Positions 1-64,000 are shown, counted from the first letter of the stretch. The stretch: 64,000 nt of DNA from Halorubrum distributum JCM 10118 (GCF_000337335.1 NZ_AOJN01000049.1:339885-403884); one strand, 5' to 3'. The notes: generated from the sequence alone by a model not told the origin. A program made the numbers and translations.

Positions 1-123
1 GTCGATCTGGTGTTCGAGAACGGTCTTGTCTTCAACCTCGACGAGACACTTCGGCTTGTCTTCGGTCCGATCGTTCATCCGCGTCCCAAGCCCTGCTGCA
101 GGTATAACGACTGAGGGCTTCAT
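1..123 (-). CDS. Sugar-phosphate nucleotidyltransferase, N-terminal fragment (runs off the window)
   Basis: The first 41 codons of a minus-strand gene are present, with the ATG at 121-123; the rest lies beyond base 1. The translation opens with VVIPAAGLGTRM followed by DKPKCLVEV, the nucleotide-binding signature (G-x-G-T-R-M, then the PK lysine) of NTP:sugar-phosphate nucleotidyltransferases of the RmlA/GlmU/CTP-transferase superfamily. The enzyme would make an NDP- or CDP-activated sugar or alcohol for the adjoining glycan island. The fragment is too short to tell which nucleotide or sugar is used. A cytidylyltransferase would fit the glycerophosphotransferase-like gene at 2869-4107, but that is only a guess. 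Confidence 0.8.
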   Translation of the reverse strand, partial: MKPSVVIPAAGLGTRMNDRTEDKPKCLVEVEDKTVLEHQID

Positions 124-176
124 ACGAGTTTCTTCAACAGGGGTGCTATAAATCAGTGCTGTTTGAATAGCAGATT

Positions 177-1073
177 CTACACTAAAGGACGGATATCTGG
201 GTGATCGAGATATCGTCGGGATCGGTCGCTCAATTCGGCCGTCGAGTCTGTACGTGCCACCTCACGGCGGATCGCCTGCCAGTTCTCGTGTCGGACTAGC
301 ACTTTGACGGGAATCGATTCGAGACCGAGAATCCGTGCGACGGCAAACCGGTGTCGCCCCTCGTCGAAGATTATATTTCCGGAGCGACCGATGTTCACTA
401 GAACCTCGTCGGACGCAGGAGCCACATTTTTCGCCGAATACGGTGCATCTTCCCGCTCCCTGAGTTCGCGTTGAGTGAGATACCCATATTCTTTCATGTG
501 TTCGTACAAGTCGTCGATCCGGCTGAATTCCTCATCGAGAACGTCTTTTGTCGCGTATTTCCCGCCTCTGTGTGGACGGTCATCTCTGGTGAGCGGATAG
601 GTTCGATCCGGCGGACGTGGGTTGTCGCTGAAGTGCTTGTAGATCTCGGTTTCTTCCCACGGCAAGCCTTTCTCAAAATGATTCCTCAGTGACGTATAAA
701 ACCCGTAGTCCTCGACCGGAACGAGCCCAAGTTCGTCGAATCCTTCGTCGGATCCGACGAACATCAAGCCGTCGTCAAGATAGTTTCTGTCCCAGTCTCC
801 GCCTTTTATGTAAGCATGGGTTTTTTTCGCCCGATGGTTGAATTTACAGTCGATCATAACGTACTCTATTTCCCGAGGGTCAACGTTGATGAGTTCGCCC
901 GGGCGTGCGATACCAGGTCCGTACTGCCACCAGTTGTACGCGTACCTACCCCACGGGAGGATGGTCTGTTTGATGATGTTGTGAGCAAAATTGTACATCT
1001 CCACGAAGAGCGACAATAACCCCTCACGTCTGTAATGCGATCGCGCTCTCGTGAAGAGATCCTGTAGACACAT
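177..1073 (-). CDS. ParB-like-domain protein of a glycan island, function unknown
   Basis: This 298-residue protein has no firm functional assignment. Residues about 225-262 hold a ParB/sulfiredoxin-like core: a strand, then DEGRHRFAVARILG, then IPVKVLVRH. The order GRHR plus a following hydrophobic strand is the usual signature of that fold. The N-terminus (residues 9-40) is a basic and hydrophobic amphipathic stretch with R-x-E-G-L-L, also seen at the start of the glycerophosphotransferase-like protein at 2869-4107, so it may be a membrane-association segment. Its position among glycan genes suggests a role in surface polymer metabolism, not chromosome partitioning. Codons are AT-richer than in genes beyond 9 kb. 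The ATG at 1071-1073 was chosen because it retains the shared N-terminal motif. Confidence 0.75.
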   Translation of the reverse strand: MCLQDLFTRARSHYRREGLLSLFVEMYNFAHNIIKQTILPWGRYAYNWWQYGPGIARPGELINVDPREIEYVMIDCKFNHRAKKTHAYIKGGDWDRNYLDDGLMFVGSDEGFDELGLVPVEDYGFYTSLRNHFEKGLPWEETEIYKHFSDNPRPPDRTYPLTRDDRPHRGGKYATKDVLDEEFSRIDDLYEHMKEYGYLTQRELREREDAPYSAKNVAPASDEVLVNIGRSGNIIFDEGRHRFAVARILGLESIPVKVLVRHENWQAIRREVARTDSTAELSDRSRRYLDHPDIRPLV

Positions 1074-1101
1074 ATAAGATAGTACTCAGAGGCTACACGC
1101 G

Positions 1102-2694
1102 CTAGTCGGTCTGTTTCGTGTCGTTAGGCTCCGTTTGTGTCGTCTCCACTCTATACGTGTCTAGTTTTGAGAGCAGTTCACTGATGTGGGAGTTGTGTGC
1201 GAAGTTATCGGTCACATGGACACAGGTCGCGTACGTGTACTCGGGGTGGATCTGTTGAATCTCCTTCCGGAGATCCAACTTCAGATCGTAGGTTCGCCGA
1301 GAGAGTCTTTCGGCACTTTTTTTCTGGAAATCTGGGTCCGGAAGTCGAAAACTCAGTACTCGGATGCGCGGCTCGTACTTCTGTAGTTCGTGGATTTTCT
1401 TGTCGCGGACCCACTTCTCGTTTCGCTTGTCGACGCTGTAAATATCTCTGATGATCTTCGCCAGTTTTCCGTCTAACCGGTAATCTGTTGAATCAATGAC
1501 AGATCCCCGATCTCTGGCGAGCCGTTCGATCTCGTCAAAGTACTCCTGAGCGGCAGGCCAGAGAAACAGATAAAACGCAGTGCCACATTCCTTTAGGAGT
1601 TGTTCGCGTCGTTGTGTGATCACAGCCGATCCGGTGTCATCAAATGTTTCGGAAACCCACTCGTCGGTTCGTGGCTGTAACGGCTCCCCTCGGCTTCGCT
1701 CTATCGGCACGTCGAGCGATGTAGCTTCGCCCGGTAATCGGTCCCCGTACTCAACTATCAGATCGGCCAGTTGCTGGACGCCTGCTAGGATTTTTCCGGA
1801 CTCCGAAAGGTGTACCGTCTCGGTTTCGGCTTCGGTCAACAGTCGCTTCGGGTCTGCCAATTCAGTGCCCTCCTGGGCGAGCACACTGACGACAAGATCG
1901 TTTCGCTCGAACATTCCCGCTTGAGTGAACTGATCGTTGAGTATCGCCGGCAAGGCGCGGAAGCTCTCTTGAGAGAAAGTCGCTCCAATAGTGTGCTTCG
2001 TATCGTCGCGGACGTTGCGATTCAGCTCACCTAGGCGAGAGAAAGCCGCTCCAATCATATATTTTGTATGGGATAGAGGTTCCATCGGCAGCCGTCGTAT
2101 GAGGAATTTTATTGTCTTCACAAACGTCATTGATCCCCCTTCCTCTCGCAACAGATTGATGCCCTGTTTGAACAGAGAAACCAAAGCGGCTCCGTTACTG
2201 TTCGATGGTCGTTCCCAGATCGGCACGAGTCGGACGTATTCCCAGCTCCAGTCCTCACTCCCCACGTATCCAGAGTCGGTTATCAACTCGATGTCATCGA
2301 TATCTTTTGGGCGGCGGATAGCGGCCTTGAACCCGAGAGCAACTTCGAGACGGATGACTTTGTACCCGTCGACGGTGACATGTAAGTCACCGTGGATCAG
2401 CTCCGAATCGTCAAAGCCGACCACATCGTAGCGGTCAGGTCTGCTCAGATCGATATTCCCGCTCAGCACCATGTGCCCGTCGTCGTCGACCCTACAATCT
2501 GACCGACGCTTCGCTAGTGCTTCGATCTTCTTTCGTGCCGCTGGCGTCGCCACGAAGTCCAGATCTCCATTCTCCCGAATCCCGTAGACCGCCAGCGGCG
2601 CGCTGCCCGTCAGACAGACTTCACTTCTGTCAACCCCGGCCGCAGAAAGGATCTCCGAAAATTCGTCGATAAAATTTAGATCATCAATATTCAT
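1102..2694 (-). CDS. Nucleotidyltransferase-fold protein
   Basis: This 530-residue protein has an N-terminal minimal-nucleotidyltransferase signature: CLTGSAPLAVYGI followed by GDLDFVA (residues about 27-49). That is the G-S ... D-x-D arrangement that binds metal and NTP in the pol-beta superfamily. The middle and C-terminal parts are helical and charged and were not recognised. It could transfer a nucleotidyl or phosphodiester group to a glycan, or be an AbiEii-type or other nucleotidyltransferase; the sequence does not decide. It lies 28 bases from the ParB-like gene on the same strand, so the two are probably co-transcribed. A TATA-like stretch (reverse complement ATTTACTTAT, 2718-2727) sits about 25-34 bases before the ATG, supporting this start. 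Confidence 0.75.
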   Translation of the reverse strand: MNIDDLNFIDEFSEILSAAGVDRSEVCLTGSAPLAVYGIRENGDLDFVATPAARKKIEALAKRRSDCRVDDDGHMVLSGNIDLSRPDRYDVVGFDDSELIHGDLHVTVDGYKVIRLEVALGFKAAIRRPKDIDDIELITDSGYVGSEDWSWEYVRLVPIWERPSNSNGAALVSLFKQGINLLREEGGSMTFVKTIKFLIRRLPMEPLSHTKYMIGAAFSRLGELNRNVRDDTKHTIGATFSQESFRALPAILNDQFTQAGMFERNDLVVSVLAQEGTELADPKRLLTEAETETVHLSESGKILAGVQQLADLIVEYGDRLPGEATSLDVPIERSRGEPLQPRTDEWVSETFDDTGSAVITQRREQLLKECGTAFYLFLWPAAQEYFDEIERLARDRGSVIDSTDYRLDGKLAKIIRDIYSVDKRNEKWVRDKKIHELQKYEPRIRVLSFRLPDPDFQKKSAERLSRRTYDLKLDLRKEIQQIHPEYTYATCVHVTDNFAHNSHISELLSKLDTYRVETTQTEPNDTKQTD

Positions 2695-2868
2695 ATTGGA
2701 AAATTAGGTGTGGCTGATAAGTAAATCCACCGATTCACACTGATCACTGTAAGGTCTTAACTTGATAACACGCAGTCGTGCGATCATGTCCGTAATGTCC
2801 TACAGGAATCCGAATCAGACGGTTAGCTGCTCGTCCGGTTTGTATCGACGGCAAATATAGATGCTCTC

Positions 2869-4107
2869 CTACAAGACGACTTCTGCGAGTCGTTCGGCGG
2901 ATCTCCCGTCCCGATGAGTAAAGAATTCTGTGAGGACACTCGACTCTGGTTCAGAATCTCGTTGGATCGACCGCAGTCGTTCGAGCAACTCCGCCTGGTT
3001 TGTGACACGGTTACCTACAGTGATTCGGTCGTAGTCTTCGTGTACACCCCGTTCTTCCTCGTATTGTTCTCTGTCGAACGTGTAAAACAGGACCGGTTTG
3101 CCGGTGACAGAGAAGTCGAATCCGATCGAGGAGTAGTCGGTGACGAGGACATCAAGTCGGTCCAGAAAAGGATACACGTCTCCGTAGGCTGGTAACTCGT
3201 AGATGTGCTTCGACTCCGGATAATCGACGGTGACTTGCCGATGGGGACGGATCAGGATTGCGATATTCTCCGACTGTAAGTATTCTTCGAATTCGCCAGA
3301 TTCGAACGGACTGATCGAACCCTGTAACCGAAAAGTTGGAAAAAAGCCAACCACGAAGTCGTATTCTGTAACCGCATCGAACGTTTGTTCCATTTCCTCC
3401 GGAACACCGATCCTCTCGCCCTTAATTTCACGCAGTATCACATCATTCCGGGGGAATCCAGTTTCGACTGGCTCACCGCTGTCGATACCAGCCTTGTTAC
3501 ACTCGACCCCGTAATTAACGCTTTCAGTGTACTTCCGGCAATGCTCTAGGTCGCGCTCGGAGTTCGTCACAACGTAATCATACTGCTGTGTCCGCCGCCA
3601 CAGTGCCGATTCGAACAACCCAACGTCTCTTTTTGGCGGTGACTTGAGCGGGATTCCATGACGGAGTTGATATCTGGTTGCCCCGGCTGTGTACGCCCAT
3701 TTGTACTCTCTCATCGTCCCATCGAAGAAGACATGGCCGGCCCGAAGTAGTTGTAATCGCCCGCTAAGACTAGTAGCGTTATAAGCTTCGTAGCCACGAT
3801 TTTGGAGATCCGTCTGTAGCTCAGGGTTTTCGGTTAGCCAGATCGGCCGAACGGCTTCGCCGTGCTCCTTATTCATGTATAGGAACATATATTTAGTGTT
3901 GTCGGAGAAATCGGTGCGTGCGACGTTGGCGAACACCAGGCGGGAGTCGTCCCGACCGACGATATGCGTCAGACCCAAAGTAATGTAAAATAGGGTCGCA
4001 TTATAAAACAGGAGCAGGTAGGGAAAGAAATGGTTCAACCCGATTAGAGTCAATTCGAGCAAACCTTCCGTACGGACAATTTCGCGTGCTTCCGAAAGAT
4101 ATCTCAT
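2869..4107 (-). CDS. CDP-glycerol glycerophosphotransferase-like (TagB/TagF family) enzyme
   Basis: This 412-residue protein matches the PF04464-type glycerophosphotransferase pattern known from bacterial teichoic-acid synthesis. It has RHGIPLKS (catalytic His-Gly, residues 149-156), a GFFPTFR strand (254-260), LIRPHR (285-290) and VTDYSSIGFDF (322-332), which in TagF correspond to the HGTPLK, RxH and TDYSS active-site elements. The N-terminus contains AREIVRTEGLLEL and a hydrophobic segment at residues 20-50 that could anchor the enzyme at the membrane. Archaea lack teichoic acids, but halophiles can build phosphodiester-linked surface polymers, so the likely role is adding glycerol-phosphate or a similar polyol-phosphate to a cell-surface glycan. 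It is transcribed away from the flippase at 4617 across a 509-base AT-rich gap. Confidence 0.88.
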   Translation of the reverse strand: MRYLSEAREIVRTEGLLELTLIGLNHFFPYLLLFYNATLFYITLGLTHIVGRDDSRLVFANVARTDFSDNTKYMFLYMNKEHGEAVRPIWLTENPELQTDLQNRGYEAYNATSLSGRLQLLRAGHVFFDGTMREYKWAYTAGATRYQLRHGIPLKSPPKRDVGLFESALWRRTQQYDYVVTNSERDLEHCRKYTESVNYGVECNKAGIDSGEPVETGFPRNDVILREIKGERIGVPEEMEQTFDAVTEYDFVVGFFPTFRLQGSISPFESGEFEEYLQSENIAILIRPHRQVTVDYPESKHIYELPAYGDVYPFLDRLDVLVTDYSSIGFDFSVTGKPVLFYTFDREQYEEERGVHEDYDRITVGNRVTNQAELLERLRSIQRDSEPESSVLTEFFTHRDGRSAERLAEVVL

Positions 4108-4616
4108 AGTTTTGTTACAGCTATTTGAAATTCAAAACAATTTATCTCATCCCATCTATCCATACCTAAAATTATAATCTCTGTTCACTTAAAGTCTCAT
4201 ATTCATACGTTTCAGCAGTTGTTGGGTGAACGAAGGTCTACATTTAATCGAGGGATAGCGGCAGATCGCTTTGTGACATCAAACGAGGTGACGCGGGATA
4301 GCAGGGATTATGACATGGTGGGCGTATAGAGTAGTTAGTACGACTCTTCTGGCTGATTAGTGGTTCTACAGGTTCGATAGGAGTTCCCAGAGATGAGGCA
4401 ATGACAGTATAGTGCGTCTACCACTATCATGACAGATTTAGGCACTTCCACAGGTCTTTGTTGAATAGCGTCTTCTAAGCTGGGCAGGAGTGTTATCTGC
4501 TTGACTACAACACGACTCAAACTTCGCCCGACTATACAATCACTGTTATTCAACAGTACACTCAACGGCTAACAAAAACCAAATCACTAGTACTGGGAGC
4601 AGCATTTTAGTATCTG
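4108..4616. other. AT-rich divergent intergenic region
   Basis: This 509-base gap lies between two divergent glycan genes and is one of the most AT-rich stretches of the window. It must carry both promoters. A 76-codon open frame runs on the minus strand (4335-4565) with VVDALYCHCLISGNSYRTCR; it has no recognisable domain, low-GC codons and no clear promoter. It could be a degraded transposase or toxin fragment, and no terminal repeats were found to support that. No RNA gene was recognised. Confidence 0.5.
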
Positions 4617-6044
4617 ATGGACTTTCGGAAAATTCTGAGTGATGCCGGATTCTCTGCGGTGGGTCGATTTGTAGCAACAGTCCGAGGTTTTGCGTTTGTG
4701 CCTGTCATCACGAAGATCATCGGAACGGACAGCTATGGCCTCTGGGTCACTGCTATCGCGGTTGCCGGGATTGCTTCACACGTTGGTGGAATGTACATCT
4801 ACAGCAGCTTGATACGATATCTTCCCTCAGACGGTGAACAGGTATTCAGCGACACACTGGTGCTCACGCTGCTTGCGTCGTGTACGACAACTGGAGTGTT
4901 ACTAATCGGCGGCGCAGTCGGTGACAATTTCTTCGCCGAAGCAGCGTTGTTAGAGGTTGCGTTTGTTCCTATTGCTATCTACGCAGGTGCTGATGTTTTA
5001 CTTGTATTTCTCAACAACTATCTCCGAGCCCGTCAGAAGGTCAAACACTTCGAGGTAGTTACGACCTTAGAACTGGCAGTGGAGACGGTTGTTGTGCTCA
5101 GTTTGCTTCTGTATACGGGAGATCTCGCAGCCGGTTTTTGGGGTCTTGCCGCGACGACAATAGCATACGATATGTTGTTACTGGGAGTTTTCTTGTGGAA
5201 TCGACCTCCGCTACCGAACCCGCAGAATTTCGATCAGTATCTCAGTTACAGTATTCCTATGATTCCGAAGGGGTTTGGAGGGAAGATGGTGAGTCATGCC
5301 GATAAGTTCCTTATTATTTACTTTCTTGGAGCGACTTCTGCAGGAACCTATGCCGTCGCTTACGGCGTTAGCGGAATACTCACAAGTCTTTCAGGGGTAT
5401 TCAATTCGACGCTCTTTCCCAACGTCTCTTCAGCTTGGGCGAAAAATGATTTGGATCAAATTTCCGTACTCTACGAGAGGCTCCTACGGTGGTTCACTGT
5501 GCTTTTAATCCCCGCAGCGACTGGAATCACGTTCCTCGCAAGTGAGGTCCTTAGAGTTATATCGACCGCAGAAGTCGTCAACAGCGGCACGATTCTGGTG
5601 CCGCTACTCCTGATTGGATTCTCCTTCCAAGCTGCTGAGATTCCGCTGGGACATGTTCTCAGTGCTGCCGAGGAAACCAAACTTCTCAGTTACATTACGC
5701 TGATCACTGCGGCTATCAATGTTATCGCAAACCTCGTACTTATTCCGACCGTCGGCCTCCCCGGTGCTGCTATTGCGACAACCATAGCATTTCTCATCCG
5801 GACGGTGTGGACCTATCGATGTGTAACCGACTACGTCGATATTACCGTCGAAATTGTTCCGGTCCTGAAATCTGTTATCGCGACTGGTTGTATGGTAGCG
5901 ATATTGTTTGTTGCCCCTCTCACACAGCCTGAGTGGCGACTGATTGTCTATCCACTTATTGGTGTCATAGCGTTTGGATGCGTATTCGTCGTAATCGGTG
6001 GATTGGAACAAAGAGACTGGGACGCGATCAATCAGTTCGTCTGA
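4617..6044 (+). CDS. Polysaccharide/oligosaccharide flippase (Wzx/MATE-like)
   Basis: This 475-residue, very hydrophobic protein has about 12-14 predicted membrane segments, in the usual size range of RfbX/Wzx lipid-linked oligosaccharide flippases of the MOP superfamily. The N-terminal segment with the pattern F-x-P-V-I-T-K-x-x-G-x-x-x-Y-G-L-W, followed by a hydrophobic helix, is typical of the family. It would move a lipid-linked glycan across the cytoplasmic membrane to the S-layer side. Neighbouring glycosyltransferases and the glycerophosphotransferase-like gene agree with this. It ends 8 bases from the convergent GT4 gene. The specific substrate cannot be read from sequence. Confidence 0.9.
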   Translation: MDFRKILSDAGFSAVGRFVATVRGFAFVPVITKIIGTDSYGLWVTAIAVAGIASHVGGMYIYSSLIRYLPSDGEQVFSDTLVLTLLASCTTTGVLLIGGAVGDNFFAEAALLEVAFVPIAIYAGADVLLVFLNNYLRARQKVKHFEVVTTLELAVETVVVLSLLLYTGDLAAGFWGLAATTIAYDMLLLGVFLWNRPPLPNPQNFDQYLSYSIPMIPKGFGGKMVSHADKFLIIYFLGATSAGTYAVAYGVSGILTSLSGVFNSTLFPNVSSAWAKNDLDQISVLYERLLRWFTVLLIPAATGITFLASEVLRVISTAEVVNSGTILVPLLLIGFSFQAAEIPLGHVLSAAEETKLLSYITLITAAINVIANLVLIPTVGLPGAAIATTIAFLIRTVWTYRCVTDYVDITVEIVPVLKSVIATGCMVAILFVAPLTQPEWRLIVYPLIGVIAFGCVFVVIGGLEQRDWDAINQFV

Positions 6045-6052
6045 TCATATAG

Positions 6053-7162
6053 CTAATATTTCGTGAAGAGTGTCCCAAGGCTATCCCGACAGCGGGACGC
6101 AGTGAGGGATTTCGTCGCAATCTGAGCTCGTATTCTCGACCAGTCTATCTGATGAGCCCTATCGACAACATGTCTGTACTCTGTTTCAAACTCGGATTGG
6201 CTAAGAGAAGCCATTTCATCCAATACCGTTGCGGCCGCCGACGCGTTAGGTTCGAGGAACCGCCCACACTCGCCTGCCATGAAGCGCATTCCCGGAAGAT
6301 CTGACATCATCGGAATTGTCCCCGTAGCTAGGTAGTCACCTACCTTTATCGGAGTAGCGAATCGCCAATCCGGACGGGAAGGGAGCAACGCGAAACCGAC
6401 GTGTGCGTTCCGCGCAATCTCCAAGGCATCAGAATGGTTCAATCGACCGTGGAACGTTAAGAGCGAATCGACGCCGAGTTCTGTTGCCCGAGAAGCAGTT
6501 CTCTCGTAATCGTCCCCTACAACATTGACATGTACGTCTGCGTCAGTCTGTACAAGCGCCTCGAGGAGGACGGTGCCTCCACGGTCAAGTTGAGGGCTTC
6601 CAATCCAAACAAGCTTGAGAGGATCTAACGGAGGGAAAAAAGGGTTTGTTTGTTCAACCGAAGATCCGTTAGAAATAAACTCCTTGCGGAAACCGTACCT
6701 GAACGGCGTATCTGGAGAACTTGAGTGAATCCCGAGGTCTGCTCGCTGAAGCACCGATTCAAGGACTCGAGAAGATATGTTGTGGTGACTCCTCGGGGCA
6801 TTGAATCGATACTGTGCTGGAGCGTCATAGATGTCTACGACCCACGTTATTTTTGAAAGTGTAGAAGCGCAGAAACCAGCGAGCGCAGATTCGTAGTGAA
6901 ATGTGGTCACGAACGGGTCACCATTCCCGAGTCTCTCCCGAGCGATCTGGCAGGCCGACTGTACTTTCTCTCTGAATGAACCACCTACGTGTTCCGTACG
7001 TGTAGCTAAAGTCTGTAATCGGGTTGGAGGAGTATTGTGAGTTATAAGTGTAAAGTCCTCCACTGCTTGGGCCAGTGCCATCACATGTTGGTATCTGGCC
7101 GTCGCCCATACGTTAGGAATCGTCGGAAAGTACGCAACGGCCGCCTCGCTAGGATTCCCCAT
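6053..7162 (-). CDS. Glycosyltransferase, GT4-type (group 1)
   Basis: About 369 residues from the chosen ATG at 7160-7162. The frame is open for another 24 codons upstream, but that extension is polar, while the protein proper starts with the hydrophobic strand AAVAYFPTIPNVW. A central LVWIGSP strand, the HGRLNH segment, and a C-terminal pattern with VGFALLPSRPDWRFATPIKVGDYLATG resemble the donor-binding half of GT-B retaining glycosyltransferases. The usual E-x7-E signature is replaced by PIKVGDYLA, the 'P-x-K-x-x-E' variant common in GT4 enzymes. The acceptor and the sugar are unknown. It probably adds one sugar in the cytoplasmic assembly of the glycan exported by the flippase at 4617. Confidence 0.82.
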   Translation of the reverse strand: MGNPSEAAVAYFPTIPNVWATARYQHVMALAQAVEDFTLITHNTPPTRLQTLATRTEHVGGSFREKVQSACQIARERLGNGDPFVTTFHYESALAGFCASTLSKITWVVDIYDAPAQYRFNAPRSHHNISSRVLESVLQRADLGIHSSSPDTPFRYGFRKEFISNGSSVEQTNPFFPPLDPLKLVWIGSPQLDRGGTVLLEALVQTDADVHVNVVGDDYERTASRATELGVDSLLTFHGRLNHSDALEIARNAHVGFALLPSRPDWRFATPIKVGDYLATGTIPMMSDLPGMRFMAGECGRFLEPNASAAATVLDEMASLSQSEFETEYRHVVDRAHQIDWSRIRAQIATKSLTASRCRDSLGTLFTKY

Positions 7163-7347
7163 CGTGTTGTGACTCTCCTCGCTATGGTCGGGGAGATACA
7201 GATCTGACGTGGGTGGATCGCCGTTTTTACTCATATATCACCACCCACATGACCAAGGATATAGCGTTTCGCACTTGGGATTTCATAAAGAAGCCGACGT
7301 AAGCCACACTGCCCTACTTGATGACGTCCCGAATCGCTTGGTCCGTG

Positions 7348-8472
7348 TCACTCACCGCACTCGCTACTGACAATCGTTTCGAGGAATTGTTCGTACCGCT
7401 CGTACATCGTTTCCCAACTACACGACTCGACGACAGCGCGACGACCGTTGTCGCCGAGTCGAGTACGGAGAGCAGCGTCAGAACTCAGTTCGTTGATAGC
7501 CGTCGCGAGTTGCTCTGGCGAACGCGGGTCAACGAGTAGCCCAGTTTCTCCGTCCTCGACTACTTCAGGAAGGCCACCGACTCGCGTCGCGATAAGAGGA
7601 GTCGCTGTCGCCTGCGCTTCGAGGACGACCCGAGGAAGTCCCTCAGTGTGCGATGGCAACACCAGCGCGTCTATCCGACGGTAAAATGCTGGAATCTGCT
7701 CGTACGGAACGGCACCCAAAAACGTAGCCTGGTCTCTGAACGCCCGTTCCAACTGGGTTCGCTCGGGCCCATCACCGGCGATGACGACATGACACTCAGT
7801 TGTGACATCGTCGAGAGCGGCAGCGAGATCATCTAAGCCTTTGTACGGCTGAAGACCGCCGACGAACCCGAGAAGGAGCCGATCGCTCGATGTATCGAAC
7901 TGTTCCTGATATCGCTCGTCGAGTTCGACCGGAATGCTGTCCGGATTGAACCGGTCCGTGTCGACGGCGTTTCGCACGTCGAATATTTGATCGCGATGAA
8001 TACCTAGCTGTACCAGCTCATCGGCAATATCAGTACAAACAACGAAGTAACCGTGGTGTGGCGCCTTCAGCCGAGCAACCATCGACTTACGCCCGATTTG
8101 ATCAGAAAGTCCACTCCCTGCTCCTCTTGGACTTGATCCGACGTGAACGACGTGTGGAACGTTCAGTCTACGGGCGGCAAGCACACCAGGAAGATACGTT
8201 TTTCGTGTCTTAGACACGATGACATCCGCGCCGATCGCGTCACCGACGGAAGTAGCACGTCGGAGCGCTCGTACCGGATCGATGAGAAACCGAGATCGCG
8301 GCGCGATCGAGTGTTGGTACTTCCTTTCTGAGTTGTTGTTCCAATCGATGAGATGTACGTCATGTCCGCGGTCTCGGAGGCCTTCGACGACGTTACGGAC
8401 GTGAATCTGTCCTCCTCTCACCATTGTGCCGGAGAAGGTAATCGGCTCCTCAGTGAGATAGAGGACACGCAT
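7348..8472 (-). CDS. Glycosyltransferase, GT4-type (group 1)
   Basis: This 374-residue protein begins with MRVLYLTEEP and a glycine-rich GTMVRGGQIHVRNV segment, the typical acceptor-side start of GT4 enzymes. The C-terminal half has LLGFVGGLQPYKGLDDL (the 'G-R-L-x-x-x-K-G' position), HVVIAGDGPER, FLGAVPYEQIP and the signature LVLPSHTEGLPRVVLEAQATATPLIATRVGG, split here by description: a Ser-His-x-E-G-L-P element followed by V-L-E-A. This E-x7-E pattern is diagnostic of retaining GT-B transferases. It should extend the oligosaccharide assembled in the island. It lies about 185 bases from the start of the other GT4 gene on the same strand and could share a transcript. Confidence 0.9.
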   Translation of the reverse strand: MRVLYLTEEPITFSGTMVRGGQIHVRNVVEGLRDRGHDVHLIDWNNNSERKYQHSIAPRSRFLIDPVRALRRATSVGDAIGADVIVSKTRKTYLPGVLAARRLNVPHVVHVGSSPRGAGSGLSDQIGRKSMVARLKAPHHGYFVVCTDIADELVQLGIHRDQIFDVRNAVDTDRFNPDSIPVELDERYQEQFDTSSDRLLLGFVGGLQPYKGLDDLAAALDDVTTECHVVIAGDGPERTQLERAFRDQATFLGAVPYEQIPAFYRRIDALVLPSHTEGLPRVVLEAQATATPLIATRVGGLPEVVEDGETGLLVDPRSPEQLATAINELSSDAALRTRLGDNGRRAVVESCSWETMYERYEQFLETIVSSECGE

Positions 8473-8564
8473 ACTTCACAGACGTTGGGTCAATGGTAAA
8501 TAAATCGCGCTTCTGGTCGAGAGCTTACGACCGAGAGACTACGACGGACACGAGCGATTTGGGT

Positions 8565-9578
8565 TTATAAGGAAAACAGCCTGCGTACCGACTCTGTCAC
8601 TCTCTCTCGGGGCGACCATTCCAACTGATCGTTTGCTTCCGAAATGTCCACACCGAATTCTTTGACCATCGTCTCCCCGGCTCGCGGATTCGCTACCAAC
8701 TCGATGTCCACCTCTGACTCTCCCTTCTCGCGCGCTGTCCGTTGAACGATCTCCGCGACTTCCATCACGCTCATATCGTCGTCACTCGCAATTTCATACG
8801 TCTCCGTCCCCGTCTCACCGTTCGAAACCTGCTCCATCAACCGCTCCGCGCTCCGCACGTACGCCCGCGCCACGTCCTCCACGTGAATGAAGTTCCGCGC
8901 CTGCGTCCCGGGCTCGTACACCGTCAGCGTCTCGCCGGCGAGCGCTCGGTTCACGAAGAAGTTGATCACGGTCGGCTTGCCAACCTCCGTCCCGTCGACG
9001 ACGTGTTCGCCATAGAGGTTTGACTTCAGGAAGAGATGCGCCGGGAACGCGCCGTCCGCGAACGTCTCAATCGCACGCTCACCCAGTAACTTCGTCCGCC
9101 CGTACCAGTTGAGGGGATCCCGCGGCTGGTCGGCGGTGATAGGGAATTCCTCGGGGTCGCCCAACACGGCCATACTGAACGGGAACCCAAGCGCGGCGCC
9201 CGTCTTCCGACAGAACCACGCCACGTTGTTCGTCCCGGTGACGTTCACCTCGTAGGCCAGATCCGGATTCTCGCCGCAGTCGTCGACGCCGCTTATCGCT
9301 GCGAGGTGACACACCACGTCCGCGCCTTCGAGCGCGTCCTCCAGCCGGGTACGGTTTCGGATGTCGACGTGCTTGATGTCGACGTCGCCAATCGAGTCCA
9401 CCTGCCCGCGGTACTGGTTGTCGATCGCGATGAGCTCCCAGTCGGGGTACGCCTCCTGGAACTCCACGACTACGCGGCTCCCGATATAACCGGCCGCTCC
9501 TGTGACCGCGATCGTCGGCGTCTCAATTGTCCTGCCGCTGCTCGCTCCGTCCGTCTCGGTCTCTGTCGTCTCGGTCAT
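8565..9578 (-). CDS. NAD-dependent sugar epimerase/dehydratase
   Basis: This 337-residue short-chain dehydrogenase of the extended (GalE/WcaG) type has the NAD-binding motif VTGAAGYIGSRVV near residue 25, DVVCHLAAISGVDDC, and an active-site WYGRTKLLGE (Tyr-x3-Lys). A C-terminal region contains YEIASDDDMSVMEVAEIV. It would interconvert or dehydrate a nucleotide sugar for the glycan pathway. Its start overlaps the end of the next gene by 4 bases (ATGA), so it is the last gene of a three-gene operon. The 3' third (8565 to about 8820) is AT-richer than the 5' part, so the compositional boundary of the island falls inside this gene. The exact sugar is not known. Confidence 0.88.
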   Translation of the reverse strand: MTETTETETDGASSGRTIETPTIAVTGAAGYIGSRVVVEFQEAYPDWELIAIDNQYRGQVDSIGDVDIKHVDIRNRTRLEDALEGADVVCHLAAISGVDDCGENPDLAYEVNVTGTNNVAWFCRKTGAALGFPFSMAVLGDPEEFPITADQPRDPLNWYGRTKLLGERAIETFADGAFPAHLFLKSNLYGEHVVDGTEVGKPTVINFFVNRALAGETLTVYEPGTQARNFIHVEDVARAYVRSAERLMEQVSNGETGTETYEIASDDDMSVMEVAEIVQRTAREKGESEVDIELVANPRAGETMVKEFGVDISEANDQLEWSPRERVTESVRRLFSL

Positions 9579-10558
9579 GCCTGGGTCGCCTCCGTACCGG
9601 TCAGCTCATTCGCGATATCCCGAATGCCCTCGCGCAGCGTCCAGTCCGTCTCGAAGCCGGTTTCGGCCAGCCGGTCGAAGTTCACGTGATACGAGGGGCC
9701 GGGCTGTTCGTCCTCTAGATACGTCACATCCAAGTCACGGTCCAGTTCTTCGCGGACGATCTCCGCGATTTCGCTGATCCGGTAGTTCCCGTCGTTCGAG
9801 CCGACGTTGTACACGCGCTGGGGCCACGCGTCGGGATCCAACGCGGCGTCGAGGTACGCCCGCGCGGCATCGCGCACGTGGATGAACGGCCGCCAGTTCG
9901 ACCCGTCGCCGTACACCGTCAGTGGGCGGTCCGTCAGCCCGCGGAAGACAAAGTGGTTCACCACGAGATTGAACCGGATCCCCAGCGACCAGCCGTAGTT
10001 CGTGCTCATCCGGAGCGCGGTCGCGTCGAAGTCGTAGGTGTCGACCGCCTCGTCGAGCAGGCGCTCGCAGGCCACCTTCGACTCGGCGTACGGATTGAGA
10101 GGATTCTGCTCGGTCGTTTCGTCGATATCGCGGCTCGCCGCGCGGCCGTAGTTGTTACACGAGGAGGCGACGACGACGCTGTCGACGTCGAACTTCCCCG
10201 CGGCCGTGAGCACGTTCTCGGTGCCGTCGCGGTTGACCGCGAACGTCTCCTCGCGTCGGTCATGCGTCGACGCGGCGCCGGTGATCGCTGCGAGGTGGAT
10301 CACGGCGTCGACGCCGCGAGTCGCGCTCTCGACGGCGCCGTAGTCGCGGACGTCGCCCCGGCGGAAGTCGAGCCGGTCGCCGACGCAGCCGGCGAGGTGC
10401 GCGGGCGAGCCCGCCGCAAGCGAGTCGAGGACAACCACTTTGCTCACACGGGCGTCGTCGAGCAGCCGCGGGACGAGCGCGCTGCCGATGTACCCGCAGC
10501 CGCCCGTAACGAGGACCCGTTGGCCGTCGGTGGCAGCGTGGTCTCCCGACTCACTCAT
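9575..10558 (-). CDS. NAD-dependent sugar epimerase/dehydratase
   Basis: This 327-residue extended SDR protein has VLVTGGCGYIGSALV (NAD-binding) near the start, DAVIHLAAITGAAS, a Ser-Ser-Cys-Asn-Asn catalytic-serine region and the NPYAESKVACE active-site Tyr-x3-Lys. The pattern is that of UDP-glucose 4-epimerase-like and dTDP-sugar dehydratase-like enzymes. It overlaps both neighbours by a few bases (8 bases with the upstream sulfoquinovose-synthase-like gene, 4 with the downstream epimerase), so translation is probably coupled. It likely carries out one step in making the sugar nucleotide used by the surface glycan. The substrate is unassigned. Confidence 0.88.
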   Translation of the reverse strand: MSESGDHAATDGQRVLVTGGCGYIGSALVPRLLDDARVSKVVVLDSLAAGSPAHLAGCVGDRLDFRRGDVRDYGAVESATRGVDAVIHLAAITGAASTHDRREETFAVNRDGTENVLTAAGKFDVDSVVVASSCNNYGRAASRDIDETTEQNPLNPYAESKVACERLLDEAVDTYDFDATALRMSTNYGWSLGIRFNLVVNHFVFRGLTDRPLTVYGDGSNWRPFIHVRDAARAYLDAALDPDAWPQRVYNVGSNDGNYRISEIAEIVREELDRDLDVTYLEDEQPGPSYHVNFDRLAETGFETDWTLREGIRDIANELTGTEATQA

Positions 10559-11699
10559 CGGTCAACACGCCGGGCAGGAACCGGTCCTCGTGGGCGGCGA
10601 TCCGGTCCCGCTCTTCGACGAGCGTGCCGAGCACGTCGCGGATGCCCGCCTCCAGCTCCTGCCGCTGCCCGCCGACGAGATCGAGGAACCGCTCGTTTTC
10701 CATTTCCATCTTGTGCTCTTCGTCCTCGTTGCGCGGATTCTCGTAGTGTTTCACCTCGGCGTCGAGGTCGAACTCGTCACCCACCTCGGCGATCGTCTCC
10801 GCGAGCTCGACGATGGCGACCGGGCGGGTGACCTGGTTGTAGATGTCGATCCCGTCATCACCGGAGTGGCCTTCCTCGACGAGCCGGACGAGACTCTCGA
10901 CGGTGTCTTCGAGGCTCACCATCGGCTTGCGCTGTTCGCCTTTGCCATACACCGTGATCGGATACCCCGCAACGACCTGCGCGCAGAACCGGTTGACGAC
11001 CGTGCCGAAGTAGTAGTCGAAGTCGAACCGCGTCGGACTCTCATGGGCGCGGGTCTCGTCGGTTTCGGTACCGTAGACAATCGCTGTCCGCACCTCGCTC
11101 ATCGGGAAGTCGAACTGGGACTCGGCGAGCCGCATGTTCGCTGCGTCGAACGACTTGGTCTGGTGGTACCAGCTACCGCCCATCGCCGGGAACGGCACCT
11201 CATCAGAGCCACCCTTGCGTTCGACCTCGAGCCCGCCTTCCGGGATCGGGAAGTGCGGTGCGCCGTAGATGCCTGTGGTCGTCGTCTCGATGAAGTGAGT
11301 GTCCGACAGGCCCGTCTCATGGAGCCCGTGGAGCAGGTTCAGCGTCATCGAGACGTTGTTGCGCTGGGTGTACAGCGCGCGCTCGCCGTTGATCGACGAG
11401 TAGGGCGCGCTGGGCTGGGCGGCCGCGTGGAGCACCGTGTCGGGCTCGTGGGTCTCCAGCAGTTGGAGCACGAAGTCGCGGTCGGCGAGGTCGCCCTCGA
11501 CGAGGCTGAGGTTCTCCACGCGCTCGAAGCGCTCATCGGGGTCCTCGATCCGCGTCGCGGAGACGCTGCCGGACTCGGCGACCCAGTCGCGCCGCGAGAA
11601 GTCGTCGACGCAGACGATTCGCTCATCGAGGCGGTCCGCCAGACGCAGCGCGGTCGGCCAGCCGAGGTAGCCGTCAGCACCGGTGAGTAAGACGGTCAT
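10551..11699 (-). CDS. UDP-sulfoquinovose synthase-like protein (SQD1/Agl3 family)
   Basis: This 382-residue extended SDR protein differs from ordinary epimerases. It has VLLTGADGYLGWPTALRLA, AAAQPSAPYSS, the TTTTGIYG threonine-rich active-site strand (residues 139-146) and WYHQTKS with Tyr178 and Lys182, followed by R-x-A-I-V-Y-G-T. These are the hallmarks of plant SQD1 and archaeal Agl3, which join sulfite to UDP-glucose to give UDP-sulfoquinovose. A C-terminal KGEQRKPMVSLEDTVESL segment agrees with the family. It is the first gene of a three-gene overlapping operon and has a TrmB-type palindrome two bases before its ATG (11701-11721). The product would supply a sulfonated sugar to surface glycans or glycolipids. 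A closely related epimerase with another product cannot be ruled out. Confidence 0.82.
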   Translation of the reverse strand: MTVLLTGADGYLGWPTALRLADRLDERIVCVDDFSRRDWVAESGSVSATRIEDPDERFERVENLSLVEGDLADRDFVLQLLETHEPDTVLHAAAQPSAPYSSINGERALYTQRNNVSMTLNLLHGLHETGLSDTHFIETTTTGIYGAPHFPIPEGGLEVERKGGSDEVPFPAMGGSWYHQTKSFDAANMRLAESQFDFPMSEVRTAIVYGTETDETRAHESPTRFDFDYYFGTVVNRFCAQVVAGYPITVYGKGEQRKPMVSLEDTVESLVRLVEEGHSGDDGIDIYNQVTRPVAIVELAETIAEVGDEFDLDAEVKHYENPRNEDEEHKMEMENERFLDLVGGQRQELEAGIRDVLGTLVEERDRIAAHEDRFLPGVLTDE

Positions 11700-11700
11700 C

Positions 11701-11721
11701 GTTACTCGGTAGTCGAGTAAC
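11701..11721 (-). promoter_or_regulatory. TrmB-type operator upstream of the sulfoquinovose-synthase-like operon
   Basis: A perfect palindrome, GTTACTC-N7-GAGTAAC, begins two bases before the ATG of the operon. It contains TACT-N8-GAGTA, the motif described for Halobacterium TrmB. A further half-site GAGTAA lies at 11725-11730. The TATA-like element (reverse complement CATTTACT, 11726-11733) is just upstream, so bound protein would cover the expected transcription start, a repressor-like geometry. Confidence 0.75.
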
Positions 11722-11789
11722 TACGAGTAAATGCTTTCCGGTTGATCCTGTCCGGTGATAACGCCGCGTTCGAAATCCAGGTGTTCGCC

Positions 11790-12665
11790 TTACTCCGCGG
11801 TGGAATCGCCACCTGATGGGTCCGGGTCGGCGAGGACACTTTCGTGACGCCACAGCAGGTCGAAGTACTGCCACATCCCCGCGACGAACGACGGGTTCTC
11901 GGTGACCGCGGCCTGCCGGTGATGGTTCGGCACCTCCTCCTGCTCGACCATGAGTAACCCTTGGCCCGACTCGTAGGAGAGGCTCGGGTCGACGAACGTC
12001 CCGCGCCACGGCAGCACGCGGTCGCTGACGCGGACGGAAACCGACGGGAACTCCTCGGCGAGCAGTTCGCGAATCTCGGCCTGCCGTTGCCGGTTTTCCG
12101 GCGACAGCGAGTCGGGGTGAAGGAGGAGCACGTCGACGACGACGCCGCGGCCGACCGCGTCTCGGATTGCGGGCCGGACGGCGTCGATGTACCCGAAGCT
12201 CTTCGAGAGCACGTACACCGCCTCCTCCGCCTCGCGAAACAGCCGGCGCGTCTCACGCTCACTCGGCTCGCCTACGTCGACCACGTGGAACAGGTCCTCC
12301 GTCGGGCTGAGTTCGTTGACGCCGCGGTCGCGGACCGGCGCGTACTCGTCGACAAACGCCTCCTCGACGGCTTCGACGTCCTCACGGAACCGCTCGTAGG
12401 CGTGCCGGCGGTTCTCGACCGCCCGCTCGGCGATCGCGGCCGGCTCGTGCGGCTCGTACCGCTTCGGGCGGCCCGGTATCACCTTCACGTACCCCGCCTC
12501 CGAGAGCGCATCGAGGACGCCGTAGATCCGCGCCTTCGGGATCCCAGTGGCCTCGGCGAGGTCGGGGGCCGTCGTCCGCCCCAACAGCAGCAGTTCCTCT
12601 AGGGCGTCGGCTTCGTACTCGGTCAGATCGAGCAACGAGAAGAGATCCTCGGCGGACTCGGACAT
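11790..12665 (-). CDS. TrmB-family transcriptional regulator
   Basis: This 291-residue protein has an N-terminal winged-helix domain (residues about 8-80) with LTEYEADALEELLLLGRTTAPDLAEATGIPKARIYGVLDALS, given here only as the region: the 'L-T-x-Y-E-A' start and 'IPKARIYGVLDAL' recognition helix are diagnostic of the archaeal sugar-sensing TrmB family. A helical linker follows, then a C-terminal domain with VYVLSKSFGYIDAVRPAI, the phospholipase-D-like effector fold often found in these regulators. Two TACT-N8-GAGTA palindromes flank the gene, one 70 bases past its 3' end in the next operon's promoter and one 75 bases before its start. It therefore probably controls the sugar-nucleotide operon and the small ORF at 12752, and possibly itself. 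The effector is unknown; in other halophiles a sugar is sensed. Confidence 0.9.
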   Translation of the reverse strand: MSESAEDLFSLLDLTEYEADALEELLLLGRTTAPDLAEATGIPKARIYGVLDALSEAGYVKVIPGRPKRYEPHEPAAIAERAVENRRHAYERFREDVEAVEEAFVDEYAPVRDRGVNELSPTEDLFHVVDVGEPSERETRRLFREAEEAVYVLSKSFGYIDAVRPAIRDAVGRGVVVDVLLLHPDSLSPENRQRQAEIRELLAEEFPSVSVRVSDRVLPWRGTFVDPSLSYESGQGLLMVEQEEVPNHHRQAAVTENPSFVAGMWQYFDLLWRHESVLADPDPSGGDSTAE

Positions 12666-12739
12666 AGGGGTTGGTCCTCGTTCGCTCCGTAAGTACGTAC
12701 TGGTGGTGTCGGAACAGTTATTAGGTGGGCGCCATTACA

Positions 12740-12760
12740 GTTACTCAGAACATGAGTAAC
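12740..12760 (+). promoter_or_regulatory. TrmB-type operator overlapping the start of the 39-residue ORF
   Basis: The same perfect palindrome, GTTACTC-N7-GAGTAAC, recurs here with a different spacer, and includes the ATG at 12752-12754. A TATA-like GTTATTA (12717-12723) lies about 30 bases before the ATG. Identical arms and equal spacing in two places around one regulator gene are unlikely by chance. Confidence 0.75.
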
Positions 12761-12871
12761 TCCGATGCTGCTGACGACGCCCACCTCGCCGATGTCCCGG
12801 ACGGCGCGGGCTGTACGGAGATCTGGGAGCGACTCTCTGAAGGCCGCGACGAGGAGCCAGACGACGAGTAG
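12752..12871 (+). CDS. 39-residue acidic small protein next to TrmB
   Basis: A short frame with ATG at 12752 and TAG at 12869-12871 encodes 39 residues ending in a run of acidic residues. The core DGAGCTEIWERLSE looks like a real conserved motif, not random coding: it is compact, has one cysteine, and I believe similar tiny proteins occur in other haloarchaea. It is divergent from the TrmB-family gene with 86 bases between them and has a TrmB-type palindrome across its start. It could be a small regulator or adaptor, but no function is known. A TATA-like box at the leaderless distance supports expression. Confidence 0.6.
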   Translation: MSNSDAADDAHLADVPDGAGCTEIWERLSEGRDEEPDDE

Positions 12872-13431
12872 CCTCGTATAGCGGGTGACGACCGTCTGGG
12901 GCGCTTAGCCACTAGATGGGGAGTCAACATCTGTTGCTGGTCGGTCGTTGTGCGGCGCCCCCGTGTTGATACCGATAGGATAGGTTCGAATCTACAACAC
13001 ATCTCGGATTCTGTGTGGTGTTTCCTCCGGACGACACGCACGTACCCGCGTGAACGCTGGTTGCGACCCAGTGTCCAAGGAGAGATACCTGTCGACTGGG
13101 CTAATTGAGTACCCATAGAGCGAGCCCCGTCTTGCTTCAGCGAGTAATTAGTGATTTTTCCCGCGAGATTCTCGTTCCTACGGGAATTCGGTCGATCTTC
13201 ACCCACTCTCCCGGCCGCAGTAACTCCTGTTCAAACGAGTGTAACACCCGGCTTTCGCTGGTCGCCGTCCGACAGGCCTACCGGTAGCGAGACTCGATCA
13301 TCAGGTCTCGACGCTTGGCACCACAAATCGGCAGCCGGCAGTAGTCCGCTGGCGGCGTAGCCGCGTATCCCCGCTGGTTGGTGCTTCGCAGGTGTTCCTG
13401 ATATCTCAGATGGTTGAGTTCACAGATCGAC

Positions 13432-13463
13432 CGGAACACCCCCAGTGTTTCCGGGGTGTTCCG
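13432..13463. repeat. 11-bp perfect inverted repeat with ORB-like core
   Basis: CGGAACACCCC and its exact complement GGGGTGTTCCG are separated by 10 bases. Read on the minus strand the element includes GGAAACACTGGGGGTGTT, which shares the GGAAAC-N3-GGGGGT layout of archaeal origin recognition boxes. It could equally be a structured RNA stem or a binding site for another protein. Confidence 0.55.
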
Positions 13464-13640
13464 TCAGAACGCGATCTTCGTTCTCGATCGCTGAGAGGTC
13501 GCACGCGGCACACGGTGGGCCACGGCCAACTCCAGTGTGGCCGCGTTGTGCGGTACCGCGCCGGGGCACAGCCGGAGTCACTGTCGGAAGCGTTCGGTCT
13601 CACGCTGCTTCTGGGGAACCCGAGTTGGTCGTTAGTCGGT

Positions 13641-13689
13641 GTTTCACTGGTTTTACACCGAACTACTGCGGCGGGATAACCAGTGAAAC
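13641..13689. repeat. Perfect 12-bp inverted repeat
   Basis: GTTTCACTGGTT (13641-13652) and AACCAGTGAAAC (13678-13689) are exact complements, 25 bases apart. The right arm continues into CTTGGGG, giving TGAAAC-N3-GGGG, again ORB-like. A nested TCGGTGT / ACACCGA stem overlaps the left arm. Confidence 0.55.
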
Positions 13690-13900
13690 CTTGGGGCCTC
13701 CCAGGTTGCCCGCCACTCATTCCGATCGATGGTCCGGAACCGATACCTGTCGGCAGGAGCGGGTGCTATTAATCCAAACTGATTGACGGCAGGAACCGCC
13801 AATCAAGGGAGAATAATCCGGATTTACCCCTGCTTCCATTCGATGTCGGGTAAACAAGCGCCAAGCTTGCCTGGCAACTCACAATCGGTGGCTCTCGCCG

Positions 13901-15772
13901 CTACTCCACCGTCACGCTCTTCGCGAGGTTCCGCGGCTTGTCGATCGACCGGTCCTTGTCGTTGGCCACGTGGTACGCGAACAGCTGGAGGTAGACGTTC
14001 GCGACCAGCGGCTCGACGAGCCCCACGTCCGGAACCGGCAGCGACACGTCGAGCGTGCCGTATTCCTCGCCCGCAGACACGCAGCCGATCGCGGGCGCGC
14101 CGCGGGTCTGCGCCTCGGTCACGTTGTTCATCGTCTCGTCGGCGCGCGCGCCGTCGGTCAGCACGGCCAACACAGGCGTGTCGGGCGTCACCAACGCGAG
14201 CGGGCCGTGTTTCAGCTCGCCGGCGGCGAACCCCTCGGCGTGGTCGTAGGAGATCTCCTTGAGCTTCAACGCACCCTCCAGCGCCACCGGCACGCCGAGC
14301 TGCCGGCCGACGAAGAAGAACGCCTCGCTGTCGCCGTACTCGGTCGCAGCCTCGCGCACCTTCGGTTCCGCGTCGAGCACCTGTTGGACCGCGCCGGGGA
14401 GATCGCGGAGCCCTTCCAGGACGGGTCGCGCGTCGGCGGCCCCCAGCGCGCCGCGCTCGCGGCCGATCGCCACCGCGAGCATCGTCAGCGTCGCCACCTG
14501 CGAGGCGAACGTCTTCGTCGCCGCGACGCCGATCTCGGGGCCAGCGCGGATAAACGCGGTGTCGTCCACCTCGCGCGTGACGGTGCTACCGAGGGTGTTC
14601 GTCACGGCGAACGTGCGCGCGCCGGCGGCGTTCGCGCGCCGGACCGCGCCAAGCGTGTCCGCGGTCTCGCCGCTCTGGGTGACGGCGACGACCAGCGTTC
14701 GGTCCGGGCTGCGGCCGGCGCCGAACTCGTACTCGCTGGCGATCTCGACGGTCGCGCGGACGCCAGAGAGTTCCTCGAACAGCTGCGCGGCGTACCGCCC
14801 CGCGTAGTTGGAGGTGCCGCAGGCGACGATCTGGATCTCTTCGAGATCGGCGAGAAAGCCCGGCGGGAACGAGACGTCGAGGTCGACGTCGCCCCCATCC
14901 ACGTCAAGTCGCCCCGCGATGGTCTGACGCAAGGCCTCGGGCTGCTCGTGAATCTCCTTGCGCATGTAGTGCTCGTAGCCGCCCTTTTCGGCGGCGTCGG
15001 CTTCCCACGTCACCGTCTCGACGCCACGATCGACGAGGTCGCCGTCGGCGTATATCTCGACGCCGTCGGCCGACAGCGCCGCCACGTCGCCGTCTTCGAG
15101 GTAGGTCACGTCGCGGGTGTGCTCGAGGAAGGCCGTCACGTCGCTGGCGACGAACGTCGCGTCGTCGTCGCGGCCCAACACGAGTGGGCTCCCGCGGCGC
15201 GCGACGACGATTTCGTCTTCCCCTTCGCGGACCGCGCAGATCGCGTAGCTCCCCTCCAAGCGGACCTCGACGGCGCGGACTGCGTTGAGGAGGTCGCCCT
15301 CGCCGCGCTGCGCAGCGAGTTCCTCCTCAATCAGATGCGGGATGACCTCCGTGTCGGTGTCGCTGGTGAACTCGTGGTCAGCCAGCTCGCGTTTGAGCGC
15401 CTCGTGGTTCTCCACGATCCCGTTGTGAACGACTGCGACGTCGCCGGCGCAGTCCGTGTGCGGGTGGGCGTTCGCGTCGGTCGGCGGCCCGTGCGTGCTC
15501 CAGCGCGTATGGCCGACCCCGAGCGTCGCGTCGGGCACGTCGGGCACGGTGAGGTTGTCGACCTCGCCGGACCGCTTCGCAACGGTGAGCCCGCTCGTTT
15601 CGCCGACGAGCGCGACGCCCGCTGAGTCGTAGCCGCGGTACTCCAGGTTGCGGAGCCCCTCGTGGACGATATCGCCCACGCTGGCGACGCCGCCGTTGCC
15701 GGCAGCGGCACCCGCATCGTCATCCTCATCCAGGGTGATTCCATCGCCGATGTAGCCGGTGATCCCACACAT
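13901..15772 (-). CDS. glmS: Glutamine--fructose-6-phosphate aminotransferase (isomerizing)
   Basis: This 623-residue protein begins MCGITGYIGDG, so Cys2 is the N-terminal nucleophile of the glutaminase domain once Met1 is removed; this fixes the start. The class II amidotransferase half contains the expected GHTRWSTHGPP and VVHNGIVENHE motifs. Two SIS (sugar isomerase) domains follow, with ACGTSNYAGR and TQSGETADT, then the C-terminal KPRNLAKSVTVE tail that closes the active site in GlmS. It makes glucosamine-6-phosphate from fructose-6-phosphate and glutamine, the first step to UDP-GlcNAc. A polar insert near residues 18-30 slightly lengthens it. It lies 2 bases from the nucleotidyltransferase gene and is probably in the same operon. 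Confidence 0.96.
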   Translation of the reverse strand: MCGITGYIGDGITLDEDDDAGAAAGNGGVASVGDIVHEGLRNLEYRGYDSAGVALVGETSGLTVAKRSGEVDNLTVPDVPDATLGVGHTRWSTHGPPTDANAHPHTDCAGDVAVVHNGIVENHEALKRELADHEFTSDTDTEVIPHLIEEELAAQRGEGDLLNAVRAVEVRLEGSYAICAVREGEDEIVVARRGSPLVLGRDDDATFVASDVTAFLEHTRDVTYLEDGDVAALSADGVEIYADGDLVDRGVETVTWEADAAEKGGYEHYMRKEIHEQPEALRQTIAGRLDVDGGDVDLDVSFPPGFLADLEEIQIVACGTSNYAGRYAAQLFEELSGVRATVEIASEYEFGAGRSPDRTLVVAVTQSGETADTLGAVRRANAAGARTFAVTNTLGSTVTREVDDTAFIRAGPEIGVAATKTFASQVATLTMLAVAIGRERGALGAADARPVLEGLRDLPGAVQQVLDAEPKVREAATEYGDSEAFFFVGRQLGVPVALEGALKLKEISYDHAEGFAAGELKHGPLALVTPDTPVLAVLTDGARADETMNNVTEAQTRGAPAIGCVSAGEEYGTLDVSLPVPDVGLVEPLVANVYLQLFAYHVANDKDRSIDKPRNLAKSVTVE

Positions 15773-15774
15773 GG

Positions 15775-16950
15775 TTACCCCCTCCGCACGACCGCACCCG
15801 ACTCGACGCGGCCGTCGAGCACGACCCCCGCGTCGGCGTCGACATCGTCGCCGACGACCGCGCCGTCGGTGAGCGTCGATCCCGCGCCGACGGCAGCGTT
15901 GTCGCCGACCACGCCGGCGAGTTCGACGCCGTGGTGGACCGCGTCGCCAACGACGACCGTCGCCGGCCCGCCCGCGATCGTCGCGTTCGGGCCGATCCGC
16001 GCGTTGCCGGCGACGATCGCGTCCCGGACGACCGCGCCCGCGCCGATCACGGCGTCGGGGAAGACGACAGCGTTCTCGACCACCGCGCCCGCCTCGACCG
16101 TCGCGTTGCTGCCGAGCGAGGTGCTGCCCCCGAGTGTGACGTTCGGCCCGACGCGCACGTTGCCCGCGAGCGCCACGTCGTCGGCGACCGTCACCGAGTC
16201 GCCGAGGGTAGGACCGTCCGGATCTAACGCCTCGGACTCTCCGATCAGCCCTGCGTTGACGGTCAGTAGGTCCCAGAGGTTCGACACGTCGAGCCAGCGC
16301 CCGTCGTAGCGGACCGCCGACAGCGTCTCGTCCGCGGCGAGCTCGTTGAGCGTCGCCGTGATCGCCAGCTCGCCGGTCGCGTGCGTCTCGCGGATCGCGT
16401 CGAACACGTCCGTGGAGAGGCCGTACACGCCGGCGTTGATCTGGTTGGTCTCGACCGGTCCCTCCGGCTTCTCGTCGATGGCCGTCACGCGGTCGCCGTC
16501 GAGCGTGACGACGCCGTACTCGCGCGGAGTCGCCGCGGACGTGACCGCCATCGCGGGGAGGTCGCCGTCGAGCGCCCGGTCGCGCATCTGGGTGACGACC
16601 GACGGCTCGACGATCCGGTCGCCGTTGAGCACGACGAACGGGCCGTCGACGACCGGCTCGGCCTGGAGGACGGCGTGGCCGGTCCCGAGCTGCGTGGTCT
16701 GTTCGACGTACTCGATCGTGACGCCCCAGTCGTCGCCGTCGCCGAAGTGGTTCCGGATGCGCTCCTGCTCGTAGCCGACGACGAGGACGATCCGGTCAAT
16801 CGCCGTCGCCGTGACGGCCTCAACGACGTGTTCGAGCAGGGGGCGGTTCGCCACGGGGACCATCGGTTTCGGGCGTCGATTTGTCAGCGGCGCCAACCGC
16901 CGTCCCTCACCCGCGGCGAGGATCACCGCGGTTACGGAGTCCGTAGTCAT
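15775..16950 (-). CDS. Sugar-1-phosphate nucleotidyltransferase with left-handed beta-helix
   Basis: About 391 residues. The frame is open further upstream, but the ATG at 16948-16950 leads directly into VTAVILAAGEGRRLAPLTNRRPKPMVPV, described here as the G-x-G-x-R-L nucleotide-binding loop plus the RPKP lysine of NDP-sugar pyrophosphorylases. Further elements are VLNGDRIVEPSVV and the C-terminal string of hexapeptide repeats (G-x-x-V, V-x-x-G) of a left-handed beta-helix. It would activate a sugar phosphate, perhaps glucosamine- or glucose-1-phosphate. It is coupled to glmS (2-base gap). Since a better GlmU candidate lies at 24241, this one may use another sugar or nucleotide. Confidence 0.88.
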   Translation of the reverse strand: MTTDSVTAVILAAGEGRRLAPLTNRRPKPMVPVANRPLLEHVVEAVTATAIDRIVLVVGYEQERIRNHFGDGDDWGVTIEYVEQTTQLGTGHAVLQAEPVVDGPFVVLNGDRIVEPSVVTQMRDRALDGDLPAMAVTSAATPREYGVVTLDGDRVTAIDEKPEGPVETNQINAGVYGLSTDVFDAIRETHATGELAITATLNELAADETLSAVRYDGRWLDVSNLWDLLTVNAGLIGESEALDPDGPTLGDSVTVADDVALAGNVRVGPNVTLGGSTSLGSNATVEAGAVVENAVVFPDAVIGAGAVVRDAIVAGNARIGPNATIAGGPATVVVGDAVHHGVELAGVVGDNAAVGAGSTLTDGAVVGDDVDADAGVVLDGRVESGAVVRRG

Positions 16951-17041
16951 ATCGTACCCGTGTCCCGCCCGGGTGTTAAATCGCTCGCGCAGTGGCGAGC
17001 CGTTGGAGAAGAGTAAAGTATCGAACGTGTCTACGGTGACC

Positions 17042-17422
17042 ATGTCGAAATCGGCCGTCATCGCGGACGACGACGAGACGATCCGGTCGATCCTCCAGTA
17101 CAAGCTGTCGAACGCGGGCTACGACCTGACGGTGTGTCACGACGGCGAGGAGTGTCGACAGGCGCTGAACGAGGACGCGGCGGCCCCCGACGTCGTGGTC
17201 CTCGACGTGATGATGCCCCGGATGAAGGGCACGCAGGTGCTGCGGGCGATCCGGCGCGGCGAGCTCGCCGTCGCCCCCGACGTTCCGGTCGTGATGCTCA
17301 CCTCGCGCGGACAGGAGGCCGACGTGTTGGAGGGGCTCGACTCCGGCGCCGACGAGTACCTCACGAAGCCGTTCAGTCCGAACGAACTGCTGGTCCGCAT
17401 CGACCGACTGGTCGGGGAGTGA
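17042..17422 (+). CDS. Stand-alone response-regulator receiver protein (CheY-like)
   Basis: This 126-residue protein is a receiver domain only. Asp9/Asp10/Asp11 form the acidic pocket (AVIADDDE), Asp55 in VVVLDVMMPRMKG is the phosphoacceptor, Thr87 in VVMLTSRG and Lys109 in YLTKPF are the conserved switch residues. There is no DNA-binding output domain, so it must act by protein contact. The next gene (HEAT-like protein) starts 2 bases after its stop, and the synthase gene overlaps that one, so this is the first gene of an operon for a processive glycosyltransferase. It probably relays a signal from a histidine kinase, perhaps the one at 20702-21865, to the synthase complex. The ATG at 17042 was chosen because it precedes the first beta-strand directly. 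Confidence 0.93.
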   Translation: MSKSAVIADDDETIRSILQYKLSNAGYDLTVCHDGEECRQALNEDAAAPDVVVLDVMMPRMKGTQVLRAIRRGELAVAPDVPVVMLTSRGQEADVLEGLDSGADEYLTKPFSPNELLVRIDRLVGE

Positions 17423-17424
17423 GC

Positions 17425-18693
17425 GTGCCGCTCGCGTTCCAGACCGCGGCGGCGTCGGTTTATGTCCCGGCCACCGATGCCCAGTCGCGGGCGCTCGCGC
17501 TTGCCGTCGTCGTGCTCGGTTCGCTGCTGGTCGCGGCGGCGGTCATCACCCTCGGTTACTCGGCGTTCGCGGCCCGCCGGCGCCGGCGCCGAGAGCCGAT
17601 GCGCGCCGAGCTGCGGTCCGAGCTGCTCGACCGGCTCTACGGGCGCGGGGATCCGGCGTGGGACGAGTGGGTCGCCGGCCGCTCCGCGGCCGAACGCGAC
17701 GAGCTGGAGTCGGTCCTCGACGTGTACCTCCGCGAGCTCGACGGCCGCGACGCCGCGACGCTGGCCGGGCTCGGGCGGGCGCTCGGCCTCGCCGAGCGGT
17801 CGCGCCGCCACGTCGCCGAGGGCGACTACTGGGCCCGGAGCCACGCGCTGGTCTGGCTCGCGCTGCTCCGCGACGCCCCCGACCGCGACCTGCTCCGAGC
17901 GCACTGTACCGAGACGCCGCGCGAGCGCGCCGCGGCCGCCCGCGTGCTGTACGCGGCCGGGACGGACGACTGCGCGACGACCGGCGTCGACCTGCTGCTC
18001 CGCGACGACCCCGTGCCGTTCTCGGTGTTCGGCGTCGACACGCTGTACCGCGTCGCCGAGCGCGACCCGGGCCCGTTCTTCGACCGGGCGGCCGCCGACT
18101 TCGCGACGTGGCCGCCAGCGCTCCAGCGACAGGTGTTGCTTGTCGTCCGTCACCTCACCACCGTGGTCGGGGGCGCCGACCTCTCGTGGGTCGTCGCGGC
18201 GCTGTCGAGCCCGGACTCGAGCGTGCGGGCGGCCGCGTGGCGGGCGCTCGGCGCGTACGGCTGGAACCGGCGGCTCCGCGACGCGGTCGATCTTGAGGCG
18301 ATCCCCGACGAGCCGGCGCCGGCGGTCCGCGCCGACGCCTATCGGGCGCTCGGCGTGTGGGGCGACGCGCCAGCGCTCGCGGCGGTGGAAGCGGCCGGGA
18401 CGGTCGACCCGGACACGCGGGCGCAGGTCACCGCCGCCGAGACGCTGGTCGCCCAGCGCGGGCCGGGGGCCGTGCCCGCGACGAGCGACTCCCCGGGTTC
18501 CGCCGACCGAGCGGCGGACGCGACGGCTGGTCCCGCCGACGAGACGACCGCCGCCGCGCCGGCGGCCCCCGCTCGGGAGGCGGCCCCCTTCGATGTCGCG
18601 TGGGCGTGGGCGGCCGAACACGCCCGCTTCGACCGGCTGGCGCGCGACATCTCGCAGGACCGCGAGCGGCTGTACGACGAGGTGCGCGGATGA
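17425..18693 (+). CDS. Membrane-anchored HEAT-like repeat protein
   Basis: About 422 residues from a GTG at 17425, two bases after the receiver gene stops. One N-terminal membrane segment (residues about 18-45, LALAVVVLGSLLVAAAVITLG) is followed by a basic stretch and a long helical, alanine-rich cytoplasmic region with repeated 'R-A-x-A-x-R-A-L-G-x-x-G' units (for example VRAAAWRALGAYGW and VRADAYRALGVWGD). These read as HEAT or PBS-lyase-like repeats, which usually form protein-interaction surfaces. A Pro/Ala/Thr-rich linker comes before a final helical segment. It overlaps the synthase start by 4 bases (ATGA). The likely role is a scaffold linking the receiver protein to the synthase. Confidence 0.82.
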   Translation: MPLAFQTAAASVYVPATDAQSRALALAVVVLGSLLVAAAVITLGYSAFAARRRRRREPMRAELRSELLDRLYGRGDPAWDEWVAGRSAAERDELESVLDVYLRELDGRDAATLAGLGRALGLAERSRRHVAEGDYWARSHALVWLALLRDAPDRDLLRAHCTETPRERAAAARVLYAAGTDDCATTGVDLLLRDDPVPFSVFGVDTLYRVAERDPGPFFDRAAADFATWPPALQRQVLLVVRHLTTVVGGADLSWVVAALSSPDSSVRAAAWRALGAYGWNRRLRDAVDLEAIPDEPAPAVRADAYRALGVWGDAPALAAVEAAGTVDPDTRAQVTAAETLVAQRGPGAVPATSDSPGSADRAADATAGPADETTAAAPAAPAREAAPFDVAWAWAAEHARFDRLARDISQDRERLYDEVRG

Positions 18694-20690
18694 CGACGCT
18701 CGAGAGTGTCGGGACCACGCTGGTCGTCGGGTCGGGCGTCTTCATCGTCACGTACTACCTGCTGATCAACGCCGGCTACCTGCTGATTCACGTCCTCGCG
18801 CTGTTCCAGCTCCGCGACAGCGTCCGCGAGTCGTCGTGGGACCCCTCGTTCCGCGCCTTCGACAGCCCGTTCTACCCCGGCGTGGCGATGGTCGTGCCCG
18901 CGTACAACGAGGCAGCCAACATCGTCGAGAGCGTGCGCTCGATGCTCGCGCTCAACTACCCCGACCAGGAGATCGTCGTCGTCAACGACGGGTCGTCGGA
19001 CGCCACCCTCGACCGGCTCGAAGAGGCGTTCGGGCTGCGCCCCGTCGACGCCGAGGTCCCGTACGACGTGCCCTCGGAGCCGATACGCGGCGTGTACCGC
19101 TCGGCGACCCACGAGAACCTGCTGGTCGTCGACAAGGAGAACGGGGGCAAAAGCGACGCGCTCAACGCAGGGATCTGGCTCACCGACAAGGAGCTGTTCT
19201 GCGCGGTCGACGCCGACACCGTGATCGACCGCGACGCGCTGCTGGACGTCGTCGTGCCGTTCCTTGAAGACCCCTCGCGGACGGTCGCCAGTGGCGGGAC
19301 CATCCGGGTGGCCAACGAGTGCGTCATCCAAGACGGACAGGTGAAAGAGATCAACCTCCCGAAGACCGGCCTCGCGGGGGTCCAGGTGATGGAGTACCTG
19401 CGTGCGTTCTACTCGGGCCGGCTGGGGCTCGCCCGGCTCAAGGGGCTGATCCTCATCTCGGGCGCGTTCGGCGTATTCCGGACGGACCGCGTCCGCGAGA
19501 TCGGCGGCTACCGTCACGACACGATCACGGAGGACTTCGACGTGGTCGTCCGCCTCCACGAGCACCTCTCGGACAACGACGTCGACTACCGGATCGAGTT
19601 CGTCCCCGAGCCCGTCGCGTGGACGGAGGTGCCGGAGTCGCTCCGGTCGCTGGGCCGCCAGCGGCGCCGCTGGTACCGCGGGATGCTGGAGACGGTGATC
19701 GCCAGTCGCGGCCTCTTCTTCCGCCGGCGCTACGGCCGCGTCGGCACGGTCGTGCTCCCGTTCTTCACCGCCGCGGAGGCGCTCGGCCCGCTCATCGAGG
19801 GGTTCGGCTACGTCCTGCTCCCGCTCGGGTGGTACCTCGGCATCCTCAACGTCGAGTTCTTCCTCACCTTCCTGCTGCTCACCGTAGGCGTCGGCGTCTT
19901 CCTCTCGTGGTTCGGCGTGTTCAGCGAGGTGTGGAGCTACAACCGCTACGAGTCGCCGTGGGACGTCGTTAGGCTGCTTTGGTACGGCATCTTGGAGAAC
20001 TTCGGCTACCGTCAGTGGAAGACGATCGTGGCCTGGCACGGGCTGATCGAGTTCCTCCGCGGCGAGCAGTCGTGGGGCGTGATGGAGCGACGCGGCTTCG
20101 GGGACGGGGAGTCCGAGAGCCCGGCGGTGGGCGCGGCCGCTGCGGCCGGCGGCGTGGCGGCGGGCAGCGGAGACGCGCCCGTGACGACGACAGGTGGCGA
20201 GACGGACGCCGCCGACGCGGGCGCGGCCGCCCACGACGACGGGGACGACGGCGGCTTCGTCTGGGTGGACTGGCTCGCCGACGAGCCCGGGACCGACGGG
20301 CTCCGGTGGCTCGACCGAATCGCGAGCGACGGGCAGCCCGGCGCGTTCGCGTCCGTCGCGGACCTGACCGTCGGCGTCGGCGAGGGCGGGTTCGTCTGGA
20401 CGGCCGACTTCTCGGCCGGCGGCGGCGACGGGGGGTTCGTCTGGGTGACCGATCCCGCGCTCGGCGCGGGCGAGGGGGGTTACGTCCTCGCGGCCGCGGA
20501 CGACGGGAGCGTGCGGCTCGCCGCGACGACGGACTTCTCGGAGGGCCTCGGCGACGGCGGCTTCGTCTGGACGACCGACCCGACGCTCGGTACGGGCGAC
20601 GGCGGGTTAGTGTGGGTCCGCGACGCCGCGGCCGGCGCCGGCGACGGGGGGTTCGTCTGGGTGATCGACGCGGCCGACCCCGCCGAGTAG
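18690..20690 (+). CDS. Processive family-2 glycosyltransferase (polysaccharide synthase) with GGFVW repeat tail
   Basis: This 666-residue membrane protein has every hallmark of a processive GT2 synthase (cellulose, hyaluronan, chitin or PgaC type). They are VVPAYNEAANI (68-78), VVNDGSSD (97-104), the VDADT D-x-D (173-177), TED (280-282) and QRRRW (324-328, the QxxRW motif). A membrane segment occupies residues 10-40 and several more lie at about 350-445. Beyond residue 470 a linker leads to an unusual tail (about 518-666) with seven G-x-G-D/E-G-G-F/Y/L-V-W units, mostly spaced 15 residues. It is the third gene of a coupled operon with a receiver and a HEAT-like protein. With GlmS, GlmM and GlmU encoded nearby, UDP-GlcNAc is a plausible donor, but the product is not proven. 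Confidence 0.92.
   Translation: MTTLESVGTTLVVGSGVFIVTYYLLINAGYLLIHVLALFQLRDSVRESSWDPSFRAFDSPFYPGVAMVVPAYNEAANIVESVRSMLALNYPDQEIVVVNDGSSDATLDRLEEAFGLRPVDAEVPYDVPSEPIRGVYRSATHENLLVVDKENGGKSDALNAGIWLTDKELFCAVDADTVIDRDALLDVVVPFLEDPSRTVASGGTIRVANECVIQDGQVKEINLPKTGLAGVQVMEYLRAFYSGRLGLARLKGLILISGAFGVFRTDRVREIGGYRHDTITEDFDVVVRLHEHLSDNDVDYRIEFVPEPVAWTEVPESLRSLGRQRRRWYRGMLETVIASRGLFFRRRYGRVGTVVLPFFTAAEALGPLIEGFGYVLLPLGWYLGILNVEFFLTFLLLTVGVGVFLSWFGVFSEVWSYNRYESPWDVVRLLWYGILENFGYRQWKTIVAWHGLIEFLRGEQSWGVMERRGFGDGESESPAVGAAAAAGGVAAGSGDAPVTTTGGETDAADAGAAAHDDGDDGGFVWVDWLADEPGTDGLRWLDRIASDGQPGAFASVADLTVGVGEGGFVWTADFSAGGGDGGFVWVTDPALGAGEGGYVLAAADDGSVRLAATTDFSEGLGDGGFVWTTDPTLGTGDGGLVWVRDAAAGAGDGGFVWVIDAADPAE
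20236..20687 (+). repeat. 15-residue GGFVW coding repeats in the synthase C-terminus
   Basis: Seven related units lie in the C-terminal tail of the GT2 protein. The clearest are GVGEGGFVWTADFSA, GGGDGGFVWVTDPAL, GLGDGGFVWTTDPTL and GTGDGGLVWVRDAAA, each 15 residues; the fourth unit is longer and degenerate (GGYV). The repeats alternate Gly/Asp turns with a hydrophobic strand, suggesting a beta-rich stack. DNA copies differ in wobble bases, so selection on the protein is likely. Confidence 0.85.
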
Positions 20691-20701
20691 TCCACCGGCA
20701 A

Positions 20702-21865
20702 TCAGTCCGCGGCCAGCGCCTCGTGGACCGGCTCCGCGGCGTTGACGTCGCTCACCGCGAAGCGGGTCCCCTCGTCGCTGCTGTCGACGGCGAGGTCCCA
20801 GCCGTGGCCCGAGATCACGCGCTCGACCACGAGGAGGCCGAGCCCGAACGACTTGATGTTCTCCGCGTCGGCCGCGGTGAGGGCGTGTTCCACGTCCGTC
20901 GGGAGCCCCGGCCCGTCGTCCGCGACCGCGAAGCCGCCCTCGTCGCCGGTGACCGTCACCGCGACGTCCGGGCCGCCGTGTTCGACGCAGTTACGGAAGA
21001 GGTTCTCGAAGAGCCGCTGAAGCCGCATCTCGTCGGCGAGGACGGTCGTCCCCGTCGCGATGTCGACGGACAGCGTCGCGTCGCGCGTCCGCACCGTGTC
21101 CCAGGCGTTCCGGACGACTCCATCGAGGTCCACCCGCGTCCGCTCGCCGACGTCCGTCCCCTCCTTCGCCAGCATGAGGCACTCGGCGATCATCGACTCC
21201 ATCCGGTCGAGCGCGCCCCGGACGCGATCGAGGAACTCGGCCGCCTGCCCGCTGACGTGGTCCTGTGCGAGCTCCGTGAACCCGATCGCCCCCGACAGTG
21301 GGTTTCGGAGGTCGTGGGCGACGATGCCGGCGAACTCGTCGAGCCGCTCGTTCTGCTCGCGGAGTTCGGCGTAGTGCTTCTGCCGTTCGAGCTCGCTGCC
21401 CACCCACTCCGCGAGCACCGCGACGAAGTCGCGCTCAGACTCCGTGATCGGGTCGTTGCGCGGCTCCGCGTCGGAGAAGCAGAGCGTCCCGTACGTCTCG
21501 CCGTCGATGTCGACTGCGGCGCCGACGTAGCAGTGGAGCCCGGTCGTCTCCAGCGCGTCGTCGTCGCGGTACTCGCTGTCGCGCGCGTCAGCGAAGCCGA
21601 GCGGCTCGCCGCTCTCGACGACGTGGCGACACCACGTCCCGTTGAGGTCGACGACGCCCCTCCGGGCGTAGGGGCCGCTCTGGATGTTCGTCTCGACCAC
21701 CTCGTACCGGCCGTCGCCGGTGTACGAGAGCACGCCGTTGTCGACGCCGAGGTACTCCCGGCCGACGTCGATCGCCTTCCGAATGCGCTCTTCGGCCGAG
21801 AGGTCGGTCGCGGTCAACTCCAGCAGGCTCTTGAATGGATCAGCGGGGACCGTATGCGATGACAT
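20702..21865 (-). CDS. Soluble GAF-domain sensor histidine kinase
   Basis: About 387 residues from the ATG at 21863-21865; an upstream in-frame extension is basic and unlike the family. A GAF domain (residues about 25-160) with LCFSDAEPR and a Cys/His-containing segment comes first, followed by a coiled linker, then the H-box FAGIVAHDLRNPLSGAIGF (phospho-acceptor His184), an N-box LFRNCVEHGG, and ADDGPGLP plus FGLGLLVVERV of the ATPase domain. No membrane segment is seen, so it senses an internal signal. It ends 11 bases from the convergent synthase gene and diverges from the glycosidase-like lipoprotein gene. It is a natural partner for the lone receiver at 17042, though this is inferred from location. 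Confidence 0.93.
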   Translation of the reverse strand: MSSHTVPADPFKSLLELTATDLSAEERIRKAIDVGREYLGVDNGVLSYTGDGRYEVVETNIQSGPYARRGVVDLNGTWCRHVVESGEPLGFADARDSEYRDDDALETTGLHCYVGAAVDIDGETYGTLCFSDAEPRNDPITESERDFVAVLAEWVGSELERQKHYAELREQNERLDEFAGIVAHDLRNPLSGAIGFTELAQDHVSGQAAEFLDRVRGALDRMESMIAECLMLAKEGTDVGERTRVDLDGVVRNAWDTVRTRDATLSVDIATGTTVLADEMRLQRLFENLFRNCVEHGGPDVAVTVTGDEGGFAVADDGPGLPTDVEHALTAADAENIKSFGLGLLVVERVISGHGWDLAVDSSDEGTRFAVSDVNAAEPVHEALAAD

Positions 21866-21984
21866 GGTGAGCAAGCAGGTCGTTACCGACGGTAGGTGCG
21901 CCCGTCTGATAAAAGCGCGAGTTCGGTTCGACGGCCGCCCCGTCGGAGAAGTAGGCTTAACCATCTCCCACCGTAGGTGAGACT

Positions 21985-24216
21985 GTGCGCAGACGCCGTT
22001 TCCTGGGCCGCGTCGGGGTGGCGGGGGCGGTCGGCACCGCCGGCTGCGGCCTCCGCGACGACGCCAACGGGTCGGGAGGCGACGGTCCCTCCCGGCAGTT
22101 CCGCATCGGCGACGACGGCTTCGAGGTCGCGGTCGACGGCGGCGGCTTCGAGCCCCTGTCGGTCCGCGGCGTGAACCTCGGAATGGCCAAGCCCGGGCGG
22201 TTCCCGGGCGAGGCGGCGATCACCCGCGCGGAGTACGACCGCTGGCTGGAACTGATGGGCGAACTGAACGTCAACGTCGTCCGCGTGTACACCGTCCACC
22301 CCCCGGCGTTTTACCGGGCGCTCGCGGCGTACAACCGCTCGCACGCGGAGCCGATATACGTCCTCCACGGCAACTGGATCGGCGAGGAGACCCTCCGCGA
22401 GGCGGGCGACGCGACCTCGCTGTCGGCGGCCTTCGACCGCTCGATCCGACAGGTCGTCGACGCGGTCCACGGCGCGACGACCGTCAAGCCGGAGCCCGGC
22501 TACGCGAGCGGGACGTACGACGCGGACGTGAGCGACGCCGTCCTCGGGTACATCGCCGGCATCGAGTGGCCGCCGGCGGTCGTCGCGGAGACGGACCGGG
22601 TGAACGCGCCGGGCGGCTACGACGGCGAGTTCCTCGCCGCGCCCGCCGGCTCCCCGTTCGAGGCGTGGCTCGCCGCCCGCCTCGACGCGGTCGTCGCGTA
22701 CGAGGCCGACGAGTACGACGCACAACGGCCCGCGGCGTTCACGAACTGGGTGACGACCGACCCGCTCGAACACCCGTACGAGCCGTTCCCGAACGAGGAC
22801 GCGGTCTCCGTCGACCCCGACGCCGTCGCCGCGACGGACGCGTACGACGCCGGGACCTTCGCCGCCTACCACGTCTATCCGTACTACCCGCCGCTGTTGA
22901 ACGAGACGCCCGAGTACGTGGACTACGAGGACCACCGCGGCGAGCCGAACAGCTACGCGGGCTACCTGAACGACCTCGTCGGGGCGACCGACCACCCGCT
23001 GCTCGTCGCGGAGTTCGGCGTCCCCGCGTCCCGCGGGATCGCGCAACGAGACGTCCACGGCCGCGACCAGGGACACCTCACCGAAACCGAGCAGGGCGAG
23101 ATCCTCGCCGCGATGTACGCGGACATCCGCGAGGCCGGGACTGCGGGCGGCGTCGTCTTCAGCTGGCACGACGAGTGGTTCAAGCGGACGTGGAACCTCG
23201 CGCCCTTCTCGGACCCGAACCGGCGGCCGTTCTGGTCGAACGTCCAGACGCCGGAACAGCGGTTCGGGCTGCTCGCGTTCGACCCGGCCGATGCGGTGCC
23301 GCTGGACGGATCGCCCGAGGCGTGGGCGGACGCGACCGCCGCGACGCCCGAGCGCGACCCGCTCCGGCTCGGCGACGGCGCCGACCCGGCGCGCGAACTG
23401 ACCGCGGTCCGCGCGACGAGCGACGCGGCGTACCTCAACGTCCGGCTCGAGTTCGTGGAGCTGGACGGCGAGCCGGACTGGGACGCGACCAACTACCTCA
23501 TCTCGCTCGGGACCACCGGCTCAGACGCGCGGGCGCTCCCGTACGGGGTCGGCGGGGCGGCGCCCGCCGACTTCGTCGTCCGACTCGGCGGCCCCGACGA
23601 CTCGCGGATGACGGTGTACCCCCGCTACGACGCCTTCGCGTTCGAGTACGGCGCCGAGGCCGGCCTTGACCTCGACCGGTACCGAGATCCCGACCCCGGC
23701 GACTTCACCCCGCTCCGGCTGGTGATCAACCGCGGGTACACCGTGCCGGTGACGGACGAGTACGTCCCCTTCGAGTCGGTGGAAACCGGGCGGCTGCGCT
23801 ACGGGAACGGGAACCCCGAGTCGCCAGAATACGACTCGCTCGCCGACGTCCACGTCGCCCCGTCGAGCGACGCGATCGAGCTCCGAATCCCATGGGGGCT
23901 GCTCAACGTGGCCGACCCGAGCCGTCGGCGGCGACTCGCCGACCTCTGGACCGACGGGCTCGACACCTACGAGACGATCGAGTCGATCGACGTCGCCGCG
24001 GCCTCGTACGTCCCCGCGGATGCCGAGGGGACGGCACGGCCGCTCGACGCCCCCACGAACCTCACGCACGCGGTCCCGGGCGTCGCGGACGGCGCGCTGT
24101 CTTCTCGCGCGTTCGAGCCGCCGACGTGGGACCGCCCGGCGTACAGCGAGCGGCTCAAGGAGTCGGCAGACGCGGTCGCCGACGTCTTCGATCGGTACGC
24201 GCGGCGAGAGGAGTGA
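21985..24216 (+). CDS. Tat-exported lipoprotein, glycoside-hydrolase-like
   Basis: This 743-residue protein starts at a GTG (21985) with a short RRRRFLGRVGVAGAVGTAGC signal: twin arginines, a hydrophobic stretch and a lipobox ending at Cys21, so it should be a Tat-exported membrane lipoprotein. The next 400 residues resemble a (beta/alpha)8 glycosidase of the GH2/GH5/GH72 type. It has SVRGVNLGM, NVNVVRVYTVHP, a GIEWPP strand (Glu near residue 193), LLVAEFGVPASRG (Glu near 343, the nucleophile position) and FSWHDEWFKRTWN. A beta-rich C-terminal domain follows. Placed beside the processive synthase, it may trim or remodel the polymer outside the cell. The substrate is unknown. Confidence 0.82.
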   Translation: MRRRRFLGRVGVAGAVGTAGCGLRDDANGSGGDGPSRQFRIGDDGFEVAVDGGGFEPLSVRGVNLGMAKPGRFPGEAAITRAEYDRWLELMGELNVNVVRVYTVHPPAFYRALAAYNRSHAEPIYVLHGNWIGEETLREAGDATSLSAAFDRSIRQVVDAVHGATTVKPEPGYASGTYDADVSDAVLGYIAGIEWPPAVVAETDRVNAPGGYDGEFLAAPAGSPFEAWLAARLDAVVAYEADEYDAQRPAAFTNWVTTDPLEHPYEPFPNEDAVSVDPDAVAATDAYDAGTFAAYHVYPYYPPLLNETPEYVDYEDHRGEPNSYAGYLNDLVGATDHPLLVAEFGVPASRGIAQRDVHGRDQGHLTETEQGEILAAMYADIREAGTAGGVVFSWHDEWFKRTWNLAPFSDPNRRPFWSNVQTPEQRFGLLAFDPADAVPLDGSPEAWADATAATPERDPLRLGDGADPARELTAVRATSDAAYLNVRLEFVELDGEPDWDATNYLISLGTTGSDARALPYGVGGAAPADFVVRLGGPDDSRMTVYPRYDAFAFEYGAEAGLDLDRYRDPDPGDFTPLRLVINRGYTVPVTDEYVPFESVETGRLRYGNGNPESPEYDSLADVHVAPSSDAIELRIPWGLLNVADPSRRRRLADLWTDGLDTYETIESIDVAAASYVPADAEGTARPLDAPTNLTHAVPGVADGALSSRAFEPPTWDRPAYSERLKESADAVADVFDRYARREE

Positions 24217-24240
24217 GCCCGCCCCCGCGTCGACCGGGCG

Positions 24241-25449
24241 CTACTCCGAGAGCCGGTCGCGCGTCAGCGCCTCGCCGGGCCCGGTCGTCTCCCCCGCGCC
24301 GAGCACCACGCCCGCGTTCAGCGCGGTGTTGATCCCCGTCTTCGCCTCATCGCCGACGATCGCGCCCAGCTTCCGCCGGCCGGTGTCGACGCGGTCGCCC
24401 TTCACCGTCTGCCGGACGTTCTCGCCGTCGTGCCGCAGGTTGGCGACGTTCGTCCCCGCGCCGAAGTTGACCCCGCGACCGAGCACGGAGTCGCCGACGT
24501 ACGAGAGGTGGCCGACGGAGGCGTCCGCCATCAGCACCGAGTTCTTCACCTCGACCGAGTGGCCGACGTGCGCGTCGGGCCCCACGACGGTCGCCCCGCG
24601 GACGTATGCGTTCGGTCCCACGTCGGCGCCCTCGCGGATCAGTGCCGGTCCCTCGATATAGGCACCCGAGCGGACCCGCGCGCCCTCCTCGACGACGACC
24701 GGTCCGTGGAGGTGGACGTCCTCCTCGACGGTGCCCGAAACCTGAACCTCGTCGGCGAGCTCTGCGAGCGTCAGCTCGTTCGCCTCCAACAGCTCCCAGG
24801 GGCGCCCGACGTCGAGCCAGGTGCCGTCGTACCGCGCTACGTCGATCCGGCGGCCGTCGCCGAGCAGGAGGTCGATCGTCGTCGTGATCTCGTACTCCCC
24901 GCGCTCGCTTTCGGGCGTGCGGTCGATGTAGTCGAACACCTCCGGCTCGAACGCGTAGCAGCCGACGTTCGCGAGGTTCGTCGGCGGGTCGGCGGGCTTC
25001 TCGACGATGTCCGCGAGCGAGCCGTCCTCGGCGGTCGAGAGCACGCCGTACGCTCGCGGGTCGGGGACCTCGGTGGCCGCGACGGCCGGCGCGCCCGCGT
25101 CGGCGAGCGCCTGAGGCAGCGACGCGTCCACGACCACGTCGCCGTTGAGCACGAGGAAGTCGTCGTCGACGACGGGTTCGGCCTGCGCCACGGCGTGGGC
25201 GGTACCCAGCGCTTCCGCCTGCTCGACGTAGTGGACCGGGCGGTCGCGGTACGACTCGCCGATCGCCTCCCGGATCGCCTCGCCGCGGTAGCCCGTCACG
25301 ACGACGAACTCGTCGACGACGTCGCGGGCCGTGTCGAACACCCGTTCCAGCAGCGAGCGGTCCCCGACGGGGAGAAGCGGTTTCGGTCGGCGGTCCGTCA
25401 GCGGTCGCATCCGGGTCCCGCGGCCGGCCGCGAGCACGACTCCGTACAT
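24241..25449 (-). CDS. glmU: Bifunctional GlmU-type UDP-GlcNAc pyrophosphorylase/acetyltransferase
   Basis: About 402 residues from the ATG at 25447-25449. It opens MYGVVLAAGRGTRMRPLTDRRPKP, described as the nucleotide-binding loop G-x-G-T-R-M plus RPKP lysine. VLNGDVVVDASL is the metal-binding strand. The C-terminal beta-helix ends in VGDSVLGRGVNFGAGTNVANLRHD, then KGDRVDTGRRKLGAIVGD and TGINTALNAGV. This last block, with its N-L-R-H-D and R-R-K-L-G-A elements, matches the archaeal bifunctional type (ST0452-like) that acetylates GlcN-1-P and then makes UDP-GlcNAc. It lies 84 bases from the glmM gene on the same strand. Acetyltransferase activity is inferred. Confidence 0.87.
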   Translation of the reverse strand: MYGVVLAAGRGTRMRPLTDRRPKPLLPVGDRSLLERVFDTARDVVDEFVVVTGYRGEAIREAIGESYRDRPVHYVEQAEALGTAHAVAQAEPVVDDDFLVLNGDVVVDASLPQALADAGAPAVAATEVPDPRAYGVLSTAEDGSLADIVEKPADPPTNLANVGCYAFEPEVFDYIDRTPESERGEYEITTTIDLLLGDGRRIDVARYDGTWLDVGRPWELLEANELTLAELADEVQVSGTVEEDVHLHGPVVVEEGARVRSGAYIEGPALIREGADVGPNAYVRGATVVGPDAHVGHSVEVKNSVLMADASVGHLSYVGDSVLGRGVNFGAGTNVANLRHDGENVRQTVKGDRVDTGRRKLGAIVGDEAKTGINTALNAGVVLGAGETTGPGEALTRDRLSE

Positions 25450-25533
25450 GTCCGAGGTCGACGAAGGGGCGGGGCTTATCGCCTGCGGTCGGCCGCGGCG
25501 GTCGCGGGTCGAGCCGCGCATCGATGTGGGTCG

Positions 25534-26874
25534 TCAGTCGAGATTCGCGGCAGCCCGCTCGACCAGTTCCCGCGCCGTCTCGAACAGCCCCTCCGCGTCG
25601 CCCTCGTCGCGCGCCTCCGCGGTGATCCGCACCAGCGGCTCGGTGCCGCTCGCGCGCACGAGGAACCAGCCCGCGTCCGTCCCGACGCGGATCCCGTCGA
25701 GCGTCGAGACGTCGTCGAACTCCTCGCCGGCCAGTTCCGCGACGCGCTCGACGGTCGCCCGCTTCGCGTCCGTCCGTATCGAGTCCCGGCGGATCGGGTA
25801 GTCGGGGAGGTCGTCGACGAGCGCGGCGAGCGACCCCTCGGCGCCGACGAGGGCGGTCAGGACGCACGCCGCGAGCGGCCCGTCGGGACAGAGCGTCCGC
25901 TCGGGCCAGATCCACGCGCCGCTGGGCTCGCCGCCGAAGGCGACCCCCGGCTTGGCGGCCTCGGCGGCGACGTACGCGTCGCCGACCGGCGTGTACGTCA
26001 CCTCGGCCCCCACGTCGGCGAGTGCGTCGGCGACGAGGAGGCTCGTGTCCACCGGGACCGCGACGCGGTCCCCGTCGCCGGCCTCGCGGCGGGCGAACAG
26101 CGCGAGCAGCGCGTCGCCGGCGACGAACCGCCCGCGCTCGTCGATCGCCATCATGCGGTCGGCGTCGCCATCGTGGACGACCCCGAGGTCGGCGTCGGTC
26201 GTCGCGACGACCTCGCAGGCGGTCTCGCAGTTTGCCGCGGTCGGCTCGCTGGGCCGCCCGGGGAACCGCCCGTCGCGCTGGCCGTTGAGCGTCTCCACGT
26301 CACAGCCGGCCGCGTGGAGCGCGTCGGCGGTGACGCGCCCGACGCCGTTGCCGAGGTCGACGACCACCGAGAGGTCGTCCGGGAGCGAGACCGACTCACG
26401 GAGCGCGCGCTCGTGGCGTCGTCGGGCGTCGCCGCCCGCGATCACGTCGTGCTCTTCGACCGTTCCTATCGCGTCGGCCGCCGCGAGGTCGAAGCTTTCC
26501 GCCTCGACGATGTCGGTAATCCGATCGTTGCGCTCCTCGCCGAACGCCCGCCCGTCGCTTCGCCACAGCTTGATCCCGTTGTCGGGCGCCGGGTTGTGCG
26601 ATGCGGTGACGACGACGCCGGCGTCCGCGCCCTCGCGATCGACCGCCCGCGCCACCGTGGGCGTCGCCTCGACGCCGACGTCGATCACGTCCGCGCCGCA
26701 CTCGGTGAGCCCCGCTGTGAGCGCCCGCGTGAGCATCCGGCCGCTGTCGCGGGCGTCGCGCCCCACCACGACCGTCTCCGCGCCGTCCGTCGCGAGCGCG
26801 CGCCCCACGTCGAGCGCGAGGGCGGCCGTCACATCCTCGCCGACGGGACCGCGAACGCCGCTGGTTCCGAACAT
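25534..26874 (-). CDS. glmM: Phosphoglucosamine mutase
   Basis: About 446 residues from the ATG at 26872-26874 (MFGTSGVRG, the normal start of archaeal family members). The active-site phosphoserine loop is VTASHNPAPDNG (Ser92), the metal-binding loop is VHDGDADRMMAID, the sugar-binding loop is FGGEPSGAW, and the phosphate-binding loop near the C-terminus is VRASGTEPLVRI. All four domains of the phosphohexomutase family are therefore present. It converts glucosamine-6-P to glucosamine-1-P, between GlmS and GlmU, whose genes are in the same region. A phosphomannomutase role cannot be excluded, but the gene context favours glucosamine. Confidence 0.9.
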   Translation of the reverse strand: MFGTSGVRGPVGEDVTAALALDVGRALATDGAETVVVGRDARDSGRMLTRALTAGLTECGADVIDVGVEATPTVARAVDREGADAGVVVTASHNPAPDNGIKLWRSDGRAFGEERNDRITDIVEAESFDLAAADAIGTVEEHDVIAGGDARRRHERALRESVSLPDDLSVVVDLGNGVGRVTADALHAAGCDVETLNGQRDGRFPGRPSEPTAANCETACEVVATTDADLGVVHDGDADRMMAIDERGRFVAGDALLALFARREAGDGDRVAVPVDTSLLVADALADVGAEVTYTPVGDAYVAAEAAKPGVAFGGEPSGAWIWPERTLCPDGPLAACVLTALVGAEGSLAALVDDLPDYPIRRDSIRTDAKRATVERVAELAGEEFDDVSTLDGIRVGTDAGWFLVRASGTEPLVRITAEARDEGDAEGLFETARELVERAAANLD

Positions 26875-26972
26875 ACCACGGTCGTCGCCGCCCACCGCAA
26901 AGACGGTTCGGGACGGCGGCCCGAACCGAATCGCTCCAAGGCTTTTACCGATCGAAACCCGCAGCCTCGCGC

Positions 26973-28337
26973 ATGGTCCCCGACCCCTCATCGGTCAGCA
27001 GACGGACGGTCTTGGCGACGCTCGGCGGCGGCGTCGCAGCGCTCGCCGGCGGCACCGCGGTCGTCGGCGCGACGGAGCCGACGGCGCTGCCGGACCCGAT
27101 CACGGACGCGGCGACGAAGTACTACCCGACCCCGCCGGAGGTCGACACGCTCTGGCGGCCGCCGGTGACCGAGGCGCACGCCCGTGCGGCCGTCGAGACG
27201 CTCGCGGAGACGGTCGCCGAGAGCCGGCGTCGGTGGGACGCGATCGGCGACGTCGACGACGAGGGCGCGCCGATCACGACGGATGCCGGCGGCTGGCTCG
27301 AGGACGCCCGCGAGGCGCTCGACGAGGGCGACCACGACACAGCCCTGTTCCGCGCGCGGTACGGCCTCCAGTTCGCGGGCGAAGCGCTGGGGTACGCCCG
27401 CGCCGAGCAGGACGCGATCGACCCGACCGACGTCCGGGACCGGGCGACCGCGCTGACGGAACGCGCGGAGTCGGTGGCGACCGACCTGCGCCCGTATCCG
27501 ACGACGGACCCCGCCCGCGACCTCGGGTGGTACGTCCGCATCGAGGGCGAGGTGCAGTCGGCGAGCGCGCTGGCGGCCCGCGCGCTCCCGGACGACACCG
27601 ACTCGGGGCAGAACGCCGACTCCGGGGGCCAAAGCGACGCCTCCGCCGACGCGATCGACCCGGAAGCCGCGGGTGAGGTGACGGCCGCGCTGCTCCGGGG
27701 CGAGGTCGACGCGATGACCGCGGAGCGGTATCGCGACATCCTTTTCGACCGCCTCGGGAGCGACACGGACCCGCACGCGGAGGCGTTGCGGACGGCCGCC
27801 GAGCGCTTCCGCGCCGCCCTCCCCGAGTACCCGTCCCGCGAGGACGCGCGAGCCCGGTACATCGGGGAGGTCGACCGGTACGGGCCGTGGGAGTTCGCGC
27901 ACTCGCGGCTGGCCCAGTGGTGTCTCGGGTCGACCGCGCCCGTGCCGTGGCGGACGCCGATCGACGCGGACCTGCTCGCGCTGCGGACCGTCGCGGTCTC
28001 GATCGGATTGGCGCGTCGGCGGGCCCACGAGACCGCGGTCGACCGGCTCGTCGTCGAACCGGACGACGACGGGTTCGACTCGGGCCACGCGCTCGCCGCG
28101 AAGCGCCGGGCGCACGCGATGTATCAGTCGGTCGTCGGGAGCGACCCGTCCCCGCTGCTCGTCACGCAGATCGGCCGCGCGGTCGAGGACCTCCAGGTCG
28201 TGGCGGTCGGATTCGGCGGCGGCCGCGACCGGCCGATGTGGCGCGAGCGGCTTGAGGCGTACCTCTACGCGCTGGTCGGCCGAGCGAAACTGGAGGCGTT
28301 CCCGCCGCTGCGCGACGCGATTCTCGATCCGGCGTGA
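26973..28337 (+). CDS. Tat-exported helical protein, function unknown
   Basis: This 454-residue protein starts with a Tat signal (SRRTVLATLGGGVAALAGG at residues about 9-27) without a lipobox cysteine. The mature part is mostly alpha-helical and acidic, with Ala- and Arg/Glu-rich helices, a YYPTPPEVDTLWRPP segment near the mature N-terminus and repeated helix pairs. No enzyme motif was found. It is divergent from glmM across a 98-base gap, and sits at the edge of the polysaccharide region, so it may be an exported partner of the polymer (anchor or binding protein). This role is inferred from location only. Confidence 0.75.
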   Translation: MVPDPSSVSRRTVLATLGGGVAALAGGTAVVGATEPTALPDPITDAATKYYPTPPEVDTLWRPPVTEAHARAAVETLAETVAESRRRWDAIGDVDDEGAPITTDAGGWLEDAREALDEGDHDTALFRARYGLQFAGEALGYARAEQDAIDPTDVRDRATALTERAESVATDLRPYPTTDPARDLGWYVRIEGEVQSASALAARALPDDTDSGQNADSGGQSDASADAIDPEAAGEVTAALLRGEVDAMTAERYRDILFDRLGSDTDPHAEALRTAAERFRAALPEYPSREDARARYIGEVDRYGPWEFAHSRLAQWCLGSTAPVPWRTPIDADLLALRTVAVSIGLARRRAHETAVDRLVVEPDDDGFDSGHALAAKRRAHAMYQSVVGSDPSPLLVTQIGRAVEDLQVVAVGFGGGRDRPMWRERLEAYLYALVGRAKLEAFPPLRDAILDPA

Positions 28338-28415
28338 TCGCGCCGGAACAGATTTCAGCGAAAAACTCCCGCCGAAACCGACACGATAATCCCGATGCCC
28401 CGACGAGAACGAAAT

Positions 28416-29327
28416 ATGCAGGACAAACGCGTCCTCGTCACGGGCGGAGCCGGGTTCATCGGCTCGAACCTCGCGAACCGCCTCGCAAGCGACAACGACG
28501 TGATCGCGGTCGACGACGGATACCTCGGCACGCCCGAGAACCTCGACGACGACGTGGAGTTCGTCGAGGCCTCCGTCGTCGACGGCGAGTTCCCCGTCGA
28601 CGTCGACGTCGTGTTCCACCTCGCCGCGCTCTCCTCGCGGAACATGCACGAGAGCGACCCCCAGCGCGGCTGCCGCGTCAACGTCGAGGGGTTCGTCAAC
28701 ACCGTCGAGCGCGCCCGCAAGGAAGGATGTGAAACCGTCGTGTACGCCTCCACCTCCTCCATCTACGGGAGCCGCACCGAGCCCTCGCCGGTCGACATGG
28801 AGGTGGAGGCGCGCACCGCCTACGAGGCCTCGAAGCTCGCCCGCGAGCGCTACGCCGAGTACTACGCGAACCACCACGACATGGCGATGGCCGGCCTCCG
28901 CTTTTTCTCGGTGTACCAGGGGTTCGGCGGCAACGAAGAGCACAAGGGCGAGTACGCGAACACGATCGCACAGTTCGCGGACAAGATCGCGAACGGCGAG
29001 TCGCCCGAACTGTTCGGCGACGGCACCCAGACCCGCGACTTCACCCACGTCTCTGACGTGGCCCGCGCCTGCGAGCTCGCGGCCGATCACGAGCTGACGG
29101 GCGTGTACAACGTCGGCACGCAGGAGGCGTACTCGTTCAACGAGATGGTCGCGATGATCAACGACGCGCTCGGGACGGACATCGACCCCGAGTACATCGA
29201 GTGCCCGTTCGACGGCTACGTCCACGACACGATGGCCGACTACTCGCAGTTCCACGAGGCCACCGGCTGGGAGCCGGAAATCAGCTTCGAGGAGGGCGTC
29301 GAGCTGGTGTGCGAGCCGTACGAGTAG
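28416..29327 (+). CDS. NAD-dependent sugar epimerase/dehydratase
   Basis: About 303 residues from the ATG at 28416, which leads straight into KRVLVTGGAGFIGSNLANRLA (described as the NAD-binding loop). An in-frame ATG at 28395 is a possible alternative start. DVVFHLAALSSRN, a VVYASTSSIYG serine region and the AYEASKLARERY active site (Tyr-x3-Lys) mark an extended SDR of the UDP-glucose 4-epimerase/UDP-glucuronate type. A C-terminal GDGTQTRDFTHVSDVARAC fits WcaG-like enzymes. It probably supplies a sugar nucleotide to the neighbouring polysaccharide or glycan pathways, for instance UDP-galactose or UDP-GalNAc. The exact substrate is unknown. Confidence 0.9.
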   Translation: MQDKRVLVTGGAGFIGSNLANRLASDNDVIAVDDGYLGTPENLDDDVEFVEASVVDGEFPVDVDVVFHLAALSSRNMHESDPQRGCRVNVEGFVNTVERARKEGCETVVYASTSSIYGSRTEPSPVDMEVEARTAYEASKLARERYAEYYANHHDMAMAGLRFFSVYQGFGGNEEHKGEYANTIAQFADKIANGESPELFGDGTQTRDFTHVSDVARACELAADHELTGVYNVGTQEAYSFNEMVAMINDALGTDIDPEYIECPFDGYVHDTMADYSQFHEATGWEPEISFEEGVELVCEPYE

Positions 29328-29356
29328 GGTAGAACGCGGTCCGGCGACGGCGTGGG

Positions 29357-29566
29357 TCAGGACGCGTCGACCGCGCTGCCGGCGGCGACGAGGAAGCCGA
29401 TGATCGCGGTGACCAGCCCCACCATCCCGATGGCGACGGCGCCGATCTGGAAGGCGTCACCGGACAGCCGCTGCGCGGTGAGGAACAGGAAGACGGTCGT
29501 GACGAAGCCGACGAGCGCTAAGATTCGCCCGAAGCGGCCGGTGTCGAATCCGGGTTCGTTAGACAC
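29357..29566 (-). CDS. Small two-helix membrane protein
   Basis: This 69-residue protein has two membrane segments (ILALVGFVTTVFLFLTA and IGAVAIGMVGLVTAIIGFLVA) and a short acidic N-terminus. Its start overlaps the end of the upstream small membrane protein gene by 8 bases, so the two are made together and may associate. No function can be assigned. Confidence 0.75.
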   Translation of the reverse strand: MSNEPGFDTGRFGRILALVGFVTTVFLFLTAQRLSGDAFQIGAVAIGMVGLVTAIIGFLVAAGSAVDAS

Positions 29567-29822
29567 GATTGAGGATCTCCTTGAGGACGCCCTGGTACTC
29601 GTCGTCGGTGGCGGCGTTCCCGAGCGAGTGGATCGACTGACAGATCCACAGCCCGGCCGTGAAGTTGATGAACGCCGCCATCGAGACGGTGCCGACCTGT
29701 CCCTCGACGAACAGCCCCGAGACGACCGCTCCCACGAACCCCACCGCCATGAGCGCGTGCGTGACGAGCGATCGGGTCCCGAAGTCCGCGAGCTGTAGTG
29801 ACAACCGAGTGCCGACTGGCAT
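29559..29822 (-). CDS. Small membrane protein
   Basis: About 87 residues from the ATG at 29820-29822. Two hydrophobic segments (LVTHALMAVGFVGAVVSGLFV and VSMAAFINFTAGLWIC) are followed by a polar tail. The frame is open upstream, but that extension is a run of arginines and unlikely to be translated. It is coupled to the downstream small membrane gene by an 8-base overlap. No known family was recognised. Confidence 0.7.
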   Translation of the reverse strand: MPVGTRLSLQLADFGTRSLVTHALMAVGFVGAVVSGLFVEGQVGTVSMAAFINFTAGLWICQSIHSLGNAATDDEYQGVLKEILNRV

Positions 29823-29968
29823 ATCCGTTATTGCGGCTGTGTATGTAAAGAGGTAGCGCGTCACGCGGGATCGGCGTCGCCGTCGTCTTCCCCGTTCGCG
29901 CTCGTTTGCCCGCTTGACCGACCCTGCCCCCAACCAGTTTACCGTCGGCGCCTCGTAGCCACGCTCGA

Positions 29969-31234
29969 ATGATGGACGCCGATCCGACGCACGACGTCGT
30001 GGTGTGGGGCGCGACCGGGGTCGCCGGGCGGTTCACGGCCGAGTACCTCACCGAGCGGTACGCGCCCGAAGAGCTCTCGCTGGCTGTCGGCGGGCGGAAT
30101 CGAGAGAAACTCGACGCGCTCGCCGACGACCTCGCAAGCCGCAGCGACGCGTGGAACGACGTGCCCGTCGCCGTCGGCGACGCGACCGACCCCGAGAGCC
30201 TGCGGGCGATCGCTCGGGAGACGCGCGTCGTCTGTACGACGGTCGGTCCGTACACCCGACTCGGGACGCCGCTGGTCGAGGCCTGCGTCGAGGCCGGCAC
30301 CGACTACTGCGATCTCACCGGCGAGGTAAACTGGGTGCGCGAGACGATAGACCGGTTCCACGAGGCCGCGGTCGAGTCCGGCGCCCGGATCGTCCACGGC
30401 TGCGGGTTCGACTCCGTCCCCGCCGACCTCGGCACGCTGCTCGTCCAGTCGTTCGCGAGGAAGAGCTACGGCGCGCCCTGTGAGACGGTCCGGATCTACC
30501 TCGACGGCGGCAGCGGAAGCGTCAGCGGCGGCACGCTGGCGAGCTTCGGCGAGCTGTTCGAGGCGGCCGCGACCGACCCGCTCGCCCGGGAGACGCTCCG
30601 GAACCCCTACTCGCTGGCGCCGCGCGGCGAGCGGAGCGGCGTCGACCCCGGCGAACAGCGCTGGCCGCAGCGAGACGCGCTTCGAGGCGGGTGGAGCGCT
30701 CCCTCGCCGATGGCGCCGGTGAACGAGCGCGTGGTGCGCCGGAGCAACGCGCTCCTCGGCTACCCGTGGGGGCGCGAGTTCCGGTGTACCGAGGTCGTCC
30801 CGACCGGGACCGGGCTGCGGGGCGCTGCGACGGCGGGCCTCGTCGCCGGCGGTCTCGGGGCGTTCACGGCCGCCATGTCCGTCGGTCCGCTGCGCTCGGC
30901 GCTCCGACGGCACGTCTTCCCCGACCCCGGCGAGGGGCCGACGCGGGAGGAAGCGGAAGCCGGGAGCTTCCTGATCCGACTTCTCGGGCGCGGCACGGGC
31001 GCTGACGGTCCCTTCACCGTCGAGGCCGAGTTCGGCACCGACCGCGACCCGGGATACGGCGCGACCGCGCGGATGCTTGGCGAGTCGGCCGTTTCTCTGG
31101 CCCACGACGAGGTCAACTCTCCCTTCGACGGCGGCGTGTTGACACCGGCGTCGGGGATCGGCCTCCCGCTCGCGGAGCGACTGCGCGAGGTCGGGTTCAC
31201 CGCGTCTGTCGGGGAGGCGTCTGACGACCGCTGA
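29969..31234 (+). CDS. Saccharopine dehydrogenase-like oxidoreductase
   Basis: This 421-residue protein has an N-terminal Rossmann fold with VVVWGATGVAGRFTAEYL (dinucleotide-binding) and LSLAVGGRNREKLDAL. The central part has VVCTTVGPYTRLGTPLVEACVEAG, TDYCDLTGEVNWVRE, and HGCGFDSVPADLGT, the typical 'C-G-F-D-S-x-P-x-D-L' element of saccharopine dehydrogenase-like and trans-acting enoyl-reductase-like proteins. A hydrophobic patch near residues 285-305 may touch the membrane. In halophiles such proteins are usually of unknown substrate and could act on lipids. The first two codons are both ATG, so the start could be 29969 or 29972. Confidence 0.85.
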   Translation: MMDADPTHDVVVWGATGVAGRFTAEYLTERYAPEELSLAVGGRNREKLDALADDLASRSDAWNDVPVAVGDATDPESLRAIARETRVVCTTVGPYTRLGTPLVEACVEAGTDYCDLTGEVNWVRETIDRFHEAAVESGARIVHGCGFDSVPADLGTLLVQSFARKSYGAPCETVRIYLDGGSGSVSGGTLASFGELFEAAATDPLARETLRNPYSLAPRGERSGVDPGEQRWPQRDALRGGWSAPSPMAPVNERVVRRSNALLGYPWGREFRCTEVVPTGTGLRGAATAGLVAGGLGAFTAAMSVGPLRSALRRHVFPDPGEGPTREEAEAGSFLIRLLGRGTGADGPFTVEAEFGTDRDPGYGATARMLGESAVSLAHDEVNSPFDGGVLTPASGIGLPLAERLREVGFTASVGEASDDR

Positions 31235-31333
31235 TCCGCTGATCCGAGCGTCGGCTCGGAACCCCCGTCTGCCCCCACACCGCTGGGGACACAGAGTCGA
31301 TGGGCCCGGGCCACCTCTCGGCGAGTAAGCCGG

Positions 31334-32254
31334 TCAGGCCGGCTGCGAGTCCAGCTTCTTGTAGTCGATGTAATCGGCGCCGCGGAGCTCCTCGAGCAGG
31401 TTGATTGCCGCGCGGGCGCCCTCGCCGACGGAGGTCGCGATCTGCTGGTGGCCGCCGGTGACGTCGCCCGCCGCGTACACCCGGTCGACCGGCGTCGACT
31501 GGTCGGGGTCGGTGACGATGTCGTCGCCGTCGACGGGGACGCCGAGCATCTCCGCGAGGTCGGTGCCACCGGCGGTACCCAACGCGACGAAGAGTCCGTC
31601 GACCGGAATCTCGTCTCCCGCCTTCGTCACGACGGCCTCGAGGACCTCTTCGCCCGTGAGCCGGTCGAGGTCGTCGGTGATGACAGGGATCCCGGCGTCG
31701 TCGACCCGCTCTTTGAGCTCCTCGCCGGCCTCGAACGACGACCCGTTGGTGAGGATTCGGACGTCGTCGGTGTAATCGAGCAGCATCAGCGCCTCCGTCG
31801 CGGCGTAGTTGTCGTTGCCGACGACCGCGACGGGACTGTCGCGGTAGAAGTACGCGTCGCACTCGACGCAGTAGGAGACGCCGTGGCCCTCGTACGCCTC
31901 GACGTCCGCGATGGCCGGCCGCTCGTAGTCCGCGCCCGTCGCGATGACGACGCCGTCGACGACGTACTCGTCGACCGTCGTCTCGACGCGGTACCGCTCG
32001 CCCTCCGGCTCGATCCGAACGACTTCCTCCTCGACGATCTCGGCCCCGTACTTCCGGGCGTGTTCCCGCCCCAGATCGACGAGCTCCGGACCGGTGACGC
32101 CCTCCGGGAACCCGTAGACGTTCTCCATGGTGTCCACGTCTCGGGTCGTCCCGCCCCCGTCGTCAAACACGAGCGTTCGCTTGTCCGCGCGGGCCGTGTA
32201 GATGGCCGCGTTCAGTCCCGTCGGTCCGCCGCCGATGATCGCGACACCAGACAT
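31334..32254 (-). CDS. Thioredoxin reductase-like FAD/NAD(P) oxidoreductase
   Basis: This 306-residue protein shows VAIIGGGPTGLNAAIYTAR (FAD-binding G-x-G-x-x-G) at the N-terminus, an NAD(P)-binding VAVVGNDNYAATEAL in the middle, and a C-terminal VYAAGDVTGG FAD motif. A redox-active Cys-Val-Glu-Cys lies between them (YCVECDAYFY). In ordinary thioredoxin reductases the pair is C-A-T-C, so the Glu is a variant. Both the size and the layout match low-molecular-weight thioredoxin reductase. It is followed by a polyferredoxin gene, suggesting a redox role. The physiological disulfide partner is unknown. Confidence 0.88.
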   Translation of the reverse strand: MSGVAIIGGGPTGLNAAIYTARADKRTLVFDDGGGTTRDVDTMENVYGFPEGVTGPELVDLGREHARKYGAEIVEEEVVRIEPEGERYRVETTVDEYVVDGVVIATGADYERPAIADVEAYEGHGVSYCVECDAYFYRDSPVAVVGNDNYAATEALMLLDYTDDVRILTNGSSFEAGEELKERVDDAGIPVITDDLDRLTGEEVLEAVVTKAGDEIPVDGLFVALGTAGGTDLAEMLGVPVDGDDIVTDPDQSTPVDRVYAAGDVTGGHQQIATSVGEGARAAINLLEELRGADYIDYKKLDSQPA

Positions 32255-32281
32255 CTGTATTGTAACAAACGCACTATACTA

Positions 32282-32460
32282 CCTTATGCGTTGCGCCCGC
32301 TGGGCGTGCGAGAGTCGACCCGCATCGGTCCGCCGACGATGATTTCCGGCCCCGAAGCGCTCTCGACGACCGGTTCTGTACTCCTCGACGCCCCCTTCCA
32401 ACTCGCCGACGATCGACGCGACCGGCACCAGCGCGGCCTCGTTGTGTAGGTTCCACACAT
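32282..32460 (-). CDS. Possible small ORF, perhaps frameshifted
   Basis: An ATG at 32458-32460 opens a 59-codon frame beginning MWNLHNEAALVPVASIVGEL and ending at a TAG at 32282-32284. Its first 29 codons look like a genuine protein, but the rest is arginine-rich. If one base is skipped after about codon 29, another frame continues VVESASGPEIIVGGPM and ends at a TAA a few bases later, with a more protein-like composition. This may be a frameshifted gene or a sequencing error in a small gene. No function was recognised. Confidence 0.35.
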
Positions 32461-32502
32461 TCCCGGCTGGGCGATGAAGGCGGGCCGTCGGGTCGCGGTC
32501 GG

Positions 32503-33408
32503 CTACTCTTCGTCGAGCGACAGCGCGTCCGTCGGACACTCCTCGACGCAGGCGGCGCACTGGAGGCAGTCGGCGTGATCGACGACGCCGTCGACCTCGC
32601 GGGTCGACCCCTCGAGACCGCCCGGCGAGAACACGTCGCCGTGGTCCGTGACCTCGCCCTCGGCGTACTGCCCCGGACGGATCTCCTGTCGGCAGACCGT
32701 CCCGCAGCGACCGCAGCTCACGCAGGCGTCCGCGTCGACCTCGACGCGCGGCGCCGAGTCGCGGCCGAGCGCCTCCGCGACGCGGTGGACGGCGTGCGAG
32801 AGCGTCCCGGCCGGGCAGATCTGACACCAGGCCCGCTGGTGATAGGCAACCCCGAGGCCGACCGCGACGAGCGTGCTGACGCCGAGCATCGTCAGGAAGG
32901 GCACGCCGAGCGACCCGCCCTGCCGCCACGCGGCGTGGAGTCCCGTCCCCAAGAGTCCGAACGCCGTCAGGGCCACGGCCGCGCGGGTCAGCGGATGCTT
33001 GAACCAGTCCGGTGTCCGTCTGCCACGGCTGAACAGGCGGACGTAGCCGTCGAGCATCCCGCTACGCGGACAGAGGTGATTACAGTAGAACCGGCCGCGG
33101 ACGGCGCCGACGCCGACCGCCGCGGCGGCGCAGCCGACGACGCCGACCCCCGCGACGAGCGGGTACCAAAACGCGGCCGCGAGCAACCCGACGAAGGCGA
33201 CGCCGAGGAAGCGCTGCCAGCGTCGCCGTCGTTCGATCGAGTCATCGTCAACCGGCCGCCGACGGATCGTGTCGAGCCCCCGCTTGTCGAACCACGACTC
33301 CCCGTCGCGTACCCGTCGGACCCTCTCGACGAGTCGCTTCGTTCGCTCACCGGCCGTCACCGACCGCACCCCGTCCACGAGTTCGCTCGCTCGGTCTCGC
33401 AGGCTCAT
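32503..33408 (-). CDS. NapH-like membrane polyferredoxin
   Basis: This 301-residue protein has about four membrane segments, between which lie two cysteine motifs of the NapH/NosR/RdxA type: YCNHLCPRSG and WCQICPAG. At the C-terminus two classic [4Fe-4S] sites follow, CVSCGRCGTVC and CLQCAACVEECP. Such proteins pass electrons across or along the membrane to periplasmic or cytoplasmic reductases. No reductase subunit is next to it. The neighbour (31334) is a flavoprotein with a redox disulfide, so a shared electron-transfer role is possible but not shown. The N-terminal 70 residues are basic and soluble. Confidence 0.88.
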   Translation of the reverse strand: MSLRDRASELVDGVRSVTAGERTKRLVERVRRVRDGESWFDKRGLDTIRRRPVDDDSIERRRRWQRFLGVAFVGLLAAAFWYPLVAGVGVVGCAAAAVGVGAVRGRFYCNHLCPRSGMLDGYVRLFSRGRRTPDWFKHPLTRAAVALTAFGLLGTGLHAAWRQGGSLGVPFLTMLGVSTLVAVGLGVAYHQRAWCQICPAGTLSHAVHRVAEALGRDSAPRVEVDADACVSCGRCGTVCRQEIRPGQYAEGEVTDHGDVFSPGGLEGSTREVDGVVDHADCLQCAACVEECPTDALSLDEE

Positions 33409-33534
33409 CTTCGACGCGGACGATCTTATCCGGCGCGTCAGAGTTAGTAGTTTGGAAAGAACACAATTCTACACAAGACTACCGTGCCGTGCCGCTCATC
33501 CGTCGCGACTCCGGCCCGTCGCGAGGTTCGGCGG

Positions 33535-34263
33535 TCACCTCGTCCGAGGAGGGATCGGGCCCGCCCGGCGGACCGGCTGGTGGCGCTCGGCGAGGCGCCG
33601 GAAGTTCTCGAATATCTGCTTGCTCGCCCGCGCCGCCTCGACGGATTCGTCGGTGATCCCGTCCAGCACGGAGCGCTTCCGATCGTCCGGAAGGTCCTTC
33701 CCCTCTGTCACCCAGACCGCCGTCTCGCGGTCGTACTCCGGGTGGAACTGTATCCCGTAGCTACTGCCGATGCGGAAGGCTTGGACGCCGTGGCCGTTGC
33801 GTGCGAGGGTCGCCGCGCCCGGGGGAAGTTCGGCGACGCGGTCGGAGTGCGTCTCGAAGCTGACGAACCGCTCCGGGAGCCCCTCGAACAGCGGGTCGTC
33901 GCCGAGGCGCACGACCCGCTCGTACCCGAGTTCGTACTCCGCCATGTCGACGACGCGCCCGCCCAGCGCCTGCGCGAGGAACTGGTGTCCCCAGCAGATG
34001 CCCAGCGTCGGGACGTCCGCCCGATGGACCCGACGGATCCACTCCGTCAGCTCGTGGATCCAGTCGCGGTCGTCGTACGCCGAGGTCTGCGACCCGCTGA
34101 TGACGACGCCGTCGAACCGCCATTCGGACGCCGACACCGACGGCGGGAACTCGCCCTCGCTCGCCTTGTACACGACGACCTCCCCGTCGAGCTCCCGACG
34201 GAGGTTCGACTCCGCGGGCGTCTCCCCCACCGACGCATCGATCACTGCGAACGTTACGCTCAT
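33535..34263 (-). CDS. Class I glutamine amidotransferase (GATase)
   Basis: About 242 residues from the ATG at 34261-34263. It has the catalytic Cys in LGICWGHQFLAQALGG and the His-Glu pair in YGIQFHPEYDRE, the triad of class I amidotransferases such as the GMP-synthase glutaminase. FDGVVISGSQTSAYDD is the usual oxyanion-loop region. As a free-standing protein it may hydrolyse glutamine-like substrates (gamma-glutamyl compounds) or serve a synthetase encoded elsewhere. A near-perfect 8-bp palindrome (TGTGTGTA / TACACACA) sits about 35-58 bases upstream and may control it. The substrate is unknown. Confidence 0.88.
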   Translation of the reverse strand: MSVTFAVIDASVGETPAESNLRRELDGEVVVYKASEGEFPPSVSASEWRFDGVVISGSQTSAYDDRDWIHELTEWIRRVHRADVPTLGICWGHQFLAQALGGRVVDMAEYELGYERVVRLGDDPLFEGLPERFVSFETHSDRVAELPPGAATLARNGHGVQAFRIGSSYGIQFHPEYDRETAVWVTEGKDLPDDRKRSVLDGITDESVEAARASKQIFENFRRLAERHQPVRRAGPIPPRTR

Positions 34264-34297
34264 GTGTCTACCGAGGCGCACTACGGCCAAATTACTT

Positions 34298-34321
34298 TGT
34301 GTGTAATGTACTATACACACA
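34298..34321 (-). promoter_or_regulatory. 8-bp inverted repeat upstream of the GATase gene
   Basis: TGTGTGTA and TACACACA, with an 8-base spacer, form a perfect dyad 35-58 bases before the ATG at 34263. It lies where a regulator would act on a nearby promoter. No regulator gene for it can be named. Confidence 0.4.
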
Positions 34322-34395
34322 CTATCGATGTCGATCAGACGAGAGCCGGTTGCGCCCGTTCGGTGTGGAACCGCGGCGGCGAGGCGCCCGCCCGT

Positions 34396-35400
34396 TCAGA
34401 CGATCTCCGCGATCGCTTCGCGGAGGGACAGTCCCTCACCGACGACGTCGCGCCGGTAATGCATGTAGACCGCGCCGAGTGGGGGCTGGATGACGTACGC
34501 CAGCGCGATCGGTAACACCGCCCCGGAGGGCACCGCGTCCCCGGCGACGACGATCGCCAGCGCGATCGACAGGTTTCGCATGCTGGTCGCGTACACGAGC
34601 GCGACGCCCCGTCGCGGGTCGAGCAGCGTCCGTCCGGCGGCCGCGGCGACGCCGAGGACCGCCGCGTAAAACACCACCAGCGGGACGACCGTCACCGCCG
34701 ACGCGACGGGGTCCGCGAGGATCTGCCCGGACCGCATCGTCATCGCGACGAACACGATCAGCATCACGCCGAGCGACGACAGTCCGCCGAACAGCGGCTT
34801 CAGGCGCTTGAAACCAGCTGTGGAATACCGGCGGAGCAACAGCCATCGAGTGGCCGTCCCGGCGGCCATCGGGACGATCACCACCTGCGCGAGCTGTCGG
34901 TACAGCGCCGGGGGGTCGAACCCGATGTCGGCCGGCACGAGCACGGAGAGGTACGCCGGGAGGATCACGATCGCCGCCAAGAGGTTGACCGCCATCGCGA
35001 CCAGCGCCGCCTCGAGGTCGCCGTCGGCGAGGCCCGTCCACGCGGCGGTCATCCCGGAAGTCGGGATGAGCGCGATGAAGTACAGACCGACGGCGTACTC
35101 GACGGATCCGCCGAAGAAGCCCCGCGAGAGGGCGACCGCGAACAGCGGCGCTGCGCCGAAGTTGATCAGCAGGCTCAACCCCACTGGACCGGCGTGGTCG
35201 CGGACGTTGATCACTTCCCGAAGGTCGATGTTGATCATCATCGGGTAGATCATCAGGAACAGGATCGGGACGACCGCGGCTCGCAGGAGCGCTTTCGTCC
35301 CCGAGCCCGCGACCTGGCCGAAGGCCAGCCCGGCGACCAGCGAGGCGACGACGACGTAGATGAGGTTCTCCTTGATTCCGGTGAGGAACGGCCGTATCAT
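34396..35400 (-). CDS. BASS-family transporter (ACR3/bile-acid-symporter-like)
   Basis: This 334-residue protein has about ten membrane segments. The pattern ILFLMIYPMMINID and the later IPTSGMTAAWTGLADGD and SMRNLSIALAIV align by eye with arsenite exporters of the ACR3 branch of the BASS superfamily. However, ACR3 proteins need a cysteine in the first of these helices and a glutamate in the second; here they are Thr/Ser and Ser, and the whole protein contains no cysteine. It therefore is unlikely to be an arsenite pump and may move another anion or organic acid. It has no arsenic-resistance neighbour. Family membership is firm, substrate is not. Confidence 0.85.
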   Translation of the reverse strand: MIRPFLTGIKENLIYVVVASLVAGLAFGQVAGSGTKALLRAAVVPILFLMIYPMMINIDLREVINVRDHAGPVGLSLLINFGAAPLFAVALSRGFFGGSVEYAVGLYFIALIPTSGMTAAWTGLADGDLEAALVAMAVNLLAAIVILPAYLSVLVPADIGFDPPALYRQLAQVVIVPMAAGTATRWLLLRRYSTAGFKRLKPLFGGLSSLGVMLIVFVAMTMRSGQILADPVASAVTVVPLVVFYAAVLGVAAAAGRTLLDPRRGVALVYATSMRNLSIALAIVVAGDAVPSGAVLPIALAYVIQPPLGAVYMHYRRDVVGEGLSLREAIAEIV

Positions 35401-35857
35401 CTGAGGGACGTGTGCGGTTCGCGATGCGGGCGGTTGCCGTGGCGATACGCGCTCTTCCGTCGGGCGGGCGTTCGGTCAGTCATCTCTCGGGCATCCGGTC
35501 AGCCGGCCCTCGACGCCTCCGACCGGCTTCGGGACTCGATACACAGTAACGTGCGACACGACCAAAAATGTGTGGTTAGAACAATTCTACTGTCGCTCGT
35601 TCGGGCCGCCGTCCGTCGTGATTGTATCCGCACAAACGCGTACTGTGGGCTGAATCAGCTGGCAGTCGCAAATGTGGAGAGTCGAATTTCGAGAACGCAC
35701 CCCGACGCGAAGATGTTCGATATGTCCAATAACATGCCGCCGATCTGCCAGTTAAAACCGAACGAAGAGGTAGTTCTGCCCTGTGGGAGTCTCGACAGCG
35801 CGGGGCTCAGATCGAAGAGAAGATCGTGGGTCGGCGGACCGCGCGCCGCTCGCGCGG
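35401..35857. other. Intergenic region without a clear gene
   Basis: This 457-base gap is between two minus-strand genes. A TAGAACAATTCTA palindrome lies at 35577-35589. A short plus-strand frame from about 35710 (MFDMSNNMPPICQL) has no matching domain and merges into the antisense of the CysD-like gene, so it was not called. The gap likely holds the promoter of the BASS transporter gene and the terminator of the CysD-like gene. Confidence 0.5.
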
Positions 35858-36829
35858 TTACATGTAGCCGAGGTCGCGCAGGCGCTCCATCAGGTCCTCC
35901 TTGTCCTGGGCGCGGCCGGCGCGCTCGGTCGTGTCCTCGAGGTTCTGGAGCCACGCGGGCTCCTCGGTCGTCTTCTCCGTACTGACTTCGCTGCCGAGCG
36001 AGCGGAACCCGGCGAAGTACTTCGGCGAGATCGGCACGTCCTCTCGGGTGACCCCCTCGGGCAGGTCGTCGTCGGCCTGCGGGATGTACCCCTCGTCGGG
36101 GAACGCCTCGACGGTGTCCGGCACGACGAAGTTCCAGAAGGCGTCCCACACGTCGGCCTCCGCGAACTGGAGGATGGGCTGGATGCGGTCGTGCGGCGGG
36201 AACAGATCGGGGTCGTGGCGCGGCGAGAAGAACGTCTCGTCGGCGCGCGCCTCCTGCTCGTCCCAGCGGACGCCGGAGATGACGCCGTCGATGTCGTACT
36301 CCTCGAGGGCGTCGTTGAGCGCGACCGTCTTCAGCAGGTGGTTCCCGACGTAGGTGTCCAAGAGGAACGGGAACGAGTCCTCCTCGAACTCCAGGATCTC
36401 CCGGATGTGGTGCTGGTTGTGCTCCGAGAGCGCGTCGACGGGGATGTCGTCGCCCGGTTCGAGGCCGTGTTCCTCGACGTAGTCGCCGACGTCCTCGTTG
36501 CGGGCGTACACGAGGTCGATGTCCCACTCGTCGGCCCAGTGCTCGACGAAGTCGGTGATGTCGTCGAAGTGCTGGAAGTGGTCGATGAAGACGGCGGTCG
36601 GCTTCTCGTAGCCGTACTCCTCGGCGACCTGATTGATGAAGTACAGCGTCAGCGTGGAGTCTTTCCCGCCCGTCCACATCACCGCGGGGTTGTCGTACTG
36701 TTCGAGCCCGCGGCGAGTGACCTCGACCGCCTTCTCGATTTTGTGCTGGATCGACGGGTAGTCGTCGGGGGTCTCCCCCTCGCCGTCGGCGTAATCGACG
36801 TCGACGCTCGCCGGGAAGTCGTCGCTCAT
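35858..36829 (-). CDS. PP-loop ATP pyrophosphatase of the CysD/PAPS-reductase family
   Basis: About 323 residues from the ATG at 36827-36829. The PP-loop MWTGGKDSTLTLYF (residues about 50-63) binds ATP. GVISGVRWDEQEARADETFFSPR is the typical 'R-x-D-E-x-x-R' region. The C-terminal part with AGFRSLGSEVSTEKTTEEP and ERAGRAQDKEDLMERLRDLGYM is laid out like CysD, the small subunit of ATP sulfurylase (T-x-E-R-x-G-R then G-Y-F). The catalytic cysteine of true PAPS reductases (E-C-G) is absent. It probably activates sulfate or a related oxyanion, but no CysN GTPase gene is adjacent. It could supply reduced sulfur for the sulfoquinovose pathway at 10551. Confidence 0.82.
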   Translation of the reverse strand: MSDDFPASVDVDYADGEGETPDDYPSIQHKIEKAVEVTRRGLEQYDNPAVMWTGGKDSTLTLYFINQVAEEYGYEKPTAVFIDHFQHFDDITDFVEHWADEWDIDLVYARNEDVGDYVEEHGLEPGDDIPVDALSEHNQHHIREILEFEEDSFPFLLDTYVGNHLLKTVALNDALEEYDIDGVISGVRWDEQEARADETFFSPRHDPDLFPPHDRIQPILQFAEADVWDAFWNFVVPDTVEAFPDEGYIPQADDDLPEGVTREDVPISPKYFAGFRSLGSEVSTEKTTEEPAWLQNLEDTTERAGRAQDKEDLMERLRDLGYM

Positions 36830-36966
36830 ACGCCGTAGCTGTCGCCGCCGAGACGAATAGGCTTTCTGAATCGCGGTCGCCCGGAGGGGGTGCCGACCGG
36901 AGACCGCTCTCCACCGCCGTTTCGCGGAACACAAGGGATATGCCGGCCGCCCCGGAATCACCGGAC

Positions 36967-38310
36967 ATGGGTCTGTTCGACCGGCTCCGCGGCGACGACG
37001 ACGAGCGCGTCGTCTTCCTCGGGATCGACGGCGTACCGCTCGACCTCGTCGAGGACCACCCCGAGGTCTTCGAGAACCTGACCGAGATCGCCGAGACCGG
37101 CTCCGGGGGCCGCCTCGAGAGCATTGTGCCGCCAGAGTCGAGCGCGTGCTGGCCGAGCCTCACGACCGGCGTGAACCCCGGCGCCACGGGCGTGTACGGC
37201 TTTCAGGACCGCGAGCGCGACTCCTACGAGACGTACGTCCCGCTCGGGCGCCACGTGGAGGCGACGCGCCTGTGGGACCGCGTCACCGACGCCGGCCGCG
37301 ACGCGACCGTGCTTAACGTCCCCGTCACGTTCCCGCCGTCGACGCGGATCCAGCGGATGGTCTCCGGCTTCCTCTCGCCCGACCTGGAGTCGGCGTCGAG
37401 CGACGAGTCGGTCCGGGAGACGCTCGACGGCTTCGACTACAAGATCGACGTCAACGCCAAGCTCGGCCACGACGACGACAAGACCGAGTTCATCGAGAAC
37501 GCGAACGCGACGCTCGACGCCCGCTACGAGGCGTTCGACCACTACCTCGCACAGGACGACTGGGACCTCTTCTTCGGCGTCTTCATGAGCACCGACCGAG
37601 TGAACCACTTCCTCTTCGGCGACTACGCGACCGACGGCGAGTACGCCGACGAGTTCCTCGAGTTCTACCGACGGCTCGACGGGTACATCGGCGAGATCCG
37701 CGACTCGCTCGACGACGACACCACGCTGATCGTCGCCTCCGACCACGGGTTCACCGAGCTGAACTGGGAGGTGAACTTCAACCAGTTCCTCGCCGACGAG
37801 GGGTGGCTCTCCTACGCGGACGACGACCACGACTCGCTGACCGACATCGACGGCGACACGCGCGCGTACTCGCTCATCCCCGGCCGCTTCTACCTCAACC
37901 TCGAGGGCCGCGAACCGGAGGGCGTCGTCCCCGAATCCGAGTACGAGGCGACGCGCGAGGAGCTCATCGACGACCTCGAATCGCTCACCGGCCCCGACGG
38001 CCGGCGGGTGTGCAAGCGGATCGTGAAAGGCGAGACCGTCTTCGACGGCGACCACGACGACATCGCCCCCGACCTCGTCGTCATCCCCGCGGACGGGTTC
38101 GACCTCAAGTCCGGGTTCGGCGGGAAAGAGGCCGTCTTCACCGAGGGCCCCCGCAACGGGATGCACAAGTTCGAGAACTCGCTTTTGTACTCGACCGATC
38201 CCGACCTCGACCTCGCCGACGCGAATCTCTTCGACGTGACGCCGACGGTCCTCGACCTGCTGGACGTCGACGTCGACGCCGAGTTCGACGGCGAGAGCCT
38301 GCTGGGCTGA
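36967..38310 (+). CDS. Type I phosphodiesterase/nucleotide pyrophosphatase family protein
   Basis: About 447 residues from the ATG at 36967; an ATG nine codons upstream is possible. The metal site begins with VVFLGIDGVPLDLV, then PPESSACWPSLTTGVNPG (Ser/Thr nucleophile position), HGFTELNWEVNFN near the second metal, and PDLVVIPADGF plus GMHKFENSLLYS at the C-terminus. This is the alkaline-phosphatase-superfamily layout of the AP/phosphodiesterase group. It should cleave a phosphodiester or phosphonate bond, with zinc or manganese. It is divergent from the CysD-like gene (137 bases), and its natural substrate is unknown. Confidence 0.88.
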   Translation: MGLFDRLRGDDDERVVFLGIDGVPLDLVEDHPEVFENLTEIAETGSGGRLESIVPPESSACWPSLTTGVNPGATGVYGFQDRERDSYETYVPLGRHVEATRLWDRVTDAGRDATVLNVPVTFPPSTRIQRMVSGFLSPDLESASSDESVRETLDGFDYKIDVNAKLGHDDDKTEFIENANATLDARYEAFDHYLAQDDWDLFFGVFMSTDRVNHFLFGDYATDGEYADEFLEFYRRLDGYIGEIRDSLDDDTTLIVASDHGFTELNWEVNFNQFLADEGWLSYADDDHDSLTDIDGDTRAYSLIPGRFYLNLEGREPEGVVPESEYEATREELIDDLESLTGPDGRRVCKRIVKGETVFDGDHDDIAPDLVVIPADGFDLKSGFGGKEAVFTEGPRNGMHKFENSLLYSTDPDLDLADANLFDVTPTVLDLLDVDVDAEFDGESLLG

Positions 38311-38346
38311 GGGCGCCGAGGTCGGCCCGCTCGACCGATCTCGTCG

Positions 38347-39714
38347 CTACCCGAGCGGCGACCACCGCTCGCCCGGCGTCGCGCGGAACCCGTACGCCGT
38401 GTCGCCGTCGAGGGCGACCAGCCGCCCGCCGAACGCGAACACCTCCTCCGGCTCGACCCCGTCCGGAAACGGCGCCTCCCACTCCACCGATCCGTCGGCG
38501 CCGACTGCGACCATCCGCGCGTCCGTCTCACCGTTGAAGCCGCCTCCGTTCTCCGTGAGGTACGCGCCGGTCGCGTCGGCGGCGAGGTGGTCCGGGGGGA
38601 GGTTCGACCGCTCGAACGCGACCTCGCCCGCGGTGAAGTCGACCGCGGTCAGCGTCTGCCCCCGCGAGTAGTAGAGCCGGCCCGCTCCGGACGGGACCGC
38701 GGTCGGGCGGGCGCTCGGAGCGCGCGCGTCGAGCGCGAACCGACTGTCGAGGGTCCGGTCGTACCCGGTGAACGACGCGTCCGGAGCCCCGACCGCGACG
38801 GTCCCGTCGACGGCGACCAGCCACTCGTGGGTGCCGGCGACCGCGCGCTCGGCGATCCGACCACCGCCTCGATCGTATCCGACGATCGCCGCCCGGTCGC
38901 CACCGACAGCCGCGTCTTCGGGAGCGAGCGCCCACACGGTCTCGCCGTCGACCGCGACGCGCGACATCGGGTCGGCGACCGCCCCGACGCTCTCGCCGGT
39001 CCACAGGTCCGGGACCGCGAACGACGGATCGCCCGTCTCTGCGTCGACGACCGCGATCCCGCTCGGTCCGACCGCGAGCGCGAGCGCGTCGCCCGCACGG
39101 ACGCCTCGCAGGGTCGGGCCGGGCCCGTGCCCCCCGTCGGCCGTTTCGCCGTCTTCGGACCCGTCCGTCCCGTCGCCGCCGGGTTCGGCCGCGAGGAGCG
39201 ACCCGGCGTCGACCCGCCAACGGACCGGGTCGTCGGTCGATCTCCCCGTCGTCTCGCCGCCTCCGGACGGGTCGGTCGCCGCCAGGGTTCCCCCGTCTGA
39301 GAGGTCGACCGCCGTCACTCGACCCCGTTCAACCGGGAGGAACGCGGCGTCGTCCGCGACCGCAGGTTCGCCGACGACCTGTCGCTCCGTCTCGCCGACG
39401 CTCCGGACGGTCCCGTCCGGGGTGAGGACGGAGACCGCCGCGTTCGAGACGTCGCGCCAGACCTCCGCCTCGAAGTCGTAGCTGCGCCCGGACCGGTTCT
39501 CGACGGTGACCAGTCGGTCAGCCGTCGCGCGGTGCCAGACGTCGCCGCCGAACGCCAGCCCGCCGGCCCGGAGCGTGGCCTCCCACGCGAGGTCGCCCCC
39601 GCCGGGGACGTAGCCGCAGCCGGCGGTCACCGCCGCGAGCGCGGTCGCCGCGCCCGCGAGGAACCGGCGTCGAGCGGCGGCCGGCCGTCCGCGCCGTCCG
39701 TCGTCACCCGTCAC
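38347..39714 (-). CDS. Tat lipoprotein with PQQ-like beta-propeller
   Basis: This 455-residue protein begins with a Tat signal ending in a lipobox (RRRFLAGAATALAAVTAGCG). The rest is a string of beta-propeller blades: repeats such as GDALALAVGPSGIAVVDAETG, GTVAVGAPDASFTGYD, TLTAVDFTAGEVAFE and DGSVEWEAPFPDG, each a 'V-A-x-D-x-x-T-G-x-x-x-W' type blade of the PQQ-binding-like family. It is probably an envelope scaffold or sensor. It overlaps the HtpX gene by 4 bases (ATGA), so the two are co-translated; a role in envelope quality control is possible. No enzyme residues were found. Confidence 0.83.
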   Translation of the reverse strand: MTGDDGRRGRPAAARRRFLAGAATALAAVTAGCGYVPGGGDLAWEATLRAGGLAFGGDVWHRATADRLVTVENRSGRSYDFEAEVWRDVSNAAVSVLTPDGTVRSVGETERQVVGEPAVADDAAFLPVERGRVTAVDLSDGGTLAATDPSGGGETTGRSTDDPVRWRVDAGSLLAAEPGGDGTDGSEDGETADGGHGPGPTLRGVRAGDALALAVGPSGIAVVDAETGDPSFAVPDLWTGESVGAVADPMSRVAVDGETVWALAPEDAAVGGDRAAIVGYDRGGGRIAERAVAGTHEWLVAVDGTVAVGAPDASFTGYDRTLDSRFALDARAPSARPTAVPSGAGRLYYSRGQTLTAVDFTAGEVAFERSNLPPDHLAADATGAYLTENGGGFNGETDARMVAVGADGSVEWEAPFPDGVEPEEVFAFGGRLVALDGDTAYGFRATPGERWSPLG

Positions 39715-40793
39715 GCCTCCTCACCCGCAAGCCGGCGGAGCCGGGCGATCCGCTCTCCGGTCGGGGGATGCGTCTCCGGGAACACGTCCGTGCTGACGAG
39801 CTCCTCGTCGCCGAACGCGCGGGCTTCGAGGGGAGCGAGGTACAGCGCCTCGGCGCCGCCGTCGAGTTCGCGGAGGTCCCGGTCGGGCACCTCGGGCATC
39901 GCCTCGTCGACGGTCCGGAGCGCGCTCGCCAGCGCGGCGGGCGAGCCGGTGATCTCCGCCGCGCCGCGGTCGGCGGCGTACTCGCGGTACCGCGAGAGGA
40001 CGCGGTGGATCAGCACGCTCCCGAACCAGAACATCGCGGAGACGGTGAGCGTGAGGAGCGCGCTGACGGTGATCACCACGAGGCCGACGGCGAGCGCCCG
40101 GCCGTCGCGGTCGCCCCCGCCTCCCCCGCCGAACCGGAGGAGGTTGTACAGGCCGTAGAGGACGTAGAACGCGGCGATCGCGACGTAGTAGGTGACCGTC
40201 GGGAGCACCCACGCCACCGTCATCAGGCTCGCGTCGCGGTTCGCGAGGTGCGACAGCTCGTGGGCGAGGACGGCGTCCAGTTCGGCGTCGTCGAGCCGGT
40301 CGAGGAGCCCGGACGTGACGACGACGGTCCCGTCGTTCGGCGTCCCGACCGCGAACGCGTTCGGCAAGTCGGTGTGCTTGACCGCCACGTCCGGCGCGGG
40401 CAGGTCGGCCTGCGCGGCCAGCCGCGTCACCGCGGCGTGGAGCTCTGGGTACTCGTCGGGTGAGACGCGCCGCGCGCCGACCGACCGCAGCACGGTCCGG
40501 GGGCCGTACCGGTACTGAGCGGCCAGCCCGCCGAGGACGACGACCGCGAGGAGGACGGGGTCGACGTACACCTCGCCGGTGTACGGGCGCTCGTTCGCCC
40601 ACTCCAACAGGGGCAGGCCGACCGCGTTGATCAGGAAGACGAACGCGTACACGAACGCGAACGGGAGCGCGATCACCAGCGCGGTCGCGACGACCATCCG
40701 GACGCGGAGCCCCCGGTCGGAGCCGTGCGCGCCGGGGCCGTCCGCCGAGGCCGGTCGCTCCGCGCCGCCGACGAAGGGGATGGAGGGCGACAT
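39711..40793 (-). CDS. htpX: HtpX-like M48 membrane metalloprotease
   Basis: This 360-residue protein has membrane segments near residues 32-60, 83-100, and 185-265. The zinc motif AVLAHELSHLANRDA (H-E-x-x-H) sits in the middle and a second glutamate (YREYAADRGAAEI) follows about 60 residues on, as in the M48 family. Other family marks are NAFAVGTPNDGTVVVTSGLLD and the C-terminal THPPTGERIARL. It should degrade misfolded membrane proteins, with its active site in the cytoplasm. It overlaps the beta-propeller lipoprotein gene and follows a short zinc-ribbon protein gene. Confidence 0.93.
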   Translation of the reverse strand: MSPSIPFVGGAERPASADGPGAHGSDRGLRVRMVVATALVIALPFAFVYAFVFLINAVGLPLLEWANERPYTGEVYVDPVLLAVVVLGGLAAQYRYGPRTVLRSVGARRVSPDEYPELHAAVTRLAAQADLPAPDVAVKHTDLPNAFAVGTPNDGTVVVTSGLLDRLDDAELDAVLAHELSHLANRDASLMTVAWVLPTVTYYVAIAAFYVLYGLYNLLRFGGGGGGDRDGRALAVGLVVITVSALLTLTVSAMFWFGSVLIHRVLSRYREYAADRGAAEITGSPAALASALRTVDEAMPEVPDRDLRELDGGAEALYLAPLEARAFGDEELVSTDVFPETHPPTGERIARLRRLAGEEA

Positions 40794-40818
40794 CGATCGA
40801 CCGGTTCGACGCCGAGAA

Positions 40819-41586
40819 TTAAATGCTCTCGGTCGGCCGCGAGCACCGCAGACAGAGGATCCCGGTCCCGGCCCAGTTCACGTGGTTCGACCCGCAGTGC
40901 GGACACTGGTGGCCGTCGTTGTTGTACTCCGTCGTCCCCCGCGGCGCGGCGAAGTGGGCGTCGTCGACCGCGCGCTCGACCAGCCCGGGAAACCGTCGCT
41001 TCTTGAATCGGGCGCGGTGGGCGAGGAACTCGCCGGCCCGGCTCGGGTCGCTCCCGTGGAGGTCCTCCCACTTGATCGCGATCTCGCCGTCCGCCTGCCC
41101 CCGCGCGACCTGCTTGATCGTCGCGGCCGCGGCCCCGAAGAGGGGGGTCGTCGCGAGCGCCTGCGGGGAGTCGATCTCCTCGCCCGCGGCGGCGTACCGC
41201 TCCGCGGCGTCGTCGTACGCTCCGTCGGCGCCGCCGAGCCCGCCCGCGACTCGGAAGTCGGCCACGAACTCGCCGAGGCAGGCGGCCTGTCCCGGTGTCG
41301 AGAGGACTGACTCGAAGTCGCGGGCGGCGGCGATCCCCTCCGCCGCGCGTCGGCCCGCGCGCTCGTCGACGCCGGCGACCCGGTAAGCGACCGTCGCGGC
41401 GAGCAGCTGCTGAAGCCCCTGTCCGACCCACCCCTTCTCGTCCGGTTCGAACGGGTCGAGTTCGGGGCGCGGGTCGGCGAGCACGCGTCGCCCGCCGCGG
41501 GTGTAGCGGTCCCCGGCGCGCTCGTACTCCCGGGTCGCCAGCGCGTCGACCGCCGCGTCGTGGTGGCCGCCGTCGTCGGTGTTCAC
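40819..41586 (-). CDS. Haloarchaeal protein with C-terminal zinc ribbon
   Basis: This 255-residue protein is mostly acidic and helical, with alternating Ala/Arg helices suggestive of a TPR-like repeat. At the C-terminus it has CPHCGSNHVNWAG and ILCLRCSRPT, four cysteines of a zinc ribbon. The combination is common in halophilic regulators or adaptors of unknown role. It lies between the HtpX gene and a membrane-protein gene on the same strand with small gaps. Confidence 0.75.
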   Translation of the reverse strand: MNTDDGGHHDAAVDALATREYERAGDRYTRGGRRVLADPRPELDPFEPDEKGWVGQGLQQLLAATVAYRVAGVDERAGRRAAEGIAAARDFESVLSTPGQAACLGEFVADFRVAGGLGGADGAYDDAAERYAAAGEEIDSPQALATTPLFGAAAATIKQVARGQADGEIAIKWEDLHGSDPSRAGEFLAHRARFKKRRFPGLVERAVDDAHFAAPRGTTEYNNDGHQCPHCGSNHVNWAGTGILCLRCSRPTESI

Positions 41587-41610
41587 ACGGTCCGTACGGC
41601 GGGCGGCGAG

Positions 41611-42468
41611 TTACGCTTGACGCCCCGCCGCGGGCGTCCGGTCCGAGCAGGCGCGGTAGAACGCCACGGAGTAGGTCACCCACAGCGCGCCGAGGACGCC
41701 GGTGCCCGCGATCACCCCGATCCCGACGCCGAGGGCCCCGAGCGTGCCGACCTCGACGGTCGGTACCCACGCCGGGACGGTTTCGATCCCCGGCGGCGGT
41801 GCGAGCGACAGCGACGCGGCGGCGACGAGGAGGCCGAACACCGCGCCGCCGGCGGCCAGGAGGACCGTGTAGAGGAACGCGGCTCCGAGGTTCGACCGCA
41901 CGACGCGGACGCTGCGGCGGAACCCGGCGACGAGTTCGGCGCCGTCGACGACGATCGCGTGGGCGTAAAACTGGAGGAAGAAGGTGACGAGCAGGTACGC
42001 GGCGCACAGGCCGACGACGATGATCGCCAGCACCGCGAGGAGCGTGACGTCCTCGGCGGGGACGACGAGGAACCCGGCGGGCTCGCTCGCGACGCTGCCG
42101 GCGATCCCGAGGAGGGCGCCGAAGAACGCGAGGAAGCCGAACGCAAGGCTCACCCCGAGCAGCGCGAGGTACGCGACCAGCAGCGGGAGATAGTGTTCCT
42201 TCCCCCCCGCGACGAGCGTCGCGAGGCGCGTCGTCCCGTCGAGCGCTTCGTCCGCCATCGCGAGCAGGCCGCCTTGGAAGAGGGGAGCGACGAGGATCAG
42301 GGCTCCGAACGTCAGCGCGGACACCGCCGCGGACAGCTCCGGGTTCGCCGTCGGCCCCACGATCAGGTCTGGGAGCTGTGCGAGCGCGAACAGCGCCGAC
42401 ACGGCGATGAGGACGGGGTTTCTCGCGACGCTACCGACGGCCGGACGGATCGAGCGGAGGGCTGGCAT
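41611..42468 (-). CDS. Multi-pass membrane protein (DUF7847-like)
   Basis: About 285 residues from the ATG at 42466-42468. Six or so membrane segments are predicted, with a FFLQFYAHAIVVDGAELVAGFRRSVRVVRSNLG region (described, not quoted fully: 'F-x-Q-F-x-x-x-A-I-V-x-D-G' then a basic helix) that recalls haloarchaeal DUF7847-type proteins. No transport signature was found. The upstream in-frame extension was rejected because it overlaps the divergent promoter. Function is unknown. Confidence 0.78.
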   Translation of the reverse strand: MPALRSIRPAVGSVARNPVLIAVSALFALAQLPDLIVGPTANPELSAAVSALTFGALILVAPLFQGGLLAMADEALDGTTRLATLVAGGKEHYLPLLVAYLALLGVSLAFGFLAFFGALLGIAGSVASEPAGFLVVPAEDVTLLAVLAIIVVGLCAAYLLVTFFLQFYAHAIVVDGAELVAGFRRSVRVVRSNLGAAFLYTVLLAAGGAVFGLLVAAASLSLAPPPGIETVPAWVPTVEVGTLGALGVGIGVIAGTGVLGALWVTYSVAFYRACSDRTPAAGRQA

Positions 42469-42556
42469 GAGCGGTGGTTCTCGCGGTGGGATGTAAAAGC
42501 CTCCCGGCGTCCGCGAGGTCCCGACCATACTTACTCGCGGGCGTCGAAGCGCTCCC

Positions 42557-43114
42557 ATGGAGGAACCGGACGGCGCTTCCCGCCCGGCGGCGGAACCGAC
42601 GCCGCCGCCCGCCTCGCGGTCGGAATCCCCGTCGATCAGCGGCCGCGTCGAGTGGCTCCTCGTCGTCGCGCTGCTCGCGGTCCCGATGGCGGTCGTTCCG
42701 GGCGGCGACGACGCCCCGACGCTGGTGAGCCTGTGGGGGTTCGTGACGCTCGGCGGCGACGGGAGCGGGCTCGGCGGCTACCCCGTGTGGGCGTACTTCC
42801 TCGACCAGCCGCGGCCGTTCGCGACGCTCCCCCCGTCGATCCGGGCGTGGCCGCTCGCGCTCGGCTTCCACCTGCTCGCGGCCGGCAGCGCCACGAGCGG
42901 CGTCGCGCTCGGCCGCGAGGACCGCCGGGTCACGGGCGGCCTCCTCGTCCTCGCGGCGGCCGCGACGCTGTGGGTGGCCGCGGGGCTGGGCGTTCGGTTC
43001 GGCGTCGGCGCGACCGCCGGCTGGTTTGCCGTTCTCCCCGCAAGCGCGCTCGTGACGCTCGTCCTCGCGGTCGCGGCGTACGGACGGGACCTCCGCGGGA
43101 TCGCGGTCCGGTAG
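42557..43114 (+). CDS. Small multi-pass membrane protein (TIGR04206-like)
   Basis: This 185-residue protein has a Pro/Ser-rich N-terminal tail, then four membrane segments. The set 'W-x-L-x-V-A-L-L-A-V-P' followed by SLWGFVTLGG and PVWAYFLDQ resembles a haloarchaeal family I recall as TIGR04206. It is divergent from the membrane-protein gene at 41611. A 7-bp hairpin with CG-rich stem follows its stop (43121-43139). No function is known. Confidence 0.72.
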   Translation: MEEPDGASRPAAEPTPPPASRSESPSISGRVEWLLVVALLAVPMAVVPGGDDAPTLVSLWGFVTLGGDGSGLGGYPVWAYFLDQPRPFATLPPSIRAWPLALGFHLLAAGSATSGVALGREDRRVTGGLLVLAAAATLWVAAGLGVRFGVGATAGWFAVLPASALVTLVLAVAAYGRDLRGIAVR

Positions 43115-43120
43115 CCCCTC

Positions 43121-43139
43121 GTGCGGCCGGTAGCCGCAC
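43121..43139 (+). terminator. Short GC hairpin after 43114 (possible terminator)
   Basis: GTGCGGC and GCCGCAC, with a 5-base loop, form a perfect 7-bp stem 6 bases after the stop of the membrane-protein gene. There is no T-run, so termination is a guess. Confidence 0.4.
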
Positions 43140-43141
43140 AC

Positions 43142-43173
43142 GCGGCCGGCCGGGCCGCGACCCGGCCGGCCGC
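43142..43173 (+). promoter_or_regulatory. Perfect 13-bp GC inverted repeat before the ZIP gene
   Basis: GCGGCCGGCCGGG and CCCGGCCGGCCGC, with 6 bases between, are exact complements. The right arm runs directly into a CATTTATG box (43173-43180), about 25-32 bases before the ATG at 43205, as expected for a leaderless promoter. The hairpin might be a metal-regulator site or a transcription barrier. Confidence 0.5.
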
Positions 43174-43204
43174 ATTTATGTCCCCGGCCCCGGAATCCGC
43201 GTCC

Positions 43205-44137
43205 ATGACAACGCTGTCGGGGCTCTTGACTATCACCACCGTCGCGGGGCTCGCGACGGGACTGGGGGCGCTGCCGGTGTTCTTCCGCTCCCGCGTCACC
43301 CACCGCGTCTACGACGCGGCGCTCGGGCTCGCCGCGGGGCTGATGGTCGCCGCCAGCGTCTTCGGCCTGATCATCCCCGGACTGGAGGCGGGGACGCTCA
43401 CGGCGGTGATGACCGGCGTGTTCCTCGGCGGCGTCGCGCTGCTCGGCGGGAACTACGCGATCCCGCACCTCCACGCGCAGTACCGCGAGTGGCTCCCCGA
43501 GGGCGGCGCCACCGGCGACGACGTCGAGTCGATGCCGACGAGCGACGAGGGGCTCGGGATGACCGCGGACGACCCGTCGCTCGGGAGCGGCGCCGACTCG
43601 GCCGGGGACGCCGGTCACGCGGCGTCGGAGTTCACCTCGGACGCAGACGCCGCGGCGACCGCCGAAGCCGACGCCGCCCGCGAGGTGACCCTCCGGAAGG
43701 CGCTGCTCATCGGCGGCGCGATCACCCTCCACAACGCCCCGGAGGGGCTGGCCATCGGGGTCGCGTTCGCCTCCGGGCTGGAGGAGGTCGCGCTGCTGCT
43801 CGCGGTCGTCATCGGGCTCCAGAACGTGCCCGACGGGTTCGCCTTCGCCGTCCCGATGGCCGACACCGGGATGCCGAACGCTCGCGTCCTCTGGTACACG
43901 ACCCTCTCGGGGGTGGTCCCGCAGGTCGTCGCGTCTCTCTTCGGCTTCCTGCTCGTCTCGGTCGCCGCGGGGCTGTTCCCGATCTCGTCCGGGTTCGCGG
44001 CGGGGGCCATGCTCGCGGTGGTCTTCCGGGAGCTGATCCCCTCATCGCACGGGCACGGCCACGCCGACGCCGCGACCGGCGCGTTCCTCGTCGGGTTCGT
44101 GCTGCTCGTCGTCGTCGACGCGGTCGTCGTGGTGTGA
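43205..44137 (+). CDS. ZIP-family metal transporter
   Basis: About 310 residues from the ATG at 43205; an earlier in-frame ATG at 43178 lies inside the TATA box and was rejected. Eight or so membrane segments are predicted. The signature HNAPEGLAIGVAF (metal-binding His-Asn-x-Pro-Glu-Gly) and the following QNVPDGFAFAVPM are the paired family motifs. A hydrophilic acidic loop (residues about 100-185) separates the two halves, with a few His residues. It probably takes up zinc, manganese or iron. An inverted repeat upstream may be a metal-responsive operator. Confidence 0.92.
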   Translation: MTTLSGLLTITTVAGLATGLGALPVFFRSRVTHRVYDAALGLAAGLMVAASVFGLIIPGLEAGTLTAVMTGVFLGGVALLGGNYAIPHLHAQYREWLPEGGATGDDVESMPTSDEGLGMTADDPSLGSGADSAGDAGHAASEFTSDADAAATAEADAAREVTLRKALLIGGAITLHNAPEGLAIGVAFASGLEEVALLLAVVIGLQNVPDGFAFAVPMADTGMPNARVLWYTTLSGVVPQVVASLFGFLLVSVAAGLFPISSGFAAGAMLAVVFRELIPSSHGHGHADAATGAFLVGFVLLVVVDAVVVV

Positions 44138-44176
44138 GCCGCGCGCCCCCGCGACACCTCTTCAACGAGGCGCGCG

Positions 44177-44398
44177 GTGCCTCCGGACGTACCCGCGACC
44201 GTTTCGACGGCCGACGCCGACGAGACCTGCGCGTACTGCGGCTCGCGGATCTCCGATCACGACCCGATCCCCGTGCGCGGCCGCGACGACGGCTGCGGCT
44301 CGCCGACGTGCTTCTGTAACTACGCGTGCCTCTCGGCGCACGCCGACGAGCAGGACCTCAGCGCGGGGAACGCCTGCGAGTGGTCGCCGGGGGAGTAG
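44177..44398 (+). CDS. Small zinc-finger protein
   Basis: This 73-residue protein starts at a GTG (44177). It has CAYCGSRISDHD and CGSPTCFCNYACLSAH, giving six cysteines in zinc-finger spacing, and acidic flanks. Such small zinc proteins are common in haloarchaea and often regulate other proteins. It follows the ZIP gene by 39 bases on the same strand, so zinc supply could be linked, but no function is known. Confidence 0.78.
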   Translation: MPPDVPATVSTADADETCAYCGSRISDHDPIPVRGRDDGCGSPTCFCNYACLSAHADEQDLSAGNACEWSPGE

Positions 44399-44425
44399 AA
44401 CGGCGGGGCTGCGAGTGGTCGCCCG

Positions 44426-45613
44426 TTACTCGTTCTCCGGGCTGCTCGGGTGGTACTCGGTGTCGTACTGTCCCGGGTTCCCGTCGACGCGGTCGGGGTT
44501 GATCCGGCCGGCGAGCAGCATGAAGTCGAGGACGGTGCAGTACAGCATCGCCTCGACGACGGGGACCGCCCGCGGCGGGAGGACGGGGTCGTGGCGGCCG
44601 ACGACCTGGATCTCCTTCTCCTCGCCCGTCTCCCAGTCGGCGGAGCGCTGCTTCTTCGGGATCGAGGTGGGCGCGTGCCACGTCGCCTCGCCGTAGATCG
44701 GTTCGCCCGTGGTGATTCCGCCCTGAAGGCCGCCGTGGTCGTTCCCCTCGGGGACGGGGTCGCCCTCCTCGCTCTCGACGTGGTCGAACGACTCGCCGTC
44801 GTCGAACGTCCAGTCCTCGTTGCGCTCGCTGCCAGTCACGTCGACGGCGTCTTTTCCCAGCCCGAACTCGACGCCCGTCGTCGCCGGGATGGAGAACATC
44901 GCCTGTCCGAGCCGGCTCGGGAAGCCGTCGAAGCGCGGCGCGCCGAGCCCGCGCGGGACGCCGCGACACTCGAAGTAGATGGAGCCGCCGATGGAGTCGC
45001 CCTTCTCCTGGTACTCCTCGATCAGCTCCTGCATCTCGGCGGCCGCGTCCGGGTCGGCGCAGCGCACGTCGTTCTCCTCGCTGTTCGCGAGGAGCTGCTC
45101 GAAGCTCACCGGGTCGGCCTCGACGTCGCCGATCCGGTTGACGTGCGCTTTGATCTCCACGTCGTGGTCGGAGGCGTCGAGGACCTGTTCGGCGACCGCG
45201 CCGGCCGCGACCCAGTTCACCGTCTCGCGCGCGGAGGAGCGCCCGCCGCCGCCCCAGTTGCGCGTGCCGAACTTCGCCGAGTAGGTGTAGTCGCCGTGCG
45301 AGGGGCGCGGCGCCGTGACGTACGGCTCGTACTTCCCCGAGCGCGCGTCCTTGTTCTGGATCACCATGCCGATCGGCGTGCCGGTGGTGTAGCCGTCCTG
45401 GACGCCGGAGTTGACGACGACCTCGTCGGGCTCGCCCCGCGAGGTGGTGATCATCGACTGGCCCGGCTTACGCCGGTCGAGCTGCGCCTGAATGGCCTCC
45501 TCGTCGAGCTCGACGCCCGCGGGCACGCCGGAGACGGTGACGCCCATCGCGTCGCCGTGGCTCTCGCCGTAGGTCGTCAGCTGGAAGAGTCGGCCGAACC
45601 GGTTCCCGTTCAT
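44426..45613 (-). CDS. aroC: Chorismate synthase
   Basis: About 395 residues from the ATG at 45611-45613, MNGNRFGRLFQLTTYGESHG, the classic start of the family. Other signatures are RPSHGDYTYSAKFG and GGGRSSARETVNWVAAGAVA, in the order seen in all chorismate synthases. The C-terminal VDVTGSERNEDW region and the end of the protein are intact. It forms chorismate from EPSP using reduced FMN. A TATA-like box (reverse complement of CATATA, 45635-45640) lies about 25 bases upstream, so the mRNA is probably leaderless. A tandem GC-rich repeat follows behind the promoter. Confidence 0.97.
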   Translation of the reverse strand: MNGNRFGRLFQLTTYGESHGDAMGVTVSGVPAGVELDEEAIQAQLDRRKPGQSMITTSRGEPDEVVVNSGVQDGYTTGTPIGMVIQNKDARSGKYEPYVTAPRPSHGDYTYSAKFGTRNWGGGGRSSARETVNWVAAGAVAEQVLDASDHDVEIKAHVNRIGDVEADPVSFEQLLANSEENDVRCADPDAAAEMQELIEEYQEKGDSIGGSIYFECRGVPRGLGAPRFDGFPSRLGQAMFSIPATTGVEFGLGKDAVDVTGSERNEDWTFDDGESFDHVESEEGDPVPEGNDHGGLQGGITTGEPIYGEATWHAPTSIPKKQRSADWETGEEKEIQVVGRHDPVLPPRAVPVVEAMLYCTVLDFMLLAGRINPDRVDGNPGQYDTEYHPSSPENE

Positions 45614-45660
45614 ACCTTCACGTGTGGCCGGGGGCATATAGGGGTTGCAATCCGCGCAAC

Positions 45661-45758
45661 GGAGCGGTCGGGGTTCGTCGGGAGCGGTCGGGGGTCGTCG
45701 GGAGCGGTCGCGGTCGGTTGAGGGCGGATGGCGGCGGTCGGTTGGGGGCGGACGGCGG
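45661..45758. repeat. GC-rich short tandem repeats behind the aroC promoter
   Basis: Two 20-base units (GGAGCGGTCGGGGTTCGTCG type, 45661-45700) are followed by two 24-base units starting GCGGTCGGTTG (about 45710-45757). Units within each pair differ at one or two positions. The tract is non-coding in both directions and is probably slippage-prone. Confidence 0.7.
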
Positions 45759-45842
45759 CGGTCGGGTGGCGTCGGACGACGTAACGCGGCGCCCCGCCGC
45801 GCGACCGATGGGGGTATGTAACGGGAACGCGTTGGTGAGGGC

Positions 45843-46064
45843 GTGCGCGAACGTCTCACTTCGGACCTCGGCGTGTACGCCATCTCGGGGCTGTTCTCGC
45901 TCGTCGTCTTCGCGTTCGCCCTCTGGCTCCTCTCGCGGACGCTCCCCGGCGGGCTCGCGAGCCGACAGCTCGGGGGACTGATCGTCGGCTACCTGCTGTT
46001 CGTCGGCGTGTACACGACCGCGTGGTTCATTTACACCGGGATCGACAGCCGCGAAGAGGTGTGA
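45843..46064 (+). CDS. Small two-helix membrane protein
   Basis: This 73-residue protein starts at a GTG (45843) and has two membrane segments (YAISGLFSLVVFAFALWLL and LIVGYLLFVGVYTTAWFIY) with a charged C-terminal tail. The composition is clearly protein-like, unlike neighbouring antisense frames. The role is unknown. Confidence 0.7.
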   Translation: MRERLTSDLGVYAISGLFSLVVFAFALWLLSRTLPGGLASRQLGGLIVGYLLFVGVYTTAWFIYTGIDSREEV

Positions 46065-46166
46065 ACGATCCGTCCTCCCGCAGAGAGCGACGCTGACGGC
46101 CGGCGATGGCACAACGGGAGCGGCCGACACGCGGAGACTACAACGAGGCTTTGATTCATCGACCGT

Positions 46167-46174
46167 TTTTATAC
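46167..46174 (+). promoter_or_regulatory. TATA box for the repeat-domain Tat protein gene
   Basis: TTTTATAC lies 22-29 bases before the ATG at 46196, the distance expected for a leaderless transcript. It supports that start against the earlier in-frame ATG at 46106. Confidence 0.6.
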
Positions 46175-46195
46175 GCAGTGCCGGTATGCTCGGGT

Positions 46196-49096
46196 ATGGT
46201 ACGGCCCTCCCGTCGCCGCTTCCTCGGAGGAAGCGCCCTGACGCTCGCAGCGCTAACAGGTGTTCTCGCCCCCGAAACGGACCCGCGTATCGCTGATCGG
46301 CCGCGAGATCTTGCCGTCGATATCTCGGGCTCGTTCGCCGACGCATTCCTCCCCGTTCCGGTGGGAGAGGCCCTTTCAACGACGTACGCGATGGTCCTCG
46401 CGGAGCGCGTCGACGCCGACACGGAAGAGGACCTGAGCTATCGCGCTCGGTCTGTGGCCGAGCGGCTCGACATCGAGGTCGACGAGTTGGCTGCGACCGT
46501 CGCAATCACCCCGTCCGAGCGTGGGACCCAACTGGTGACGGCAGCTGGCGGGTTCGATCGCCTCGACCGCGGCGAGACGATCGCGGTCGGCGAGGGGGAC
46601 GCCGCGTCGAACGACGACCTCCCCGACGACGTCGAGACGACGGACGATCTCCCTGCGGGCTGGCGACTCTCCGAGACAGATGAGGCCGCGTTGACCACCG
46701 GTGAGGGCGTGGCGGCCGCCGCGACCGGCGGTGGGTATTCGCCGCGTCCTCGCGGTCGCTCCGGTTCGTCGGGAGCCGACAGCAGTGAGCGCCGAATCGA
46801 GGCCGCTCGCGCTGCCGGCCGCGCAGCCGTCGACGAGGTCGACCGCTTCGCGGAATCCTCCCTGGGGACGGCTGCCCTCCCCCGGCTCGGTGGATTCGAA
46901 ACAGTGCTTCTGGCTCCCGACGCGGCCGGCGGTCCGTTTCCGCTGTCGGTTCCCGACGACGTGGACGCGTTCGCCGCCGGCTTCGAGACCGACCCAAACG
47001 ATCTCAGGGACATCGACGGAACGGCGGAGAACGCATACGTAATCCGTCCGGCTGCGGATAACGACGAGCTCGCCGACGAGACCGTCAGGCGACTCGTCCG
47101 GACTATCGATCCCGCCGACCCCGTCGAGATGGACATCACGCGTACCGAGGGCGTCGTGCTCGTCGACGCCGTCGTCGAGGCTCCGCCAGAGATCGATCGT
47201 GAGGCGTCGCTGGACGCCCACGTCCGCTCGCAGTTTGACCGCGCCGCCGGCACCGTGACGTTCGAGCACGTCGAAGGCGAGGCGGTGCCGGCCGACGAGC
47301 TGGAGGTGTGGCACGACGGCGAGGAGGTCAGCGACGCGGTCCTCGACGGCGAGGAATTCGCGGCGGGTGACGAGATCACCGTCGAGACCGGACTGATCGC
47401 GACCGTCATGCTGCGGTGGTTCGACCCGGACGAGAACGTCTACGACACGTACGCTCGCGAACAGGTCGACCGCGAGGCGTTTTCCGTCGAGTACGACATG
47501 AGCGCCGAGACGTTGGAACTCACCTACGAGGCCGAGCGCGCTGCCGACGCGAGCAGCCTTCGGCTGGTCCACCGCGGCGAGGATGGCGTCCGAACAGTCG
47601 GCGAGGAGTTCACCGACGGAACGCTCGAACCCGACGACACGGTCAGGGTCACGGACGTGTCGATCGGCGACAGCGTACAGCTGGAGTTCGACGTTGCGCA
47701 ACCGATGGGCGGCGCCTCGCTCGTCTATTACCGTGCCCGCCCCCCGCGCGTTTGGATCCACTCGCACGCCGAGGAGGGGACCACGGTCAGGTACGACGGC
47801 GAGGAGTCCCGTCCCGCTGACGCGTTCGTGACCCTCGTCGACGGCGAGCCAACCGACAAACAGTTCGCCGACGAGTACGACACGCTCTCAGGCGACGAGG
47901 ACCTGGTTCTCGGTGAACTTCCGCTGGGGAGTACGGTCGCGGTCGAGTGGCGCGAGCCGGACGAGCCGGTCGTCATCGCCGAACACGAGGTCGTTCCGAA
48001 CACGCGTGCGTCGATCGAGTACGATCCAGACGCCGGCGAGATTACGGTCCAGCACCGAGGCGGCCGGACCCTTCCCGCGTCTGAGTTGGAGCTCCAGGTC
48101 GGTCGCACCCCGGCCGACGTCCAGCCGGCGGACAAGCTCGACGAGTTCGGTCCGGACGACTCGTTCACTGTCCAAGTACCGCCGCTCTCTCGGGTCCGAC
48201 TCGTGTGGACCGGCGGCGACCGCGAACACCACATCGGCGGTACGACCACGGCACGCGACGCGGTCGCGGCGACCTACGATGCCGACGCCGAGGCGATGAC
48301 GATCGAGTACGTCGGCGAACAGCCCGCCGATCCCGAGCGACTGCGCGTGTCGGTGAACGGCGTCGGTGAGTTCCGAGGCCGAGAAGCGGATCAGGAGTCG
48401 GCGTTCGCTGCCGAGCACGACGAACTAAGCACGGGGGACACGGTCACGGTCGACGACGTGGGGCTCGACGACACCGTGGTCGTCAGCGTTCACACCGAGT
48501 TCGAGAACGGGTCGGCGACCAGCTCCGTCGGTCACTTCTCGGCGGCACCCCGCCGCGGATTCGCCGTTGATGACGGTGGCCCGGGTAGCGACGGATCGGG
48601 GACGACGCTCCGTTACGTCGGCGAGGTCCGCCGCGACGCCGACGCTTTCCGGGTGCTGATCGACGGTGAGCCCGCCGACGACCAGCCCACTGACGAGACG
48701 GACCGACTGACCGGTGGGGAGACGCTGTCGCTCGGTGAGCTGTCCAGCGGCACAACGATCACCGTCGAGTGGACCGCCGGCGACGAGACCCGAACCGTGA
48801 CCGAACACGTGATTCCCCCGGAGGCGACGTTCGAGGTCGCGTACGAATCGGCTGACGACGGCGAGGGAGGCGTCGTGACGTTTACCCACGCCGGCGGTGA
48901 CGCACTCGACGCTGACCGCCTCGACGTGGTCGTCGAGCCCGCGACCGACGGACTGCGCTCCTGGGACGCCGACGCTGACGAGGTGACCGCCGGTGACGAG
49001 ACGAGCGTCACGGTCGACTCGGAGCCAGGGATGGCCGTCGTCGTCTTCAACGAGAGCGAAGTTCTCCACCGCGAACCGCTTCACCAGAACAGGTAG
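46196..49096 (+). CDS. Tat-exported protein with seven tandem pilin-like beta-domains
   Basis: This 966-residue protein begins with a Tat signal (SRRRFLGGSALTLAALTG) and no lipobox. Residues about 30-340 form an acidic globular part with no known domain. From about residue 345 to 960 there are seven units of 85-95 residues. Each starts with a short strand and a pattern like 'T-V-T-F-x-H-x-G-G-D-x-x-D-A-D-x-L-x-V', continues with a 'T-A-G-D-E/T-x-x-V' strand, and closes with 'V-x-V-x-W'. The last, VVTFTHAGGDALDADRLDVVV, is very like the C-terminal domain of haloarchaeal type IV pilins. The protein is likely a long rod on the cell surface, for adhesion or S-layer contact. The repeats are too divergent for recent duplication. 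Confidence 0.82.
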   Translation: MVRPSRRRFLGGSALTLAALTGVLAPETDPRIADRPRDLAVDISGSFADAFLPVPVGEALSTTYAMVLAERVDADTEEDLSYRARSVAERLDIEVDELAATVAITPSERGTQLVTAAGGFDRLDRGETIAVGEGDAASNDDLPDDVETTDDLPAGWRLSETDEAALTTGEGVAAAATGGGYSPRPRGRSGSSGADSSERRIEAARAAGRAAVDEVDRFAESSLGTAALPRLGGFETVLLAPDAAGGPFPLSVPDDVDAFAAGFETDPNDLRDIDGTAENAYVIRPAADNDELADETVRRLVRTIDPADPVEMDITRTEGVVLVDAVVEAPPEIDREASLDAHVRSQFDRAAGTVTFEHVEGEAVPADELEVWHDGEEVSDAVLDGEEFAAGDEITVETGLIATVMLRWFDPDENVYDTYAREQVDREAFSVEYDMSAETLELTYEAERAADASSLRLVHRGEDGVRTVGEEFTDGTLEPDDTVRVTDVSIGDSVQLEFDVAQPMGGASLVYYRARPPRVWIHSHAEEGTTVRYDGEESRPADAFVTLVDGEPTDKQFADEYDTLSGDEDLVLGELPLGSTVAVEWREPDEPVVIAEHEVVPNTRASIEYDPDAGEITVQHRGGRTLPASELELQVGRTPADVQPADKLDEFGPDDSFTVQVPPLSRVRLVWTGGDREHHIGGTTTARDAVAATYDADAEAMTIEYVGEQPADPERLRVSVNGVGEFRGREADQESAFAAEHDELSTGDTVTVDDVGLDDTVVVSVHTEFENGSATSSVGHFSAAPRRGFAVDDGGPGSDGSGTTLRYVGEVRRDADAFRVLIDGEPADDQPTDETDRLTGGETLSLGELSSGTTITVEWTAGDETRTVTEHVIPPEATFEVAYESADDGEGGVVTFTHAGGDALDADRLDVVVEPATDGLRSWDADADEVTAGDETSVTVDSEPGMAVVVFNESEVLHREPLHQNR

Positions 49097-49258
49097 GGCG
49101 GTGTTGTAACTCGGCGCGACTCCGAGGGAGGAGGAAGAACCGGTCCGCAGACTCTCGGGGTACTCGCCCCAGGCCTCGTACGTTTCGACCCGCTCGCCTT
49201 TCGACACCCTCTCGTCGGTCCCCGGGTCGAAGAACTGGAGTTCGCCTTCCTCCGGCAT
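49097..49258 (-). other. Possible remnant of a small gene
   Basis: On the minus strand an ATG at 49256-49258 opens a frame beginning MPEEGELQFFDPGTDERV and ETYEAWGEYPESL, which looks like a real acidic haloarchaeal protein. The frame then runs without a stop into the antisense of the repeat-protein gene, where it loses its character. The gene may be truncated, or end through a frameshift near 49110. No function is known. Confidence 0.35.
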
Positions 49259-49323
49259 CGACGTCATCGACCTGCGGGATCCGCCTGCCGAACCGTTTTC
49301 ACGCCGCCCCGCGACGGGCCCGT

Positions 49324-50100
49324 ATGACACGGGACACGATCGAGTTCGACGTCGACGACCGCGGCGTCGCGACGATCACCGTCGACCGACCGGAACAGCT
49401 CAACGCGCTCACCGCCGAGACGCTCGAAGCGATCGAGGACGCGCTCGACGAGGCCGCCGACCGCGACGCGCGCGTCCTCGTGATCGCCGGCGCGGGCGAC
49501 GAGGCGTTCGTCGCGGGCGCGGACATCTCGCACATGGTCGACCTCTCGACGCCCGAGGCGCAGGCGTACGCGGAACTCGGCCACCGCGTCGCGGACGCGA
49601 TCGAGACGTTCCCCGCGCCGACGGTCGCCGCGGTCGACGGCTACGCCTTCGGCGGGGGCTGCGAGCTCGCCTTGGCCTGTGACATGCGGGTCGCCGCCGA
49701 GAGCGCGGTCCTCGGACAGACGGAGATCGACCTCGGGATCATCCCGGGCTGGGGCGGTACCCAGCGGCTCCCGGCGCTCGTCGGCGACGAGGTCGCGCGC
49801 CGGCTGATCTTCCTCGGCGAGCGGATCGACGCCGAGGAGGCGGCCGAGGTCGGGTTCGTCGGCGAGGTCGTCGCCGACGCCGAGTTCGACGACCGGATCG
49901 ACGAGCTGGCCGGCGAGCTGGCCGCGAAGCCCGCGACCGCGCTGCGCGCCGCGAAGGAGGCGCTCAACGCGGCCGGCGAGGGGTCGGCGGCGACCGGGCT
50001 CGCCTTGGAGCGCCGGGCGTGGGCCGGCCTGTTCGGCACGCACGACCAGCGCGAGGGGATGGAGGCGTTCTTAGCGAAGCGCGAACCGGAGTTCGAGTAG
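49324..50100 (+). CDS. Enoyl-CoA hydratase/isomerase (crotonase) family protein
   Basis: This 258-residue protein has the crotonase signatures VTVDRPEQLNALTAET, FVAGADISHM (oxyanion-hole strand), AAVDGYAFGGGCELALACD, and LGIIPGWGGTQRLPALVG. The catalytic glutamates of hydratases occupy the ELALACD and TEIDLGI positions, so activity on an enoyl-CoA is likely, most probably in fatty-acid or amino-acid degradation. Its length and single domain match the family. It runs into the repeat element that starts at 50128 and has no co-directional metabolic partner next to it. Confidence 0.93.
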   Translation: MTRDTIEFDVDDRGVATITVDRPEQLNALTAETLEAIEDALDEAADRDARVLVIAGAGDEAFVAGADISHMVDLSTPEAQAYAELGHRVADAIETFPAPTVAAVDGYAFGGGCELALACDMRVAAESAVLGQTEIDLGIIPGWGGTQRLPALVGDEVARRLIFLGERIDAEEAAEVGFVGEVVADAEFDDRIDELAGELAAKPATALRAAKEALNAAGEGSAATGLALERRAWAGLFGTHDQREGMEAFLAKREPEFE

Positions 50101-50280
50101 CCGACATCCGACCGAATCGGAGCTGTTGTGCGGTGGCGCGTGCCTGCGAGCGGCCGCCATCGGCGGCCGCGAAGCCAGCACGCGCGAGGGGGTCGGCCGG
50201 TCGGAGCGAAGCGGAGACCGGCCGACGAGGCTGGGGAGGTGAGAGGTGCGGTCGCTGTGCGGGGGCGGGACTCAAAGGGG

Positions 50281-50376
50281 CAGCCGCGAGGACGCCGCAG
50301 ACGACGTAAGCACCGCAGGGAGCGAACGAAGTGAGCGACCGAGGAGCGCAACGAGTGTGCGGCGTCCTCGCGGCTG
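50281..50376 (+). mobile_element. MITE-like insertion with perfect 19-bp terminal inverted repeats
   Basis: CAGCCGCGAGGACGCCGCA (50281-50299) and TGCGGCGTCCTCGCGGCTG (50358-50376) are exact complements around 58 bases of sequence. In the right copy of the element the flanks AAAGGGG and CTGGGGC are joined directly, so about 93 bases were inserted (or lost) here. There is no open frame, so mobility would need a transposase in trans. It can also form a strong RNA hairpin. Confidence 0.65.
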
Positions 50377-50640
50377 GGGCTTTGGCGGTGTTCTTTGCCG
50401 ATCTACCAGCAACCATTTATAACCGAGCGGCTGGGGCTTTGGCGGTGTTCTTTGCCGATCTACCAGCAACCATTTATAACCGAGCGGCTGGGGCTTTGGC
50501 GGTGTTCTTTGTGGATCCACCAGCACCATTCATAACCGAGCGGCTGGGGCTTTGGCGGTGGTTGCGGTCGACTCGCAGTCAACTGTTTATAACTAAGCAG
50601 TTGGGGCTTTGGAAGCTGCCACCGTCAATTCGCAGCCATT
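50370..50640 (+). repeat. Tandem array of five 57-bp units, each with a TATA-like box
   Basis: Units start with GCGGCTGGGGCTTTGG at 50370, 50427, 50484 and 50540; the fifth, diverged, starts at 50597. The period is 57 (one interval is 56). Units 1 and 2 are nearly identical. TTTATAA occurs at 50416-50422, 50473-50479 and 50586-50592, and TTCATAA at 50529-50535. The array reads without stops on the minus strand only because 57 is a multiple of three. Confidence 0.9.
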
Positions 50641-50686
50641 CACCTACCGTGCGATCGCGGTCCACGGAGCCCGGGGATCGCCACGC

Positions 50687-50694
50687 TTTATTAA
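50687..50694 (+). promoter_or_regulatory. TATA box of the phosphoribosyltransferase gene
   Basis: TTTATTAA lies 21-28 bases before the ATG at 50715, matching a leaderless haloarchaeal promoter. It is separate from the TATA-like boxes inside the repeat array. Confidence 0.6.
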
Positions 50695-50714
50695 TCCGCC
50701 CGAGTACCGGCGAC

Positions 50715-51284
50715 ATGGACCAGTTGCGGCAGTCGCTCCTCGACGCGCCGATCATCGAGAAAGGCGAGTACCAGTACTTCGTCCACCCGATCAGCGACGG
50801 CGTCCCCATGCTCGAACCGGAGCTGCTCCGGGAGATCGTCATCCGGATCATCCGGAAGGCGGAGCTGGAGAACGTCGACAAGATCGTCACCCCCGCCGCG
50901 ATGGGGATCCACATCTCCACCGCGCTTTCGCTGATGACCGACATCCCCCTCGTCGTCATCCGAAAGCGCCAGTACGGCCTCGACGGCGAGGTCCCGCTGT
51001 TCCAGGAGACCGGTTACTCGGAGTCGGAGATGTACATCAACGACGTCGAGGAGGGCGACCGCGTGCTCGTGCTCGACGACGTGCTCTCGACGGGCGGCAC
51101 GATGAAGGCCATCCTCGACGCGCTCACCGACGAGGTCGGCGCGGAGGTCGTCGACGTCGTCGCCGTGATCAAGAAGGCGGGCGAGAACGAGCTCGACGAG
51201 ACCGACTACAACGTGAAGACGCTGATCAACGTCACCGTCGATGACGGCGAGGTCGTCGTCGTCGACGCCCAGGGCGACGAATAA
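50715..51284 (+). CDS. hpt: Hypoxanthine/guanine phosphoribosyltransferase
   Basis: About 189 residues from the ATG at 50715. The PRPP-binding motif [14 protein letters not shown] is clear, and the N-terminal [15 protein letters not shown] and [15 protein letters not shown] patterns match the archaeal hypoxanthine/guanine type. Its length is normal for the family. It salvages purine bases to IMP and GMP. The gene stands alone between two inverted repeat elements, with its own TATA box. It could be confused with an adenine phosphoribosyltransferase, but the archaeal Hpt fold fits better. Confidence 0.9.
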
Positions 51285-51331
51285 GTCGGTATCCGTAGAT
51301 CGGTGGGGACCACCGCTAAATCTCAACTAGC

Positions 51332-51548
51332 CCGTTTATAAACAGTCGATAACCGATCGACAGCGAACAGCGCCAAAGCCCCAGCCCCTTTGAGTCCCGC
51401 CCCGCACAGCAACCGCAGCCTCACGCCACCCCAGCCTCGCCGTTCGCTCCGGGCTCCCTTCGGTCGCCCGTCGCTCACGGCGTCCCTCGCACGCGCTCCT
51501 CGCGGCCGCCGAGGGCGGCCGCTCGCAGGCGCGCGCCAACCGCACCGC
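51332..51548 (-). repeat. Right copy of the GC-rich repeat element (inverted, one 57-bp unit)
   Basis: Read on the minus strand this copy has the same GC-rich body with a GCGGCCGCC-CTC-GGCGGCCGC hairpin, then CGGGACTCAAAGGGG (complement at 51385-51399), then one 57-bp unit (51332-51388) with TTTATAA at 51335-51341. It lacks the 93-bp insertion and the tandem expansion. It faces the left copy across the hpt gene. Confidence 0.8.
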
Positions 51549-51612
51549 CTCGGAACACTCTGTGGACCCCGTCTCCAGAAAACCTATTTTCGAACTCCAG
51601 ATGATCGGACAC

Positions 51613-51825
51613 ATGGACCCCGTACTCGCGGTCTTCCTCCTCGCAATGGGAGTTCCGAACGCGCTGTGGCCGTACAAGTTCGCGAGATTCGAAGAACAGA
51701 TGGACTCGATCGGGAGCAAGCGGTCGTGGTCCGAGGTCGAACCCGCGGACTGGAAGGTGACGCTCACCCGCGTCGTGGGGGTCGGAATGGCCCTTTTCGG
51801 GCTCGCAGGTCTGGTCGCCGGCTAA
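51613..51825 (+). CDS. Small membrane protein (DUF6199-like)
   Basis: About 70 residues from the ATG at 51613; earlier in-frame ATGs at 51562 and 51601 are possible. Two membrane segments (LAVFLLAMGVPNALWP and TRVVGVGMALFGLAGLV) flank a charged loop. The pattern 'P-x-x-x-W-P-Y-K-F' plus a later W-S-E-V is like the small proteins called DUF6199. No function is known. It lies directly beyond the right repeat copy. Confidence 0.7.
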   Translation: MDPVLAVFLLAMGVPNALWPYKFARFEEQMDSIGSKRSWSEVEPADWKVTLTRVVGVGMALFGLAGLVAG

Positions 51826-51894
51826 AAACGAGCGGCCGCCACGCGATCGGTTTATAAACCCCGCGCCGCCCCTCGTCGCTGCCGGGCGCGGGCG

Positions 51895-51903
51895 CCTTTT
51901 ATG
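51895..51903 (+). promoter_or_regulatory. TATA-like box before the DJ-1/PfpI gene
   Basis: CCTTTTATG lies 27-35 bases before the ATG at 51930, as expected for a leaderless transcript. A palindromic GGTTTATAAACC (51849-51860) is further upstream and could be a second promoter or a regulator site. Confidence 0.45.
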
Positions 51904-51929
51904 TCGAGGTCGCGAATGGTGGGGTACAC

Positions 51930-52607
51930 ATGACTAGCGCACTGTTCGTCGTGAGCGAAGAGGGCTACTGGGCCGAGGAGTGTATCGAGCCGCTGACGAC
52001 GCTCGAATCCGAGGGCGTCGACGTGACCGTCGCGACCCCGTCCGGGTCGCCGCCGGTCGTCGACGAGCGCTCGCTCGACCCCGAGGCCGCCGGAGGCGAG
52101 GAGCGGGTCGCGGAGCTCCGCGAGGTCGACGAGGAGCATCCCGAGCTCAACGACCCCGAGCCGATCTCGACGGTCGCCGCCGCCGACTACGACGCGGTCG
52201 TCTTCCCCGGCGGGCACGGCACCGTCTGGGACGTGAACCAGGACCGCCACGCCCGCCAGCTGCTGCTCGACGCGGTCGCGGGCGAGGCTGGCGTCGCGCT
52301 CGTCGTCTGTCACGCGGTCGGCATCCTCGCGTTCACGAACGAGGCCGACGGGACGCCGCTCGTCGAGGACCGCGCTATCACCGGGTTCCCCAACGAGTGG
52401 GAGGCGGACATCGTCGACGAGTACGACGTGATGCCCGACGGCCGCAAGCTCCCGTACTGGGTCGAAGACGAGGTCGTCCTCGCGGGCGCCGAGTTCGACG
52501 CAGAGCTCGACGCCGACACCAGCGTCACGGTCGACGGCGACCTGATCACCGCCCGCGGCCCGGGCTCGTCGGCGGCCGCGGCCGCGACGCTGCTCGACGA
52601 GCTGTAG
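51930..52607 (+). CDS. DJ-1/PfpI-family protein (class I amidotransferase-like fold)
   Basis: This 225-residue protein has EEGYWAEECIEPLTTL at the start, the AVVFPGGHGTVWDV strand-turn, and the nucleophile elbow VALVVCHAVGIL with Cys-His. Its layout, including the later GFPNEWEADIVDEYDVMP, resembles Hsp31/HchA-like members, which act as glyoxalases or stress chaperones. No amidase partner gene is adjacent. Leaderless promoter spacing supports the start. The exact activity is not known. Confidence 0.88.
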   Translation: MTSALFVVSEEGYWAEECIEPLTTLESEGVDVTVATPSGSPPVVDERSLDPEAAGGEERVAELREVDEEHPELNDPEPISTVAAADYDAVVFPGGHGTVWDVNQDRHARQLLLDAVAGEAGVALVVCHAVGILAFTNEADGTPLVEDRAITGFPNEWEADIVDEYDVMPDGRKLPYWVEDEVVLAGAEFDAELDADTSVTVDGDLITARGPGSSAAAAATLLDEL

Positions 52608-52632
52608 GCGCCCGACCGGCTTTCGGGCCTTC

Positions 52633-52941
52633 TCAACGGATCACGAACGCCGGCTCCTCGATCCGCTCGCTCTTACACTCGGGACACCGCGAGGGCTCGT
52701 TGACCGGGTCGTCGAAGGCGTCGAACCCGCACTCCCGACAGGTCGGCGGCGCGACGAGGAACTCCTCGTCGGCCCCGCCGTCGCCTTCTTCGGATCCGCT
52801 CTCGTCGGCGACCGACCGCGAGACGTGTTCGAGGTGTTCGTACACGGTCGGCGTCGGCAGCGACAGCGTCGCCGCGAGGTCGCTCGCCGTCCGCGGCTCC
52901 TCCCGGAGCGCGTCGGCGATCCGCTGGCGGGTCGTCTCCAT
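52633..52941 (-). CDS. HTH transcriptional regulator with zinc ribbon
   Basis: About 102 residues from the ATG at 52939-52941; the in-frame extension upstream is arginine-rich and unlikely. The N-terminal half has a winged-helix pattern, TTRQRIADALREEPRTASDLAATLSLPTPTVYEHL, described as ArsR/MarR-like with a 'T-A-S-D-L-A' turn. The C-terminal half has CRECGFDAFDD and CPECKSERIEE, a four-cysteine zinc ribbon. It is a typical small haloarchaeal regulator, perhaps redox- or metal-sensing. It is convergent with the DJ-1-like gene (25 bases between stops), so its targets are not obvious. Confidence 0.85.
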   Translation of the reverse strand: METTRQRIADALREEPRTASDLAATLSLPTPTVYEHLEHVSRSVADESGSEEGDGGADEEFLVAPPTCRECGFDAFDDPVNEPSRCPECKSERIEEPAFVIR

Positions 52942-53071
52942 GGACGGCCTTCGACGGCGACGAGCAAAACCGTCGGGGATCGTGACGCCGGCAGTTCGCA
53001 CCGACGCCGCGAGCCACTCGACCGATGACGCGGGCGCAAGAAGTATGTCACCGGGGTGAGACGGGGAGCGT

Positions 53072-54046
53072 ATGAAAGCCGTCGTACTCGCGGGTGGCTA
53101 CGCGACCAGGCTCTGGCCGATCACCGAACACCGGCCGAAGATGTTCCTCCCGGTGGGGGACAACACCGTCATCGACGAGATATTCGAGGACTTGGAGGCC
53201 GACGACCGCGTCGACGAGGTGTTCGTCTCGACCAACGAGCGCTTCGCCGACACGTTCGCGGCGTACCTCGACGACAGCCCCTTCGAGAAGCCGACCCTGT
53301 CGGTCGAGGAGACCGTCGAGGAGGACGAGAAGTTCGGCGTCGTGGGGGCGCTCGAACAGCTCGTCGAGCGCGAGGGGGTCGACGACGACCTCATCGTCGT
53401 CGCCGGCGACAACATGATCAGCTTCGATCTGGGCGACTTCGCCGACTTCTTCGAGGACAAGGGGACGCCGACGCTGGCGGCCTACGACGTCGGCGACCGC
53501 GAGCGCGCGAAGTCGTACGGGCTCGTCCAGCTCGACGGCGACGAGGTGATCGACTTCCAGGAGAAGCCCGACGACCCGGAGTCGACGCTCGTCTCCATCG
53601 CCTGCTACGCGTTCCCCGCCGAGACGCTCCCGAAGCTCACGACCTACCTCGAAGACGGCGAGAACCCCGACGAGCCCGGCTGGTTCCTCCAGTGGCTCCA
53701 AGAGCGCGGGCCGGTCAACGCGTACACCTTCGACGGCGCGTGGTTCGACATCGGCACCGCCGACAGCTACCTCGACGCGGTCGAGTACGCCCTCGACGGC
53801 GGGACGCTCGTCGCCGACGACGCGACCGTCGAGAACTCCGATTTGGGCGACGTGGTCCACGTCATGTCGGGCGCGACGGTGACGGACTCGACGCTCGACC
53901 GCGCCGTCGTCTTCGAGGACGCGACGATCACCGACTCGAAGATCAGCAAATCGGTAATCGACGAGGGCGTTACGCTGGAGAACGTGGATCTCACCGGCGC
54001 GCTGATCGGCTCGTACACCTCGATCACCGAGGGCGACGACTTTTAA
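53072..54046 (+). CDS. NDP-sugar nucleotidyltransferase (AglF/RmlA-like)
   Basis: This 324-residue protein starts MKAVVLAGGYATRLWPITEHRPKMFLPV, described as G-G-x-x-T-R-L plus the RPKM position of glucose-1-phosphate nucleotidyltransferases. VVAGDNMISFDL is the metal-binding strand, and hexapeptide-like repeats (VENSDLGDVVHVMSGATV) end the protein. It is the fourth protein of this superfamily in the window. Related archaeal enzymes supply UDP- or dTDP-sugars to N-glycosylation. The substrate is not determined; no glycosylation genes are next to it. Confidence 0.9.
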   Translation: MKAVVLAGGYATRLWPITEHRPKMFLPVGDNTVIDEIFEDLEADDRVDEVFVSTNERFADTFAAYLDDSPFEKPTLSVEETVEEDEKFGVVGALEQLVEREGVDDDLIVVAGDNMISFDLGDFADFFEDKGTPTLAAYDVGDRERAKSYGLVQLDGDEVIDFQEKPDDPESTLVSIACYAFPAETLPKLTTYLEDGENPDEPGWFLQWLQERGPVNAYTFDGAWFDIGTADSYLDAVEYALDGGTLVADDATVENSDLGDVVHVMSGATVTDSTLDRAVVFEDATITDSKISKSVIDEGVTLENVDLTGALIGSYTSITEGDDF

Positions 54047-54076
54047 GCCGCGCCGGTCCGCGGCGCCCTCCGGCTG

Positions 54077-54298
54077 TCAGCCGCCGTCGACTGCGCCGTC
54101 GGTCCCGGCCTGCGCGTGCGTGTGGTGGTAGCAGTCAAACGCGGGGTCGCCGCCGTCCGTCGACGGGTGAAAACACACCCGTCGGTAGCGCTCGTTGTCG
54201 AGTAAGTTCGCCACGAACCCGTCGGTGTGCCGCGAGACCGACTCGTACGGGTCGCCGCAGGCGGGGCAGGTCGCCGGCGGATCGTCGGGGACGTACAT
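54077..54298 (-). CDS. Small zinc-finger protein
   Basis: This 73-residue protein has CPACGDPYESVSRH near the N-terminus and CFHPSTDGG plus FDCYHHTHAQ further on, giving Cys and His residues in zinc-binding spacing. It is acidic and shows no other domain. It is convergent with the nucleotidyltransferase gene, with 30 bases between stops. Function unknown. Confidence 0.75.
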   Translation of the reverse strand: MYVPDDPPATCPACGDPYESVSRHTDGFVANLLDNERYRRVCFHPSTDGGDPAFDCYHHTHAQAGTDGAVDGG

Positions 54299-54361
54299 GC
54301 TGTGTCGCGTCCGGAGCTACGGCTCCGAGTCGGAAAACGACCACGGCGATGCGCACCGAGT

Positions 54362-55828
54362 TCAGGAGCCGTTCGAGCCGTCGCCGCTCCCGCCCTCGAC
54401 GCCGAGCGCGTCGAACAGCTTCCGCCGGACCGCCTCCTCGGTGAGGTGGAGGAGCGTGTCGCGGTTCTCGCCGCTCGCCTCGATGCCGGTGAAGATACCG
54501 AGCGGGATCTCCAGCGACCCCTGCGTCGAGTGGCCGGCGGCGTCGCCCATCTCGGAGAACGCCTCGTCGAGGACGTTGCCGATGTTCAGCCGGATGTCCT
54601 TCGAGCGCGCCGCGAGGTAGATCTTCTCGTCGGCGATGCCCAGCACTGCCGTCGTCGTGATCCCCTCGAGGTTGAGGAGGTGCTGGGCGGCCTGCGCGAG
54701 CGCCTCGCGGTCGCGGATGAACCCGGCCGTCGAGAAGAGGTGACTGCCCTGGACCTCGCGGTTCTGGATCGCCTCCGCCAACACGTCCAGCGTCTCCGGG
54801 CTCATCGACGGCGACTCCACCTGCTCGAGCGTGTCGTGGTTCGCGAACGGGTGGAGGTACGCGGCGGCGGTCAGGTCCGCGGGCGTCGTGTCCCGCTTGA
54901 AGTCCAGCGTCTCGGCGCGGATCCCGTAGAGGAGCGCGGTCGCGACCGCCTCGGAGGGCGACTGGTCGAACTCCTGGAGGTACTTCGTGAGGATCGTCGA
55001 CGTCGAGGAGACGTTGGTCCGCACGTCGACGAAGCGCGCGTCGAACGGCACCTCTGCCTCCAGGTGGTCGAGGTAGATGTCGATCGCCACGTCGAGGTCG
55101 AGGTCCTCGGCGGCGGCCTTCGCGAGGTCGACCGCGGCGACCGTCTCGTACTCCGAGAGCGGCGGCGCTTCGCCGCGTTCGAGCAGGTCGATCCCGAGGA
55201 GGTTGACGAACGCCCGGTTCTCCTGATGGCCGACGTCGCCGGAGTAGACGATGTCGGCGTCGACGCCGAACGCCTCCGCGATCGCCTGAAGCGCGGTCGC
55301 GGACGCGATCGAGTCCGGCTCGGGGTTGTCGTGGGTGAGTATCGCCATCCGATCGCCGCCCTCCTCGATTATCTCCGCGAGCTGGCGGGCCATGTACTCC
55401 AGCTCGCCCGTCTCCAGCGACTGGAGCGCGCTGTCGGCGATCACCGTCGAGGGGTTGATCACCACGTCGGCGCCGCGCTCGCGCAGCTCGTCCTCGCTGA
55501 CGGGGTCCGACGCCCGGACGACGACGTAGTGGTCGCCGCCGGTCTCCCTGACCGCGGAGACGGCCGCCTTGTTCGCCTCCACGTCGCTCGCGAGGATCAA
55601 CACGATGTCGCGGTCGTCGAGCTCGTCGACGACGTCGGGCTCGGCGATGTCCTGGACGCGCGCGTTGAGGTCCTGGTCCCGGAGCGCCTCGACCCGGCTC
55701 TCGTCGCGGTCGAGGATGAGGACGTCCTTCCCGCGCTCGGTCAGTTCCTCAGCGACGGCGTGCCCGACGCTCCCACAGCCGAGGATCGCGTACCGGGTCC
55801 GCGCGGATCCGGATGCCCCACTACTCAT
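54362..55828 (-). CDS. TrkA-N/DHH-domain phosphoesterase-like protein
   Basis: This 488-residue protein joins two modules. Residues about 10-145 form a Rossmann RCK/TrkA-N domain with RYAILGCGSVGHAVAEEL and ILILASDVEANK. Residues about 160-350 form a DHH-type phosphoesterase with AILTHDNPEPDSIASATAL and a later VDVRTNVSSTSTIL. The motif that gives the family its name appears as D-H-L (YLDHLEAE), so the second histidine is missing. A C-terminal DHHA1-like domain with EGITTTAVLGIADEK and GDAAGHSTQGSLEIP follows. The architecture suggests a nucleotide-regulated phosphodiesterase, perhaps for cyclic dinucleotides or nanoRNA. Activity is uncertain because of the altered motif. Confidence 0.9.
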   Translation of the reverse strand: MSSGASGSARTRYAILGCGSVGHAVAEELTERGKDVLILDRDESRVEALRDQDLNARVQDIAEPDVVDELDDRDIVLILASDVEANKAAVSAVRETGGDHYVVVRASDPVSEDELRERGADVVINPSTVIADSALQSLETGELEYMARQLAEIIEEGGDRMAILTHDNPEPDSIASATALQAIAEAFGVDADIVYSGDVGHQENRAFVNLLGIDLLERGEAPPLSEYETVAAVDLAKAAAEDLDLDVAIDIYLDHLEAEVPFDARFVDVRTNVSSTSTILTKYLQEFDQSPSEAVATALLYGIRAETLDFKRDTTPADLTAAAYLHPFANHDTLEQVESPSMSPETLDVLAEAIQNREVQGSHLFSTAGFIRDREALAQAAQHLLNLEGITTTAVLGIADEKIYLAARSKDIRLNIGNVLDEAFSEMGDAAGHSTQGSLEIPLGIFTGIEASGENRDTLLHLTEEAVRRKLFDALGVEGGSGDGSNGS

Positions 55829-56008
55829 TGAAGGGATTTCCGCGGCACGACACTTAACGAGTGCGCTCTCGCGGTCCCGCGACCTCGCGGGAGCCGCGGA
55901 GTCCGTCGGTTCCGGTCGTCGGACCGTCTCCGGACCGAGACGGTCCCGTCGCGCTCGTGCGATTCGGATGCCGCTACGGAACCGCCAGCGTGGTCGAATG
56001 AAAAGGCC

Positions 56009-56016
56009 TTTTACCG
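56009..56016 (+). promoter_or_regulatory. TATA-like box for tRNA-Lys
   Basis: CTTTTACC lies about 23-30 bases before the first base of the tRNA (56039), the expected position for an archaeal tRNA promoter. Confidence 0.5.
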
Positions 56017-56038
56017 TGACAGGGATACGGTCTCGTGA

Positions 56039-56112
56039 GGGCCGGTAGCTCAGTTAGGGAGAGCGACGGACTCTTAATCCGTCGGTCGCGTGTTCAAATC
56101 GCGCCCGGCCCG
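56039..56112 (+). tRNA. tRNA-Lys (CTT)
   Basis: Acceptor arms GGGCCGG (56039-56045) and CCGGCCC (56105-56111) pair perfectly, with discriminator G. The D-arm GCTCAGTT...GAGC, anticodon arm ACGGA-CTCTTAA-TCCGT (anticodon CTT) and T-arm GCGTG-TTCAAAT-CGCGC are all sound. No intron is present, and CCA is not encoded. It reads lysine AAG codons. Confidence 0.97.
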
Positions 56113-56193
56113 CTTTTAAGCCGCCTCGTGCTCGCCACGGGCACGACTCGTCCGACGCGACCTTTTATCTCCGCGCTCGCCGATCGGACGCCC

Positions 56194-56931
56194 ATGACTG
56201 ACCTCGACGGCGCGGCGGCGGTGATCACCGGCGCGAGCTCGGGAATCGGCGAAGCGACGGCGCACGCGCTCGCCGAGCGCGGCGCGAACCTCGTCCTCGT
56301 GGCGCGGCGGCGCGACGCGCTCGAATCGGTCGCGGAAGACGTGCGGTCCGAGCACGGCGTCGAGGCGGTCGTCGCCGACGGCGACGTCCGCGAGTCGACG
56401 ACGTCGGCGGCGGCGGTCGAGGCCGCGGTCGAGGCGTTCGGCGGCCTGGACGTCGCCGTCGTCAACGCGGGGCTCGCCCGCGGGAGCGACGTGGCGACGA
56501 TGACCGACGAGGAGTACTTCGCGATGCAGGAGACGAACGTCGACGGGGCGTTCTTCCTCACGCGCGAGGCGCTCCCGCATCTCAGGGAGAGCGAGGGGAC
56601 CCTCGTCGCCGTCGGCAGCTTCGCCGGGGAGTTCCCGCGATCGTTCAACCCCGTGTACGCCGCGACGAAGTGGTGGATCCGCGGGTTCGCGCACAGCGTC
56701 GCGGCGCAGGCCGGCGACGACGGCGTGGCGGTCTCGGTCGTCAACCCCTCGGAGGTCCGGACCGAGTTCGGCAGCGAGGAGGGGGAGCCGTTCGCGGAGC
56801 GGTTCGAGCCGGGCAGCGTCACCGAGCCGGCGGAGGTCGCCGAGGCCATCGCCTTCGCCGCGTCGCGGCCGGGATCGTCGGCCCACGAGATCGACCTCTA
56901 CCGCCGGGACAAGTACGCCGACACCATGTGA
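56194..56931 (+). CDS. Short-chain dehydrogenase/reductase (SDR)
   Basis: About 245 residues from the ATG at 56194, which has a CCTTTTATC box 24-33 bases upstream. It has the NAD(P)-binding VITGASSGIGEATAHAL (T-G-x3-G-x-G), the AVVNAGLARG strand (N-A-G), and the active site with Ser, VYAATKWWIRG (Tyr-x3-Lys). The NADP-preferring Arg pair (VARRRDAL) is present. This is the classical SDR layout, oxidising or reducing an alcohol or ketone. The substrate is unknown; it follows the tRNA gene on the same strand. Confidence 0.93.
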   Translation: MTDLDGAAAVITGASSGIGEATAHALAERGANLVLVARRRDALESVAEDVRSEHGVEAVVADGDVRESTTSAAAVEAAVEAFGGLDVAVVNAGLARGSDVATMTDEEYFAMQETNVDGAFFLTREALPHLRESEGTLVAVGSFAGEFPRSFNPVYAATKWWIRGFAHSVAAQAGDDGVAVSVVNPSEVRTEFGSEEGEPFAERFEPGSVTEPAEVAEAIAFAASRPGSSAHEIDLYRRDKYADTM

Positions 56932-56997
56932 GCGGGGAGAGCGGGACTGCGCGAGAGCGCGCCGATGTGGAACGTGACGACGGCGGAACGCGCCGGC

Positions 56998-57126
56998 TCA
57001 GCGGTCGGGCGACGTCTCGTCAAGGCGGTCGATCGGGGCGCCGCATTCCGGATAGGAATCGTCGGTGCGCGCCACCGCGAGGTCGCACTCCGGACAGAAC
57101 TCCCGGTCGCAGGCTCGGTCGCCCAT
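56998..57126 (-). CDS. 42-residue CPxC-type zinc-finger protein
   Basis: An ATG at 57124-57126 opens a 42-codon frame ending at TGA (56998-57000). The product has FCPECDLAV and SYPECGAPID, the layout of small haloarchaeal two-knuckle zinc ribbons (C-P-x-C ... C-P-x-C-G), but the first Cys of the second knuckle is Tyr. An extra Cys6 near the N-terminus might replace it. It lies convergent with the SDR gene and divergent from the MFS gene. Function is unknown. Confidence 0.6.
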   Translation of the reverse strand: MGDRACDREFCPECDLAVARTDDSYPECGAPIDRLDETSPDR

Positions 57127-57196
57127 GTCCGGGGCAGACGGCGGCGACGGACAAATAGCTTCGGCGGGCACCGCCGCGGCCTTCGAACCGAAATTC

Positions 57197-57205
57197 CTTT
57201 TAAAT
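57197..57205 (+). promoter_or_regulatory. TATA box of the MFS transporter gene
   Basis: CTTTTAAAT lies 20-28 bases before the GTG at 57225, which supports the GTG start and a leaderless mRNA. Confidence 0.55.
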
Positions 57206-57224
57206 CGCTGCGCGCCGATCCGGT

Positions 57225-58517
57225 GTGAGCAACGCGACGGCCGGGGCGAGCCGAACGCAGTTCTGGGCGCTCTACCTCACGCGGTTCGCCGAGGGGTTCG
57301 GGTTCATCACGCTCATCACCCTGTTGGGGACGTACATCAACGCGCTCGACCCGCAGGCGACGACGGTGCTCGGCGTCACCGTCTCGGCCGGGTTCGTCAT
57401 CGGGATGTACACGACGGGGTTCACGCTCGCGCAGACCGTCGCCGTGGTGCCGCTGGCGTGGGCGGGCGACCGCTTCGACAAGCGGACCGTCCTGCTCGGC
57501 GTGCTCGCGGCCGGCGCCGGCGTGTACGCGTTGTTCCCGCTCGTCGACTCCTCCGGCTCGTTCATCCTCGTCCGCGCGCTCCAGGGGCTCGTGGTCACCG
57601 GCGCGGGGCTGATGACGTTATCGCTGGTCGGGCAGATCGCCGACGTGGGAGCGCGCGCCGACAAGATCGGGAAGGCGAACGCCGCCTCCTTCGCGGCCTC
57701 GATCGTCGGGTCGCTGTCGGCCGGCGCGATGTACGACGCGGTCGGCTTCGGCCCCATCTTCGCGGTCATCGCGGCGTTGATGGTCGCCGCGTGGGCCGTG
57801 ACGTGGCTCGTCCTCGACGACGACGACACGCGCGTCGAGGGGTTCCCGTTCTCGGATCTGGCCGTCAACCGGCGGATCCTCACGATGACGACGTTCCGCG
57901 CCCAGTACGCCTTCGCCGTGACGATGGTGCGGACGTGGGTCCCGATCTACGTCAGCACGGAGATGGCCGCCGGCGGCCTCGGCGTCACCGGGATCGCAAT
58001 CGGCGTCACCGTCACCGCCGAGAAGGCGACCAACATGGTCGGCCAGCTGTTCACCGGGCGGCTCTCGGACGCCTACGGCCGGTCGCTGTTCGTCTTCGCG
58101 GGCGGCGGCGCCTACGGCGTGGTCGCGATGGCGATCCCCTTCTCGGGCGCTATCGGGACCGCGTTCGGCGCGGGCGTGACGCTCCCGATCCTCGGTGACC
58201 TCCCGCCGGCGTACCTCCCGCTCGTCGCCTTCTCCGGGCTGCTCGGCGTCGCCGACTCCTTCCGCGAGCCGGCAAGCATGGCGCTGTTCGCCGACGAGGG
58301 GACCGACGACGGCGGTGTCGCCTCCAGCTTCGGTATCCGCGAACTCGTCTGGCGACCGGGCTCCGTGGCCGGGCCGCTCATCGCCGGCTGGCTGATGGTC
58401 GAGGTGAGCATGGGCTCCGTCTTCTACGTCGGCGGCGCGTTCGCGATCACCGGCGTGCTCGCCTTCCTTGCGATCCTCGTGCGGGACCACGGCCGCGCGG
58501 CGCTGACTGCGTGGTAG
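57225..58517 (+). CDS. Major facilitator superfamily transporter
   Basis: This 430-residue protein begins at a GTG and has 12 predicted membrane segments. The loop between segments 2 and 3 carries the MFS signature AWAGDRFDKRTVLLG (G-D-R-x-D-K-R), and the second half repeats it as TGRLSDAYGRSLF. The C-terminal half contains SDSFREPA-like and FGIRELVWRPGSVAGPLIAG elements typical of drug/metabolite exporters. The substrate cannot be deduced. The gene stands alone. Confidence 0.92.
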   Translation: MSNATAGASRTQFWALYLTRFAEGFGFITLITLLGTYINALDPQATTVLGVTVSAGFVIGMYTTGFTLAQTVAVVPLAWAGDRFDKRTVLLGVLAAGAGVYALFPLVDSSGSFILVRALQGLVVTGAGLMTLSLVGQIADVGARADKIGKANAASFAASIVGSLSAGAMYDAVGFGPIFAVIAALMVAAWAVTWLVLDDDDTRVEGFPFSDLAVNRRILTMTTFRAQYAFAVTMVRTWVPIYVSTEMAAGGLGVTGIAIGVTVTAEKATNMVGQLFTGRLSDAYGRSLFVFAGGGAYGVVAMAIPFSGAIGTAFGAGVTLPILGDLPPAYLPLVAFSGLLGVADSFREPASMALFADEGTDDGGVASSFGIRELVWRPGSVAGPLIAGWLMVEVSMGSVFYVGGAFAITGVLAFLAILVRDHGRAALTAW

Positions 58518-58552
58518 GGCGCGGGGTCGCGGATTCGAGCGCGCGGGGCTCC

Positions 58553-59272
58553 CTACCGCTTCCGGAGCGCGGCCCGGTAGTGCGGGCCGTCGCCCGACCC
58601 CTCGCGGTCGACCGCGTCGACCGCCCAGCCGGTCCCGATCGCCGCCTCGCGGAGTCGGTCCGGCGAGAAGAGCGTAAAGCGAAGCGTCGGGTCCTGCTCT
58701 CCCTCGTACGCGAACCACATGACGCGGCCCGCGAGCCCCGGCGTCGGGTCCTCGCGGTAGCCGAGGAGGTCGGCGGTCGCCGGGTGGTCCGGGTCGTAGC
58801 AGTCGATCACGGCGGTCGCGTCGGGCGTCGTCACGTACGCGAGGTCGCCGAGGAACGCGGAGAGCCCGCGCATCGAGCCGGCCAAGCCGATCTGCGTCCC
58901 GATCGCGAGCGCGGAGGCGAACCGGTCGCGCCCGAACGACTCCCGGAGGGCGAACATGTCGCCCTCGCGAGGATCCGCGACGCCGCGCTCGCGCATCGTC
59001 TCGACGAGCGCCGGACTGGGCTCGACGGCGACCGTCTCGAACCGCTCTTGGAACCACAGCGCGTGGCGACCCGCGCCCGCGCCGAGGTCGACGAGGGGGC
59101 CCTCCAGCCGCGACGCAAGCCACGAACCGGCGTCGCTCTCGGGGTCGAATTCGCCGAAGTAGAAGTCCTGTATCGGATGCTCGCGCGTCTCCTCGCCATC
59201 GCCCTGTACGAGCGGCTCCGTCCGCTCGCCGCGGTGGTGGTCGCGGATCGCACGTCCGAACGCGTCGGCCAT
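58553..59272 (-). CDS. Class I SAM-dependent methyltransferase
   Basis: About 239 residues from the ATG at 59270-59272. The SAM-binding motif I is GPLVDLGAGAGRHALWF, motif II lies at TVAVEPSPAL, and a post-motif GDMFAL follows. A C-terminal part with FTLFSPDRLREAAIGTGW is typical of the family. The substrate is unknown. The in-frame N-terminal extension overlaps the promoter region and was left out. It is convergent with the MFS gene. Confidence 0.88.
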   Translation of the reverse strand: MADAFGRAIRDHHRGERTEPLVQGDGEETREHPIQDFYFGEFDPESDAGSWLASRLEGPLVDLGAGAGRHALWFQERFETVAVEPSPALVETMRERGVADPREGDMFALRESFGRDRFASALAIGTQIGLAGSMRGLSAFLGDLAYVTTPDATAVIDCYDPDHPATADLLGYREDPTPGLAGRVMWFAYEGEQDPTLRFTLFSPDRLREAAIGTGWAVDAVDREGSGDGPHYRAALRKR

Positions 59273-59423
59273 GTGGCGGGCCTGGCCGCCGCGCGGCAAA
59301 AGCGGTCCGTGAGATCGTCTCGCAGTGACACACACGGGCGGACGCCGCCTTCGAGCGGAGGAGGTTCCGGAGACTGGCCACCTGACCGGCCGTTCCGCCG
59401 TCGGACCCGCCGCGGAGCGCGGT

Positions 59424-60533
59424 TCAGTCGTCGCTCTCGGCGGTCGATTCCGCAGTTGGGTCGGTGACTCGCTTCGTCTCGCTGTCCACGCTGATCCCCT
59501 CCCAGTCGTCGTCGGTGTGGAACCCCTCGCGCTCCTTCGCCCCGGGGGCGACGCGGATGAACTCGGCCCGCTCCCGGGCGCGTCCGATCGTGTGACCGCC
59601 GCAGTAGGAGAGCCCAGAGCGGATCCCCTGACAGAACTCCTCGGCGACCGTCGCGACCGGCCCCTTGTACGGCGTCAGCGCCTCGACGCCCTCGTCGGCG
59701 CCCACGTCCGCCCCCTTGTCGTCGCGGGCCTCGGCGGCGGCGGTCGTCGCCATCCCGCGCGACCGCTTGTACCGCGTGCCGTCGACCTCGACGACCGCGC
59801 CCGGCGCCTCCTCCGTGCCGGCGAAGAGGCTGCCGAGCATCACCGTGTCGGCGCCCGCCATCAGCGCCTTCACCGCGTCGCCGGACGTGCGGATCCCGCC
59901 GTCGGCACAGATCGTCACGTCCAGGTCCTCGGCCGCGGTCGCGCAGTCGTCGACCGCGGTCAGCTGCGGGACGCCGGCGCCGGCGACCTTCCGCGTGGTA
60001 CAGTGCGACCCCGGACCGATGCCGACCTTCACGCAGTCGGCGCCCGCGGCCGCGAGGTCCTCGACGCCGGCGGGCGTGGCGACGTTGCCGGCGATCAGGT
60101 CCGTCTCCGGGAACGCGTCCGCGATCTCCTCGACCGCCGCGACCGCCCTGTCGAGGTGCCCGTGCGCGACGTCGACCACGAGCGCGTCCACGTCGGCCGC
60201 GACCAGCGCGGCGCTCCGGGCCTCGTAGTCCTCGTTGATGCCGACCGCGGCGGCGACCCGCTCCCCGGCGCCGACCACCGCCTCGACCTGCGCCGCCTGC
60301 TCGTCGACGGTGAGGAACCGGTGGAGGACGCCGATCCCGCCGGCCCGGGAGAGGCCGATCGCCAACTCCGCCTCCGTGACGGTGTCCATCGCGGCCGAGA
60401 CGAGCGGCGTCTCCAGTTCGACGGTCGGCGTGAGCGGCGTCGAGAGGTCGACGTCGCTCCGGCTGTCGACCGGCGACCGCTGGGGGACCAACAGCACGTC
60501 CCCGTAACTCAGTCCGGTTCGTAGATCGTTCAT
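59424..60533 (-). CDS. guaB: IMP dehydrogenase/GMP reductase family protein (no CBS domains)
   Basis: About 369 residues from the ATG at 60531-60533. It has the (beta/alpha)8 barrel of IMPDH with [22 protein letters not shown], the catalytic loop [16 protein letters not shown] (Cys in S-H-C-T-T-R), [14 protein letters not shown], and [12 protein letters not shown] near the flap. The tandem CBS domains of full-length IMP dehydrogenase are missing, so this is the short archaeal form, which could act as IMP dehydrogenase or GMP reductase. The C-terminal acidic tail is typical of halophiles. With hpt in the window it belongs to purine salvage. Confidence 0.85.
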
Positions 60534-60611
60534 ACCCTTACCGAGGGGAGGGACGGACACGCAAAAACCCCTCGATGGTCGGGGGCCCCGAAAACGCGCC
60601 GCGGCGACCGC

Positions 60612-61778
60612 TCAGAACCCCTGTTCCGCCAGCGCGTCCTCCAGCGCCGCGAGGACGTACTCGACGTTCTTCGGACGCGCGGAGTAGCCCATACAGCCGA
60701 TCCGCCAGATGTCGCCCTCGAGATCGCCGAGGCCGGAGGCGATCTCGAGGTCGTACTCCTCCAAGAGGTGGTCGATGACTGCGCCGTCGTCGACGCCGTC
60801 GGGCACGCGCACCGCGTTCAGGCTCGGGAGCCAGTACTCGTCCGGGGCGTTCATCTCGAGGCCCAGCTCCTGTAGGCCCGCCTTCAGGTCGCCGGCGACC
60901 TCGCGGTGGCGGTCCCAGCGCGACTCGATCCCCTCCTCCGCGACGAGGCGGAGCGCCTCGCGGAGCGCGTACACGTTCGTGATCGGCGCGGTGTGGTGGT
61001 ACGAGCGGTCGTCGCCCCAGTACCCCTCGAGCAGCGAGAGGTCGAGGTACCACGACCGGGGTTGCTCCTCGCGGTCGAGCACCTTGTCCATCGCGCGGTC
61101 GTTGAGCGTGAGCGGGCTCGCGCCGGGCGGACACGAGAGGCACTTCTGGGGCCCCGAATACGCGACGTCCACGCCCCACTCGTCGACGCGCATCTCGACG
61201 CCGCCGAGCGAGGTGACGCAGTCGGCGATCACCAGGGCGTCGTGGTCGTGCGCGATGTCGGTGAGCTCGGGGACGCTCGGCTGGAGGACGCCCGTCGACG
61301 TCTCCGCGTGGACGAACCCGAACACGTCGGGCTGGTGCTCGTCGAACGCGCGCTCGACGTCGACGGGGTCGAGGGGTTCGCCCCACGGGGCGTCCACCTC
61401 GACGACGTGGCCGCCCGCCCGCTCGGCCATCGACTTCATCCGGCCGCCGAAGTAGCCGTTTGTCGGTACCAGCATCGTGTCGCCCGGCTCGACGAGGTTG
61501 CCGATCGCGGCCTCCATCGAGGCGGAGCCCGTCCCCGACACCGGGATCGTCCACTGGTTGTCGGTGCGGAACGTGTAGCGCAACAGCTCCTGGACCTCGT
61601 CCATGATCTCGACGAACGAGGGGTCGAGGTGGCCCACCAGCGGCGTGCTCATTCCCTTCAGTACGCGCGGGTGGACGTCGCTCGGGCCGGGCCCCATCAG
61701 CGTGCGGTCCGGCGGCGTCAGCTCTCCGACTTCGGGCGCTCGGTCGTCGACGCCGGGCTCGGCTTGCTGGTTCGACAT
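60612..61778 (-). CDS. Class V aminotransferase (alanine--glyoxylate/serine type)
   Basis: About 388 residues from the ATG at 61776-61778. The PLP lysine is in AYSGPQKCLSCPPG, with HAETSTGVLQP and DCVTSLGGVEMRVDEWGVD upstream, as in alanine--glyoxylate or serine--pyruvate aminotransferases. The early GPGPSDVHPRVL and PVSGTGSASMEAAIGN segments agree. It transfers an amino group between a small amino acid and glyoxylate or pyruvate. The first 30 residues are a flexible acidic leader. The exact substrate pair is not certain. Confidence 0.92.
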   Translation of the reverse strand: MSNQQAEPGVDDRAPEVGELTPPDRTLMGPGPSDVHPRVLKGMSTPLVGHLDPSFVEIMDEVQELLRYTFRTDNQWTIPVSGTGSASMEAAIGNLVEPGDTMLVPTNGYFGGRMKSMAERAGGHVVEVDAPWGEPLDPVDVERAFDEHQPDVFGFVHAETSTGVLQPSVPELTDIAHDHDALVIADCVTSLGGVEMRVDEWGVDVAYSGPQKCLSCPPGASPLTLNDRAMDKVLDREEQPRSWYLDLSLLEGYWGDDRSYHHTAPITNVYALREALRLVAEEGIESRWDRHREVAGDLKAGLQELGLEMNAPDEYWLPSLNAVRVPDGVDDGAVIDHLLEEYDLEIASGLGDLEGDIWRIGCMGYSARPKNVEYVLAALEDALAEQGF

Positions 61779-61952
61779 ACGTGATCCCCGGACGAGCGAA
61801 CGCAAAAAGCCGACGGAAGGGGCGGCCCCCTGCCTCGTTACACGTTCTGTGCGCCGCCGCGCGCTGCCGAGTCGACGGGCCGGAGCGGCGCCCAGCCGCG
61901 TCTTATCCCGAATCCACCCTAACTTAACCGTCCGCGACACGTGCGCCCTGAC

Positions 61953-63488
61953 ATGAGCGACGGCGCGGGCGAGTCGGCGTCGAACAAGGACCTCCGGACG
62001 GTGCTCGACCGGATGTCGGACGGGTTCTTCACCCTCGACGGCGACTGGCGGATCGTGTTCGCGAACGACCGAGGCAGAGAGATCCTCCGGTCCGCGATGA
62101 CCGACGACGCCGTCGGCCCGGACGGCTCGGTCGAGGGCGCGAACATCTGGGACTCGATCCCCGAGTCGACGGAGACCGTGTTCTACGACGAGTACCACCG
62201 CGCCATGGAGACGCAGGAACCGGTCTCGTTCGACTCCTACTACGAGCCGCTCGACACGTGGTTCGACGCGCGCGCGTTCCCGTCTGACGAAGGGCTCTCG
62301 GTCTACCTCCGCGACGTCACCGAGCGACGCGAGCTGGAGCGGCGCCAGGAGGAGAGCCTCCGCGCGATCCAGCGGCTGTACGCGGTGTCGTCCGACCAGG
62401 ACCGCACGTTCGAGGAGAAGGTTGCCGAGATACTGACGATCGGCTGTGAGTACCTCGACGTGCCGAACGGCTTTCTCACGCGTATCGAGGACGACACCCA
62501 GCACGTCGAAGTCTCGCACGCCACACACCCCCTGTTACAGCCCGGCGAGACGTGTCCCCTCGACGAGGCGTACTGTAAGCGGACGCTCGAACGCGAGCAG
62601 CTCCTGACGATCGTCGACGCCTCGGCGGAGGGGTGGGCCGGCGACCCCGCGTACGAGACGTTCGGGCTGGAGACGTACGTCGGCGGCCGCGTCGAGGTCG
62701 AGGGCGAGCGGTTCGGCACGCTCTGCTTCGCCGACACGAGCGCGCGCGACGAGCCGTTCACCGACTCCCAGCAGACGTTCGTGGAGCTGCTGACGCGGTG
62801 GGTGAGCTACGAGCTGGAGCGGCGGCGCGCGGCCGAGCGGCTCGCGAGCGAGCGCGACCGGCTCGACGAGTTCGCGAGCGTCGTGAGCCACGACCTCCGG
62901 AACCCGCTCACGACCGCCCGCGGACGGATGGACCTCCTCACCGACGACTGCGAGAGCGAACACGTCGAGCCCGTTCGGCGCGCCCTCTCGCGGATGGACA
63001 CGCTCATCGAGAACATCCTCACCCTGTCGCGCGAGGGCGGCGGCGTCGACGAGCTGACCCGCGTGGACCTCGCCGCCCTCGCCGCGGACGCCTGGGAGAC
63101 GGCCGACACTCGGGGCGGGACGCTCCGCGTCGCGGGCGACGGCTACGCCCTCCGCGCCGACGAGCAGCGGCTCAGGCAGCTCCTCGAGAACCTGTTCCGG
63201 AACGCCGCGGAGCACGGGGCCGTGGGGAGGGAATCCGACGATGTCGCGGTCGAGGTCGGCCCCCTCTCCGACGGAGACGGGTTCTACGTGGCCGACGACG
63301 GCCCGGGGATCCCGGAGGAGGACAGGGACCGCGTGTTCGAGTCCGGGTACACGACGACGAGCGACGGCACCGGGTTCGGGCTCGATATCGTCTCGCAGAT
63401 CGCGGACGGACACGACTGGGCGGTCAGCGTGACCGAGTCGGCCGACGGCGGGGCGCGGTTCGAGTTCGCCGGCGTCGACCGGATGTGA
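61953..63488 (+). CDS. PAS-GAF sensor histidine kinase
   Basis: About 511 residues from the ATG at 61953 (a GTG at 61941 is possible; TAACTTAACC about 25-33 bases upstream fits the ATG). A PAS domain (residues about 15-135) with MSDGFFTLDGDWRIVFAN comes first, then a GAF domain (about 150-290) with LCFADTSARDEPF. The kinase core follows: FASVVSHDLRNPLTTARG (H-box), LFRNAAEHG (N-box), VADDGPGIPEEDRDRVFE and GFGLDIVSQI. No membrane segment is present, so it senses an internal signal such as redox or a ligand. The GAF and core segments resemble those of the kinase at 20702. No partner response regulator gene is adjacent. Confidence 0.94.
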   Translation: MSDGAGESASNKDLRTVLDRMSDGFFTLDGDWRIVFANDRGREILRSAMTDDAVGPDGSVEGANIWDSIPESTETVFYDEYHRAMETQEPVSFDSYYEPLDTWFDARAFPSDEGLSVYLRDVTERRELERRQEESLRAIQRLYAVSSDQDRTFEEKVAEILTIGCEYLDVPNGFLTRIEDDTQHVEVSHATHPLLQPGETCPLDEAYCKRTLEREQLLTIVDASAEGWAGDPAYETFGLETYVGGRVEVEGERFGTLCFADTSARDEPFTDSQQTFVELLTRWVSYELERRRAAERLASERDRLDEFASVVSHDLRNPLTTARGRMDLLTDDCESEHVEPVRRALSRMDTLIENILTLSREGGGVDELTRVDLAALAADAWETADTRGGTLRVAGDGYALRADEQRLRQLLENLFRNAAEHGAVGRESDDVAVEVGPLSDGDGFYVADDGPGIPEEDRDRVFESGYTTTSDGTGFGLDIVSQIADGHDWAVSVTESADGGARFEFAGVDRM

Positions 63489-63551
63489 CGGCCGGCGCGC
63501 CGCGAGGGGCGCGCGGCGCCGCCGGTCACCGACCGACGCTCAGTTCCGCCG

Positions 63552-64000
63552 TCACTCGTCGTCGACGAAGTCGGGTTCCGTCCGCTTCTCCGCGCGCTCC
63601 TCGACGAGGTGGTCGACGAACTCGTCGAGGTCGACGTCGCCGCGCTGGTTCTCGAAGCGGTCGCGGACCGAGACCGTGCCGGCCTCCTGCTCGTCGTCGC
63701 CGACGATGACCATGTACGGGAGCCGGTCGTCGTGGCCGGCGCGGATCTTGCGGCCGACGGTCCAGTCGCGGTCCTCGACCTCGACGCGGAAGCCGGCGTC
63801 CTCCAGTTCGTTTTTCACGCGGTGGGCGTAGCCGAGCGTCTCGTCGGAGACGGGGAGGATCCGGACCTGCTCCGGCGCGAGCCACAACGGGAAGTTGCCG
63901 TCGAAGTGCTCGATGAGGACCATGAAGAAGCGCTCGTAGCTGCCGTACAGCGCCCGGTGGATCATCACCGGCTGGTGGTCCTCGTTGTCCTCGCCGGTGT
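63552..64000 (-). CDS. thrS: Threonyl-tRNA synthetase, C-terminal part (runs off the window)
   Basis: The last 149 codons are present; the gene continues beyond base 64000. The segment [20 protein letters not shown] is the class II motif 3 region typical of ThrRS, followed by the anticodon-binding domain with [20 protein letters not shown], and [20 protein letters not shown], both described rather than fully listed. It attaches threonine to tRNA-Thr. The C-terminus is acidic (EPDFVDDE), as usual for halophiles. The N-terminal editing and catalytic domains are not in the window. Confidence 0.96.

Follow-up and report, generated by a model that had tools for sequence, protein, structure and literature searches.

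What a response regulator receiver that carries no DNA-binding part controls is the question raised by a locus of Halorubrum distributum JCM 10118, which lies in the 64,000-nucleotide stretch of DNA analyzed here (hereafter, the window). The receiver (REC) gene is followed by genes for a membrane protein with HEAT repeats and a processive GT2 synthase. The original prediction held that these genes, together with neighbors extending to position 28337, form an exopolysaccharide system with its own UDP-GlcNAc supply, in which the receiver may gate the synthase through the HEAT-like protein. The analysis described below supports REC-HEAT-GT2 as a conserved functional unit. The reading that we favor, with a probability of about 0.6, takes this unit as the core of a synthase-dependent exopolysaccharide module in which the phosphorylated receiver would gate GT2 post-translationally via the HEAT protein.

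Gene content and extent of the module

The features of the locus are listed in Table 1. The gene calls separate the receiver and HEAT genes by 2 bases and give HEAT and GT2 an overlap of 4 bases; together with the Pfam assignments, they bear out the predicted arrangement of a receiver, a membrane HEAT protein and a GT2. The soluble GAF kinase and the secreted glycosidase-like lipoprotein reported beside this core were likewise recovered, the former by Pfam and the latter through a clan GH-A-like structure model.

Table 1 Features of the REC-HEAT-GT2 locus and its flanks in the window
Feature	Coordinates	Strand	Description
glmS	13901..15772	-	housekeeping flank, outside module; sole copy in genome
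GlmU-like sugar-1-phosphate nucleotidyltransferase	15775..16950	-	below TIGR03992 cut-off; flank, outside module
Five-gene module	16990..24236	none	DNA similarity to cassette-less relatives breaks at both edges
Receiver (REC)	17042..17422	+	126 aa; ATG 17042, TGA 17420-17422
HEAT-repeat alpha-solenoid protein	17425..18693	+	422 aa; GTG 17425, TGA 18691-18693
Processive GT2 synthase	18690..20690	+	666 aa; ATG 18690, stop 20688-20690
GT2 C-terminal tail	20133..20687	+	aa 482-666 (185 residues), seven GxGGFVW-type repeats
GAF-HisKA-HATPase histidine kinase	20702..21865	-	Pfam; open frame extends to 21964
Secreted lipoprotein	21985..24216	+	twin-Arg and lipobox-like Cys21; clan GH-A-like TIM barrel (predicted)
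GlmU	24241..25449	-	TIGR03992, 531 bits; flank, outside module
GlmM	25534..26874	-	one of two above cut-off in genome; flank, outside module
Tat-exported helical protein	26973..28337		no homologue in relatives' loci

In four genomes of the same genus that lack the cassette (L148, L149, L151, L154), DNA similarity to the window ends at 16989 and restarts at 24237-24245; in L148, with the break at 16989 and resumption at 24237, 36 bases lie between the two points. These genomes have glmS, the GlmU-like gene and GlmU side by side, so the five genes are a 7.2-kb present/absent unit set beside housekeeping genes. The same five genes lie between those glm genes in the window and in L035, L036, L150, L153 and L158. 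DNA similarity thus places the unit at about 16990-24236, short of the 28337 originally assumed, and the Tat-exported helical protein that had been counted as part of the system has a homologue in none of the 23 loci of relatives and is excluded from it.

Conservation of the core in Haloarchaea and bacteria

Members of the GT2 family, defined by at least 48% identity, occur patchily: 23 of 145 haloarchaeal genomes sampled across the class encode one. The fixed order of receiver, HEAT-like and GT2 genes, which had been proposed as a check of the prediction, is kept on the same strand in 21 of these 23 loci, across several families. One exception is L057, where GT2 is broken; L049 (Halolamina-type) encodes HEAT-GT2 without a receiver, in agreement with a reading of its upstream region, and so does L064. 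As a control, the nearest other haloarchaeal GT2s were inspected, and a HEAT homologue was found within 1.5 kb at 0 of 7 loci. The independent annotation of a Haloarcula halophila plasmid lists a response regulator, HEAT, GT2 and GAF kinase in the same order. Co-occurrence with the kinase and the glycosidase, the second check that had been suggested, is seen as well, with the GAF kinase near the cassette in 13 of the 23 loci and the GH-A-like lipoprotein in 11. The core is distinct from these accessory genes, given that one genome (L155/L156) holds the core and the kinase-lipoprotein pair apart.

The cassette extends far beyond the Haloarchaea. A wider scan, with one genome per species, extended the range of GT2 relatives, at 40-49% identity, to many bacterial phyla and one Thermoplasmatota bin. 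A HEAT profile was built with bacterial members and tested on 41 loci outside Haloarchaea that were left out of building; a HEAT homologue is encoded directly upstream of GT2 at 40 of these, and Pfam reports HEAT repeats above the cut-off in 9 of 10 tested. Among 62 non-haloarchaeal loci, the receiver is adjacent upstream in 37, lies 0.3-1.7 kb upstream in 11 and was not found in 11, with 3 ending at a contig edge. The adjacent receiver stands alone in 16 of the 37 cases; in others it forms the C-terminal part of a larger protein. An independently annotated Mesorhizobium ciceri plasmid carries a response regulator, YaiO barrel, HEAT, GT2 and Hpt. Since YaiO-like outer-membrane barrels accompany many loci (up to 27 after two search rounds; Pfam-confirmed in L070), the cassette resembles a synthase-dependent exopolysaccharide system, equipped with an export pore in diderms. 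The GH-A-like lipoprotein is also encoded at the bacterial loci L073, L088, L099 and L131.

Because the gene order recurs at bacterial loci, the cassette is a cross-domain system and not an archaeal invention, which rules out an archaea-specific one. The original claim that no archaeal system of this form was known suggests something archaeal, which is not supported, the cassette being widespread in bacteria. We found no description of the REC-HEAT-GT2 set in a literature search confined to open-access, as distinct from subscription, papers. In an unrooted GT2 tree, a fully supported branch sets the 33 haloarchaeal rows apart from the rest; it is the wider bacterial diversity, and not the tree, that suggests transfer from bacteria to Haloarchaea.

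The receiver and the HEAT protein

The receiver is a single-domain CheY-like response regulator: Pfam detects Response_reg (97 bits) and no second domain, in line with the predicted lack of a DNA-binding part, and the phosphorylation residues D55 (the phospho-acceptor), D10/D11, T87 and K109 are intact. Of 67 cassette receivers, 66 retain D55 and 66 retain K109. Elsewhere in the same genome, the closest receivers share only 30-39% identity with that of the cassette, whereas cassette receivers from other haloarchaeal families reach 49-64%. In one haloarchaeon with a second cassette copy (L055), the receiver of that copy is degenerate.

The HEAT protein (Pfam HEAT_2, 36 bits) has one N-terminal transmembrane helix, and its HEAT domain is predicted to be cytosolic by the positive-inside rule. 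In nearly all homologues, basic residues come after a lone hydrophobic helix at the N-terminus, from which a cytosolic solenoid is expected. In the AlphaFold2 model (mean pLDDT 91.9), a long N-terminal helix (residues 18-72) leaves the membrane and leads into an alpha-solenoid. A fold search with this model yields generic matches only, namely alphaRep, importin and other HEAT/ARM solenoids, and no specific structural relative. Predicted to be both cytosolic and membrane-tethered, the HEAT protein is therefore positioned where coupling between the receiver and the synthase is possible. A Pfam scan detects no PilZ domain in either the HEAT protein or GT2. REC-HEAT, HEAT-GT2 and REC-GT2 fusions, which would be a sign of contact, were sought among the loci examined, and none was found.

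Under the mechanism that we propose, a histidine kinase, in the window probably the neighboring GAF kinase, would phosphorylate the lone receiver at D55; that this is its cognate kinase appears likely. The HEAT protein, held at the membrane by its one helix, would pair with GT2, and its cytosolic alpha-solenoid may serve as the docking site of the phosphorylated receiver, whose binding would alter how active or how stable the synthase is. On the cytosolic side of the membrane, GT2 would build the chain from a nucleotide sugar and extrude it. Outside, the lipoprotein hydrolase or, in diderm bacteria, a YaiO-type barrel might trim, release or export the polymer.

It is also conceivable, albeit unlikely, that HEAT-GT2 is a conserved synthase with which the receiver is merely co-expressed from the operon, serving as a phosphorelay intermediate or sink or acting on another target. 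The receiver is indeed not strictly required, given that the two Halolamina loci and 11 of the 62 others keep HEAT-GT2 without it, and several bacterial receivers are the last domain of Hpt-REC-GGDEF-REC-type (L077, L104, L131 and, one gene further upstream, L070) or multi-REC proteins, architectures typical of relays. Pairwise distances across 67 loci, a few of which represent the same genome from two collections, are correlated at r = 0.83 for REC-HEAT, 0.80 for REC-GT2 and 0.92 for HEAT-GT2; among bacteria only, REC-GT2 (0.71) falls below HEAT-GT2 (0.90), as this alternative would have it. Nevertheless, the REC-HEAT correlation is good, the receiver gene directly adjoins HEAT across very distant phyla, frequently overlapping it by 4 bases, and the multidomain proteins inspected carry the adjacent receiver at their C-terminus, all of which counts against this alternative. 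The correlated distances themselves indicate a stable unit, not contact, because operon co-inheritance alone predicts them.

The synthase, its precursor supply and its product

The GT2 of the window (Pfam GT2 domain, 72 bits) has the D, DxD, (T/E)ED and Q(Q/R)xRW motifs and transmembrane helices of processive GT2 enzymes in the broad sense, and the motif residues D100, D174xD176, E281-D282 and Q324R325xR327W328 are invariant in 22 family members. The best NCBIfam model is PgaC/IcaA (TIGR03937), at 138.6 bits against a cut-off of 422.3, whereas cellulose synthase (TIGR03030, CelA/BcsA) scores 60.7 against 699.1 and the PilZ domain is lacking. With both scores below the cut-offs, GT2 is a processive enzyme outside the named equivalogs. 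The protein ends in a 185-residue repeat tail that the original prediction did not mention and that is limited to some Halorubrum.

The similarity to PgaC/IcaA, at 139 bits, and the glm genes that flank the module in two arrangements in Halorubrum could be taken to indicate a PNAG-like system that polymerizes GlcNAc from a dedicated, co-encoded UDP-GlcNAc supply, as originally proposed. We consider this version improbable. Apart from the distance to the PgaC cut-off, the glm genes turn out to be housekeeping genes: the source genome (68 contigs, 99.6% complete) encodes one glmS, one GlmU above the cut-off and two GlmM, with GlmU and GlmM exceeding the NCBIfam archaeal cut-offs. The sole bona fide copies of glmS and GlmU, contiguous in related genomes that lack the module, argue against a dedicated supply. 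Outside the genus, the cassette neighborhood contains no glm genes, save for weak glmS/glmU-like matches (32-50%) in L047. In a second Halorubrum group (L037, L038, L157), the module adjoins a different glmS that is 66% identical, so that some preference for a glm neighborhood may exist.

The partner hydrolase points in the same direction. No Pfam match of its own was found for the window lipoprotein, and a PDB sequence search with the glycosidase profile gave zero matches; its placement comes from a fold search alone. The top Foldseek matches of the structure model (pLDDT 83.6) are GH157, GH2, GH17, GH5 and GH113, with a best E of 2e-11 and TM-scores that are low due to an extra domain and long gaps. 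The candidate catalytic residues, E194 (GIEW) and E343 (AEFG), do not vary among 17 archaeal and bacterial members and are placed like the acid/base and the nucleophile of clan GH-A. Despite the low TM-scores, the model shows a TIM barrel in which Glu residues follow strands 4 and 7, as in clan GH-A, to which the protein appears to belong, but not to a named CAZy family (GH113, GH5 or GH157), the best score being GH113 at E 0.016, in relatives, short of the threshold. Clan GH-A enzymes mostly cut gluco-, manno-, galacto- and xylo-linkages, not GlcNAc, which disfavors a PNAG-type product; a hydrolase of the modeled kind would fit a β-hexan better than poly-GlcNAc.

Many haloarchaeal GT2s serve glycoprotein and lipid glycosylation, but a cell-bound glycan (a lipid, S-layer or wall decoration) in place of a free matrix polymer is a very doubtful product for this synthase, considering that its processive motifs with QRRRW, its C-terminal transmembrane helices, the secreted GH-A-like hydrolase and the YaiO barrels of diderm relatives all point to an exported chain.

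Relationship to known systems

The REC-HEAT-GT2 set, with its membrane GT2, HEAT partner and GH-A-like lipoprotein, and YaiO barrels in diderms, is a variant of the synthase-dependent exopolysaccharide systems that none of the open-access papers searched describes. Like PgaC/IcaA with PgaD, it couples a GT2 synthase with a membrane partner encoded alongside; in contrast, this partner is a HEAT solenoid, not the small PgaD, a receiver stands in for c-di-GMP, and no PgaB-type gene was recognized with the cassette. The role of PgaD for PgaC and that of c-di-GMP in other synthases (PMC8461298) parallel those proposed here for the HEAT protein and the receiver. BcsA, among the nearest solved structures, resembles the cassette GT2 in its core, which bears the motifs D,D,TED,Q(R)xRW, and in its transmembrane channel helices, but the cassette enzyme has no PilZ domain and no BcsB-like gene was recognized. 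The E. coli yaiO/yaiP genes place the YaiO barrel beside a GT2, as in the diderm relatives of the cassette. To our knowledge, that set includes neither a HEAT protein nor a receiver. Unlike YaiO-type systems, haloarchaea have neither an outer membrane nor YaiO.

A direct precedent is offered by Myxococcus xanthus, where the phosphorylated single-domain regulator EpsW directly activates the exopolysaccharide enzyme EpsZ (PMC12802240). There, as proposed for the cassette, a lone phosphorylated receiver switches on polysaccharide synthesis after translation. However, EpsZ, to which EpsW binds directly, belongs to the monotopic phosphoglycosyl transferases and works in a Wzx/Wzy pathway, whereas the target in the cassette would be a GT2, with the HEAT protein in between. 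In Methanobacteriaceae, REC-BcsA and REC-REC-BcsA fusions (e.g. MTH_548) join a receiver to an archaeal BcsA-like GT2 of PF13641, but in one polypeptide and with no HEAT protein (PMC5847659). According to the same census, which covers archaeal two-component systems, a conserved neighborhood is missing for most REC-only regulators; a HEAT protein of the cassette kind is not mentioned in it (PMC5847659).

Implications

Post-translational control of synthase-dependent polysaccharides has been described mainly via c-di-GMP. The recurrence of the cassette across phyla suggests a widespread phosphorylation switch for making a secreted sugar polymer. Whether it amounts to an undescribed major class of exopolysaccharide machines, present in many bacterial phyla and transferred to Haloarchaea, in which a phospho-receiver and a membrane-tethered HEAT protein replace the c-di-GMP/PilZ gate, we regard as an even bet. 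If so, two domains of life would share a second, general way of controlling such synthases, by a phospho-receiver with a HEAT scaffold. It would also provide a concrete target for archaeal two-component systems, which mostly have no DNA-binding outputs, and would explain how matrix synthesis could be switched in archaea without c-di-GMP.

Variation of the module and its possible insertion site

The GT2 synthase carries a repeat-containing C-terminal tail that was detected in some Halorubrum only, and a search at E 1e-6 yielded no further match to the repeat elsewhere in the window's own genome. The Tat-signal helical protein had no Pfam match, and no homologue of it was found in the neighbourhoods of the relatives.

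Positions of the two features in the window
Feature	Window position	Description
GT2 C-terminal tail with repeats	20133-20687	a GxGGFVW-type repeat of ~15 residues occurs seven times
Tat-signal helical protein	26973-28337	

One genome harbors a second, divergent copy of the REC-HEAT-GT2 cassette (L055:5489-8369), the receiver of which lacks the conserved lysine. Apparent frameshifts, reflecting either decay or sequencing error, interrupt the GT2 reading frame in two genomes (L054:6913-8336 and L057:6983-8095). On a Planococcus plasmid (L167:1-7371), a polyphosphate-polymerase-domain protein, DUF4956 and a CotH kinase family protein are followed by HEAT-GT2; the listed annotation of this locus includes no receiver.

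The module is found in two pieces in genome G465 (loci L155 and L156), where kinase-lipoprotein adjoins glmS on one contig and REC-HEAT-GT2 lies on a separate contig. In another genome of the same genus, the glmU-glmU junction is occupied by a different insert of ~10.5 kb that lacks the cassette (L152:2200-12600), so this junction may be an insertion hotspot.
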